Below, piece by piece: positions 1 to 40,824 of a stretch of 40,824 bases of DNA. The notes under the pieces are model-generated. The model was not told where the DNA came from. It did not search any database and saw nothing but the letters and a program-made list of their open reading frames with translations. The position numbers were made by a program, and so were the translations under genes. Origin of the DNA: Natronolimnohabitans innermongolicus JCM 12255 (GTDB lineage: Archaea; Halobacteriota; Halobacteria; Halobacteriales; Natrialbaceae); NCBI RefSeq assembly GCF_000337215.1, contig NZ_AOHZ01000080.1, positions 1 to 40,824 on the forward strand. The letters run 5' to 3'. Position 1 is the stretch's first letter. Every line of letters starts with the position of its first letter.

Positions 1-16
1 TGTGTATAAGAGACAG
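1..16 (+). other. Nextera transposon mosaic-end remnant (sequencing adapter)
   Basis: The first 16 bases, TGTGTATAAGAGACAG, equal the 3' end of the 19-bp Tn5/Nextera mosaic end. The haloarchaeal coding sequence begins at about position 17, where the bases realign with the repeat seen again near 320 and 615 (GTACACC/GGTCGACG). This is library adapter left on the contig edge, not genomic DNA. Confidence 0.95.
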
Positions 17-17
17 G

Positions 18-2381
18 TACACGGTCGACGAGGAGCCGCCCGAGGACGAGTTGGCCACGCTCGAGGTGGACGACCAGACGGGCGACGGCGAGACGCTAAC
101 CGTCGACGAAGCGGACGCGACGGTCGAGTACGACGTCACCGTGACCGACGAAGACGGCGAGCAACGCGGCGTGAGCGGTCCGTTCGACCGCAACGAGACG
201 GTGACGGATCTCCCCGTCGACCTCGAACCGCCGCTCGAAGACGACGCGACCCTCGAGGTCGAAGTCGTTTCGATCGCCTCGGAGTTGGAGGACGACGACG
301 TCCTCGCGAGCGAGACCATCGAGTACACCGTCGACGACGAGCCGCCAGTCGACCCGGACGCGACGCTCAACGTGAGCGACCAGACCGGCGACGGCGAGAC
401 GGTCACCGTCGACGAGGCGAGCGCCGACGTCGACTACAGCGTGGTCGTGACCGACGACGCCGGCGAGCAACGCGCCGCAAGCGAGGTCTTCGAGGCCGGC
501 GAGGACGCCGACCTCGAGTCGCTCGCCCTCGAGCCGCCGCTCGAGGAGGACGCCACGCTCGAGGTGAGCCTCGTCGACGACGCCGGCGAGACGCTCGCGA
601 GCGAATCGCTCGAGTACACCGTCGACGGCGATCCCGCCGAGTTCGACGCCGCATTCCCGACCTGCCAGGAAGCCGACGTGACCGGCTCGTTCGAGGACGG
701 CGATATGATCATCGTCGCCACCGGCTTCTACGAGTCGGGCGGCTTCGGCAACACGTTAGGCGAGTACGCGATCACGGTCGGCGAGGACGTCGAGGCGCCG
801 TTCGAGGGGACGATCACGTACCAGACCGGCGAGGAGTTCGTCGTCGAAGAGGGCGAGAACGAGGCGACCGTGACGGTGCCCGAAGGCGACTTCGGCGCCG
901 CGATCACCGGGTTCGCCTCGCCCGACGCGACGCCGGGTTCGATCGATTACCCGAACCCCGACGCGGCCGAGTGCATCGAAGACGTCCGACCGGAACAGCC
1001 CGAGATCGACGTCGAGGATACCGAACCGACCGACGACGGCGCGATCGAGGTCACGTTCGGCTACGACAACCCCAACGAGGCCGAACTACTGGTCAGCAGC
1101 GAGTTCGTCGAAGGCGCAACCGACGAGGAGCCGCCGTCCGAACTCGCGCCGGGCGAGGAGACGTTCACGGTCACGTGGACGCCCGAATCGGACGACGAGC
1201 GACTCGTCTGGGAGGTCGACATGGGGATCTACGACTACGACGAGGTGCTGACCGCCGAAACCCAGCCTGCCGGCGAGATCGCGCCGACCGAACCCGCCGC
1301 GTTCGACGTGGCGATCACCGGCACGAACGATCCCGTCGAACAGGGCGAGTCGCTCGAGGTCGACGCCGAAATCACGAACACCGGCGCCGACGAGGGCGCA
1401 CAGGACGTCGAACTCGCGCTCGACGGCGAGGTCGTCGCGACGGAGAACGTGACCGTCGGCGCCGACGAAACCGAGGCGGTGACGCTGTCCGCCGAGACCG
1501 ACGACCTCGAGCCCGGCGACTACGCGGCGACGGTTTCGAGCGACGACGACGACGCCGAGACGACGGCGACGATCGACGCGCCCGGCGAAGCCGAGTTCAC
1601 GGCCGACATCGTCGGTACGAACGATCCCGTCGAACAGGGCGAGCCGCTCGAGGTCGACGCCGAAATCGAGAACGTCGGCGACGAAGCCGACGCGCAGGAC
1701 GTGACGCTCTCGATCGACGGCGGCGAACCGGTCGACGAGACGGCCGTCGACCTTGAGCCCGACGCGTCCGAGATCGTTACGCTGACGGCCGAGACCGACG
1801 ACCTCGAGCCCGGCGAGTACACGGCGACGGTCTCGAGCGACGACGACGACGCCGAGACGACGGTGACGATCGACGCGCCCGGCGAAGCCGAGTTCGCCGT
1901 GAGCGACCTCGAGGCACCCGACAGCGGCGAGGCCGGTGAGGACGTCACGGTGAGCGCGACTATCGAGAACGTCGGCGACGCCGACGACGAGGGGACGGTG
2001 ACCTACGACGTCGACGGCCAGCAGGTGGGCACGGAGAGCGTCGCCCTCGAGGCCGGTGCGGAGACGACGGTGACGTTCTCGACGACGCTCCCCGACGCCG
2101 ACTCGACGCACACCGTCGCGACCGACGACGACTCGCAGTCGGTGACGATCGAGGTAACGGAGCCCGAACCGGAACCAGAGCCCGAACCCGAACCTGAACC
2201 AGAGCCGGAGCCGGAGCCTGAGCCTGAACCAGAGCCCGAACCGGAACCTGAGCCGGAACCGGAACCTGAGCCGGAACCAGAGCCCGAACCCGAACCTGAA
2301 CCAGAGCCGGAGCCTGAGACTGAACCGGAGCCTGACGCACCAAACGGCGCTGACGCTGGCGACGCCGAGCTCCCAGCCTGA
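18..2381 (+). CDS. Secreted/cell-surface repeat protein with Glu-Pro tail, 5' truncated
   Basis: The reading frame is open from the adapter junction, so the N-terminus and any signal peptide lie outside the window; the TTG at 51 is internal, not a start. Visible parts in order are: two copies of a beta-rich unit of about 100 residues (containing TGDGETxTVDEA and ending EYTVDxxP); a distinct domain with Cys in FPTCQE and AECIED; a linking domain; three CARDB-like Ig-fold repeats (each with NDPVEQGE or a variant, VDAEIxNxG and LEPGxYxATV); then 29 Glu-Pro dipeptides (one is Glu-Thr) and a short tail ending AELPA. The repeats are typical of haloarchaeal surface or adhesin-like proteins. There is no PGF-CTERM motif or C-terminal membrane helix, so how it stays at the cell surface is unclear. 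Function is unknown; secretion is inferred from domain type only. Confidence 0.8.
2160..2333 (+). repeat. Glu-Pro dipeptide repeat tract (hexanucleotide GARCCN array)
   Basis: This is 58 codons of alternating GAR and CCN inside the surface protein gene. A higher-order duplication is visible: the block starting CCAGAGCCCGAACCCGAACC at 2175 recurs at 2277, an offset of 102 bp. Such tracts usually form stiff, extended spacers in surface proteins and are prone to slippage and to mis-assembly. Confidence 0.9.
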
Positions 2382-2470
2382 CTCGAGTCGGCTGCGCTCG
2401 CTCGTCGGTCAGGTTCGGTCGGAATTAGGTGAAAACGGTGTGAACTGCGATCTCCGTCCGATGCGGACGC

Positions 2471-2758
2471 TCAGTGCTGGTGGCCGGTCGCTTCGCCGTA
2501 GGTGACGCCGAATCGTTCTTCGAACAGTTCCATGATGCGAGCCTCCTGGGCCTCGAGTTCCTCGTCGGCGCCCTGGCCGTGGTGGACGATGTGGTGGGCG
2601 CGGCTGGCGAAGGAGAGCAGGGCGACGTCGCCGATCGTTTCGGCGTCGCTCTGGTCGCCTTCCGCGACGAGGTCGATGAGACCCGAGGGAATTTCTACGT
2701 CGTCGGTGGAGTCGCCGGCGCTGATCTCGACTGTCGTCGTGTCGACTTCATCGGTCAT
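2471..2758 (-). CDS. Small conserved haloarchaeal protein (DUF7545-like)
   Basis: A 95-residue acidic protein of unknown function. It has an N-terminal beta-type segment (TTVEISAGDS, VEIPSGLIDLVAEG), then a helical part with the stretch SFASRAHHIVHHGQG and a His-rich end, GHQH. The pattern resembles a small family I recall from haloarchaea (DUF7545; assignment from memory). A TATA-like CTTTAGG lies about 25-30 nt before the ATG on the minus strand (around 2780-2790), consistent with a leaderless transcript. It stands alone, tail-to-tail with the surface protein gene. The cluster of His residues could bind metal, but nothing else supports that. Confidence 0.75.
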   Translation of the reverse strand: MTDEVDTTTVEISAGDSTDDVEIPSGLIDLVAEGDQSDAETIGDVALLSFASRAHHIVHHGQGADEELEAQEARIMELFEERFGVTYGEATGHQH

Positions 2759-2913
2759 ACCCCTACCGTCGGGTACCGCCCCTAAAGGTGCTGTGGCTTG
2801 CGTCGCTGGGTCCCGTTCCGACGTTCTGCCCTGTTGTCATCCGGACGGCCACGGCCGGCATCTCGATCCGTCATCCCGCGGTATTTTTGCCGCTTTGTGA
2901 GGAATGCACACAT

Positions 2914-3057
2914 ATGCCATTGACCGAACTCGAGGAAGAGACGGTCGAGCGGTTGGACGCGCTGCGCGTCGACGACGAGTCCTACGACGAACTCGTTACC
3001 GAACTCATCAACAGCTACGAAGCGAACGAGTACACGCTCTTTCACGCCGGCGACTGA
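2914..3057 (+). CDS. 47-residue antitoxin-like protein (DUF7557-like)
   Basis: A 47-residue protein starting MPLTELEEETVERLD and ending LFHAGD. The pattern (charged start, then a VERLDALRVDDESYDELVTEL helix pair) resembles the N-terminal parts of VapB-type or ribbon-helix-helix antitoxins and a small haloarchaeal family recalled as DUF7557. I chose the ATG at 2914 over the upstream in-frame start at 2788 because an AT-rich box (GGTATTTTTGC, 2880-2889) lies about 28 nt before it and the upstream codons are not protein-like. No PIN-type or other toxin gene is adjacent, so it would be an orphan. Function is inferred only weakly. Confidence 0.7.
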   Translation: MPLTELEEETVERLDALRVDDESYDELVTELINSYEANEYTLFHAGD

Positions 3058-3152
3058 GACGGGCTGTCGTCCCGAGCGCCGGTGCACCGCTGACGTCCGC
3101 GGTATCCGCCACTGCGGACGCTGCGGACGCAGTTCGGACGACCCGTCGTCGG

Positions 3153-3683
3153 TCAGTTCCCGGCGTCGTCGGCGTCCGTCTCCGCGGCCTCGTCGCTCCA
3201 CTCGCCGCTCGGATCGTCGGCCGCCGCTTCGCGGACCGACTCCCAGCGGCCGTTCGTCTCGAGGTGGTCCTGGAGTTCGTCGGCGTACTCCTGGGTCAGT
3301 CGCTCGGCCGCGCGCAGTTTTTCGGCGTGGTCGTCGTCGCCGCCGTCGCCACCACTCCCGAGTCCGAGGGCGCTCTTGATCGAATCGAAGACGCCACCGC
3401 CGCCGCCCGAGGAACGGCTCTGCTGTGCGGGACCGCCCATGCCGCCCATCCCGCCGGTCGGCATGTTCTCGAGCTCGGGGATGATCTGCTCGACCTGGTC
3501 GGTGTTGGCGACGATCCGGGCCCGATCGGGATCGTCGGCGTGTTCGACCTCGAACTCCGTGGCGGTCATGATCAGGCTCCACTGCTGGTTGGTAAACTGT
3601 GAGGCCTCGACCTGCGAGGAGAACTCCTGGTCGACGGTCATCCGAGCGCCGACGATCTGATCCGTCCACGGTCTGTCACTCAT
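3153..3683 (-). CDS. DUF5799-type conserved haloarchaeal protein
   Basis: A 176-residue protein starting MSDRPWTDQIVGARMTVDQ. The N-terminal 90 residues form a conserved domain (FTNQQWSLIMTATEFEVE, RARIVANTDQVEQIIPEL). Then come a Gly/Met-rich linker (GGMGGMGG), a Ser/Gly stretch, the segment VFDSIKSALGLG and an acidic helical tail. This order matches the family I know as DUF5799, which is confined to haloarchaea and has no assigned role. The downstream ATG at 3683 is preferred to the in-frame upstream start at 3722, because the extra residues (MKTLIQPPSEPTA) do not look conserved. It is a single gene running towards the small gene at 2914. Confidence 0.8.
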   Translation of the reverse strand: MSDRPWTDQIVGARMTVDQEFSSQVEASQFTNQQWSLIMTATEFEVEHADDPDRARIVANTDQVEQIIPELENMPTGGMGGMGGPAQQSRSSGGGGGVFDSIKSALGLGSGGDGGDDDHAEKLRAAERLTQEYADELQDHLETNGRWESVREAAADDPSGEWSDEAAETDADDAGN

Positions 3684-3809
3684 GGCCGTCGGTTCGGACG
3701 GTGGCTGTATCAGCGTTTTCATCGTCTCGACCTCCGCGTGCGTACCCGCAGCCCCAGCGCTAACTGCTGGGACTCGCGATCGGATCGGGGGCCGACGACG
3801 AAACCGCCG

Positions 3810-4310
3810 TCAGTCGAGTCGCTCGGACGTCTCCGCGTACCGTCGGGAAAGTTCGACGTAGCGGTCCGCGGTTTTCTCGAGTCGATCGCCTTCGATCTCG
3901 GTCTTCGGTTCGGCGGGCGTGCCGGCGACGAGCGTCGATGGCGGGATCTCCGTGCCTTCGGTCACTACGCTCCCGGCTGCGACGACAGCGCCCTCGCCAA
4001 CGTGCGCGCCGTCTAAGACGACCGCGTTCATCCCGACCAGGCCGCGCTCGGCGACGGTCGCGTCGTGGACGATCGCGCTGTGGCCCACCGTCGAGTAGGG
4101 CTCGAGTTCGGCGTCCTCGTGGAGGACGGCGTTGTCCTGGACGTTGGCGCCCTCGCCGACGACGATCTGCCCGTGATCGCCGCGCAGCGTGGTGTTCGGC
4201 CAGACGCTCGCTTCGGCTTCGATGACGACGTTTCCGATGACGACCGCGGCCTCGTCGACGTACGCCGAGTCGGCGACGTCCGGTTCCATGCCGTCGAACG
4301 AACGGAGCAT
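3810..4310 (-). CDS. Gamma-carbonic anhydrase family protein (left-handed beta-helix)
   Basis: A 166-residue protein with the hexapeptide repeats of the left-handed beta-helix (VIGNVVIEAEASVWPN, IVVGEGANVQDNAVLHED, VGEGAVVAAGSVVTEG). Metal ligands match the gamma-carbonic anhydrase/YrdA pattern: His64 (VLHED), His77 (VGHSA) and His82 (IVHDA) would form the inter-subunit metal site of a trimer. Arg43 and Asp45 in LRGD are also conserved. The short C-terminal helix is usual for the family. Many family members have no measurable carbonic anhydrase activity, so hydration of CO2 is a family-level guess. I chose MLRSFDG at 4310 rather than the in-frame start at 4370, since family members begin just before this point. 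Confidence 0.9.
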   Translation of the reverse strand: MLRSFDGMEPDVADSAYVDEAAVVIGNVVIEAEASVWPNTTLRGDHGQIVVGEGANVQDNAVLHEDAELEPYSTVGHSAIVHDATVAERGLVGMNAVVLDGAHVGEGAVVAAGSVVTEGTEIPPSTLVAGTPAEPKTEIEGDRLEKTADRYVELSRRYAETSERLD

Positions 4311-4649
4311 ACGTTCCGTGTCTCGAGCAGTTCCTTGAAGCTGCCCATCGTAGTCGGCACCGACTCTCACTCCGGCGTCCTACACGATTTGGGAAGCTCA
4401 CCGTCAGCAGCCTATCGACCGTGGGCCACGTTCTCATTCGACCAATCAATATGCTTTGGCATTATGGCTATGCTCGTCGCAGTCATCGGTCCAGTTGCAG
4501 CGGCACTCGTCTCTCCCATCGAACGTATCGGCCGCTGTGTCATCCCACGCATCCCGAACCACCACCGGGGGATCGAACCCCCACCTTCGTTCCACGTCTC
4601 TCATCGACCGACCAGCGGTAGCTGTCGGCGTCGATCGGTCGCTGAGTCG
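4311..4649. other. Intergenic region, no convincing gene; one tRNA T-arm-like hairpin
   Basis: About 340 nt with mixed base composition. Reading frames here lack the acidic haloarchaeal signature. On the minus strand, 4582-4566 reads GGGGGTTCGATCCCCC, a tRNA T-arm look-alike, but no 5' acceptor half, D-arm or anticodon arm can be matched upstream, so it is not a tRNA. Promoters for the flanking minus-strand gene at 4310 should lie at the left end. Confidence 0.6.
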
Positions 4650-4970
4650 TTACTCGTTCGACCGTTCGTCGTCGTCTGGAAGTCGTTCCGAGAGTCGATC
4701 GAACCGATCTTCCATCGCTTCTCGTCGCTTCCGCTCGGTCGATGGCCGGTACGTGATCGTGAGAGGGGACTCGCCCGTGCTGTCGTCGTCCTCGTCGTCT
4801 CCCCCCTCGAGTTCGACGTCGAAGACGGCCCCCTCGTGGCGACCCTCGTCGGGAAGTCGATCGATCGCGAGCGTCCGTTCGTCGATCACCGCGCCGTCGT
4901 CCTCGAGGAGCAACACGGCCGTCTCGCCGTCGACGATCCGGTCGAGAACGGCGGTGTAGGTCTCGCTCAC
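4650..4970 (-). CDS. DUF3006 domain protein
   Basis: A 106-residue protein starting with GTG (VSETYTAVLDRIVDGETAV). The first 65 residues match DUF3006: a small beta domain with DRIVDGxxAVLLLEDDG and LPDEGRHEGAVFDVEL. An acidic stretch (GGDDEDDDSTGE) and a charged helix follow. Its start overlaps the stop of the MBL lipoprotein gene as GTGA (4967-4970), so the two are translated together. DUF3006 genes are often found beside ComEC-like MBL hydrolases, in bacteria as well. Its role is unknown; it may assist or be regulated with the hydrolase. Confidence 0.85.
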   Translation of the reverse strand: MSETYTAVLDRIVDGETAVLLLEDDGAVIDERTLAIDRLPDEGRHEGAVFDVELEGGDDEDDDSTGESPLTITYRPSTERKRREAMEDRFDRLSERLPDDDERSNE

Positions 4971-6010
4971 GGGCCCACCTCCAGCGCGGGGCTCGCCGCC
5001 GTCTGGAGCGGCGACTGGAGCGGTGGGACCGTCGACTCGAGCGCCGCCTGCTCGTCGGAGTGGGCCTCGTGTTTGTACTCGAGCAGCGTTTCCGGCTCGG
5101 TCGGTTCCTCGTGTTCCGTCGTGACCGACGTCTCGCTGCCGTCGGTCGTGAGAACGACGTCGCCGTGGACGGCGGTCCAGTAGGTCTCGACCCCGCGGTC
5201 CGCGAACGACTCGAGGACTTCGTCGTCGGGGTGGCCGTACTGGGACTCGAGCGCGCTCGAGATCACGGTGATCTCGGGGTCGACGGCGTCGAGGAACGGC
5301 TCGGTCGAGGAGGTCGACGAGCCGTGATGGCCGGCCTGATACCCCTCCGCGTCGAGGTCGTCGCCGCGGTCGTCGACCAGCCGCTGTTCGGCGTCGGCCT
5401 CCGCGTCGCCGGTCGTCAGGTACGCGAACTCGTCGTACTCGACGAGCAGCGTGACGCTGTTGTAGTGGAAATCGGTCCCCGAATCGCCCTCGGGCGGATT
5501 CAGGACGGTTGCCTCGAGGGAGTCGCCCTCGAGTGGGAGCGTATCGCCCTCGGCCACCTCGAACAGCGTGACTTCGTACTCCTCGACGGCGTCGAGGTAG
5601 TTGTCGTAGGTCTGGCTCGTGTGGACGACGCCGGAGTCGTAGGCCGCGCCCACGCCGTCGCCGTGCTCCTCTACGTGTTCGATAACCGCCGCGTGGCCGC
5701 CGATGTGGTCGGCGTGTGCGTGGGTTGCGACGAGGTGATCGATCCGGTCGATGCCCTCGTCTTCGAGGTAGTCGATGACCTGTTCGCCGTCCGGTCGCCA
5801 GTCGCCCGTGTCGATCAGGATCGTCTCGTCGGCGGGCGTGACGAGCAGCGTCGCGTCGGCCTGTCCGACGTCGATGTGGTGAATCTCGAGGTCGCCCGCG
5901 ACCTCGTCGTCCGCCGTTCCGGTGTCGGAGCCGAGTCCGAACCCGAGACAGCCAGAGAGAACGAGTAGTCCGGCAACTGTCACGACTAGCAGGCCGCGGT
6001 GACGTCGCAT
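4967..6010 (-). CDS. ComEC/Rec2-related MBL-fold hydrolase, lipoprotein
   Basis: A 347-residue protein. The signal segment ends in a lipobox (Leu18-Ser-Gly-Cys21), so it is probably lipid-anchored outside the membrane. The mature part is a metallo-beta-lactamase domain like the C-terminal domain of ComEC: HIDVGQADATLL, then IDTGD, the metal motif His97-Ala-His99-Ala-Asp101-His102, TTGDAEADAE, and a final AGHHGSSTS segment. No ComEC channel helices are present. Free-standing exported versions are usually annotated as hydrolases acting on nucleic acids or other phosphodiesters; the substrate is unknown. It is the first gene of a two-gene unit with the DUF3006 gene. A box reading CACATATCC on the minus strand lies near 6030-6040, about 25 nt before the ATG. 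Confidence 0.9.
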   Translation of the reverse strand: MRRHRGLLVVTVAGLLVLSGCLGFGLGSDTGTADDEVAGDLEIHHIDVGQADATLLVTPADETILIDTGDWRPDGEQVIDYLEDEGIDRIDHLVATHAHADHIGGHAAVIEHVEEHGDGVGAAYDSGVVHTSQTYDNYLDAVEEYEVTLFEVAEGDTLPLEGDSLEATVLNPPEGDSGTDFHYNSVTLLVEYDEFAYLTTGDAEADAEQRLVDDRGDDLDAEGYQAGHHGSSTSSTEPFLDAVDPEITVISSALESQYGHPDDEVLESFADRGVETYWTAVHGDVVLTTDGSETSVTTEHEEPTEPETLLEYKHEAHSDEQAALESTVPPLQSPLQTAASPALEVGP

Positions 6011-6172
6011 ACACGCCCCGAAGGCAGCCGAGGATATGTGCGTTCGGACTGTTTCCGGCGACGTACAGGTACCGATGTCGACAGCTTCTGGGAGAGTGTT
6101 CGATAAAATAGTTCTAGTCTGCCGCCGTTCACCGTCGGCGACGTCGGACAGAATCGACCGCCGACAGCCAAC

Positions 6173-6568
6173 CTAGAACGCGTCGCCCTCGATCGACGTC
6201 TCCGCGTGCAGGTCCGACTTGACGGCGTCGTGGACCTTGCAGAGTTCGTTCGCGCGCTCGATTACCTTCTCGGCCGTCTCGTCGTCGACGCTGGCTTCGA
6301 CGCGGACGTCGAAGGAGACCGACTCGAGTTTGTCGTCGTCGTTGAGGTCGCCCGTCGCGTCGATCTCGACCCGGCCGAGATCGCCGGCGTCGCGCTGTTC
6401 GCCGCCGACGCGCAGCGCGGGGACGTAACAGGAGGCGTAGGTCGCGAGCAGCGTCTCGAGCGTGTCCGGCGCCTCCTCGCCGGTCGCGTCGATCGTCGTC
6501 TCGAAATCGCGGATCTCGTTCGTCGCGCTGAACCCCTCCTCGGAGACGGTAGTGACTTCCTTCGTCAT
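6173..6568 (-). CDS. OsmC/Ohr family protein
   Basis: A 131-residue protein with the OsmC fold pattern: N-terminal beta strands, then TLETLLATYASCYVPALR with Cys47, the beta segment LESVSFDVRVEA, and the C-terminal helix ANELCKVHDAV with Cys110. The two cysteines are the peroxidatic/resolving pair of the thiol-dependent peroxidases in this family, which reduce organic hydroperoxides in the cytosol. The ATG at 6568 (MTKEV) is preferred to the one 18 nt upstream because the extra residues MDDSSA are not conserved in style. It is a single gene. Substrate preference (OsmC, Ohr or YhfA type) cannot be settled by eye. Confidence 0.85.
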   Translation of the reverse strand: MTKEVTTVSEEGFSATNEIRDFETTIDATGEEAPDTLETLLATYASCYVPALRVGGEQRDAGDLGRVEIDATGDLNDDDKLESVSFDVRVEASVDDETAEKVIERANELCKVHDAVKSDLHAETSIEGDAF

Positions 6569-6704
6569 CGCACTCGAGTCGTCCACAGCCGACGGTATAA
6601 ACGTTGCAGGAGTCGACGCGGCAGTTCGTGACCGTCTGGCGGGTCCGCGCGAGTGCTCTCGGCGTCAATTTCGCCGTCGCTCCCGACCGGCGGGCGTCGA
6701 CGTC

Positions 6705-6878
6705 TCAGTAAACGCCGGCTCGCTGCAACAGTCCGGCGAGCAAACTTCCCAGTCCGAAGACGGCGACGACGAGGGCGAAATCGTGGATCGCCGCGTACGA
6801 GCCGTAGTAGTATACGCCCCAGAGCCCCGCGAGAAGACCGAACGCACCGGCACCGATGAGCGAAACGGATCGTTCCAT
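6705..6878 (-). CDS. 57-residue two-helix membrane protein
   Basis: A short reading frame below usual size limits, from ATG at 6878 to TGA at 6705. The product starts MERSVSLIGAGAFGLLAG and ends LLAGLLQRAGVY. Two hydrophobic helices are clear, about residues 5-24 (with Gly-Ala spacing and Trp-Gly-Val-Tyr at its end) and 32-50 (DFALVVAVFGLGSLLAGLL). The frame is GC3-rich, unlike the Arg-rich frames overlapping it. It lies between the OsmC gene and the UPF0173 gene, on the same strand as both. Function is unknown; similar tiny two-helix proteins are common in haloarchaea. Confidence 0.7.
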   Translation of the reverse strand: MERSVSLIGAGAFGLLAGLWGVYYYGSYAAIHDFALVVAVFGLGSLLAGLLQRAGVY

Positions 6879-6968
6879 ACGTACCGATTTCGCGTCGGGG
6901 GCAAAATCTCCTTCGAGACGATCGACGGCCCTCGCGACGGGCGGCGAGCGACCGTCGGGACCTCTCCG

Positions 6969-7685
6969 CTACTCCAGGTCGTAGGACTCGTCGCCCTCGA
7001 GGATAACGACCTCGGCGTCGCTACCGGTGTCGGCGACGGCGTCGGCGAAGTCCTCCGGGTCCTGCTCGATCGGCGGGAAGGTGTCGTAGTGCTGGGGGAT
7101 GGCGACGTCGACGTCGAGCCAGTCGACGGCGACGGCGGCCTGCTGGGGCCCCATCGTGAAGTGGTCGCCGATGGGGACGATGGCCGCGTCGGGGTTCAGG
7201 TAGTCGCCGATGACGTCTTTCATCTCGGACATCAGCGACGTGTCGCCGGCGTTGTACAGCGTCGTCGAATCGTCGGCGGTCGGCTCGCCGTCGGCGATGA
7301 CGAAGCCGGCGGGCATGCCGCCGCTCGCGTCGTTCTCGGTCATGATTCCGTTCGTGTGGTCGGCGCGGACCATCGTGACGGTCGCGTCGCCGCAGTCGAC
7401 GGTGCCGCCCAAATTCATGCCCATCCCACCGACGGCGTCCTCGAATCCGAACTCCGACTCGCAGTAGGAGACGAGTTCGGGCGTCGCGACCAGCGTCGCA
7501 TCCGAGAACTCGCCGGCGTGGGCGATGTGGTCGGCGTGGCCGTGTGTCAACAGTACGTAGTCCGGCTCCACTTCGTCTTCCGGCTCGAGGTCCGTCTTCG
7601 GGTTGTCGAAGAACGGATCGATTAACAGCTCCGTCTCCCCTACGGTGACGTGCCACGTCGAGTGGCCGTGCCAGGTGACTTGCAT
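6969..7685 (-). CDS. UPF0173 family metal-dependent hydrolase (MBL fold)
   Basis: A 238-residue protein starting [13 protein letters not shown], the standard UPF0173/YtkL start. The metal site is His48-Gly-His50-Ala-Asp52-His53. Other landmarks are [27 protein letters not shown] and [10 protein letters not shown], all in family order, and the length is normal. It is a cytosolic zinc hydrolase of unknown substrate. The start at 7685 is fixed by homology and by the TATA box about 30 nt upstream. It is divergent from the small gene at 7865. Confidence 0.92.
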
Positions 7686-7710
7686 TGCGTGCGATCCGTT
7701 GGGCCGAATA

Positions 7711-7720
7711 CACCTTAAAT
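7711..7720 (-). promoter_or_regulatory. TATA box for the UPF0173 gene
   Basis: The minus strand reads ATTTAAGGTG, 26-35 nt before the ATG at 7685. This spacing places the transcription start at or next to the start codon, so the mRNA is probably leaderless. Confidence 0.6.
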
Positions 7721-7864
7721 GTGGGCGAGGCGGTCGCTCGTGCCGATTGCAGCGAAGCGGCTGTCGCAACGAAAACGCGACAGCCCGGCAGCGACGTGAC
7801 ACCCGTCGGCCGCAAGCGCGATGCCGTGGCGTTTTCTACCCGGGGCGCCAACGGCAACTCGACT

Positions 7865-8128
7865 ATGCTTACGCTGACGCTCGAGGATTTCATGGTGGAG
7901 TTGACCGACGGATCGATCAAGAACGTCGGCCCGGCGAACAAGTCTGCGACGGTCAAGATGTTCGACGTCGAGTCCGCCGAAGCGCGCGAGTTCGGCGACA
8001 AGCGCGTCAAGCTCGTCTTCGAGGACGAGGAGGGCAGCGAGATCCAGATCTCGTTGTTCCCCGAGGACGTTCGAAAGCTCGTCGACGACGTCGAACGCCT
8101 CGAGGAGGAGTCGCCGGTTTTCGAGTGA
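7865..8128 (+). CDS. Small conserved protein of unknown function (87 aa)
   Basis: An 87-residue acidic protein starting MLTLTLEDFMVELTDGSIKN. It alternates short beta strands (KMFDVESAE, KRVKLVFEDEEGSEIQISLF) and ends in a helix (EDVRKLVDDVERLEEE). There are no Cys or His clusters and no membrane segment. The ATG at 7865 is chosen over in-frame upstream starts because upstream codons are not protein-like and an AT-rich GTTTTCTA lies about 30 nt before it. I do not recognise the family beyond its general look of a haloarchaeal conserved hypothetical. It precedes the DHH-like gene by 157 nt on the same strand. Confidence 0.75.
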   Translation: MLTLTLEDFMVELTDGSIKNVGPANKSATVKMFDVESAEAREFGDKRVKLVFEDEEGSEIQISLFPEDVRKLVDDVERLEEESPVFE

Positions 8129-8285
8129 GACGAGCCGCTGTGAGTCAGTATTGCTACGATTGCGATCCGGCTACAGTTCGGTAAATCGGTACCGCAGTCC
8201 GTCTGCGTCTCCGGTCGTGACGGGTGCGTTCGCACCGAGCGCATTTCGACAACCGTTTTAGGGCGAAACTGCTTGGTCCGAGTAG

Positions 8286-10463
8286 ATGGGTAACTGTATC
8301 ATCTGTGGCACAGCTGTCGACGGCCAAATCTGCGACAGTCACGAAGAAGACGCTGTCTTCGAATTCCGTGGCAATTCCCCCTCGCAGCTCACCCCCGGTC
8401 GATACTACCGGGGCGTCGTCGACGGCTACGCCGACTTCGGTGTCTTCGTCGACATCGGAGCCCACGTCACCGGTCTGTTGCACAGAAGCGAACTCGATCA
8501 ACGACTCGAAAGCCTCGACTGGGAGCCCGGCGACGACGTCTTCGTCCAGGTGCTCGACGTTCGAGACAACGGCAACGTCGACCTGGGCTGGTCGATCCGC
8601 CAGCGCGAACGCGAGTTCCGCGGCCACCTGATCGACACGGGCGACGACGAGGTTCTCCCCGAGGAGCTCGACGACGCGGAGAGCGACGACGACTCCGACA
8701 CCGGCGCCGAATCCGAGTCCACCGCGGACTCCCAGCCGACCGATTCGGAACCGACCGACGAGCCCTCGGCTGGCGAGCTTCAAGCGGCCGCCGACGACGC
8801 CGGCCCGTCCGACGAACCGAGCGCGGCGAACGCGACCGACGCCGTCGCCGGCTCCAGTGGCTCCGTCGCGACCGAATCCACCGCTGCGTCGACGTCGGCG
8901 ACCGACGCCGAACCCGAGACCGAGTCCGAACCGGCGCTCAAACGCACCACGGTCGACGCCATCGACACGCAAGTCGGCAGCGTCGTCCGCCTCGAGGGCG
9001 AGATCACGGGCGTCCGTCAGACCAGCGGTCCGACGGTCTTCGAACTGCGCGACGAGACCGCGACCGTCGAGTGCGCCGCCTTCGAAGAGGCCGGCGTCCG
9101 GGCCTACCCCGACGTCGACGTCGACGACGTCGTCCGCCTCGAGGGCGAGGTCGAACGCCACCACGGCGACCTCCAGATCGAGACCGAGACCCTCGACGTG
9201 CTCTCCGGCGAGGACCGCGAGACCGTCGCCGACCGACTCGAGGCCTCGATCGAACGCGAGGCCCGACCGGCCGAGGTCGCGCTGCTGGCCGACCACGACG
9301 CCGTCTCCGCCGTCGAAGACGGGCTCGCCGACGCGGCGACCCAGATCCGTCGCGCGGTCATGGAAGCTCGACCGGTCGTCGTCCGCCACGGTGCGACCGC
9401 CGACGGCTACGTCGCCGGCGCCGCCATCGAACGCGCCGTCCTCCCGCTGATCCGCGAGAAACACACTCGCGAGGACGCGGAGTACCACTACTTCGAGCGC
9501 CGACCGCTCGACGGCCGCGTCTACGACATGGACGCCGCCACGAACGACGTCACGTCGATGCTCGAGGCCCGCGACCGCCACGGCGAGCAACTGCCGCTGG
9601 TCGTCGTCGTCGACGCCGGCTCGACCGAGGAATCCGTCGACGGCTACGACCTGCTCTCGATGTACGACGCGGAGACGATCGTCATCGACGACAGCCGCGC
9701 CGACGACGTGCTCACCGACGCCGTCTCGGTCGCCGTCGCGCCGTCGCTTGCCGGCGCCGACGTCGCCAACCTCACGTCGACCGCCCTCGCCGCGAACGTC
9801 GCCGCACACGTCAACGACGACGTCCGCGCCGACCTGGAGCACCTCCCTGCAGTCAGCTACTGGGAGGACGCTCCCGAGGCCTACCTCGAGCTCGCGACCG
9901 AGGCCGGCTACGACGAGACCGCGATCTCGGAGCGACGCGAAGCGATCGCCCTCGAGGCGTTCTACCAGTCGTACAAGGACAAACGCGAACTCGTGATCGA
10001 CCTGCTGTTCGGCGACGGCGACGCCACCACCCGCGACGGCGACCTCGCCGCCCACGTCTCCGAGCAGTTCCGCGCGAAACTCGAGACCGAACTCGAGACG
10101 GCACGCGAGAACCTCGAGTCGAAGTCCGTCGGCGATCTGACCGTCGCCGTACTCGATACGGCCGCGTTCACCCACCGCTATAACTTCCCGACGACGACGC
10201 TGCTGCTCGACGCGCTCCACCGCAATCAGCGCGCCGAGGCCGACGAACCGTTCGTCACCCTCGGCGTCGGCGACGACGAACTGCACGTCCGCGCGACCGA
10301 GTCCGTGGACGTCCGCGAACTCGGCGACGCGATCGCAGACGCCGCGCCCGACGCCGGCGTCCGCGTCGTGGGCGGCCAGGACGGCCACGTCGAGTTCCTG
10401 CCCGGCGAACGCGATGCCGTCCGCGAGGCCGCACTCGAGGCCCTCGGCGACACGCTCGCGTAA
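8286..10463 (+). CDS. RecJ/DHH-like protein with zinc finger, S1 and OB domains; catalytic motifs degenerate
   Basis: A 725-residue protein. Order of parts: a zinc-finger-like start with Cys4, Cys7, Cys16 and His19; an S1 RNA-binding domain (about 36-110, GVVDGYADFGVFVDIG); an acidic, disordered linker (about 115-215); an OB-fold (about 225-295, VVRLEGEITGVRQTSG); and a DHH/DHHA1 core (about 340-725). In active DHH enzymes motif I is DxDG and motif III is DHH. Here motif I reads Thr371-Ala-Asp373-Gly and the DHH position reads VIDDSRADD (Asp468-Asp469-Ser470), so two metal-binding sites look lost. The DHHA1 end keeps GGQDGHVEF. Haloarchaea carry several RecJ-like proteins, some partners of GINS/MCM rather than nucleases; this one is likely a nucleic-acid-binding, possibly inactive member. 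Transcription probably starts from GTTTTAGGG about 30 nt before the ATG. Confidence 0.88.
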   Translation: MGNCIICGTAVDGQICDSHEEDAVFEFRGNSPSQLTPGRYYRGVVDGYADFGVFVDIGAHVTGLLHRSELDQRLESLDWEPGDDVFVQVLDVRDNGNVDLGWSIRQREREFRGHLIDTGDDEVLPEELDDAESDDDSDTGAESESTADSQPTDSEPTDEPSAGELQAAADDAGPSDEPSAANATDAVAGSSGSVATESTAASTSATDAEPETESEPALKRTTVDAIDTQVGSVVRLEGEITGVRQTSGPTVFELRDETATVECAAFEEAGVRAYPDVDVDDVVRLEGEVERHHGDLQIETETLDVLSGEDRETVADRLEASIEREARPAEVALLADHDAVSAVEDGLADAATQIRRAVMEARPVVVRHGATADGYVAGAAIERAVLPLIREKHTREDAEYHYFERRPLDGRVYDMDAATNDVTSMLEARDRHGEQLPLVVVVDAGSTEESVDGYDLLSMYDAETIVIDDSRADDVLTDAVSVAVAPSLAGADVANLTSTALAANVAAHVNDDVRADLEHLPAVSYWEDAPEAYLELATEAGYDETAISERREAIALEAFYQSYKDKRELVIDLLFGDGDATTRDGDLAAHVSEQFRAKLETELETARENLESKSVGDLTVAVLDTAAFTHRYNFPTTTLLLDALHRNQRAEADEPFVTLGVGDDELHVRATESVDVRELGDAIADAAPDAGVRVVGGQDGHVEFLPGERDAVREAALEALGDTLA

Positions 10464-10586
10464 CGCGTCAGTCTCGCTCCTCTACTGTCGATACGATCGC
10501 TAGTGGCGACGCCGTCGGTGGTCGCAGAGATGGCTGGCGCATTGGCCGGTAGAAACGTCTTTCCATCTCGCTAACGTCTTCTCCGT

Positions 10587-11114
10587 ATGGACGACGACGC
10601 TGCGGCCAGACTTCGTGAGAACGCAATGGAGATCACGACGATGGCCGTCACCGGACTCTGGTTAGCGCTGCTGTTTCTTCCGGTTGGAACCGGTCTCTGG
10701 CTTCCCGTCATGCTAGTGGGCTATCTCGTCGTCATCCCGATCGTCGCGCTGTTGTACGGCGACGACGCGGATCGAGCCGAGTGGTGGGACGACTGGTCGG
10801 GCTCGAGTGCGGACGAGAGAGAACGCGAGGAACCGGCGACGGCCGGCGCGGAACCGGCGGCCAACTCAGAATCTGCTGGCGCGTCGACGCCCGGCGACGC
10901 CCTCGAGACGCTCCGAGAACGGTACGCCGCCGGCGAACTGACCGACGAGCAGTTCGAGCGGAAACTCGAGCGCTTGCTCGAGACGGAGACGCTCGAGGAC
11001 GCCGAGCAGTGGCATCGACAACGAGGGGCTGCAAACGACGGTGGACGGGAGGCGGATACCGGCCCCGTTGTGGATCTGAGCCGCGATACGGAGACAGAGC
11101 GAGAGCGACGGTGA
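10587..11114 (+). CDS. SHOCT-domain membrane protein
   Basis: A 175-residue protein. Two transmembrane helices are visible at about residues 16-34 and 37-57 (LWLALLFLPVGTG, VMLVGYLVVIPIVALL). A Ser/Glu/Ala-rich linker follows, then a SHOCT motif at about 104-132 (DALETLRERYAAGELTDEQF followed by ERKLERLLE) and a charged tail. SHOCT is a short oligomerisation module found at the C-termini of many small membrane proteins; it gives no specific function. Translation could also begin at Met14 (10626). It is a single gene between the DHH-like and DUF411 genes, same strand. Confidence 0.85.
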   Translation: MDDDAAARLRENAMEITTMAVTGLWLALLFLPVGTGLWLPVMLVGYLVVIPIVALLYGDDADRAEWWDDWSGSSADEREREEPATAGAEPAANSESAGASTPGDALETLRERYAAGELTDEQFERKLERLLETETLEDAEQWHRQRGAANDGGREADTGPVVDLSRDTETERERR

Positions 11115-11193
11115 ACCCGAACCGACCTCGGCCTCTCGAGTCCAAGGTGCGCTCGACCGAATCCCCTTTACGGTTCCCTCGCGATCCGCCGCT

Positions 11194-11682
11194 ATGGACA
11201 CGACGCGGCGTCGACTCTGTGCGACCGGCGCGACGTTTGCAGTCGCCGCCCTCGCCGGCTGCGCGGATCGTTCGAGCGACACCGACGAGTGGGCGTGGTC
11301 CGGCTCGCTTCCCGTCGACTCGGTCGTTCAGCACCACGACCCCTCCTGTGGCTGCTGTAGCGAGTACGTCGACTACCTCGAGACGAACGGCCTCGACGTC
11401 GACGTTCGGGAGACCGACGATCTCGACGCAGTCAAAGCCGATCTGGGCGTTCCCGACGACGCCGAGAGCTGTCACACCCTCGAAGTCGGCGACTATCTCG
11501 TCGAGGGCCACGTCCCGCTCGAGGCGTTCGAGGAACTGTTCGCGGACGAACCCGACGTTTCCGGAATCGCGGCGCCGGGGATGCCCGAGCACTCACCCGG
11601 AATGGGGCCGCCGGGCGACGGCCCGCTATCGATCTACGCGTTCGATTCGTCCGGCGAGGTTTTCGAGTTTACCGACGTCTGA
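11194..11682 (+). CDS. DUF411 family lipoprotein, probable copper-related
   Basis: A 162-residue protein with a twin-Arg start (TTRRRLCATGATFAVAALAGC); the lipobox is Leu20-Ala-Gly-Cys23, so it is likely exported by Tat and lipid-anchored. The mature part is a DUF411 domain: HHDPSCGCCSEYVDYLETNG with Cys52, Cys54 and Cys55, then ESCHTLEVGDYLVEGHVPLE with Cys93 and His94, and a Met/Pro/Gly-rich end (PGMPEHSPGMGPPG) that could also bind Cu(I). DUF411 proteins are often found with copper-handling genes, but no copper transporter is beside it here. Metal binding is therefore a family-level inference. Confidence 0.88.
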   Translation: MDTTRRRLCATGATFAVAALAGCADRSSDTDEWAWSGSLPVDSVVQHHDPSCGCCSEYVDYLETNGLDVDVRETDDLDAVKADLGVPDDAESCHTLEVGDYLVEGHVPLEAFEELFADEPDVSGIAAPGMPEHSPGMGPPGDGPLSIYAFDSSGEVFEFTDV

Positions 11683-11762
11683 GACCGGAGACGCTTCGTT
11701 CACGGACACGAGGAGTCGCGAGTCCGACACGCTTATTCGCGGTGACCGTCCAGATTCGTGTA

Positions 11763-13430
11763 GTGAGTACCGAGACGCCCGAAACCGATCCGACCGAGAC
11801 CGACGCGTTCGAGCAGGTCTGTGAGACGCTCGTCGACCGGATCCTCGCGGGCGAGATCGAGCGCGACGAGGTCGAGAAGGCCAAACTCGAGGCGTGTTCG
11901 GAGCACTCGGCGCCGAAGGTGCCGAAGAACTCCGAACTGCTCGACTACGCGCCCCAGGAGCGCCGCGAGGAACTCGAGGAGGTGCTCCAGCGCAAGCCCG
12001 TCCGGACCGCCTCCGGCGTCTCGCCGGTTGCGATCATGACCTCGCCCGAGCGCTGTCCCCACGGGAAGTGTCTCTACTGCCCCGGCGGCCCCGACTCGGA
12101 GTTCTCGAGTTCCCAGAGTTACACCGGTAACGAACCCGCCGCGGCCCGCGGGGTGCAAAACGACTACGACCCGTACGGACAGGTGACGCTGCGACTCGAG
12201 CAACTGCGCGAGATCGGTCATCCCGTCGACAAGGTCGAACTCATCCTGATGGGCGGGACGATGACCGCCCGGAGCCACGACTATCAGGAGTGGTTCGTCA
12301 AGCGGGCCCTGGAGGCGATGAACGACTTCGACGTCGACAAGGAGCCCGAACCGGCCGAAGACGAGAGTTTCGCGCAGGATCCCGAGGAGTACGAGTGGAA
12401 GTATCTCGAGGACGTCATCGCCGAAAACGAGACGAACGAGATCCGCAATATCGGGACGACCTTCGAGACCAAGCCCGACTGGTGTGACCCCGAGCAGATC
12501 GACCGGATGCTCGACCTCGGCGGGACGAAAGTCGAGGTCGGCGTCCAGACCACCTACGAACGGATCAACCGCGAGATGCACCGCGGCCACGGCGTCCAGG
12601 AATCGATGGAGGCCAACCAGCGCCTGCGCGATTCGGCGTTCAAGGTCGGCTTCCACATGATGCCCGGCCAGCCGGGGATGAGCAAAGAGATGTGTCTCGA
12701 GGACTTCCGGCGCATCTTCGAGGAGGAGGCCTGGAAGCCCGACTACCTCAAAATTTACCCGACGCTGATCGTCCGCGGCACGGCGACGTACGACTGGTGG
12801 CACAACGGCGAGTTCGACCCGCTCGGCAACGAGGAGGCCGCCGAACTCGTCGCCGAGATCAAGGACATGATCCCCCGGTACACGCGCCTGCAGCGCGTCC
12901 AGCGGGACATTCCGGCGGACTACATCGACGCCGGGGTCTGGAAGTCGAACCTCCGGCAACTCGCCCGACAGCGCATGGACGACCACGACTGGTCGTGCGA
13001 GTGCATCCGCTGTCGCGAGGTCGGCATGAACGACGCCGAGCCCGACGAGATCGACATCGACGTGATGACCTACGACGCCTGCGGCGGCACGGAGCACTTC
13101 ATCTCGTTCGAAGACTTCGATCAGGACCTGCTGATCGGGTTCTGCCGGCTGCGGTTCCCCGGCGACCCCGTTCGCCCGGAACTCGAGAACGCAGCCCTGG
13201 TGCGCGAACTCCACGTGTACGGCAGCGAGGTCGCCATGGGCGACGAGGGAGAGACCGATCAACACCAGCACAAGGGATACGGCCGCCGACTGATGGAACG
13301 GGCCGAGGAACTGGCCGCCGACGCCGGCTACGACAAACTGAGCGTCATTTCGGGGATCGGGGCTCGAGAGTACTACCGGAACAAACTGGGCTACCATCAA
13401 GACGGACCGTACGTGAGCAAACGGCTGTAG
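11763..13430 (+). CDS. elp3: Elp3-type tRNA uridine-34 carboxymethyltransferase (radical SAM/GNAT)
   Basis: A 555-residue enzyme that modifies U34 of tRNA to the cm5U type, using acetyl-CoA and S-adenosylmethionine. The radical SAM domain carries Cys98-(4)-Cys103-(2)-Cys106 in RCPHGKCLYCPGG. Further landmarks are ELILMGGTMTA, VEVGVQTTYE, HMMPGQPGMS and KIYPTLIVRGT. The C-terminal GNAT domain ends GRRLMERAEELAADAGYDKL and GAREYYRNKLGY. Length matches archaeal Elp3. I chose the GTG at 11763 (VSTETPE) because a TATA-like GCTTATTCG sits about 30 nt upstream; an in-frame start at 11742 would fall inside that promoter. Confidence 0.95.
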   Translation: MSTETPETDPTETDAFEQVCETLVDRILAGEIERDEVEKAKLEACSEHSAPKVPKNSELLDYAPQERREELEEVLQRKPVRTASGVSPVAIMTSPERCPHGKCLYCPGGPDSEFSSSQSYTGNEPAAARGVQNDYDPYGQVTLRLEQLREIGHPVDKVELILMGGTMTARSHDYQEWFVKRALEAMNDFDVDKEPEPAEDESFAQDPEEYEWKYLEDVIAENETNEIRNIGTTFETKPDWCDPEQIDRMLDLGGTKVEVGVQTTYERINREMHRGHGVQESMEANQRLRDSAFKVGFHMMPGQPGMSKEMCLEDFRRIFEEEAWKPDYLKIYPTLIVRGTATYDWWHNGEFDPLGNEEAAELVAEIKDMIPRYTRLQRVQRDIPADYIDAGVWKSNLRQLARQRMDDHDWSCECIRCREVGMNDAEPDEIDIDVMTYDACGGTEHFISFEDFDQDLLIGFCRLRFPGDPVRPELENAALVRELHVYGSEVAMGDEGETDQHQHKGYGRRLMERAEELAADAGYDKLSVISGIGAREYYRNKLGYHQDGPYVSKRL

Positions 13431-13635
13431 ACGCCGTCGCGGGGTGGAGGTCAGTGGCTGGTTTTGTTTGCTCGAGCGCGTCAGTGGTCACCGACGTCTG
13501 TACTGTGCGACCGGCGTGTCCCGCGTTCCGATGGCCGAAACCAGACTGTCAGGCGTCGCAGCGTACCCTCTCCCCGGACGTAAAATAACGTTACTGGACA
13601 GGAAAATTTATTGTAGTGGGCGATGACGGATTAGC

Positions 13636-13653
13636 TGCCGACGTTCGTCGGCA
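13636..13653. promoter_or_regulatory. Perfect 8-bp inverted repeat (hairpin or operator)
   Basis: TGCCGACG TT CGTCGGCA. The arms are perfectly complementary with a two-base centre. It falls where transcription from the AATTTATT box (13605-13612) would begin, so it could be a repressor site at the start point or a 5' hairpin. The two-base centre favours a protein site over an RNA hairpin. Confidence 0.45.
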
Positions 13654-13857
13654 CCGTTGTCAACACTCCCCAGACCGACAGCGGCACACCGAGTTGCCTC
13701 TCACCCAGACGCGCCGGCGTCCGCTCCCGAATCGCTCGTCCCCCACCGAGCGCTCCACGCCGGCGTGTTTTCCTTCGCATCCGCATCCACTCGAGTGAAC
13801 CACCGGTTCCGAGCGCCAATACGTCGCTCGTTCGCCCGGAATTATCGGATTATATTA

Positions 13858-13873
13858 GACAGTTATATCTGTC
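13858..13873 (+). promoter_or_regulatory. TATA box inside an inverted repeat before the TenA pair
   Basis: GACAG-TTATAT-CTGTC. The centre TTATAT lies 30-35 nt before the ATG at 13898 and fits a TATA box; the flanking 5-bp arms are perfectly inverted. A regulator bound here would block TBP. Thiamin-responsive regulation (for example by an archaeal ThiR-type repressor) is plausible from the genes downstream but is inference. Confidence 0.5.
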
Positions 13874-13897
13874 GCGGTCACCGAGAGACGCGGTGAG

Positions 13898-14569
13898 ATG
13901 GCGTTCAGCGATCGGCTCCTCGAGGAGGGAGCCCACGTCTGGGAGGCACAGAAAGCACACCCCTTCGTCCGGGAACTCGCCGCGGGGACGTTAGACGAGG
14001 CGGCGTTTCGCCACTGGGTGAAACAGGATTACCGGTACCTGCTCGATTACGCCCGACTGTTCTCGATCGCGGGGACGAAAGCCCGCGACGAGGCGACGAT
14101 GACCCACCTGCTCGGCGTCGCCCACGAGGTGTTAGATCACGAGATGGACCTCCATCGGGAGTTCGCCGCCGACTACGGACTCTCGCCGGCGGACCTCGAG
14201 TCGGTCGAGAAGGCGCCGACCTGCCACGCCTACACGAACTTTCTGGTTCGAACGGCCTACGAAGGGTCGCTCGCCGAAATCGCGGCGGCGCTGTACCCCT
14301 GCATGCAGGGCTATCTCGACGTCGCCGAGCACATGGCCGACCTGGCCGACGACCTCGACGAGAACCCGTACGCGCCCTTCATCGAGATGTACACCGGCGA
14401 GGAGTTCCGCGAGGCAACGGCGTGGTGCCGGGAGTTCGTCGACGACTGCGGTGAGCGATTCCCCGGCGAACACGACGCCATGCGCGAGGCGTTCCTGACG
14501 AGCGCCAAACTCGAGTATCGGTTCTGGGAGATGGCCTACACGCTCGAGGGGTGGGAGCTGGAGCGATGA
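13898..14569 (+). CDS. tenA: TenA family aminopyrimidine aminohydrolase (thiaminase II), Cys type
   Basis: A 223-residue, all-helical TenA protein. Catalytic positions match the Bacillus enzyme numbering closely: Asp44 and Tyr47 in KQDYRYLLDY, Cys135 in ALYPCMQGY, and a C-terminal Glu in KLEYRFWEMAY. Members with this Cys hydrolyse the amino group of 4-amino-5-aminomethyl-2-methylpyrimidine to give HMP, salvaging the pyrimidine of degraded thiamin; some also cleave thiamin. The length is typical and the protein is cytosolic. Its stop overlaps the start of the next gene (ATGA at 14566-14569), so both paralogues are made together. The promoter carries an inverted repeat. Confidence 0.93.
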   Translation: MAFSDRLLEEGAHVWEAQKAHPFVRELAAGTLDEAAFRHWVKQDYRYLLDYARLFSIAGTKARDEATMTHLLGVAHEVLDHEMDLHREFAADYGLSPADLESVEKAPTCHAYTNFLVRTAYEGSLAEIAAALYPCMQGYLDVAEHMADLADDLDENPYAPFIEMYTGEEFREATAWCREFVDDCGERFPGEHDAMREAFLTSAKLEYRFWEMAYTLEGWELER

Positions 14570-15351
14570 CCGGAACCGACCGCACCGACGACACCGGGGT
14601 CGCCGCGTCCTACGCGGCATACGCGACTGACGCCGAGGCCGCCGGCCGCGAACCGCGGTTCACCGACTGGCTGCGCGAGCGGTCTCAACCGGCATGGACG
14701 GATGCAGTCGAGCACCCGTTCACGCGAGAGTTGGGCGCCGGCACGCTCGAGGAGGACGCCTTCGCGGAGTACCTCGTTCAGGACTACGCGTTCGTGAACG
14801 ACCTCGTCGGCGTCTTCGGGCACGCGGTCGGGCAGGCCCCGGAGATGGCCGCCAAGCGGCCGCTCGTCGAGTTCCTCGATACCATCACGGACGACGAAGA
14901 CGACTACTTCGAGCGTTCGTTCGACGCGCTCGACGTGCCGGAATCGCGTCGAACCGACCCCGAGCTCGCCGACCCGACCGCCGCCTTCGTCGACCTGCTG
15001 GGACGTGCTGGACTCGAGGGCGGCTACGCCGAGACGCTGGCCGTGCTCGTCCCCGCCGAGTGGATCTACGAGGAGTGGGCGACCGCCGTCGTCGAGGCGC
15101 ACGCCGATCCCGACGCCGACGGGCCGCCGAGCGCGGGCGCCGACCTGCCGTTCTACTACGCCGAGTGGGTCGACCTCCACGCGACCGAGGACTTCACCGA
15201 GTTCGTCAGCTGGCTTCGCGGCCAGCTCGACGCCGTCGGTCCCGACTGCTCGCCGCGGCGCCAGCGACGCGTCGAGACGCTGTTCCGGCGAACGGTGGCC
15301 CTCGAGGTCGCGTTCTTCGACGCGGTCTCCGAGTCGAGCGGCGGTGAGTAA
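14566..15351 (+). CDS. TenA family paralogue lacking the active-site Cys (TenA_E-like)
   Basis: A 261-residue paralogue of the upstream gene with an extra N-terminal segment of about 30 residues (TGTDRTDDTGVAASYAAYA). TenA core landmarks are kept: HPFTRELGAGTLEEDAFAEY, VQDYAFVND and the helix carrying the active site. Where the partner has Pro-Cys-Met, this protein has Pro-Ala164-Glu165-Trp (VLVPAEWIYEEW). Cys-less TenA proteins are called TenA_E after an active-site Glu, and the plant form removes the formyl and amino groups of oxidised thiamin pyrimidines in succession. Translation is coupled to tenA. The likely job is the step before or alongside tenA in HMP salvage; the exact reaction is inference. 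Confidence 0.85.
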   Translation: MTGTDRTDDTGVAASYAAYATDAEAAGREPRFTDWLRERSQPAWTDAVEHPFTRELGAGTLEEDAFAEYLVQDYAFVNDLVGVFGHAVGQAPEMAAKRPLVEFLDTITDDEDDYFERSFDALDVPESRRTDPELADPTAAFVDLLGRAGLEGGYAETLAVLVPAEWIYEEWATAVVEAHADPDADGPPSAGADLPFYYAEWVDLHATEDFTEFVSWLRGQLDAVGPDCSPRRQRRVETLFRRTVALEVAFFDAVSESSGGE

Positions 15352-15435
15352 GGGCCTCGAGACGGGCCGCGTCTGCGTCGCCGCTCGGTTCGCGTCTGAA
15401 ATCCTTTATTTGCGGCGACCCAACCCCCGTTCGAG

Positions 15436-15768
15436 ATGACCGCACGCGACACCGTCACCGAACTCATCGCCGAGGGGACGCTGCGGGTGGACGTCCCCGT
15501 CGACCGGGGCGACGAACTGGCCATCGGCGCACAGGACGTCCTCGAGTCGCTGCCGGTCGTGCGCTACGCGGACGTCCGTGAGATCGTCGACGTCGACGCC
15601 GGCGAAGGCGGCCTGTCGGTCGCGGTCGACTGTCGGCTCACGCTTCACCTCGAGGGCACCGCCGCGGACGTCGCGGCCGTTCGGGACTCCCTGCTCGAAC
15701 TGGATCGGGTGCTCGGGATCGACCGACTCGAGGCCGTCGACGGCCCGTATCGGATCGAGCGCTGGTAA
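15436..15768 (+). CDS. Conserved protein of unknown function (110 aa)
   Basis: A 110-residue acidic protein starting MTARDTVTELIAEGTLRVDV. It appears to be an alpha/beta domain: a short helix, then VDVPVDRGDELAIGAQDVLE, a beta segment (LSVAVDCRLTLHLEG), then helix AVRDSLLELDRVLGIDRLE and an end PYRIERW. A TATA-like CTTTATTTG (15401-15410) lies about 30 nt before the ATG, so it has its own promoter and is not part of the TenA unit. I cannot assign a family. Confidence 0.75.
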   Translation: MTARDTVTELIAEGTLRVDVPVDRGDELAIGAQDVLESLPVVRYADVREIVDVDAGEGGLSVAVDCRLTLHLEGTAADVAAVRDSLLELDRVLGIDRLEAVDGPYRIERW

Positions 15769-15830
15769 CGCAGTCGGCTACGTGTGGCGAGCAGTGGACG
15801 CTTTTGCCGGTGCAACCCGATACCGCGAAC

Positions 15831-16388
15831 ATGAGCGAGAACGCGGTCCGAACGGCGTTTCCGGAACTCGAGGCGATCGCCGACGATGACCTGCGAGACG
15901 GCGTGGTCGACGCCTGGGCGACGGCAATGGCGGAACACGGGATCGACGACCTCGAGGCGGTGCCGTGGCTCCCACCGACCCAGCGCGAACTCGGACTCGA
16001 CGACGAGTCGTTGGTCGATCACGTGCAGGACGTGACGGCCTGTGCCGTCGCGCTTGCGGAGACGCTCGTCGAGCGCCGGGGAAATCGACTCTCGCTCGAG
16101 TTCGATACCGTCGTCGCGGGCGCACTGATCCACGACGTCAGCAAACTCGCCGAATTCGACGGCCACGAGGAGACGCCGGTCTACAACCTGCTCGGCCATC
16201 CGTACTACGGCGTCCACGTCGTCGCGCGGGCGGAACTACCGATCGAACTCGCCCACGTCGTGCTCTCGCATACGCGCCGAACGACGGTCGAACCGGCGAC
16301 GATCGAAGCGGAACTCGTCCGGCGAGCCGACGAGGTCGCGGCAGCCGCGATCCGGTGGCGGGCGACCGACGACCTCAGAACCGTTTGA
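15831..16388 (+). CDS. HD-domain phosphohydrolase
   Basis: A 185-residue protein. It shows the HD metal-site pattern: His64 in LVDHVQDV, His101-Asp102 in GALIHDVSKLAEF, His123 in LLGHPYYGVHV, and His147 in VVLSHTRR; the last Asp is probably in RRADEVAAA. HD proteins hydrolyse phosphate esters of nucleotides and related compounds; the substrate cannot be told. MSENAVRTAF at 15831 is taken as the start: CTTTTGCC lies 25-30 nt upstream, and an in-frame start at 15804 would lie just after that box. Confidence 0.85.
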   Translation: MSENAVRTAFPELEAIADDDLRDGVVDAWATAMAEHGIDDLEAVPWLPPTQRELGLDDESLVDHVQDVTACAVALAETLVERRGNRLSLEFDTVVAGALIHDVSKLAEFDGHEETPVYNLLGHPYYGVHVVARAELPIELAHVVLSHTRRTTVEPATIEAELVRRADEVAAAAIRWRATDDLRTV

Positions 16389-16420
16389 TCCGCCGCCGGT
16401 GAAAAGCGGTTCCGGGCGAC

Positions 16421-17077
16421 TCAGTCGATCGAAACCTCGAGTTCCAGAATCCCCAGATACGGGGGTGCGCCGCCGCCGCTCTGGCGGAGTTCGGTCGCGC
16501 TCGAGCCGATGTACTCGTAGAACTCCGAGGGGGTCTGTGGCAGGACCGGCGTTCCGTCATCGCGTTTGAGGTACGCGGGAGCGTTCGTCCGCTGGATGCG
16601 GTCGACGCGCTCCTCCCAGTCGCTGCCCGAGTAGAGGAAGACGCCGAAGGAGAAGCGACCGGCGGCGAGGGCCTCGTGTTTCGAATCGAACATCGTCGCC
16701 TCCTCGGTCTTGTACTCCTCGTCGCTGACCCACGCGAGCGCGGCGACGTCGTCAGTCTGGAGGAGATAGAGGTCCCAGCCGAGTTGGGCGTCGAACACCG
16801 CCCACGTGTTTCGCGGACCGACGGTGTCTACCTCGAGGCTGAACGCGGGCCGTTTCCGGTTCGGTTCGTGGACGAACGTCGCGTCGTACCCCGGCGCGCG
16901 GATGCCGCGGTCGTGGTAGACGACGCCGTCGATGGGAATCTCCTCGTCGATATTGTCGATGATCTCTCTCACCGAGAACGCCCCCTCGTCCTCGAGATGG
17001 TCGACGAAGGTGGGGAACCGGGAGACGTCCGTCCAGGGGCGCTCGTTCGGCCCGGACGAACCTTCGGGACGGCTCAT
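16421..17077 (-). CDS. Conserved haloarchaeal protein of unknown function (218 aa)
   Basis: A 218-residue cytosolic protein starting MSRPEGSSGPNERPW. Motifs that look conserved are WTDVSRFPTFVDHLEDEG, IDGVVYHDRGIRAPGYDATF, FDAQLGWDLYLLQTDD, VSDEEYKTEEATMFDSKHEA and a C-terminal GGGAPPYLGILELEVS. The Trp/Tyr-rich alpha/beta pattern with no clear catalytic signature does not match any family I know. It converges with the HD gene. The ATG at 17077 overlaps a short upstream frame by ATGA (see 17074-17199). Confidence 0.75.
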   Translation of the reverse strand: MSRPEGSSGPNERPWTDVSRFPTFVDHLEDEGAFSVREIIDNIDEEIPIDGVVYHDRGIRAPGYDATFVHEPNRKRPAFSLEVDTVGPRNTWAVFDAQLGWDLYLLQTDDVAALAWVSDEEYKTEEATMFDSKHEALAAGRFSFGVFLYSGSDWEERVDRIQRTNAPAYLKRDDGTPVLPQTPSEFYEYIGSSATELRQSGGGAPPYLGILELEVSID

Positions 17078-17199
17078 AACTGACCTCCGGCCGATCGTCG
17101 TCGGTTGCGGTCTCCGTTCCCCTGTCGGCGGTCGGGGCTCCGACCGCGTGCGTCCGACCCCGCAGTGGGAGGCCGTCTCGCGTCGGCGGTGTCGCTCAT
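17074..17199 (-). CDS. Possible 41-residue leader ORF, translationally coupled to the next gene
   Basis: ATG at 17199 to TGA at 17074; the stop overlaps the next ATG as ATGA. A TATA-like GGCTAATCC on the minus strand (about 17221-17229) lies 25-30 nt before the ATG, so a transcript would begin right at this start codon. The peptide (MSDTADARRPPTAGSDARG and on) is basic and Arg-rich, unlike real haloarchaeal proteins, so it may be only a short upstream frame that delivers ribosomes, or chance. Confidence 0.3.
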   Translation of the reverse strand: MSDTADARRPPTAGSDARGRSPDRRQGNGDRNRRRSAGGQL

Positions 17200-17384
17200 A
17201 CGCGTCTAGAGTGAGTCGTCGGGGATTAGCCTTTCCGACCGTCCCGCAGAACGCGGCGACACCGGTCCGCCACCCGAGTCCGAGACGAGTCGCCGTCTCG
17301 AGCGATTCGGGCCGTCCGCCACGGGCCCGACGAGCGCCGCGACGGAGCGACACCCCTTTTTGACAGCGCGGGGCAGTTGTGGGT

Positions 17385-19556
17385 ATGGATCCAAAGCGGG
17401 AACTCACGAGCGTCGACCTCGCCGCCCTCGTCGCGGAGTTCGGTGCCTACGAGGGCGCGAAGGTCGACAAAGCCTATCTCTACGGCGACGACCTCGTTCG
17501 CCTGAAGATGCGGGACTTCGACCGCGGCCGCGTCGAACTGCTGCTCGAGGTCGGAGAGGTCAAACGCGCCCACACGGTCGCCCCCGAGCGGGTACCCGAC
17601 GCGCCCGGGCGGCCGCCTCAGTTCGCCATGATGCTCCGGAACCGCCTGTCCGGCGCCGACTTCGCCGGCGTCGAACAGTACGAGTTCGATCGCATCCTCG
17701 AGTTCGTCTTCGAGCGCGAGGACGGGACGACGCGGATCATCGTCGAACTGTTCGGACAGGGGAACGTCGCGGTCACCGACGGCGAGTACGAGGTGATCGA
17801 CTCCCTCGAGACCGTTCGCCTCAAATCGCGGACCGTCGTCCCCGGCTCCCGATACGAGTTCCCCGAGAGCCGGATCAATCCGCTGACGGTCTCCCGCGAG
17901 GCCTTCGACAGGGAGATGGAGGATTCGGACACCGACGTCGTCCGGACGCTCGCGACCCAGCTCAACTTCGGCGGGCTCTACGCCGAGGAAGTCTGTACCC
18001 GCGCCGGCGTCGAGAAGGCGATGGACATCGAGGACGCCGACGAGGACGTCTACGATCGCCTCTACGGTGCGATCGAGCGGCTCGCACTCGATCTCCGAAA
18101 CGGCAACTTCGAGCCGCGACTGTACGTCGACGACGGCGACGACGAGAACGGCGACGACAGTGAGGACGACGAATCGGGAGCCGACGAGGGGCCCGCCCCC
18201 GTCGTCGACGCCACGCCGTTCCCGCTCGAGGAACACGTCGAACTCGCCTCGGAGCCGTACGACTCCTTCCTCGCGGCGCTCGACGACTACTTCCACCGGC
18301 TGGAACTCGCCGAGGAAGAAGAGCCCGATCCGACCGATCAGCGGCCCGATTTCGACGAACAGATCGCCAAACACGAGCGCATCATCGAGCAACAGGAGGG
18401 CGCGATCGAGGGCTTCGAGCGGGAGGCCGACGAACTGCGCGACCAGGCCGAACTGCTCTACGCCGAGTACGGGCTGGTCGACGAGATCCTCTCGACGGTC
18501 CGGCAGGCCCGCGAGCAGGACCGCCCCTGGGACGAGATCGAGGAGCGCTTCGAGGAAGGCGCCGAGCGCGGCATCGAGGCCGCCGAGGCCGTCGTCGGCG
18601 TCGACGGTAGCGAGGGGATCGTCACGGTCTCCGTCGACGGCGAGCGGATCGAACTGGTCGCCCAGCAGGGCGTCGAGCAAAACGCCGACCGCCTCTACAC
18701 GGAGGCCAAGCGCGTCGAGGAGAAAAAGGAAGGCGCGCTGGCCGCCATCGAGGACACCCGCGAGGAACTCGAGGAGATCGTGGACCGACGCGACCGCTGG
18801 GAAGCAGAAGACGCCGAGACGGACGAGGCCGACGAGGCCGACGAAGAGGAGGGCGAGGACCGCGACTGGCTCTCCGAATCGTCGGTTCCGATCCGAGAGA
18901 ACGAGCCCTGGTTCGACCGGTTCCGCTGGTTCCACACCAGCGACGGCTACCTCGTCATCGGCGGGCGCAACGCCGACCAGAACGAGGAGTTGGTGAAGAA
19001 GTACCTGGAACCGGGCGACAAGGTGCTCCACACGCAGGCCCACGGCGGCCCCGTCACCGTCTTGAAGGCCACCGATCCGAGCGAAGCATCGTCGTCGGAC
19101 ATCGAGTTACCGGAGTCGAGCATCGAGGAGGCCGCCCAGTTCGCCGTCTCCTACGCGTCGGTCTGGAAGGACGGCCGCTACGCGGGCGACGTCTACGCCG
19201 TCGACTCCGACCAGGTGACGAAGACGCCCGAGAGCGGCGAGTATCTGGAGAAAGGCGGCTTCGCGATTCGCGGGGACCGCACCTACTACGACGACACGCC
19301 GGTCGGCGTCGCCGTCGGCATTCAGTGCGAGCCCTACACGCGCGTCATCGGCGGTCCGCCGTCGGCTATCGAGGGACAGGCCGCGACGACGATCGAACTC
19401 GAGCCCGGCCGCTACGCACAGGCCGACGCGGCCAAGCGACTGTACCGGCGCTTCCGCGAGCGCTTCGAAGACGAGTCGTTCGTTCGCAAAATCGCCAGTC
19501 CGGACCGGATCCAGCACTTCATGCCGCCAGGCGGGAGTCGGATCGCAGAAGAGTAG
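17385..19556 (+). CDS. rqcH: RqcH/NEMF-family ribosome quality control protein
   Basis: A 723-residue protein of the NFACT family. RqcH binds obstructed large ribosomal subunits and recruits tRNA to add C-terminal tails to the stalled chain. The NFACT-N domain contains the Asp102-Arg103 pair in YEFDRILEF that is essential in bacterial RqcH. The middle coiled-coil region (RIIEQQEGAIEGFEREADEL and LYTEAKRVEEKKEGALA) and the NFACT-R domain (WFDRFRWFHTSDGYLVIGG, HTQAHGGPVTVLK) are in family order. An acidic insertion near residues 245-270 (DDGDDENGDDSEDDE) is a haloarchaeal extra. MDPKREL is the usual archaeal start, and CCCTTTTTGAC lies about 30 nt upstream. Confidence 0.95.
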   Translation: MDPKRELTSVDLAALVAEFGAYEGAKVDKAYLYGDDLVRLKMRDFDRGRVELLLEVGEVKRAHTVAPERVPDAPGRPPQFAMMLRNRLSGADFAGVEQYEFDRILEFVFEREDGTTRIIVELFGQGNVAVTDGEYEVIDSLETVRLKSRTVVPGSRYEFPESRINPLTVSREAFDREMEDSDTDVVRTLATQLNFGGLYAEEVCTRAGVEKAMDIEDADEDVYDRLYGAIERLALDLRNGNFEPRLYVDDGDDENGDDSEDDESGADEGPAPVVDATPFPLEEHVELASEPYDSFLAALDDYFHRLELAEEEEPDPTDQRPDFDEQIAKHERIIEQQEGAIEGFEREADELRDQAELLYAEYGLVDEILSTVRQAREQDRPWDEIEERFEEGAERGIEAAEAVVGVDGSEGIVTVSVDGERIELVAQQGVEQNADRLYTEAKRVEEKKEGALAAIEDTREELEEIVDRRDRWEAEDAETDEADEADEEEGEDRDWLSESSVPIRENEPWFDRFRWFHTSDGYLVIGGRNADQNEELVKKYLEPGDKVLHTQAHGGPVTVLKATDPSEASSSDIELPESSIEEAAQFAVSYASVWKDGRYAGDVYAVDSDQVTKTPESGEYLEKGGFAIRGDRTYYDDTPVGVAVGIQCEPYTRVIGGPPSAIEGQAATTIELEPGRYAQADAAKRLYRRFRERFEDESFVRKIASPDRIQHFMPPGGSRIAEE

Positions 19557-19604
19557 CGATTCGGTATCGGATTCGGATCCCGGGGAGCGACGACGGTCCA
19601 CGAC

Positions 19605-20159
19605 TCAGTCGTGTTTGCTGGTGATTTCGCGGTCCTGTCGGTCGATCTCTCGCTGTTCGATCGCTCTCGTCCACCGCTCAGCCGATTCGTCGTAGGCCGC
19701 TCCCAGCGAGATCAGGAAGCCGGTAATCGCGGTGACGAGCGCGACGCTGCCGATGGCGACGACGGCGATCGAGAACAGCGGCCCCGCGAGGACCTGTGCG
19801 GCGGTCAACAGCGAGACGGCCGTCACGAACGCGATCAGCGTCCCCAGCCGCGCCAGTCGTCCGGTATCGAGCCCTCGGTCGGACGCCGCGTCGGTCGTCC
19901 GTTCGGTACGCTCGAGCAGTTCGTCGATGATGCCGGTGTACTCGCCGCCGTCGAGTTCGTGGCCCAGCGAGTGGATCGACTGGGCGATCCACAGCCCGGC
20001 CGTGAAGTTGAGCAGCGCGACGAACGAGACCAGCCCCAGTTCGCCGCCGACGAACAGTCCCGCGGTAATCGCGCCGAACAGCGACAGCGCCATGATCGCG
20101 TGGGTGAGAAGCGAACGCGTGCCGAAGTTGGCCAGCCTGTTGCGGTAGGTCGTTGCCAT
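19605..20159 (-). CDS. Four-helix integral membrane protein of unknown function
   Basis: A 184-residue protein. Helices are visible at about residues 16-38 (LTHAIMALSLFGAITAGLFV), 42-64 (GLVSFVALLNFTAGLWIAQS), 104-128 (RLGTLIAFVTAVSLLTAAQV) and 130-152 (GPLFSIAVVAIGSVALVTAI). A charged loop (ELDGGEYTGIIDELLERTER) lies between pairs two and three, and the C-terminus is basic/acidic and soluble. I do not recognise a family. It converges with rqcH, and its start is 70 nt from the stop of the DUF6360 gene, which is on the same strand. Confidence 0.8.
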   Translation of the reverse strand: MATTYRNRLANFGTRSLLTHAIMALSLFGAITAGLFVGGELGLVSFVALLNFTAGLWIAQSIHSLGHELDGGEYTGIIDELLERTERTTDAASDRGLDTGRLARLGTLIAFVTAVSLLTAAQVLAGPLFSIAVVAIGSVALVTAITGFLISLGAAYDESAERWTRAIEQREIDRQDREITSKHD

Positions 20160-20228
20160 ACGACAACGGAGGCGCCCGAGCGGATTACCGGACCTCCCTT
20201 ACCATGTTAACCGGTAGCAATATCTGTA

Positions 20229-20513
20229 TTACTCCTCGGTCGCCTGCTCGACGCGATCGGCGTGCTTCTCGAGGTCCGCCGCGAGCGTCCGGGCCTGCTC
20301 GGAGGTCAACTCGAGTTCCTCCATGTGCGCGGGGAGGTACTCTTCGGTCATGTTGTCGAGTTCGAACTGCAGGCGGACGCAGTCGGGATTTTCCTTGTCG
20401 CTCGTCGCGTTCGTGACGGCGAACGTCTCGTCTTCGAAATCCGCGCCCTTCGCGACGGCGTCGACGAGGTCGAGCGTCGTGTACGCGTTGACTTTCATCA
20501 GTCGGTCGGCCAT
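20229..20513 (-). CDS. DUF6360 family protein
   Basis: A 94-residue acidic protein starting MADRLMKVNAYTTLDLVDAV. Later motifs are FAVTNATSDKENPDCVRLQF and MEELELTSEQARTLAADLEK. This matches a haloarchaeal family I recall as DUF6360, of unknown role. The ATG at 20513 is supported by an AT-containing CCTAAGTG about 25-30 nt upstream on the minus strand. The single Cys and alternating strand/helix pattern suggest a small folded cytosolic protein. Confidence 0.82.
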   Translation of the reverse strand: MADRLMKVNAYTTLDLVDAVAKGADFEDETFAVTNATSDKENPDCVRLQFELDNMTEEYLPAHMEELELTSEQARTLAADLEKHADRVEQATEE

Positions 20514-20604
20514 ACCGAAGGATACGGGCGAACGCACTTAGGCGACTCGAGAGTCGAAGCTGAGTTTTACAGGATAATCGGCTACGGGGAGCGACAACGC
20601 CAGA

Positions 20605-20792
20605 AACACCACGAAAGCCCCTGCCGCCGTCCGGTCGAGGGGCTCGCCGTGCGCTTCCCTCACTGCGTTCGGTCAGTGCTCGCGTCGCCCGTCTTCCCGG
20701 ACGGCGACAGCCCCTTTCATTCCCACCCGTGGCGGTTGGCCGGTCGAGCCACCGCAAGTGGGAACGAAAGGGGCAAGGGCTTTCGTGGTGTT
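20605..20792. repeat. 188-bp palindromic element (putative MITE-like or structured-RNA repeat)
   Basis: The ends are inverted copies: AACACCACGAAAGCCCCTGCC at 20605-20625 against its near-complement at 20772-20792 (one mismatch in the first 19 positions). Inside is a second long hairpin: GCCCCTTTCATTCCCAC (20710-20726) pairs with 20758-20774 with one mismatch. A third small one, CACTG-CGTTCGGT-CAGTG, lies near 20660-20680. The inner sequence CTCACTGCGTTCGGTCAGTG resembles interspersed repeats I have seen in haloarchaeal genomes. No reading frame is convincing. It sits between the DUF6360 start and the nirA stop, so it could also serve as the nirA 3' end. Confidence 0.75.
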
Positions 20793-20871
20793 CCCGACGG
20801 CTCTAGAAGAACCTCTGGTTACCGAAAGAATCGAGAAAAACGACCGCAGAAACGCTATTTATCGCGCTCGG

Positions 20872-22650
20872 TTAGTCGTCCGACGGAATCGGCGTGCCGT
20901 CGGCTCGAGCGGGCGCGGGACTGGCGTCGAGATCGTCGTCCTCGGCGTAGGGGTACCACGTGCGCTTCGTGTTGTGCAGGTAGGGATCCTCGTAGTCCGT
21001 CTCCTCGGGCTCGACGAGGTCGGCGAGTTCCTCGTCGTCGCGCTCGAGGACGAACTCGCGGAAGCTCTGCGTTTCGTCGTCGCGTTCGGCCGCGAAGTTC
21101 TCGAGGAGGTTCGCGATGGCGCCGGGCACCTCGTCGGCGGGGACGCGCTCGGTGACCCAGGAGGCGAACTGCGGGTTCTCGCCGAGGCCGCCGCCGAGGC
21201 CGATGTCGAGCGCTTCGACGGGTTCGCCGTCCTTGCGCGTCTTCATGCCCCGCAGGGAGACGTCGGCGATCTGGGGCTGGGCGCACGACGCCGTACAACC
21301 GGAGAGGTGGATGTGGAAGTCCTCGACGCCCTCGGGGAGTTCGACGTTCTGCGTGAGCCAGCGGGCGTAGCGGACCTGGCGGTTCTTCGTCTCGACGATC
21401 GAGAGCGAACAGAACTCCGTGCCGGTACAGGCGATCGAGCCGCGCTGGAACGGGTGGGGGTCGGGGCTGTAGTGCTCGAGGACCGGCTCCGAACGGAGAG
21501 TTTCGAGGTTCTCCTCGGGAACGTCCGTGAAGATGATGTTCTGACGCTGGGTCAGGCGGACTTCGCCGGAGCCGTGTTCCTCGGCCGCGTCGGCGAGGTC
21601 GTAGGCCTCGTCGACGCCGATGCGGCCGACGAGGACGTTCAGGCCGACGTAGTAGTTGCCGTCGTTTTGCTCGTGGACGCCGACGTGGTCGTGTTTGCCG
21701 TCGGCGTCGCCCGCGTTGTACGAGTAGTCCTCGCGGAGGTCCTCGCCCGCGGTCTCGAGTTCGAAGTCGACGTAGTCGTCCTGGAGGGTCTCGCGGAGCT
21801 TCTCGGGGCCCCACTCGTCGACGAGGAACTTGATGCGGGCGTTGTAGCGGTCCTCGCGGTCGCCGTGGTCGCGAAAGAGTGCGGAGATGCCGCCGGCGAC
21901 GTCGACGGCCTGTTCGGGCGTCGCGAAGACGTCGATGTCGCGGGCGAGGCGGGGCTCGTTGCGCGAGAGGCCGCCGCCGACGCGGACGTTGTAACCCGTG
22001 ACGGTCTCGCCGTCGATTTCTTTCTCGGCGGGTTCGAAGGCGAGGTCGTTGATGTCGCCCTGACCGCAGCCCTCGTCACAGCCCGTTACCGAAACCTTCC
22101 ACTTGCGCGGAAGGTTCGAGTGAGCCTCGTTCTTCTTGAAGGTGTCGTGGAGATCGGTCGCCAGCGCGTCGGCGTCGACGTGCTCGTGTTTGTCCTTGCC
22201 GGCGACGGGACAGCCGACGATGTTCCGCCAGGAGTCCCCGCAGGCCTGAACCGTCGAGAGTCCGACGTCCTCTAACTGCTCGAAGATCTCCGGGACGTCC
22301 TCGAGGCGGATCCAGTGGAGCTGGATGGCCTGTCGAGTCGTCACGTCGATCCAGCCGTTGCCGAAGACGGGGTTTTCGGCGGGGCCTCGCGAGAACTCGT
22401 CGGCGATTTCGACGATGCGTCGGAACTGTCCGGGCGCTAAGACGCCGCCCGGCGGGCCGATGCGCATCATGAAGTACGATTCCTGGCCGGCGCGCTGGTG
22501 GTACAGGCCGTACCACTTGAAGCGCTCGAACCAGGCGTCCTGTTCGTCGTCGGGAATCGATTCCCACCCCTCCTCCGCAAAGCGCTCGATCTCGGCGCGA
22601 ATATCAGTCCCGTAGAGTTCGTCCTTCCACTCTTCGACGTCGCTAGCCAT
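20872..22650 (-). CDS. nirA: Assimilatory ferredoxin-nitrite reductase
   Basis: A 592-residue enzyme that reduces nitrite to ammonium with ferredoxin, using sirohaem coupled to a 4Fe-4S cluster. The cluster ligands are Cys408 and Cys414 in CTGTEFCSLS and Cys452 and Cys456 in LSGCTASCAQPQ. The two ferredoxin-like half-domains (IDVTTRQAIQLHWI and GEVRLTQRQNIIFTDVP) and the internal GCDEGCGQGDIND segment are in the usual order. The Thr-Glu-Phe spacing before the second Cys fits nitrite rather than sulfite reductases. No nitrate reductase gene is adjacent in this window. A palindrome lies between its TATA box and ATG. Confidence 0.93.
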   Translation of the reverse strand: MASDVEEWKDELYGTDIRAEIERFAEEGWESIPDDEQDAWFERFKWYGLYHQRAGQESYFMMRIGPPGGVLAPGQFRRIVEIADEFSRGPAENPVFGNGWIDVTTRQAIQLHWIRLEDVPEIFEQLEDVGLSTVQACGDSWRNIVGCPVAGKDKHEHVDADALATDLHDTFKKNEAHSNLPRKWKVSVTGCDEGCGQGDINDLAFEPAEKEIDGETVTGYNVRVGGGLSRNEPRLARDIDVFATPEQAVDVAGGISALFRDHGDREDRYNARIKFLVDEWGPEKLRETLQDDYVDFELETAGEDLREDYSYNAGDADGKHDHVGVHEQNDGNYYVGLNVLVGRIGVDEAYDLADAAEEHGSGEVRLTQRQNIIFTDVPEENLETLRSEPVLEHYSPDPHPFQRGSIACTGTEFCSLSIVETKNRQVRYARWLTQNVELPEGVEDFHIHLSGCTASCAQPQIADVSLRGMKTRKDGEPVEALDIGLGGGLGENPQFASWVTERVPADEVPGAIANLLENFAAERDDETQSFREFVLERDDEELADLVEPEETDYEDPYLHNTKRTWYPYAEDDDLDASPAPARADGTPIPSDD

Positions 22651-22654
22651 TATA

Positions 22655-22670
22655 CCCTCCCTATGGAGGG
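22655..22670 (-). promoter_or_regulatory. Palindrome at the probable nirA transcription start
   Basis: CCCTCC-CTAT-GGAGGG, 5-20 nt before the nirA ATG (22650). A TATA-like CTTATCC on the minus strand lies just upstream (about 22674-22681). A protein bound here would cover the start point, as expected for repression by ammonium or activation by nitrate. As RNA it could instead fold and hide the start codon. No spacing or comparison data are available to decide. Confidence 0.5.
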
Positions 22671-22702
22671 GATGGATAAGCCTCTCTTTCTCTCGTCAGA
22701 TT

Positions 22703-22719
22703 CCCCCGGTGCTTGGGGG
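22703..22719 (-). terminator. GC hairpin between the Cys-pair protein gene and nirA
   Basis: CCCCC-GGTGCTT-GGGGG, 42 nt after the stop of the 22761-23096 gene on the minus strand. It is a strong hairpin but is not followed by a T-run, so archaeal termination here is uncertain. Confidence 0.3.
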
Positions 22720-22760
22720 TCCCGGCTTTCTTTGCCACCTTCCTTCCGTGTTGACTTCTC

Positions 22761-23096
22761 TCACGAACTCTCGCCGTCGCGCTCGGCGTCGGGTTCGCGA
22801 AGCCACTGGACGCCCGCCGGGTCGTACGGACTGAATTTGCCGTCGATCATCCGACCGACCGGAAGGCGATCGATCGAATCTCGGGTTCCACACTCGAGAC
22901 ATTGACCAACGGTACTGGCGGCGACGACGGAACCGTCAACGTCGACGTCGAAGAACCCCTCGAGCAAGACGTACGCGGGTTCACAGTCACAGAAGACACC
23001 CCGGGAGAGCGTCCAGACATCGCTCACACTGACCTGACGGCTGTCGTTGACGCTGATCCACGCGCCGTCGTCGAGCGTTCGCACTGCGATCGTCAT
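22761..23096 (-). CDS. Small Cys-pair protein upstream of nirA
   Basis: A 111-residue protein starting MTIAVRTLDDGAWISVNDSR. Two cysteine pairs stand out: Cys-Asp-Cys in GVFCDCEPAYVLLEGFF and Cys-Leu-Glu-Cys in VGQCLECGTRDSI, a pattern suited to zinc or an Fe-S cluster. The end (GKFSPYDPAGVQWLREPDAE) looks like a conserved tail. I do not know the family. It runs in the same direction as nirA, 110 nt upstream, but nirA appears to have its own promoter. An in-frame start further up (23288) is rejected because the added residues are Arg-rich and unlike protein. Confidence 0.75.
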   Translation of the reverse strand: MTIAVRTLDDGAWISVNDSRQVSVSDVWTLSRGVFCDCEPAYVLLEGFFDVDVDGSVVAASTVGQCLECGTRDSIDRLPVGRMIDGKFSPYDPAGVQWLREPDAERDGESS

Positions 23097-23417
23097 ACCC
23101 CCGATTCGTCTCCCACGGGTCTCCCTCCGTCGCCTCGGGCAACGCTTACCGACGTGATGACGACGCGCCAGACCGCTCGAGTGGCGCGCTCGAGTCGCTC
23201 GGCCCGGACGACCGTCTCCTCCGGGTTCTCGTACCTGACCGAGATACCGGCTATATTCTCCGACATGCACGAGCAGCGAATCCGACAACTGGAGTCAACG
23301 GAGTGTCACGACGGCGTTTCGGGCGGTTGCGAAGAGATATCGAGCCGCATTCGGTATGCGACAGGAGCCTGCAGACACAGGGCCAGCGCCCACGGCCGCG
23401 CCCGTCGGCGCATTCGT
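23097..23417. other. Divergent intergenic region, nothing recognised
   Basis: About 320 nt between two divergent small genes. Frames crossing it give Arg/Ser-rich products. Promoters for both sides must lie here, but no strong TATA box or palindrome stands out. Confidence 0.5.
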
Positions 23418-23681
23418 ATGGCCGAACTCGGCACCGCGACGATCGTCTACGAAACGGCGACCGGCGACCTCGAGGAGGCGACCGTCGAGAACGACCACAT
23501 CGCGTACTTTCAGGATCACTGGCTGTTCGCCTACGGCACCGACGAGGACGGCAACGACCTCGTCCGGCGCGTCCCCCGCGACCGGGTCCGCTACGTCGAA
23601 CGCTCCGTCGAAGAACTCGAGGAGACGTTCGACACGACGATCGACAAGGCGAAGGAGACGCTCGAGGAGTTCACGGACTGA
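23418..23681 (+). CDS. Small conserved haloarchaeal protein (87 aa)
   Basis: An 87-residue acidic protein starting MAELGTATIVYETATGDLEE. It has beta strands (VENDHIAYFQDHWLFAYG), a motif VRRVPRDRVRYVERSVEEL, and a C-terminal helix (FDTTIDKAKETLEEFTD). The layout is familiar from haloarchaeal conserved hypotheticals, with no known function. The ATG at 23418 is chosen because the first conserved residues begin there; longer in-frame versions contain non-protein-like sequence. Confidence 0.78.
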   Translation: MAELGTATIVYETATGDLEEATVENDHIAYFQDHWLFAYGTDEDGNDLVRRVPRDRVRYVERSVEELEETFDTTIDKAKETLEEFTD

Positions 23682-23996
23682 TATCGGACGTTCGTGTTAC
23701 CCATCCGACGACGGCGACGGCGCGTGCTGTCGGCGGTCCGAACGACGGTGAGGTCCGTCATCGACGACACGCGAGGGATGAACGACCGACCGCCGGGAGG
23801 GAGTGAATCGGTTGGGGAGGGCGCGGCGATTCCTCGCGTCTACGGGAGCAATAGGGCTACTCCGTCTTTCCACGGCCTCCGTTCTTCCGCGGCCTCAGTT
23901 CTTCCAATGTGCTCCGTTCGTCTCTTCACAGACAGGTGTCGGCCAGTCACTCGAGGGATCGCAGCCCACTTACCGGTACCGCGCAAAACGACGCCC
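23682..23996. other. Intergenic region before pelA
   Basis: About 315 nt without a convincing gene. A short direct repeat is visible near 23873-23908: CGGCCTCCGTTCTTCCG followed by CGGCCTCAGTTCTTCCA. CACTTACCGG about 30 nt before the pelA ATG may be its TATA region. Confidence 0.5.
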
Positions 23997-25064
23997 ATGC
24001 AGATCAAAGACCGGGAGCACGTCGAGGGCGGGCGCGAACGGGTAACCGTCGTCCCCGAGAGCGTCGACGACCTCTGGCACCTCCAGTACGTCCTCGAGCC
24101 CGGCGACCGCGTCGCGGGCGATACGACCCGGCGAATCCAGCGCAACGACGACCAGATGCGCGATACGGGCGGCGAGCGCGAACACATGTGGGTCGCCATC
24201 GCCGTCGACGATATCGAGTTCCACAAGTTCGCGAACCGACTGCGCGTCGGCGGCGAGATCGTCGCCTGTTCGCGCGAAGACCAGCTGGGCTTTCACCACA
24301 CCCTGAACGTCGAGGAGCGCGACGAACTCTCGATCGAAAAGCGGTTCAAGCCGGATCAGGAGGCCCGACTCGAGGAGGCCGAGGAAGCAACCGAGAACCC
24401 GGACGTCGCCATCGCGACCGTCGAAGAGGGGCAGGCTCACGTCCACACGGTCGCTCAGTACGGCACCGAAGAGCGCGCGACGATTACCGGCACGACCGGG
24501 AAAGGCGAGTACGCCCGCGGGCGCTCGGAGCTATTCGCCGAACTCGGGACGGTGCTCGAGCGCCAGGACGCCGACGCGATCATCCTTGCCGGGCCCGGCT
24601 TTACGAAACAGGACGCCTACAAGTACTTCGAACAGAACCATCCCGAGATCACCGACCAGATCACGATGGTCGATGCGGCGGCCGTCGGCGACCGCGGAGT
24701 TCACGAGGTACTCAAACGCGGGGCCGTCGCTGACGTCCAGCAAGAGACCCGTATCGAGAGCGAGGCCGAGTATATCGACGAGCTCACGCGGCGTATCGCC
24801 GAGGGCGCCAAGGCCGCCTACGGCCCCGACGAAGTCAAGCAGGCCGCCGAGTTCGGTGCGATCGAGCATCTGTTGATTCTCGACGACCGACTCCGGAAGG
24901 AGCGCGGTCCCGACGGCGAGTGGGCGATCGATGTCGACGACATCGTCCGTACGGCCGAGCAGAAAGGCGGCGACGTGACGGTCTTCTCGAGCGAGTTCCC
25001 GCCGGGCCAGCAACTCGCGAACCTCGGCGGCATCGCCGCGCTGTTGCGGTACCGACTCGAGTGA
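23997..25064 (+). CDS. pelA: mRNA surveillance protein Pelota
   Basis: A 355-residue archaeal Pelota. It enters the empty A site of stalled ribosomes and, with aEF1A and ABCE1, splits them. The N-terminal Sm-like domain begins [20 protein letters not shown] and contains [14 protein letters not shown]. The central RNase-H-like domain has [20 protein letters not shown]. The C-terminal eL30-like domain has [15 protein letters not shown] and ends [19 protein letters not shown]. There is no GGQ motif, as expected for Pelota rather than aRF1. Length is normal. The ATG at 23997 is fixed by the conserved start. Confidence 0.96.
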
Positions 25065-25104
25065 GACCGCGACTCGAGCGACGGGAGGCCGTCGTTACCC
25101 TCAG

Positions 25105-26364
25105 TTACGGGTCCGTTTCCGTCGACGGCTGCAACGCAACTAGGTCATCGCCGTTGACGTATACCGTCTCGTTCGCCACGACGAGGTCGTCCGTTACGCT
25201 CATCGGAGTTCGGGTACGCCGCGACTCGAAGAGTAGTTCCTCGCCCTCGTCGGTTCCGAACGCTATGAGTTGGTCGTCCCGATCGTAACAGTACACGACA
25301 TCCTGAGTAACCGTGACCGATTCGATCCAGGCCCGTCCGATCGCGTCCCACCGTTCGTCTCCGGACGTCGCGTCGAATGCCGTCAGCAGATCGTCATCGA
25401 CGACGTAGACACGCTCGTCGTCTACAGCTTCAACGCTTCCGGACTCGACGTCTCGCCGCCAGATCGATGTTCCGTCCTCGAGGTCGACCGCGCACACGGA
25501 CTGCTGGTACTCGCTACTGTCTCGATTATACTGGCTAACGGACACGTATGCGGTCGTATCGCGAATGACCATCGAATTCAGGCCGTGGGAGTTTCGGTCT
25601 TCGTCGTCCGGAAGCCACTCATGCGTATCGACCCTCCACACGACGTCGCCAGCCGCGTCGTCGATTGCAACGAGGGCGTCGTCGGCGGCGACAACGATCG
25701 TTTCGTCGGTGCGTCGCACCAGCGAGACAGTCTGTGAGTACTCGTCTGGATACTGCCACCGCTGCTCTCCGGTCGCTGTTTCGTATGCGGTGAGGATCGT
25801 ATCATTCCGACCGAGTTGGCTGTCGAGAACGTAGATCGACTCCGGTGTCAGCACCGTTCGGTCAGGGTTCGTGATACCGATATCGGTCGTCTCGAGGCGT
25901 TCTCCCGTCTCCGAATCGAGGCGAAAGAGTCGGTCGTTCTCATTGAAAAACAGCAACTCACCGTCGACCAGTGCAAGCGGGGAATCGACATCGTACGACT
26001 CCTCCCATAGCACCTCCCCGTCAGAATCGATCGCTGCGAGCCTGTTACCGGCCCGGTACGCTGTTCCATCGGCAACTACCAGTGCGGTGTGGGTTGGTGC
26101 CCAACCTCTCTCGTACTTCCAGTCGGTGACCAGTTCACTGCCATGATTTGTCTCGTACGACGCGTAGCGTGAGGAACCAAGATCATGACCCGGAAACAAC
26201 CAGTCGCCGCTCGATTCGTCTCCCTCGTCGGTTTCCGACGTCGACTCGCCGTTTTCGGTCTCGTTTCCGTTTCCATTTTCGTTTCCATCCGATTCTCCGT
26301 CTCCGAGACAGCCCGCGAGTGCGACGGCGGACGCACTCGCTGCCAGGTATCGTCGTCGGTTCAT
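25105..26364 (-). CDS. PQQ-like beta-propeller lipoprotein
   Basis: A 419-residue protein. The start MNRRRYLAASASAVALAGCLGD has a twin-Arg and a lipobox (Ala-Gly-Cys19), so Tat export and a lipid anchor are likely. An Asn/Glu/Ser-rich spacer follows, then repeated propeller blades, each with a Trp-docking-like motif (AIDSDGEVLWEESY, AYETATGEQRWQYP, AIDDAAGDVVWRVD, AVDLEDGTSIWRRD, AFDATSGDERWDAI). Such proteins in haloarchaea bind quinones or act as scaffolds; without a dehydrogenase domain no reaction can be named. Base composition is slightly less GC-rich than its neighbours. A GTATAACC box lies about 25-30 nt before the ATG on the minus strand. Confidence 0.88.
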   Translation of the reverse strand: MNRRRYLAASASAVALAGCLGDGESDGNENGNGNETENGESTSETDEGDESSGDWLFPGHDLGSSRYASYETNHGSELVTDWKYERGWAPTHTALVVADGTAYRAGNRLAAIDSDGEVLWEESYDVDSPLALVDGELLFFNENDRLFRLDSETGERLETTDIGITNPDRTVLTPESIYVLDSQLGRNDTILTAYETATGEQRWQYPDEYSQTVSLVRRTDETIVVAADDALVAIDDAAGDVVWRVDTHEWLPDDEDRNSHGLNSMVIRDTTAYVSVSQYNRDSSEYQQSVCAVDLEDGTSIWRRDVESGSVEAVDDERVYVVDDDLLTAFDATSGDERWDAIGRAWIESVTVTQDVVYCYDRDDQLIAFGTDEGEELLFESRRTRTPMSVTDDLVVANETVYVNGDDLVALQPSTETDP

Positions 26365-26498
26365 AGACGAATGCAGCGACTATCTGGTTATACGTGTTGT
26401 TATATTTCGATAATATCCATAGTTAAACACATTCATCAATTCAATTAGCACGCAATATCTATCTGTTCGGACGTAAGCGATGTTCGCTCGCCCGTGAG

Positions 26499-27260
26499 CT
26501 ATCCGAGCGTCGACTCGAGGTCGTCGCTGGCCTCGAGCAGCTGGATCAGGACGTCGGCGAACAGCGAGCCGGAGCTCCAGATCGCGGTTTCGCTCCCGTC
26601 GTTGTCGACGACGCTCAACAGGAGGCTGTCGTCGTCGACGACCGCGATCCGACCCGAGCGGTCGTCGTCCTTGTGGCGGGCCGGCGGCGTCTGGGTGACG
26701 ACGCCATCGATGTCTTCGAACGACTCTCGAACGGCCTCCGTTCGGCTGATGATGAGGACGCCAACGCCGGCTGCGGCCCGTTCGCGAATCGTCTCCTCGA
26801 TCGCATCGGTGACGAACTCCGGCAGTCGTGTCCCGAAGATGATCCGATCGTCGGCCTGCGAGAGGAGATCAACTACGCGGTTGTCGATCCGCTCGCGGCT
26901 TCGGACGGTCCAGATGTCTTCCTGGGTCTCCTCGGTCGTCGGCTCTTCTTTGACCGAGTCGACGTAGTCGAACGCGCGTTCCTGTTCGCGTTCGAATCGA
27001 TTCCGGAGCGTCTCTTGTGCCTCGTCGAGGCTGACCGGTCGATACCGGATCGGACTCGACTGCTGGACCTCGAGTAGCCCGCGGTCCTCCAAGCTCTCGG
27101 CGACGCTGTAGACCTGCGAGCGGGGCACGTCGGTGACGTTGGCGACGTCGCGTGCGGTTCCGGATCCCAGACGATGTAAGGCGATGAATACTTTGGCCTC
27201 GTAGCTGGTCAATCCGAGTCGCTCGAACGCGTCGACGGCCTCGCTCTCGTCTACTGTCAC
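26499..27260 (-). CDS. TrmB family transcriptional regulator
   Basis: A 253-residue DNA-binding regulator. The N-terminal winged helix has LGLTSYEAKVFIALHRLGSG, VTDVPRSQVYSVAESLEDRG and PIRYRPV, the TrmB order. The C-terminal half (IIFGTRLPEFVTDAIEETIR, IAVVDDDSLLLSV) is the effector or PLD-like domain. It starts with GTG, overlapping the stop of the MMPL exporter gene as GTGA (27257-27260), with GGAGGG a few bases earlier as a likely Shine-Dalgarno. It is therefore the second gene of an exporter-regulator operon and may regulate that operon; ligand unknown. Confidence 0.9.
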   Translation of the reverse strand: MTVDESEAVDAFERLGLTSYEAKVFIALHRLGSGTARDVANVTDVPRSQVYSVAESLEDRGLLEVQQSSPIRYRPVSLDEAQETLRNRFEREQERAFDYVDSVKEEPTTEETQEDIWTVRSRERIDNRVVDLLSQADDRIIFGTRLPEFVTDAIEETIRERAAAGVGVLIISRTEAVRESFEDIDGVVTQTPPARHKDDDRSGRIAVVDDDSLLLSVVDNDGSETAIWSSGSLFADVLIQLLEASDDLESTLG

Positions 27261-30200
27261 TCGTTCCCTCCGTCGGACTCTCTCTCGTCGCTGCCCATGT
27301 CCGTTTCGGTCGCGACACCGCCGTCAGCGGTCGGCGTTCCGGACGTCACGCCGGACGTGTCGAACGAGACGTCCGGTCCGAAGTACCGGGTCCAGAGGAT
27401 CAACAGCGTCGGCAAGACGACCACGCTCGCGAGGAACGAGTAGGTGATCGTCAGGCCGGTGATGATCCCGAACTGCTGGAGCGCCGGCAAGATCGCGAAG
27501 GCGAGCGTCCCGAAGCCGCCGACGGTCGTCGCCGCACTGCCGAGCAACGCGCCGCCGGTTCCGGTGACGGTCGTCCGCATCGCCGACCAGGCGTTGCCCT
27601 GTCGCTCTAACTCGAGTGAGTAGCGGGCGCTGACGTGGATGCTGTAGGCGACCCCGAGACCGATGGTGAGGCTCGTAATCATCCCCGTTAGCACGTTGAA
27701 CGGCATGTCGAGCAGGTACATCGTTCCCAGGATCCAGCTCACGGCGAAGGCGACCGGGAGCAGCGTCACCGTCCCGAGCGTCGCGCTGTTGCCGGTCAGC
27801 CAGTAGGCCGCCGTCAGGAAGGCGAAGACGGCCACGAGCGTGACCATCAGACTCGTGAGGACGGTATCGAGCAGGTCCTGTTCGACGATGTGGTTGACGA
27901 TCGGATCGCCGGTCGCGATGGCGTTCAGTTCGCCATCGCCGGCATCGAGGTTGCGCTCGTCACCGGTGCCGCTGGCGTCGATCAGGCCGGCGATCTCGCG
28001 CACTTCAGTGGTCGTGTCGTCGAACTCGGCGCCGCCCTGAATGCCGACGGTCAGGAGTATCGCCTCGTACTCGCCGTCGTCGGTGCGGTCGATGACGGCG
28101 CTTGCACCCTGTTCGTTCGCTTCGAACAGTTCGTCGTACAATTGCTGTATGTTCTGAGTTGGAACGCCGTCGTCGTTCAGCGACGCCTGGTAGGTCTCGT
28201 TGAACGATTCGTTTTCGGCTGCAGTCTCTTCCATCACCGAGAGCGGCCCTTCGACGTCCGCCTCGCCGTTTGGCAGCGTGTAGACGACGTCCTTCTCGGC
28301 GGCCTCGTCTTGCGCGTCCGAGAGCTGTTGTAACGTACTGTCGTCTGTTATATCTCCCTCGACTAAGATCTGCGTCTGCGTGTCTTCCCGCTGGAAGTTC
28401 TCGTTAACGAACTCGAGGTTATCGGCTGCTTGATACTCGCCGGGAGCCATGCCGCCGGGGAGGTATTCCGTCCAGGCCGGCGGGCTCTCCGCGAGGAAGT
28501 CCTCCTCCTCGAAGCTGGTGTCGACTTGCGTCGCCCCGTAGACGCCGCCCGCGGTCAGCAACAACGCGGCGACGATGATCACGAGCGGGATGCGACGCGC
28601 CGCGGTCGAGCCGACCGTGAGGAGACTGGTGAACCGCCCTTCGCCGGTCCCGAACGCTCGCTTGCGGCGGCTCCAGCCGCGGGACTCGAGGACGGAGTCG
28701 ATCTCGATCTTGAGCGCGGGGATCAGGCCGCCGAAGATGATCAGCGCGGCGATAATCCCGACGGAGCTGACGACGCCGAACTCCCGGATCGGACCGATGG
28801 GGCTGACGAGATTCGAGAGGAATCCGATGGCGGTCGTCGCCGTCACCCAGACGAGGGCGACGCCGACGCCGGCCAGCGCGATCGACATCGAACCGCGAAC
28901 CGTGCTGGTGACGCCATCGGCTTCGCGTTGCTCGCGATGGCGCATGAAAACGTGGATCGCGTAGTCGATCGAGAGCCCGATCAACAGGACGGGCACCGCG
29001 ATCATCATCTGATTGAACGCGATCCCGGCCCACCCCATGAAGCCGAACGTCCAGATCAACACGCCGATGATCCCGACGACGCCGAGCGCGATGTCGAGCG
29101 GATCGCGGTAGGCGACCGAGAGGGCGATGACGACGAACAACAGCGCCAGCGGTCCGACGATCGCGAGGCTGTCGTCCATCGAGTTCTCGATCTCCTCGGT
29201 GATGACGCCGATACCGAAGAGTACGTACTCCTGGCCGTCGTCTTGCGCGTTCGCGATGTCGCGGAGATCGAGCTGGCTCTCGAGGGTGTCGTCGAGCTCG
29301 CCACCCATCATGTCCTCGCCGTCCATCTGCTGGGTGACCATCGTCATCCGCGTCTCGGCCTCGGTCGAGCCCGGCTCGTAATCTGATGGCATGAAGTTCA
29401 GCGCCGGCGCGTCGCCGTTTTCACCCTCGGTCAGGGTGTCGGTCAGCACCTCCTCGAACTCGTCGTCGCCGAGTGCCTCGAGGGTCTCGATCTGCTCGTC
29501 GAGCGAGGGCTGGTCATCTCCCTCCTCGAGTTCCGTCTGTTGTTCCTCGAGGGCTTCCTGATCTGCTTCGAGTACCTGCTGGTCGTCCTCGAGTTCCTCC
29601 TCGCGTTCCTCGAGTTCGGCAGCGTCTTCCTCGAGTTGCGTAAACTCGGCTTCGAAGATACCGACGGTCGCGCCCTCGGAAACCTGTTCGAGCTCCTCGG
29701 AGAGGGCCTGATACTCGTCGTCAGCTTCGGGGTCGTCGAGTTCCTCCTCGAGTGCGGCGAGTTGAGCGTCGATTTCGAGCGCCTGTCCGACCAGTTCGCC
29801 GTACTCCGCAGCCTGCTCGTCGTCGAGTTCGGCGGCGGCAGCGGTCTCTTCGATCGTGGCGTCGATCTCCGCTTCGGTGGCCCCCTGTCGCTGCAGGGCG
29901 AGGCTCTCATCGAGTCCCTCTTCTAGGGTTGCAGTTCTGGTCTCGAGTTCTTCCTCGCGTTGTTCGAGTTCGGCGCCGTCTTCCTCGAGTTCCGCACCGC
30001 GTTGTTCGATCTCCGCACCGCGTTCTTCGAGCTCGGCACCCTGGGCTTCGAGGTCCGCGACCTGTTCGTTCGTGACCGCCGTGATCGCGACGATGTTCTC
30101 GACGCCGGTGATCGCGTCGTCCTCGACGAGCGTACTGTTGACCGACTCGTTAGCGCGTATCTCCTGTTGGAGCTCGAGCGAGTTGAGCAGCGACTCCTGT

Positions 30201-30457
30201 GTCAGGACGTTCTCGTCTTCACCCCTGACTATCAGCTGTACCGACGTGGTATTCTCGTCGTCGTCGACGACGAACCGCTCGTCGATGTCCTCGAGCGCCT
30301 CTGCGGCGTCAGAATCGGTCTCGAACTGATCGAGCGACGAGTCGTCGTCGAGCATCGGCATCCCTGCTCCGGCGAGTGCGGTCAGCAAAAGCAAGGAGAC
30401 GATGACGACGCGCGAGTGGTTGGCTACTGCACCAGCAATGCGAGTTGGGAGACTCAT
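27257..30457 (-). CDS. RND/MMPL family exporter with coiled-coil insertion
   Basis: A 1,066-residue membrane protein in two halves, each with one helix, a large external loop, then a bundle of helices. The membrane bundles include MMPL signatures such as GLSIDYAIHVFMRHREQRE and GLGVAYSIHVSARYSLELER; the Asp in GLSIDY (first half) may carry protons, while the second half has Ala. The first external loop is unusual: residues about 131-340 are coiled coil, including heptads GAELEER-GAEIEQR-GAELEED-GAELEQR. It begins with ATG at 30457; a TTG codon just before it is not used, since a strong Shine-Dalgarno is spaced for the ATG. Cargo is unknown (lipid, drug or hydrophobe by family). It is followed by a coupled TrmB gene. 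Confidence 0.92.
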   Translation of the reverse strand: MSLPTRIAGAVANHSRVVIVSLLLLTALAGAGMPMLDDDSSLDQFETDSDAAEALEDIDERFVVDDDENTTSVQLIVRGEDENVLTQESLLNSLELQQEIRANESVNSTLVEDDAITGVENIVAITAVTNEQVADLEAQGAELEERGAEIEQRGAELEEDGAELEQREEELETRTATLEEGLDESLALQRQGATEAEIDATIEETAAAAELDDEQAAEYGELVGQALEIDAQLAALEEELDDPEADDEYQALSEELEQVSEGATVGIFEAEFTQLEEDAAELEEREEELEDDQQVLEADQEALEEQQTELEEGDDQPSLDEQIETLEALGDDEFEEVLTDTLTEGENGDAPALNFMPSDYEPGSTEAETRMTMVTQQMDGEDMMGGELDDTLESQLDLRDIANAQDDGQEYVLFGIGVITEEIENSMDDSLAIVGPLALLFVVIALSVAYRDPLDIALGVVGIIGVLIWTFGFMGWAGIAFNQMMIAVPVLLIGLSIDYAIHVFMRHREQREADGVTSTVRGSMSIALAGVGVALVWVTATTAIGFLSNLVSPIGPIREFGVVSSVGIIAALIIFGGLIPALKIEIDSVLESRGWSRRKRAFGTGEGRFTSLLTVGSTAARRIPLVIIVAALLLTAGGVYGATQVDTSFEEEDFLAESPPAWTEYLPGGMAPGEYQAADNLEFVNENFQREDTQTQILVEGDITDDSTLQQLSDAQDEAAEKDVVYTLPNGEADVEGPLSVMEETAAENESFNETYQASLNDDGVPTQNIQQLYDELFEANEQGASAVIDRTDDGEYEAILLTVGIQGGAEFDDTTTEVREIAGLIDASGTGDERNLDAGDGELNAIATGDPIVNHIVEQDLLDTVLTSLMVTLVAVFAFLTAAYWLTGNSATLGTVTLLPVAFAVSWILGTMYLLDMPFNVLTGMITSLTIGLGVAYSIHVSARYSLELERQGNAWSAMRTTVTGTGGALLGSAATTVGGFGTLAFAILPALQQFGIITGLTITYSFLASVVVLPTLLILWTRYFGPDVSFDTSGVTSGTPTADGGVATETDMGSDERESDGGNE

Positions 30458-30464
30458 CAACTCA

Positions 30465-30472
30465 CACCTCCT
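30465..30472 (-). promoter_or_regulatory. Strong Shine-Dalgarno before the MMPL exporter
   Basis: The minus strand reads AGGAGGTG, 7 nt before the ATG at 30457. With a TATA box 72-81 nt upstream, this mRNA has a real leader of about 45-50 nt, in contrast to the leaderless starts of most genes in the window. The SD fixes the start at the ATG. Confidence 0.75.
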
Positions 30473-30528
30473 AATTCAGCCGTCTGACTACTGGGGACCA
30501 TTCTGTTGTTACGATCCTACAAACTCGG

Positions 30529-30538
30529 AGTATATACT
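30529..30538 (-). promoter_or_regulatory. Palindromic TATA box of the MMPL-TrmB operon
   Basis: AGTATATACT, a perfect 10-bp palindrome, is the only strong TATA candidate upstream of the operon. Next to it lies TACTC/GAGTA-like sequence, similar to half-sites reported for Halobacterium TrmB, and 15 bp further out another palindrome, TATCA-TAT-TGATA (30553-30565). Together these suggest control by the operon's own regulator. Confidence 0.5.
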
Positions 30539-30565
30539 TGTTCGGATCGGCGTATCATATTGATA

Positions 30566-30749
30566 ATATTTCACATGACAATCGTAACGTCGCAGACAGT
30601 CTGGTTGCCGAATCGGACGGAAACGCGACTGCACGGAGACAAAGGCGTTCCCGCGGTTTCGGCGGAGGGCGTCGCCAGTACCGATGTCGTGGCGCATGGT
30701 CCTCCACCGAGCACGCGCGCCGCCCTCAAAAGCAGTCTCCGTCTCCGCT
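30566..30749. other. Intergenic region between MMPL promoter and 13-bp repeat
   Basis: Nothing recognised. Frames here are continuous with the tandem repeat and do not look like genes. Confidence 0.5.
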
Positions 30750-31027
30750 ACCGTCGTCCGTCACTGCTGTCACTGCCGTCACCGCCGTCCGTCACCGTCG
30801 TCCGTCACCGTCGTCCGTCACCGCCGTCCGTCACCGTCGTCCGTCACCGCCGTCCGTCACCGTCGTCCGTCACCGCCGTCCGTCACCGCCGTCCGTCACC
30901 GTCGTCCGTCACCGTCGTCCGTCACCGTCGTCCGTCACCGCCGTCCGTCACCGTCGTCCGTCACCGTCGTCCGTCACCGCCGTCCGTCACCGTCGTCCGT
31001 CACCGCCGTCCGTCACCGCCGTCGCCG
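30750..31027. repeat. 13-bp tandem repeat array, 18 perfect-length copies
   Basis: The unit is ACCGYCGTCCGTC, where only base 5 varies (C or T). Eighteen uninterrupted copies run from 30781 to 31014, with Y in the order C T T C T C T C C T T T C T T C T C. One more copy (30750-30762) and two 9-bp shortened units precede them, and a decayed copy ends at 31027, two bases before the stop codon of the MBL gene. Since 13 is not a multiple of 3, all plus frames stay open and give the same peptide pattern (SVTVVRHRRPSPP); on the minus strand every frame meets TGA. It is therefore not coding, but a 3'-flanking minisatellite. Confidence 0.95.
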
Positions 31028-31028
31028 C

Positions 31029-31763
31029 TCACTCGACCGAGACGGTTTTGAGATCCTCCGCGAGCCGTACGTCGCCGTCGTAGTGGCGCTCGATCGACTC
31101 GAGCATCTCGTCGTGGCGGCCGTCAGTGTGCGGGTAGAGGTGGGTGAGGTAGACCCGACCGATTTCGCGCCCGGCGAGTTCTCGACCGAGCGTTTCGGGG
31201 GTGGGATGGTTCGAGACGTCGACGTCGTCGGGGAACGAACAGTCGTGGGCCAGGATCGCCGACCCGTCGGCGAAGTTCGCCAGTCCGGCGAAGGCCTCGC
31301 TGTCGCCGCTGAACGTGAACAGATCGCCGAATCGGTAAGCCAGACACGGCAGCGAGTGGCGCGTCTCGTAGGCCGAAACGTCGAAGCCCGCCACGGAGAA
31401 CTCGCCGGGAACGACCTCCCGAACCTGTAACTCGAGTTTACCCTGCATGTACTCGTGGACAGACAGCAGGTCGTCGATCAGCGATTTCGTTCCCTGCGGC
31501 CCGACGATCTCGAGGTGTTCCTCGCCGGCGAGCCAGCGGGCCTTCATCAGCGGGAGCAGATCGGCGATGTGGTCCAGATGGTGGTGGGTCAACAGTACGG
31601 TCGAGACGTTCTCGTAGCCGACGCCGGACTGCTGGAGGCGGTGTAACACGCCAGAGCCGCAGTCGACGAGCAGCGTTCGTCCGTCTTCCTGGACGAGGAT
31701 TCCGGTCTGGAACCGTTCGCCGGTCGGCATCGCGCTGCCGCTTCCAAGGAACGTGATACGCAT
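31029..31763 (-). CDS. RNase Z-like MBL-fold hydrolase
   Basis: A 244-residue protein starting MRITFLGSGSAMPTGERFQTG. It has the motif His60-His-His62-Leu-Asp64-His65, then ADLLPLMKARW, HSLPCLAYRFGDLFTFSGDS, LAHDCSFPDDVDVSNHPTP and GRVYLTHLYPHTD, the ElaC/RNase Z-type arrangement. It lacks the long exosite arm of true tRNase Z, so it is better called an RNase Z-like phosphodiesterase or hydrolase of unknown substrate. The TATA-like CGCTTATCG on the minus strand (about 31785-31793) supports the ATG at 31763. The gene ends directly at the 13-bp repeat array. Confidence 0.88.
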   Translation of the reverse strand: MRITFLGSGSAMPTGERFQTGILVQEDGRTLLVDCGSGVLHRLQQSGVGYENVSTVLLTHHHLDHIADLLPLMKARWLAGEEHLEIVGPQGTKSLIDDLLSVHEYMQGKLELQVREVVPGEFSVAGFDVSAYETRHSLPCLAYRFGDLFTFSGDSEAFAGLANFADGSAILAHDCSFPDDVDVSNHPTPETLGRELAGREIGRVYLTHLYPHTDGRHDEMLESIERHYDGDVRLAEDLKTVSVE

Positions 31764-31866
31764 ACCGACGTCTCCAACGGCCCGTCCGATAAGCGTAGTC
31801 TTCTTCGACGACGGTGGCGGCCGAGGTTCGACCCGCCGCGTTCCCCGGCCGCGATCGCCGTTCGAT

Positions 31867-32781
31867 TCACGCCGACACGACGTCGGCACGGATCGTTCGA
31901 TCCGTCGACGTGAACAGGAACCGATCGTACGTCCCTTCGTACGCGTCCATTCGCGGTTCGTAGCTCGAGCCGGTCGTCTCGACGCCGACGGTGTGTCCGT
32001 CGTTGCTACCCGCGTATTCGTCGGCGGAGTCGTTCGGATCGTAGACGGCGAACGTGACGCCGGTGTCGTCGACGTCGTAGTCGTACGCGAGCACGTAGTG
32101 GCCCCTGAGAACGTCGTCGCCGGTGATCGTCAGTCCCGCGGATCCGTAGTCGTCGAGTGCGTCCCGGAGCTCGCGCTCCTGCGCCTGATAATCGATCCAT
32201 CCCGGACGCAGGAGCGGCCACCGGTTGAGCCACGAGTCGATCTCGGTGAACTGGCGCCGATGGAGGCGCTCGATGTCCTCCCGGACCGGTCTCGAGTCGC
32301 CGTCCTCGAGCGGTTCGTTCACGTGCTCGATCTCGCTCGCCGACTCGCGGTCGACCGGCATGGAATCGGGTTCCTCGAAGTACTGCTGGGCTGTCGCGGC
32401 CATGCCGTAGCAGTAGCCCTCGGTGCCGAACAGCCGCGTCGCGTTCCCGTAGAGTTCGTCTGCGATCGAGCGGACCCGCCGCTCGAGGCTGCCGGTCATC
32501 GAAATCCCCGACGCCATTCCCAGCGGGCCGTCCCAGTCGGACAGCAGCCGAGTTCGTAGTTCGCTTCGATCGACGAACTCGACGGGATCCGGGACGACGG
32601 GCGGCGTCGAGAAGTTGTCGAAGCCGAACCCGTCGGTTGCGGGAGCGAAGCCGGCTCTCCCGTCGCTTTCGGCGTCGGCCGTCGAGTCGAACCGACGCTT
32701 CCACGCCGTGATCGAGAGTCCGCCGACGAGCGCCGAAAGCGACGCGCCACACAGCAGTTGTCGTCGTGTGAGTCGTGACAT
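31867..32781 (-). CDS. Tat-exported protein with a papain-like Cys-His-Asp pattern
   Basis: A 304-residue protein starting MSRLTRRQLLCGASLSALVGG, a typical Tat signal (twin-Arg, then a hydrophobic stretch), possibly retained as an anchor. The mature part has Cys124 in GYCYGMAATAQQYF at the start of a helix, His228 in DDVLRGHYVLAYDY and Asp248 (with Asn250) in FAVYDPNDS. This order and the surrounding text (GxCxGMA, then GHxVLAY, then VYDPN) are those of papain-fold/C39-like peptidases and related transferases. No family name can be assigned by eye and activity is unproven. The ATG at 32781 is chosen because the in-frame upstream region lacks a signal. It is divergent from the Lhr gene. Confidence 0.8.
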   Translation of the reverse strand: MSRLTRRQLLCGASLSALVGGLSITAWKRRFDSTADAESDGRAGFAPATDGFGFDNFSTPPVVPDPVEFVDRSELRTRLLSDWDGPLGMASGISMTGSLERRVRSIADELYGNATRLFGTEGYCYGMAATAQQYFEEPDSMPVDRESASEIEHVNEPLEDGDSRPVREDIERLHRRQFTEIDSWLNRWPLLRPGWIDYQAQERELRDALDDYGSAGLTITGDDVLRGHYVLAYDYDVDDTGVTFAVYDPNDSADEYAGSNDGHTVGVETTGSSYEPRMDAYEGTYDRFLFTSTDRTIRADVVSA

Positions 32782-32996
32782 AGATTTCCGTAAGTCGCGC
32801 GGGGGCGGCTCGAACGGAGCAACCTGCCGCCGAGCCGTGCGTCGGTTCTGTTCGTCGCCGGTGATAGACATATACGGGGACCCTGCGAATGCTTGCGTTC
32901 CGGTGCCGTCGAACTCGATCGCTGACTCTCGGTCCGGCGTTCACTTTCGCCCCGGTGGGCAAACCCTCTTATCCGACGCCCCCCGAGTCGACCGCA

Positions 32997-35852
32997 ATGA
33001 GCGGGAGCGACGACCTCGAGTTGCCGATCGACGACGCCGACCTGCCGTTCGATCCGTCGTCGATCACCATCGAGGACCGGGACGTCTTCGGCGTCCTCGA
33101 GCCCGCGGTTCAGGAGTGGTGGCTCGAGGAATTCGGCGAGTTCGTCCCCGAGAACGAGGGGTTCTTCACCCCGCCACAGCGCGGGGCGATCCCGAAGATC
33201 CACCGGGGAGAGAACACGCTGGTCTGTGCGCCGACCGGGTCGGGCAAGACCATGTCCTCGTTCCTTTCAATAATCAACCATTTGTACCGACGCGACCGCG
33301 ACGCCGACGATGGCCTCGAGAACGCCGTCTACTGCCTCTACGTCTCGCCGCTGAAGTCGCTGGCCAACGACATTCATCGGAATCTCGAGGTCCCCCTCGA
33401 GGGGATCGAGTCAATCGTCGCGGACCGAGACGGGGACGAACAGATGGGCGAAATCCGCCACGCGATCCGCCACGGCGACACGCCCTCGAGCGAGCGCCAG
33501 AAGATGCTCGAGGAGACGCCCCACATCCTGAATACGACGCCCGAAACCCTGGCGATCCTCCTCAATTCGCCGAAGTTCCGCGAGAAGCTTCGCACCGTCG
33601 AGTACGTCATCGTCGACGAGATCCACTCGCTTGCGGCCGGCAAACGGGGGACGCATCTGTCGGTGAGCCTCGAGCGACTCGAGGCGATGGTCGACCACGA
33701 GATCACCCGTATCGGCTGTTCGGCGACGATCGAGCCGCTGTCGCAGGTTGCGGAGTTTCTGGTGGGCTGTGAGGCGCCCAGCGCCTCGAGCGACTCGAGC
33801 GCCTCGAACGGGGGGAAAAGCGATCCGCGGGAGCGCGACGAATCGGACGGCCAACCGGACGCCGAACCGCGCGACTACGAGATCGTCGACGCCCGCTTCG
33901 CCCGCGAGTTCGATCTCGAACTCGAGTGTCCGACCGACGACCTGATCAACACGCCCCGCGAGGTCGTCCAGGAGCGGTTCTACCGGATGCTCCACGACCA
34001 CGTCCAGAACCACACCAACACGATCGTCTTCACCAACACGCGCTCGGGCGCCGAGCGGGTCCTGCACAACCTCCGCGAGCGCTTCGGGGCCTACGACGAG
34101 GCGAACTCGGGCTGTCACCACGGCAGCCTCTCGAAGGACGTCCGCCACGATATCGAGCGCCGGCTCAAATCGGGCGAGCTGGACGTCGTTACCTCCTCGA
34201 CCAGCCTCGAGTTGGGGATCGACATGCCCCACGTCGATCTCGTGGTGCAAGTCGGCTCACCGAAGTCCGTCGCCGCTCTTCTCCAGCGGGTCGGCCGTGC
34301 CGGCCACCGCGTCGGACAAACCGTCACGGGGCGCGTGATCGCCCTCGACCGAGACGAGTTGCTCGAGTGTGCCGTCATGCTGAAGAAGGCCGAGGAGGGG
34401 TTCGTCGACTCCGTGTCGATCCCGGAAAACGCCCAGGACGTCGCGGCCCAGCACGTCTACGGGATGGCTATCGCGGAGATCCGTCCCGAGTCCGAGGTGC
34501 TCGGAACCCTCCGGCGAGCCTACCCCTACCGGAACTACACGGACGAGGAGTGGGAGTCGCTCTGTCGGTATCTCACGGCCGAGTACGCCGGTCTGGAGGA
34601 GAAAAACGTCTACGCCAAGATCTGGCGCGACGAGAACGATCCGCCCGACGGCGAACACCACTACGAGGAACACCCCGTCGGCGAGCCCTTGGTCGGCAAG
34701 CGCGGCCGGCTGGCGCGGGTGATCTACATGACCAACATCGGCACCATCCCGGACTCGTTCACCTGCGACGTCTACACCCGCGCGGACAGCGACTGGGTCG
34801 GCCAACTCGACGAGAACTACCTCGACACGCTCGAGAAGGGCGACGTCTTCGTCCTCGGGGGCGACCACTTCGAGTACCGCTACCGTCGGGGATCGAAGGT
34901 GTACGTCGACCGCACCAGCGCGCGCCCGACCGTCCCCTCGTGGTACTCCGAACGGCTGCCGCTTTCGTACGACCTCGGGCGCGAGATCCTCGCGTTCCAG
35001 GACGAACTGCTCGAGCGCTACGACGCGGGCGGCCCGCCGCGGGTCCGCGCGTGGCTCCGGGAGTTCCCCCTGGACGACGACAGCGTGCGCGCGACCGCTC
35101 GCCTGTTCGAACACCAGCTGCGGTACGCGGGCGTCGAGAGCGTCAGCACGCCGGACCGGCTCGCGATCGAGGTCGTCCGCGACCGCGAGGAGTACGAACG
35201 CCACTACTACGTCCACTCGGCGTACGGCCGGAAGTTCAACGACGGATTCTCCAGGCTGCTCGCCTATCGCTGCGCCCAGGAGGCGACCGCCAACGTTCGC
35301 GTCGCCGTCGCCGACAACGGCTTCGTGCTCTCGATGCCGCTGAATCGGAAGGTCGACCTCGAGGGAATCGTCGATGACCTCTCCGCCGACGCCGTTCGCG
35401 AGGACCTGCGGGCCGCAATATCCGGAACCGACCTGCTCCAGCGGTACTTCCGGATCAACGCGACGCGCTCGCTGATGATCCTCAAACGGTACAAGGGCTA
35501 CGAGAAGTCCGCCAGCGAACAGCAGGTCTCGAGCGAGATGCTACTCGGCTTCGCGGAGGATCTCGAGGCGTTCGCCGTCATCGAAGAAACCTACCGCGAG
35601 ATTCTGGAGGACAAGCTCAACGTCGCCGAACTCGCCGCCGTCGTCGACGACATCGACGCCGGCGACCTGGAGGTCGAACGCCAACTGCTCGACTCGCCGA
35701 CGCCGCGGGCGTTCGGACTGGCGACGCTGTCAGCCAGCGACGTCGTCCTCGCGGAGGACGAGAGCGCGGCGTTGCAGGCGTTTCACGAGCACGTCCTCGA
35801 GGAGATCGGCGAGGAGAAACTCTTTGAGCTGAATAGTGAAAAGCTGAACTGA
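32997..35852 (+). CDS. Lhr-type ATP-dependent helicase
   Basis: A 951-residue superfamily 2 helicase. Walker A is APTGSGKT (78-85), the Walker B/DExH box is Asp207-Glu-Ile-His210, and motif III is Ser242-Ala-Thr244. The second RecA domain has NTIVFTNTRSGAERVL, TSSTSLELGIDMPHVDLVVQ and QRVGRAGHR. The C-terminal winged-helix and Lhr-core domains follow (FVLGGDHFEYRYRRGSKVYV, PSWYSERLPLSYDLG). These enzymes unwind DNA with 3'-5' polarity and act in repair and recombination. An acidic insertion near residues 260-290 is probably disordered. Length fits archaeal Lhr-core proteins. Confidence 0.95.
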   Translation: MSGSDDLELPIDDADLPFDPSSITIEDRDVFGVLEPAVQEWWLEEFGEFVPENEGFFTPPQRGAIPKIHRGENTLVCAPTGSGKTMSSFLSIINHLYRRDRDADDGLENAVYCLYVSPLKSLANDIHRNLEVPLEGIESIVADRDGDEQMGEIRHAIRHGDTPSSERQKMLEETPHILNTTPETLAILLNSPKFREKLRTVEYVIVDEIHSLAAGKRGTHLSVSLERLEAMVDHEITRIGCSATIEPLSQVAEFLVGCEAPSASSDSSASNGGKSDPRERDESDGQPDAEPRDYEIVDARFAREFDLELECPTDDLINTPREVVQERFYRMLHDHVQNHTNTIVFTNTRSGAERVLHNLRERFGAYDEANSGCHHGSLSKDVRHDIERRLKSGELDVVTSSTSLELGIDMPHVDLVVQVGSPKSVAALLQRVGRAGHRVGQTVTGRVIALDRDELLECAVMLKKAEEGFVDSVSIPENAQDVAAQHVYGMAIAEIRPESEVLGTLRRAYPYRNYTDEEWESLCRYLTAEYAGLEEKNVYAKIWRDENDPPDGEHHYEEHPVGEPLVGKRGRLARVIYMTNIGTIPDSFTCDVYTRADSDWVGQLDENYLDTLEKGDVFVLGGDHFEYRYRRGSKVYVDRTSARPTVPSWYSERLPLSYDLGREILAFQDELLERYDAGGPPRVRAWLREFPLDDDSVRATARLFEHQLRYAGVESVSTPDRLAIEVVRDREEYERHYYVHSAYGRKFNDGFSRLLAYRCAQEATANVRVAVADNGFVLSMPLNRKVDLEGIVDDLSADAVREDLRAAISGTDLLQRYFRINATRSLMILKRYKGYEKSASEQQVSSEMLLGFAEDLEAFAVIEETYREILEDKLNVAELAAVVDDIDAGDLEVERQLLDSPTPRAFGLATLSASDVVLAEDESAALQAFHEHVLEEIGEEKLFELNSEKLN

Positions 35853-35975
35853 ATGATTATAAAGTATAGTTAACGCGAGTCAAGTAATACATATATAGAA
35901 TATAGAAAAGCAATTATAGATGATAAAAACATCCCGTCTTGAACAATATCTGCGACTTGACTGGAAACGCTGTTA

Positions 35976-35993
35976 ATTGTCAGGAAAGACAAT
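35976..35993. terminator. Hairpin between convergent genes, possible terminator
   Basis: ATTGTC-AGGAAA-GACAAT, in an AT-rich stretch between the end of the Lhr gene and the convergent gene at 36053. A T-rich sequence follows on one side. It may end transcription from either direction. Confidence 0.35.
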
Positions 35994-36052
35994 AGTATAA
36001 TTATAACTGACGCCTGTATCTCGATTCTATCACGATCCATGTTCAAATAATA

Positions 36053-36889
36053 TCATACGTCCTCACTAAAGTCTTCGTTCCAACTCGACACACCTGTTGG
36101 AAGGTCAATAGAAACAGGCCCAGAACCAAGAGAGATGTCCTCAATCACGTTAAACTCACCAGATCCAAGTCTTCCATAAGTCTGTTCGTAGAGTCCTTTC
36201 ACTTGACCAGTTGCATCTTTTTGTCGTCGAATAGCACACTGAATGGATCCCCACGTTTTGGTTGGATGTGTACCGTCCTCCCAGCCCGGGTAGGGTTCTG
36301 CTACGTCAATTTTAGCAACTACAGCATTATCGAATTCTGGCCCCGTAATAGGTTCGTTTATGATTTCTGTTGATGCTTCTTCTTCCATTGGGTCCGCTGG
36401 CCAACCAACCTCTGTCCATTCATGAACAACTCGTATATTAATGCCGTCATCAATTGGGCCGAATATATTATCTTCGAATGCAAGTACAACGATATCCTCT
36501 GGACCTAGCGAGTACGTGAATTCAAATGCGTTTTCTAATTCCCAGTATAATGTTATGGTATAGTGATTTTCACCACTAGCCCGACTACCAACGGTGAAGT
36601 TAAATTGTGCTGATGATTTATCATAGCGGTTAGGGGACACTACAGTTTCGTTACCATTCGATACCGATTCTGGATCTATAGGGCGTTCAACATTATCATG
36701 AATATAATCAATGTCATTTTCATCCATCATTCGTAGTGCCTTTTCAGTCTCCCCCTGCCGGAGCAATTTCTCTGTCCTGTTTACTATCTCTTCAGAGGGT
36801 GATGTGTTCGTCGCTGCACCGACTTGCGACAGATTTGCTATAGCTAGTCCTGTACCTATTCCTTTCAATACTGATCTTCTATACCTCAT
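36053..36889 (-). CDS. Tat-exported protein of unknown function in an AT-rich islet
   Basis: A 278-residue protein starting MRYRRSVLKGIGTGLAIANL, a Tat signal with the twin-Arg YRRSVLKG and cleavage likely after VGAA. The mature protein is acidic and largely beta, with SAQFNFTVGSRASGENHYTI, LYWELENAFEFTYSLG, VVHEWTEVGWPADPMEEE and SGPVSIDLPTGVSSWNEDF. I do not recognise a domain. The gene uses AAT, ATT, TTT and AGA codons freely, in clear contrast to its neighbours, which marks recent acquisition. No mobility gene is intact nearby. Its function cannot be inferred. Confidence 0.8.
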   Translation of the reverse strand: MRYRRSVLKGIGTGLAIANLSQVGAATNTSPSEEIVNRTEKLLRQGETEKALRMMDENDIDYIHDNVERPIDPESVSNGNETVVSPNRYDKSSAQFNFTVGSRASGENHYTITLYWELENAFEFTYSLGPEDIVVLAFEDNIFGPIDDGINIRVVHEWTEVGWPADPMEEEASTEIINEPITGPEFDNAVVAKIDVAEPYPGWEDGTHPTKTWGSIQCAIRRQKDATGQVKGLYEQTYGRLGSGEFNVIEDISLGSGPVSIDLPTGVSSWNEDFSEDV

Positions 36890-37213
36890 ATGCTAATCAG
36901 TTAATATTATCTATATTAAATCCTTCGTTCAATATATTATTTGTCGAATCACAATCTCATAGTGTATATTATGCGAACCTAACTAAAATGAAGTCTATGT
37001 ACAAGCTTCAAGCGTATTAACGCTGGCAGAAATATCCCAAACAAATTTTATGTTGGAAACGAATCTTGGAGCATGCCCCCAATATCGACGGATGGGCACA
37101 AGACACAAACTCGCGCTGGAAACCGAGCACGGTGGCCAATGACCACGCTTGGGACCAGAGATGTTTAGATATGGTCGATCATAAAACAGAGACCGACGAA
37201 GAAGAATTACAGG
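36890..37213. other. AT-rich intergenic DNA, no gene recognised
   Basis: This continues the low-GC islet. The minus frame at 36995-37375 is rich in Cys, His and Trp and does not look like a real protein. The left end should contain the promoter of the exported protein gene. Confidence 0.5.
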
Positions 37214-37417
37214 ATGGAGGTCAATTACAGGAGGGTCAATGCCACGGTACTGCTGCCGGAGGGAGAGGCCGACGTGATGTAGCCCTACGAATACGCCGAG
37301 CGACTGGCTATCGTTCTCGACAGCACTACGCTTACACTGCTGTTGAAGGTCTACCACCGAATTCCCGGCGACCAACCGGGCCGTTACGGACGCTCATCTC
37401 ACAAGTTCTTGGGTTGA
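37214..37417 (+). pseudogene. Broken gene remnant with an in-frame stop
   Basis: From ATG at 37214 the frame reads MEVNYRRVNATVLLPEGEAD, then VM and a TAG stop at 37280, then continues PYEYAERLAIVLDSTTLTLL and LKVYHRIPGDQPGRYGRSSH before TGA at 37415. Both halves have protein-like, haloarchaeal-type codon use, whereas the longer overlapping frames do not. It looks like the decayed start of a gene, possibly a transposase, but I cannot name the family. It supports past mobile-element activity in the AT-rich islet. Confidence 0.5.
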
Positions 37418-37433
37418 GCTCACCAAAACCAAC

Positions 37434-37441
37434 ATATATTA
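37434..37441 (+). promoter_or_regulatory. TATA box of the winged-helix regulator
   Basis: ATATATTA, 40-47 nt before the ATG at 37481. The distance implies a short leader of about 15 nt. Confidence 0.55.
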
Positions 37442-37480
37442 GAACATTGACCAAATCCGATTACGAGACCGAATGCAATC

Positions 37481-37996
37481 ATGACTGACGACAAACAGCC
37501 GAACTGGGACTTCAAGGACCGCGATATCGCCATTCTCTGTGAGCTCTCGAAGGATCCGCAACTCTCCTCGCGGGAGTTGACGACCGTCCTCGAGTCGGAG
37601 TACGGCATCGACGTCTCGCACGTCACCGTCAGCGAGTCGATCCGACGGATGCGCGACGAGGGCGTCTTCCGCGAGGCGATCATCCCGAACGAGGAGTACT
37701 ACACGTTCGCGCTGTTCGAATTCAAGTTCAACACCGAACACTTCGAGGAGGGCTGGCGCGAGGCCATGGAGCACATCAAAGCGGACAAACACACTCTGTT
37801 TTTCTTCCTCTCCGACGGGGAGTACCAGTGGAAGACGGTGATGATGTTCCGGGACCGACAGGACATCTCGCGGTGGATCCACGACTGTTACAAGGAGTAC
37901 GGGAGCGTCATCGCGAACATCCGGAACTCCGCGGTCCACAACGTTCTCAAGTTCCAGACCGATCCGCAGATTTACGAGGATCTCGGCAAAGAGTGA
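37481..37996 (+). CDS. Winged-helix (Lrp/AsnC-like) regulator
   Basis: A 171-residue protein. The N-terminal helix-turn-helix (KDRDIAILCELSKDPQLSSR, HVTVSESIRRMRDEGVFREA) is of the AsnC/winged-helix kind. The C-terminal domain (YYTFALFEFKFNTEHFEEGW, LFFFLSDGEYQWKTVMMF, NIRNSAVHNVLKFQTDPQIY) is not an obvious RAM domain but has a similar strand-helix pattern. It is a likely transcription factor for the neighbouring fatty-acid genes, with which it converges; that link is inference. Codon use is back to the normal GC-rich type, marking the right border of the islet. Confidence 0.85.
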   Translation: MTDDKQPNWDFKDRDIAILCELSKDPQLSSRELTTVLESEYGIDVSHVTVSESIRRMRDEGVFREAIIPNEEYYTFALFEFKFNTEHFEEGWREAMEHIKADKHTLFFFLSDGEYQWKTVMMFRDRQDISRWIHDCYKEYGSVIANIRNSAVHNVLKFQTDPQIYEDLGKE

Positions 37997-38039
37997 ACGA
38001 AACCGGGCTCCGTCCCCGGTGTGGATCCGAACGCCGCTA

Positions 38040-38474
38040 CTAACGGAACAACCGATAGGTCGTCCGGCCGACGGCCGCCTCGCCGGCGTCGCCGACCACG
38101 GAGACCTCGGTGACGCCGGTCGTACTGCCGGCGCGGACGACCTCGGCGTCGGCTCGGAGGTCGCCGATCGCCGGTCGGAGATACGAGACGTTGAGATCCG
38201 TCGTCGTCAGGCGAGCAGACTTCGGATCGTCGAACGTCGTTCTGAGCGCGAACGCACTCGAGGTGTCGATCAGCGTCGCGACGATCCCGCCGTGGACGGG
38301 ATCGTACCCCTCGTTGCCGATCGGATTCTCGAACTCCTCGTTGCGCTCGATCTCGATGACGGCGTGTCCTTCCTCGAGTCGTTCGACCCCGATATCGAGC
38401 CACGAGAGGTAGCCGTGTTGCTCGACGAACGACGTCCACTCGGGCCAGTCGGTCGCTGATTCGGGGTCCGTCAT
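38040..38474 (-). CDS. PaaI family thioesterase (hotdog fold)
   Basis: A 144-residue protein with the hotdog signature NEGYDPVHGGIVATLIDTSS, where the Asp/His/Gly cluster forms the acyl-CoA site. LTTTDLNVSYLRPAIGDLRA and EVVRAGSTTGVTEVSVVGDA follow as the beta strands of the fold. Members hydrolyse acyl- or aryl-CoA thioesters in the cytosol. It starts 4 nt after the fusion-enzyme gene stop, so the two are one operon. The exact substrate is unknown. Confidence 0.9.
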   Translation of the reverse strand: MTDPESATDWPEWTSFVEQHGYLSWLDIGVERLEEGHAVIEIERNEEFENPIGNEGYDPVHGGIVATLIDTSSAFALRTTFDDPKSARLTTTDLNVSYLRPAIGDLRADAEVVRAGSTTGVTEVSVVGDAGEAAVGRTTYRLFR

Positions 38475-38478
38475 CGGA

Positions 38479-40437
38479 TCACTCCCCTTCGAACTCGGGG
38501 TCGCGGTCCTCGGCGAAGGCCATGGCGCCTTCCATCACGTCGTCGGTGCTCGAGAGCAGACCGAAGCCCTGGCTCTCCATCGCGATGGCGGCCTCGAGGC
38601 TGGCGTCTTCGCCCTGGTTCATGACCTTCTTGGCGACCTTGAGGCCGATCGGCGGGCCGTTGCGCAGGTCGGAGACGAACTCCTCGACGGTGTCGTCGAA
38701 CTCCTCGCGGTCGACGGCGCGGTTGATCAGCCCCCAGTCCTGGGCGCGGTCGGCGTCGATGTGTTCGCCGCGGAAGACGAGTTCCTTGGCGCGGGTCTCG
38801 CCGAGGACGCGAAGCAGGCGCTGGGTGCCGCCGCCGCCGGGGATCAGGCCGAGGTCGATCTCGGGGGCGCCGAAGGAGGACCGCTGGGTCGCGATCCGGA
38901 GGTCACAGGCCAGCGCGAGTTCGAGGCCGCCGCCCAGACAGAAGCCGTCGATCTTCGCGAGGACGGGGCGCTCGAAGTCGTTGACCGTCTCGAAGGCGGG
39001 CGTGACGTCCATCAGGTCAGTCGGGTCGGCACCCGAGAAGCTGGTGACGTCGGCGCCGGCGGAGAAGGCGCGGTCGCCGGCGCCCTCGATGGTCGCACAG
39101 CGGACCTCGTCGGTGTCGACCGTCGAGAACAGGTCGTCGATCTCCTCGAGCAGTTCTCCCGAGAGGGCGTTCATCCGCGAGGGGCGATCGAGTTCGACCT
39201 GCAGGACGCCGTCCTCGAGTTCCACGTTCAGGTTGTGGTAGGAGTCGAGATCGCCGTCGTCGGCGTCGTACTCGTAGAAGCCGTCGCCGGCGTCCTCGCC
39301 GGTCTTGCCCTCCTCGACGAGTTCGACGAGGTACGGGTGAGGCTCGAAGCGGTCGGCGCCGGTCTCCTCCTGTAGCGTCTCGAGTTTCTCGAGGATTTCA
39401 TCGAGGCCGATTTTGTCGGCTCGGCGGCAGATACCCTCCGGGAAGCCGAGTCCGAGCTGGACGCCGGTGTCGACTTCTTCGGGTTTGGCGACGCCCTCGC
39501 CGACGAGGAACGCGGCGCGGTTGGCCATCCGCGCTTCGACGCGCAGCCAGTCGAAGTCGCCGGCGTCGTCGGGCTGGTAGTCGGCGCCGTCGCCGTCCTC
39601 GTAGTCGTAAAAGCCCTTGCCGGTCTTCTGGCCGAGTTCCTCGGCCTCGACTTTCTCCTCGGTAATCGGCGGGATCGGGCTGCCACCCTCCTTGCGGACG
39701 TGATAGCCCACGTCGATGCCGGTCAGGTCGGCGAGTTCGAACGGCCCCATCGGGTAGCCGCGCTCGTGGGACATGGTGGCGTCGGCTCCGCGGATGGTCG
39801 CCTCGCCTTCCGAGACCATGAACGCGGGCTCGCCGCCGAAGGGTCCGACGATGGTGTTGACGACGAAGCCGCGGACGTCCTTGCGGACGTAGATCGGCGT
39901 CTTGCCGACCGACTCGACCCACTCGTAGCCGGCTTCGGCCGCCTCGTCGCTCGTGTCCTCGCCGTAGATGACCTCGACGAGGTCCATCTTGACTGGCGGG
40001 TTGAAAAAGTGCAGGCCGAGGACGCGCTCGGAGGTGTCGACGACCTCCGCGATGTCCGTAATCGGGAGACTCGAGGTGTTCGTCGCGAGCAGCGTGTCCT
40101 CGTCGCAGTACTCCTCCAGGTCGCTGAAGATGTCGTGTTTCAGCTCGAGGTTCTCGGGTGCGGCCTCGATGACGAGGTCGGCGTCGGCGACGGCCTCCTC
40201 GAGGTCGGTCGTGATGTCGATCCGGTCGAGGACCTCGTCGGCCGTCTCGTCGATCAGTTCCTTCTCCTCGAGTTTCTCGAGGCTCCAGGCGATCGACTCG
40301 TAGCCGTCCTCGACGAACTCGTCTTTGATGTCACGCATCGTGACATCGTAGCCGCCCATCGCGGTCACTTCCGTGATTCCGTGCCCCATGTTCCCCGCGC
40401 CCAGTACGGCGACGCGGTCGATGCTGTCGAGTGACAT
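38479..40437 (-). CDS. 3-hydroxyacyl-CoA dehydrogenase/enoyl-CoA hydratase fusion
   Basis: A 652-residue bifunctional beta-oxidation enzyme. The NAD-binding domain begins VAVLGAGNMGHGITEVTAMG (Gly13-x-Gly15-x-x-Gly18), followed by TNTSSLPITDIAEVV, LGLHFFNPPVKMDLVEVIYG and the C-terminal dehydrogenase domain, apparently in two copies (GKTGKGFYDYE and GKTGEDAGDGFYEYD-like ends). From about residue 398 there is a crotonase domain: VELDRPSRMNALSGELL, AGDRAFSAGADVTSF, ALACDLRIATQRSSFGAPEI and GLIPGGGGTQRLLRVLG. Order (dehydrogenase first) is typical of haloarchaea. It hydrates enoyl-CoA and oxidises the product. The promoter has a clear TATA box, and a thioesterase gene follows. Confidence 0.95.
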   Translation of the reverse strand: MSLDSIDRVAVLGAGNMGHGITEVTAMGGYDVTMRDIKDEFVEDGYESIAWSLEKLEEKELIDETADEVLDRIDITTDLEEAVADADLVIEAAPENLELKHDIFSDLEEYCDEDTLLATNTSSLPITDIAEVVDTSERVLGLHFFNPPVKMDLVEVIYGEDTSDEAAEAGYEWVESVGKTPIYVRKDVRGFVVNTIVGPFGGEPAFMVSEGEATIRGADATMSHERGYPMGPFELADLTGIDVGYHVRKEGGSPIPPITEEKVEAEELGQKTGKGFYDYEDGDGADYQPDDAGDFDWLRVEARMANRAAFLVGEGVAKPEEVDTGVQLGLGFPEGICRRADKIGLDEILEKLETLQEETGADRFEPHPYLVELVEEGKTGEDAGDGFYEYDADDGDLDSYHNLNVELEDGVLQVELDRPSRMNALSGELLEEIDDLFSTVDTDEVRCATIEGAGDRAFSAGADVTSFSGADPTDLMDVTPAFETVNDFERPVLAKIDGFCLGGGLELALACDLRIATQRSSFGAPEIDLGLIPGGGGTQRLLRVLGETRAKELVFRGEHIDADRAQDWGLINRAVDREEFDDTVEEFVSDLRNGPPIGLKVAKKVMNQGEDASLEAAIAMESQGFGLLSSTDDVMEGAMAFAEDRDPEFEGE

Positions 40438-40460
40438 GGTCGGATGCTCTACCGGGACGG

Positions 40461-40470
40461 TCTTAATACC
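40461..40470 (-). promoter_or_regulatory. TATA box of the fusion-enzyme operon
   Basis: The minus strand reads GGTATTAAGA, 24-33 nt before the ATG at 40437, consistent with a leaderless transcript. Confidence 0.6.
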
Positions 40471-40628
40471 ACCGACACCGACTTAGCAATGTTAAGCACG
40501 TTGTTTCCGGTTGTTCGCGGTGTACGACGTTTCTAAGGTTCGACGAACGTCGGTAATCGGGGACTCGAGCGGGGAGAGCGTGGACTCCCCGTCGTCACGA
40601 TATCGCGGTTCAGCACGCCGAAAGCGCG

Positions 40629-40787
40629 GTGCGGTCGCTCGAGCAGGTCCAACTCGAGACCGACGATCCGAAAACGGTCTGCGATCGACTGACTGCGGTC
40701 CGTCGTTCGATCGAACGGCGCATGATCCGCGCGACTTACACACTCCACGAGAGACAGCAGGCCCGAGTCTCCAACGTCAAACAATAG
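40629..40787 (+). CDS. Short coding fragment of unknown function (52 aa from GTG)
   Basis: The frame from GTG at 40629 to TAG at 40785 encodes VRSLEQVQLETDDPKTVCDR, LTAVRRSIERRMIRATYTLH and ERQQARVSNVKQ. GC3-rich codons and in-frame CTCGAG point to real coding. The same frame stays open back to a stop near 40554 (DIAVQHAESA), without an ATG, so this may be the end of a decayed or shifted gene rather than a complete one. The minus-strand frames over it are longer but look like its shadows. Confidence 0.4.
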   Translation: MRSLEQVQLETDDPKTVCDRLTAVRRSIERRMIRATYTLHERQQARVSNVKQ

Positions 40788-40810
40788 TTTCACATACACT
40801 TCTCTCGCAC

Positions 40811-40824
40811 ATGTTGATGATGAA
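40811..40824 (+). CDS. Possible start of a gene cut off by the window end
   Basis: ATG TTG ATG ATG AA follows an AT-containing AATAGTTTC (40783-40791) at about 25 nt, the spacing of a leaderless start. Only four complete codons are present, so nothing can be said about the product. Confidence 0.2.

Follow-up and report, generated by a model that had tools for sequence, protein, structure and literature searches.

An overlapping pair of TenA genes in the thiamin regulon of haloarchaea combines a cysteine-type TenA with a cysteine-less TenA of a separate clade

The reason why some organisms keep both the cysteine-type TenA_C and the cysteine-less TenA_E has been called unknown, and TenA_E has already been reported in haloarchaea (PMC10470507). 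The two types, their joint presence in some organisms and the occurrence of TenA_E in Halobacteria are already published. TenA_C converts aminopyrimidine to HMP, and the plant TenA_E is credited, in the passages of PMC5635689 that cite Zallot 2014, with the deformylation of formyl-aminopyrimidine (FAMP) as well as this next step. Two overlapping TenA genes in a 40,824 nucleotide stretch of the genome of Natronolimnohabitans innermongolicus JCM 12255 (contig NZ_AOHZ01000080.1, hereafter the window) raise the question of whether the two steps are divided between two proteins in this haloarchaeon. The genes and their overlap are located as follows.

13898..14569, plus strand: TenA1, a TenA_C (aminopyrimidine aminohydrolase / thiaminase II) of 223 aa; TIGR04306, 168.9 bits
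14566..15351, plus strand: TenA2, a Cys-less TenA with the TenA_E glutamate, 261 aa; Pfam, 88.1 bits
14566..14569, plus strand: ATGA, shared by the stop of TenA1 and the start of TenA2, read in the sequence

The preliminary description of the locus as two overlapping TenA paralogues on the same strand was confirmed by the open reading frames and by matches of both proteins to Pfam TENA_THI-4 (171.8 bits for TenA1, 88.1 bits for TenA2, cut-off 22). The NCBIfam thiaminase II model (TIGR04306, cut-off 130 bits) was passed by TenA1 and failed by TenA2 (81.7 bits). The two proteins were 30% identical to each other and were the only products of PF03070 genes in the 4.59-Mb host genome. The pair is preceded by an Elp3 gene, upstream of which a DUF411 protein (PF04214) is encoded at 11194-11682.

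The overlap consists of the TenA2 start codon ATG (14566-14568) and the TenA1 stop codon TGA (14567-14569). The TenA2 start was taken as the ATG at 14566, giving 261 aa, and the mechanical list of reading frames begins at a GTG at 14551. In 111 of 113 adjacent haloarchaeal pairs either ATGA (n = 67) or GTGA (n = 44) was found at the TenA_C stop in frame with TenA2, so the overlap exceeds chance, and its conservation backs both the start at 14566 and translational coupling. Read from sequence, the overlap suggests such coupling and implies no stoichiometry; the earlier expectation that the two proteins are made in equal amounts was not upheld, as coupling fixes no ratio between them. A GAGG within 20 nt was present in 107 of the 113 pairs, and since these bases also encode conserved C-terminal residues of TenA1, the Shine-Dalgarno argument was set aside.

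Active-site residues were compared in an alignment of 116 haloarchaeal TenA_C, 125 haloarchaeal TenA2 and reference proteins, including Arabidopsis 2f2g, whose letters were checked against the PDB entry, and P. furiosus 1rtw. TenA1 contained Asp44, Tyr47, Tyr112, Cys135, Tyr165 and Glu206, all of them invariant in the 116 TenA_C sequences, and Tyr165 and Glu206 aligned with Tyr163 and Glu205 of B. subtilis TenA. TenA1 thereby carries the residues that define TenA_C (the equivalents of Cys135, Asp44, Tyr112 and Glu205) and agrees with the characterised cysteine enzyme at all positions checked, which supports a role in a two-step pathway. It resembles B. subtilis TenA (TIGR04306) in these residues and in fold, at approximately 30% identity, and differs from it in its genetic setting: its gene shares an ATGA with that of a Cys-less TenA and follows a haloarchaeal promoter motif of the thiamin type.

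In TenA2 the Cys site reads Pro163-Ala164-Glu165, and two sets of codons mark the divergence of this protein.

15055..15060, plus strand: TenA2 codons for Ala164-Glu165; the Ala is at the Cys135 position and the Glu corresponds to P. furiosus Glu129 / Arabidopsis Glu140
15178..15180, plus strand: TenA2 codon for His205, at the position occupied by Tyr163 in B. subtilis and by Trp in the TenA_E of plants and P. furiosus

Glu129 of P. furiosus and Glu140 of Arabidopsis come directly after the Cys position (PMC5623701; PMC5635689). Asp73, Glu165, Tyr168, His205 and Glu247 of TenA2 were invariant in all 125 haloarchaeal members. The Cys position was occupied by Ala (n = 112) or Val (n = 13), the Tyr47 position by Phe (n = 122) or Val (n = 3), and the Tyr112 position by Phe (n = 103), Leu (n = 17) or Met (n = 5) and never by Tyr; the host protein has Phe141 there. 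The histidine at the Tyr163 position was also found in the Streptococcus and alphaproteobacterial members, whereas all 116 TenA_C had Tyr. The TenA2 residue set as a whole was common to S. pneumoniae and most of the alphaproteobacterial relatives. The claims that Asp44, Tyr47 and Cys135 are kept in TenA1 and that Pro-Ala-Glu stands at the Cys site of TenA2 agree with the alignment, and the active sites are complementary in the sense that a TenA_C is joined to a Cys-less, Glu-bearing TenA.

By the broad definition, TenA2 is a TenA_E: the Cys is missing (Ala164) and Glu165 and a second glutamate, Glu247, are present, a combination found in 125/125. With the plant (At3g16990, 2f2g) and P. furiosus (PF1337, 1rtw) proteins it shares, besides Glu165, the Phe at the Tyr47 position, Tyr168, Glu247 and the fold. 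It lacks the pocket of these two, in which Tyr occupies the Tyr112 position and Trp the Tyr163 position; TenA2 has Phe, Leu or Met in the former and His in the latter, and moreover Phe for Trp at the position of TenA1 Trp210.

AlphaFold2 models of both proteins were obtained with high confidence (pLDDT 92.7 for TenA1 and 92.2 for TenA2). The TenA1 model matched cysteine-type TenA best (2gm8, Z 30.9; 1yaf of B. subtilis, Z 30.6). The solved structure nearest to the TenA2 model was S. pneumoniae spr0628 (1z72, 2a6b; Z 29.7, rmsd 1.2 Å over 209 residues), which agrees with TenA2 in the Ala-Glu, the Phe, the His and the Glu and belongs to its clade; its deposited name is 'putative transcriptional regulator', and it differs in being bacterial and 32% identical to TenA2. 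When 78 proteins were placed in a maximum-likelihood tree, the haloarchaeal TenA2 together with the Streptococcus and alphaproteobacterial proteins were split from all TenA_C with support of 100/98. The plant and P. furiosus TenA_E grouped with the TenA2 clade in the best tree, with support of 79/76 and long branches. We know of no assayed member of the TenA2 clade. A recent duplication as origin of the pair was ruled out; TenA1 and TenA2 sit in different deep clades, and the pair therefore combines two ancient subfamilies. The analogy to plant TenA_E drawn in the preliminary description holds for the missing Cys and for Glu165 and breaks down at two active-site positions and at the well-supported clade of its own: judged by its residues, TenA2 is no simple plant-type TenA_E but a member of a separate clade.

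The distribution of the pair was surveyed in 391 Halobacteria genomes with a TenA2 profile, a Pfam TenA search and, for genomes still open after these, a TenA_C profile. TenA2 was detected in 131 genomes and TenA_C was present in every one of them. The co-occurrence in other genomes that the preliminary description called for was thereby observed, with TenA_C directly upstream of TenA2 on the same strand in 116 genomes and the two genes unlinked in the other 15. Because linkage cannot account for the latter, these 15 weigh most. A TenA of any type occurred in 261 of the 391 genomes, 130 of which had no TenA2, so that TenA_C stands alone in about half of the TenA-bearing genomes. Haloarchaeal genomes are related and hence non-independent, and these counts carry no formal probability. 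Among 190 genomes of Alphaproteobacteria, a second TenA match was found in 9 of 10 genomes with TenA2, compared with any match in 43 of the 180 others (p = 4e-5), and on a Ruegeria plasmid both TenA genes were located in one thiamin operon with an ABC transporter.

The TenA_C of the adjacent pairs (L090-L219) divided cleanly into two types, with 62-100% or 38-47% identity to the host TenA1, and each type was accompanied by TenA2 relatives of its own. For 109 of 111 pairs, the closest non-redundant TenA2 relative was paired with a TenA_C of the matching type. In three loci (L217, L218 and L219) and in genomes G224 and G399, TenA2 was split or truncated beside an intact TenA_C, which suggests repeated loss of TenA2 and not of TenA_C.

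Upstream of the host pair a sequence resembling the promoter or operator of a thiamin regulon was identified.

13840..13873, plus strand: AATTATCGGATTATATTAGACAGTTATATCTGTC, a motif like a thiamin-regulon promoter or operator, with its end 24 nt upstream of the TenA1 start

A 34-bp position weight matrix was learned from 89 non-redundant haloarchaeal regions upstream of TenA_C. When the window was scanned with it, a single one of 81,582 positions scored 20 or more, namely 13840-13873 with 31.5. In the regions upstream of thiC, which lay outside the training set, the motif adjoined the thiC start in 20 of 20 genomes, host included (23.6-36.0 on the best strand), and only 8 of 2288 control segments, each 700 bp long and drawn from these loci, scored 25 or above. 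A pattern search of the host genome without mismatches returned the thiC and tenA sites only; the pattern was built from both of these sites and the result is partly circular, a circularity from which the matrix test on thiC is free. The motif also preceded most of the TenA_C-only genes tested, and at least 7 of the 15 unlinked TenA2 genes had a motif of their own (score 20.8 or more). No TPP riboswitch was found upstream of the pair with Rfam at E up to 1, and the only match, sub-threshold and elsewhere, was to sR40.

In 27 loci a ThiR-like (HTH-ThiN) gene stood beside the pair, nearly always divergently. In 59 loci (L090-L219) a gene for a sodium:solute symporter (PF00474, about 505 aa) followed 3' of TenA2, overlapping or abutting the TenA2 stop in most of them; it is a candidate importer of thiamin pyrimidines. 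An Nramp-like transporter gene (PF01566) was seen near TenA2 in 15 loci (L160, L167, L176, L180 and others), in 3 of which TenA2 is unlinked from TenA_C. In the window, neither a ThiR nor a symporter gene adjoined the host pair. The host genome encodes ThiC and ThiR-like HTH-ThiN proteins that are 64% and 41% identical to operon-linked ThiR (L270, L271), and its sodium:solute symporters reach no more than 24-28% identity with those of the operons.

The motif common to tenA1 and thiC and the ThiR-like and symporter neighbours in relatives place the pair in the thiamin regulon. Both TenA types are members of it, and the evidence from the motif is independent of homology. The combination typical of a ThiR-type regulon, an operator-like motif common to thiC and a ThiN-domain regulator, is found in the host genome, and the ThiR protein would be the one that binds the 34-bp motif. 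The archaeal ThiR regulon, as cited for Rodionov 2017, would be similar in the motif common to thiC and in the ThiN-domain regulator, whose gene in many genomes points away from the pair. ThiC was about as frequent in genomes with the pair (56%) as in those with TenA_C alone (58%; p = 0.80) or without any TenA (62%). The pair as a substitute for lost de novo thiamin synthesis was thereby ruled out; ThiC presence being unrelated to the pair, salvage supplements synthesis and does not replace it.

The role of the pair may be depicted as follows: TenA1 and TenA2 would form a two-gene operon for the salvage of thiamin pyrimidines under the thiamin regulator of the cell. TenA2 would deformylate FAMP to aminopyrimidine, TenA1 would hydrolyse the aminomethyl-pyrimidine to HMP, and HMP would enter thiamin synthesis via ThiD-type kinases. 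The two proteins would probably act in sequence as separate homo-oligomeric enzymes, with the overlap coupling their translation. We infer the substrates, the order of the steps and the oligomeric state, and we consider this assignment of the two steps under joint thiamin control somewhat more probable than all its rivals taken together. The one-sided dependence, with TenA_C in every TenA2 genome and often by itself elsewhere, fits TenA2 feeding TenA_C. A division of the two steps between two TenA proteins, as first proposed, is the most economical reading of the complementary sites, the presence of TenA_C in 131/131 TenA2 genomes and the motif common to thiC; the part of that proposal which placed both in one mixed complex found no support.

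Such an obligate complex, with the active sites of TenA1 and TenA2 side by side, would accord with the conserved gene order, the 4-nt overlap and the co-diversification of the two genes (109/111 pairs), although the last is expected from linkage alone. TenA proteins are homo-oligomers, no natural TenA_C-TenA_E fusion occurred among the 113 adjacent haloarchaeal pairs, and the genes are unlinked in 15 genomes; the unlinked TenA2 genes with their own motif show that co-translation with TenA_C is not required, and we regard the complex as very improbable. Slightly less remote, though still improbable, is that TenA2 carries out both hydrolyses by itself, with TenA1 as a second enzyme that is redundant or faster, in line with the amido- and aminohydrolase activities credited to plant-type TenA_E (PMC5635689). 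Were TenA2 self-sufficient, it would be odd that TenA_C accompanies it in all 131 haloarchaeal genomes, while roughly half of the genomes with any TenA have only TenA_C. The loss of Cys135 and of the hydroxyls that Tyr47 and Tyr112 provide in the Cys enzyme could mean that TenA2 has no catalytic activity left and serves as a regulatory or structural paralogue. We give this hardly any credence, as the five polar residues invariant in 125/125 indicate catalytic constraint and the same set is found in Streptococcus and most alphaproteobacterial members.

A more serious competitor, possible but clearly less probable than the favoured assignment, is that TenA2 is a thiamin-salvage hydrolase acting mainly on another degraded or oxidised pyrimidine and not on FAMP, with TenA1 alone performing the aminopyrimidine step. 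The pocket of TenA2 (D73, E165, Y168, H205, E247 and Phe/Leu/Met) matches neither the Cys type nor the plant and P. furiosus Glu type, and its clade is separate; this pocket is the weak point of the FAMP assignment. A roseobacter reported to contain TenA_C and TenA_E grew on aminopyrimidine and not on FAMP (PMC10470507), possibly owing to uptake or to a TenA_E of another type. Regulation in common fits any thiamin-related reaction and not FAMP hydrolysis alone. Against a different substrate, the defining glutamate of TenA_E is retained in 125/125, and, by the title of 2qcx, crystals of the Y112F variant of B. subtilis TenA contained bound formyl aminomethyl pyrimidine, so that Phe at this position is compatible with FAMP. 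Tentatively, and no more probably than this competitor, TenA2 might represent a third TenA type, marked by Ala-Glu, His at Tyr163 and Phe at Tyr112, which would span haloarchaea, streptococci and alphaproteobacteria and, together with TenA_C, perform a distinct repair of thiamin pyrimidines by a reaction unlike that of the Cys enzyme or of plant TenA_E.

The two-step division of labour between TenA2 and TenA1 is directly testable, given the one-sided dependence and the thiamin-type motif on both genes. The name 'TenA_E', when defined by the missing Cys, groups together at least two active sites, and FAMP use predicted from this label, as in ocean surveys, may be unsafe. The constant order of TenA_C before TenA_E, the one-sided dependence, the thiC-type motif and the TenA2 pocket were absent from the literature examined, with the original TenA_E and ThiR papers outside it, and parts may be known. 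Elsewhere in the window, an AT-rich island was observed at 36001-37000 (41% GC against about 65% around it), containing a reading frame of 278 aa on the minus strand (36053-36889).
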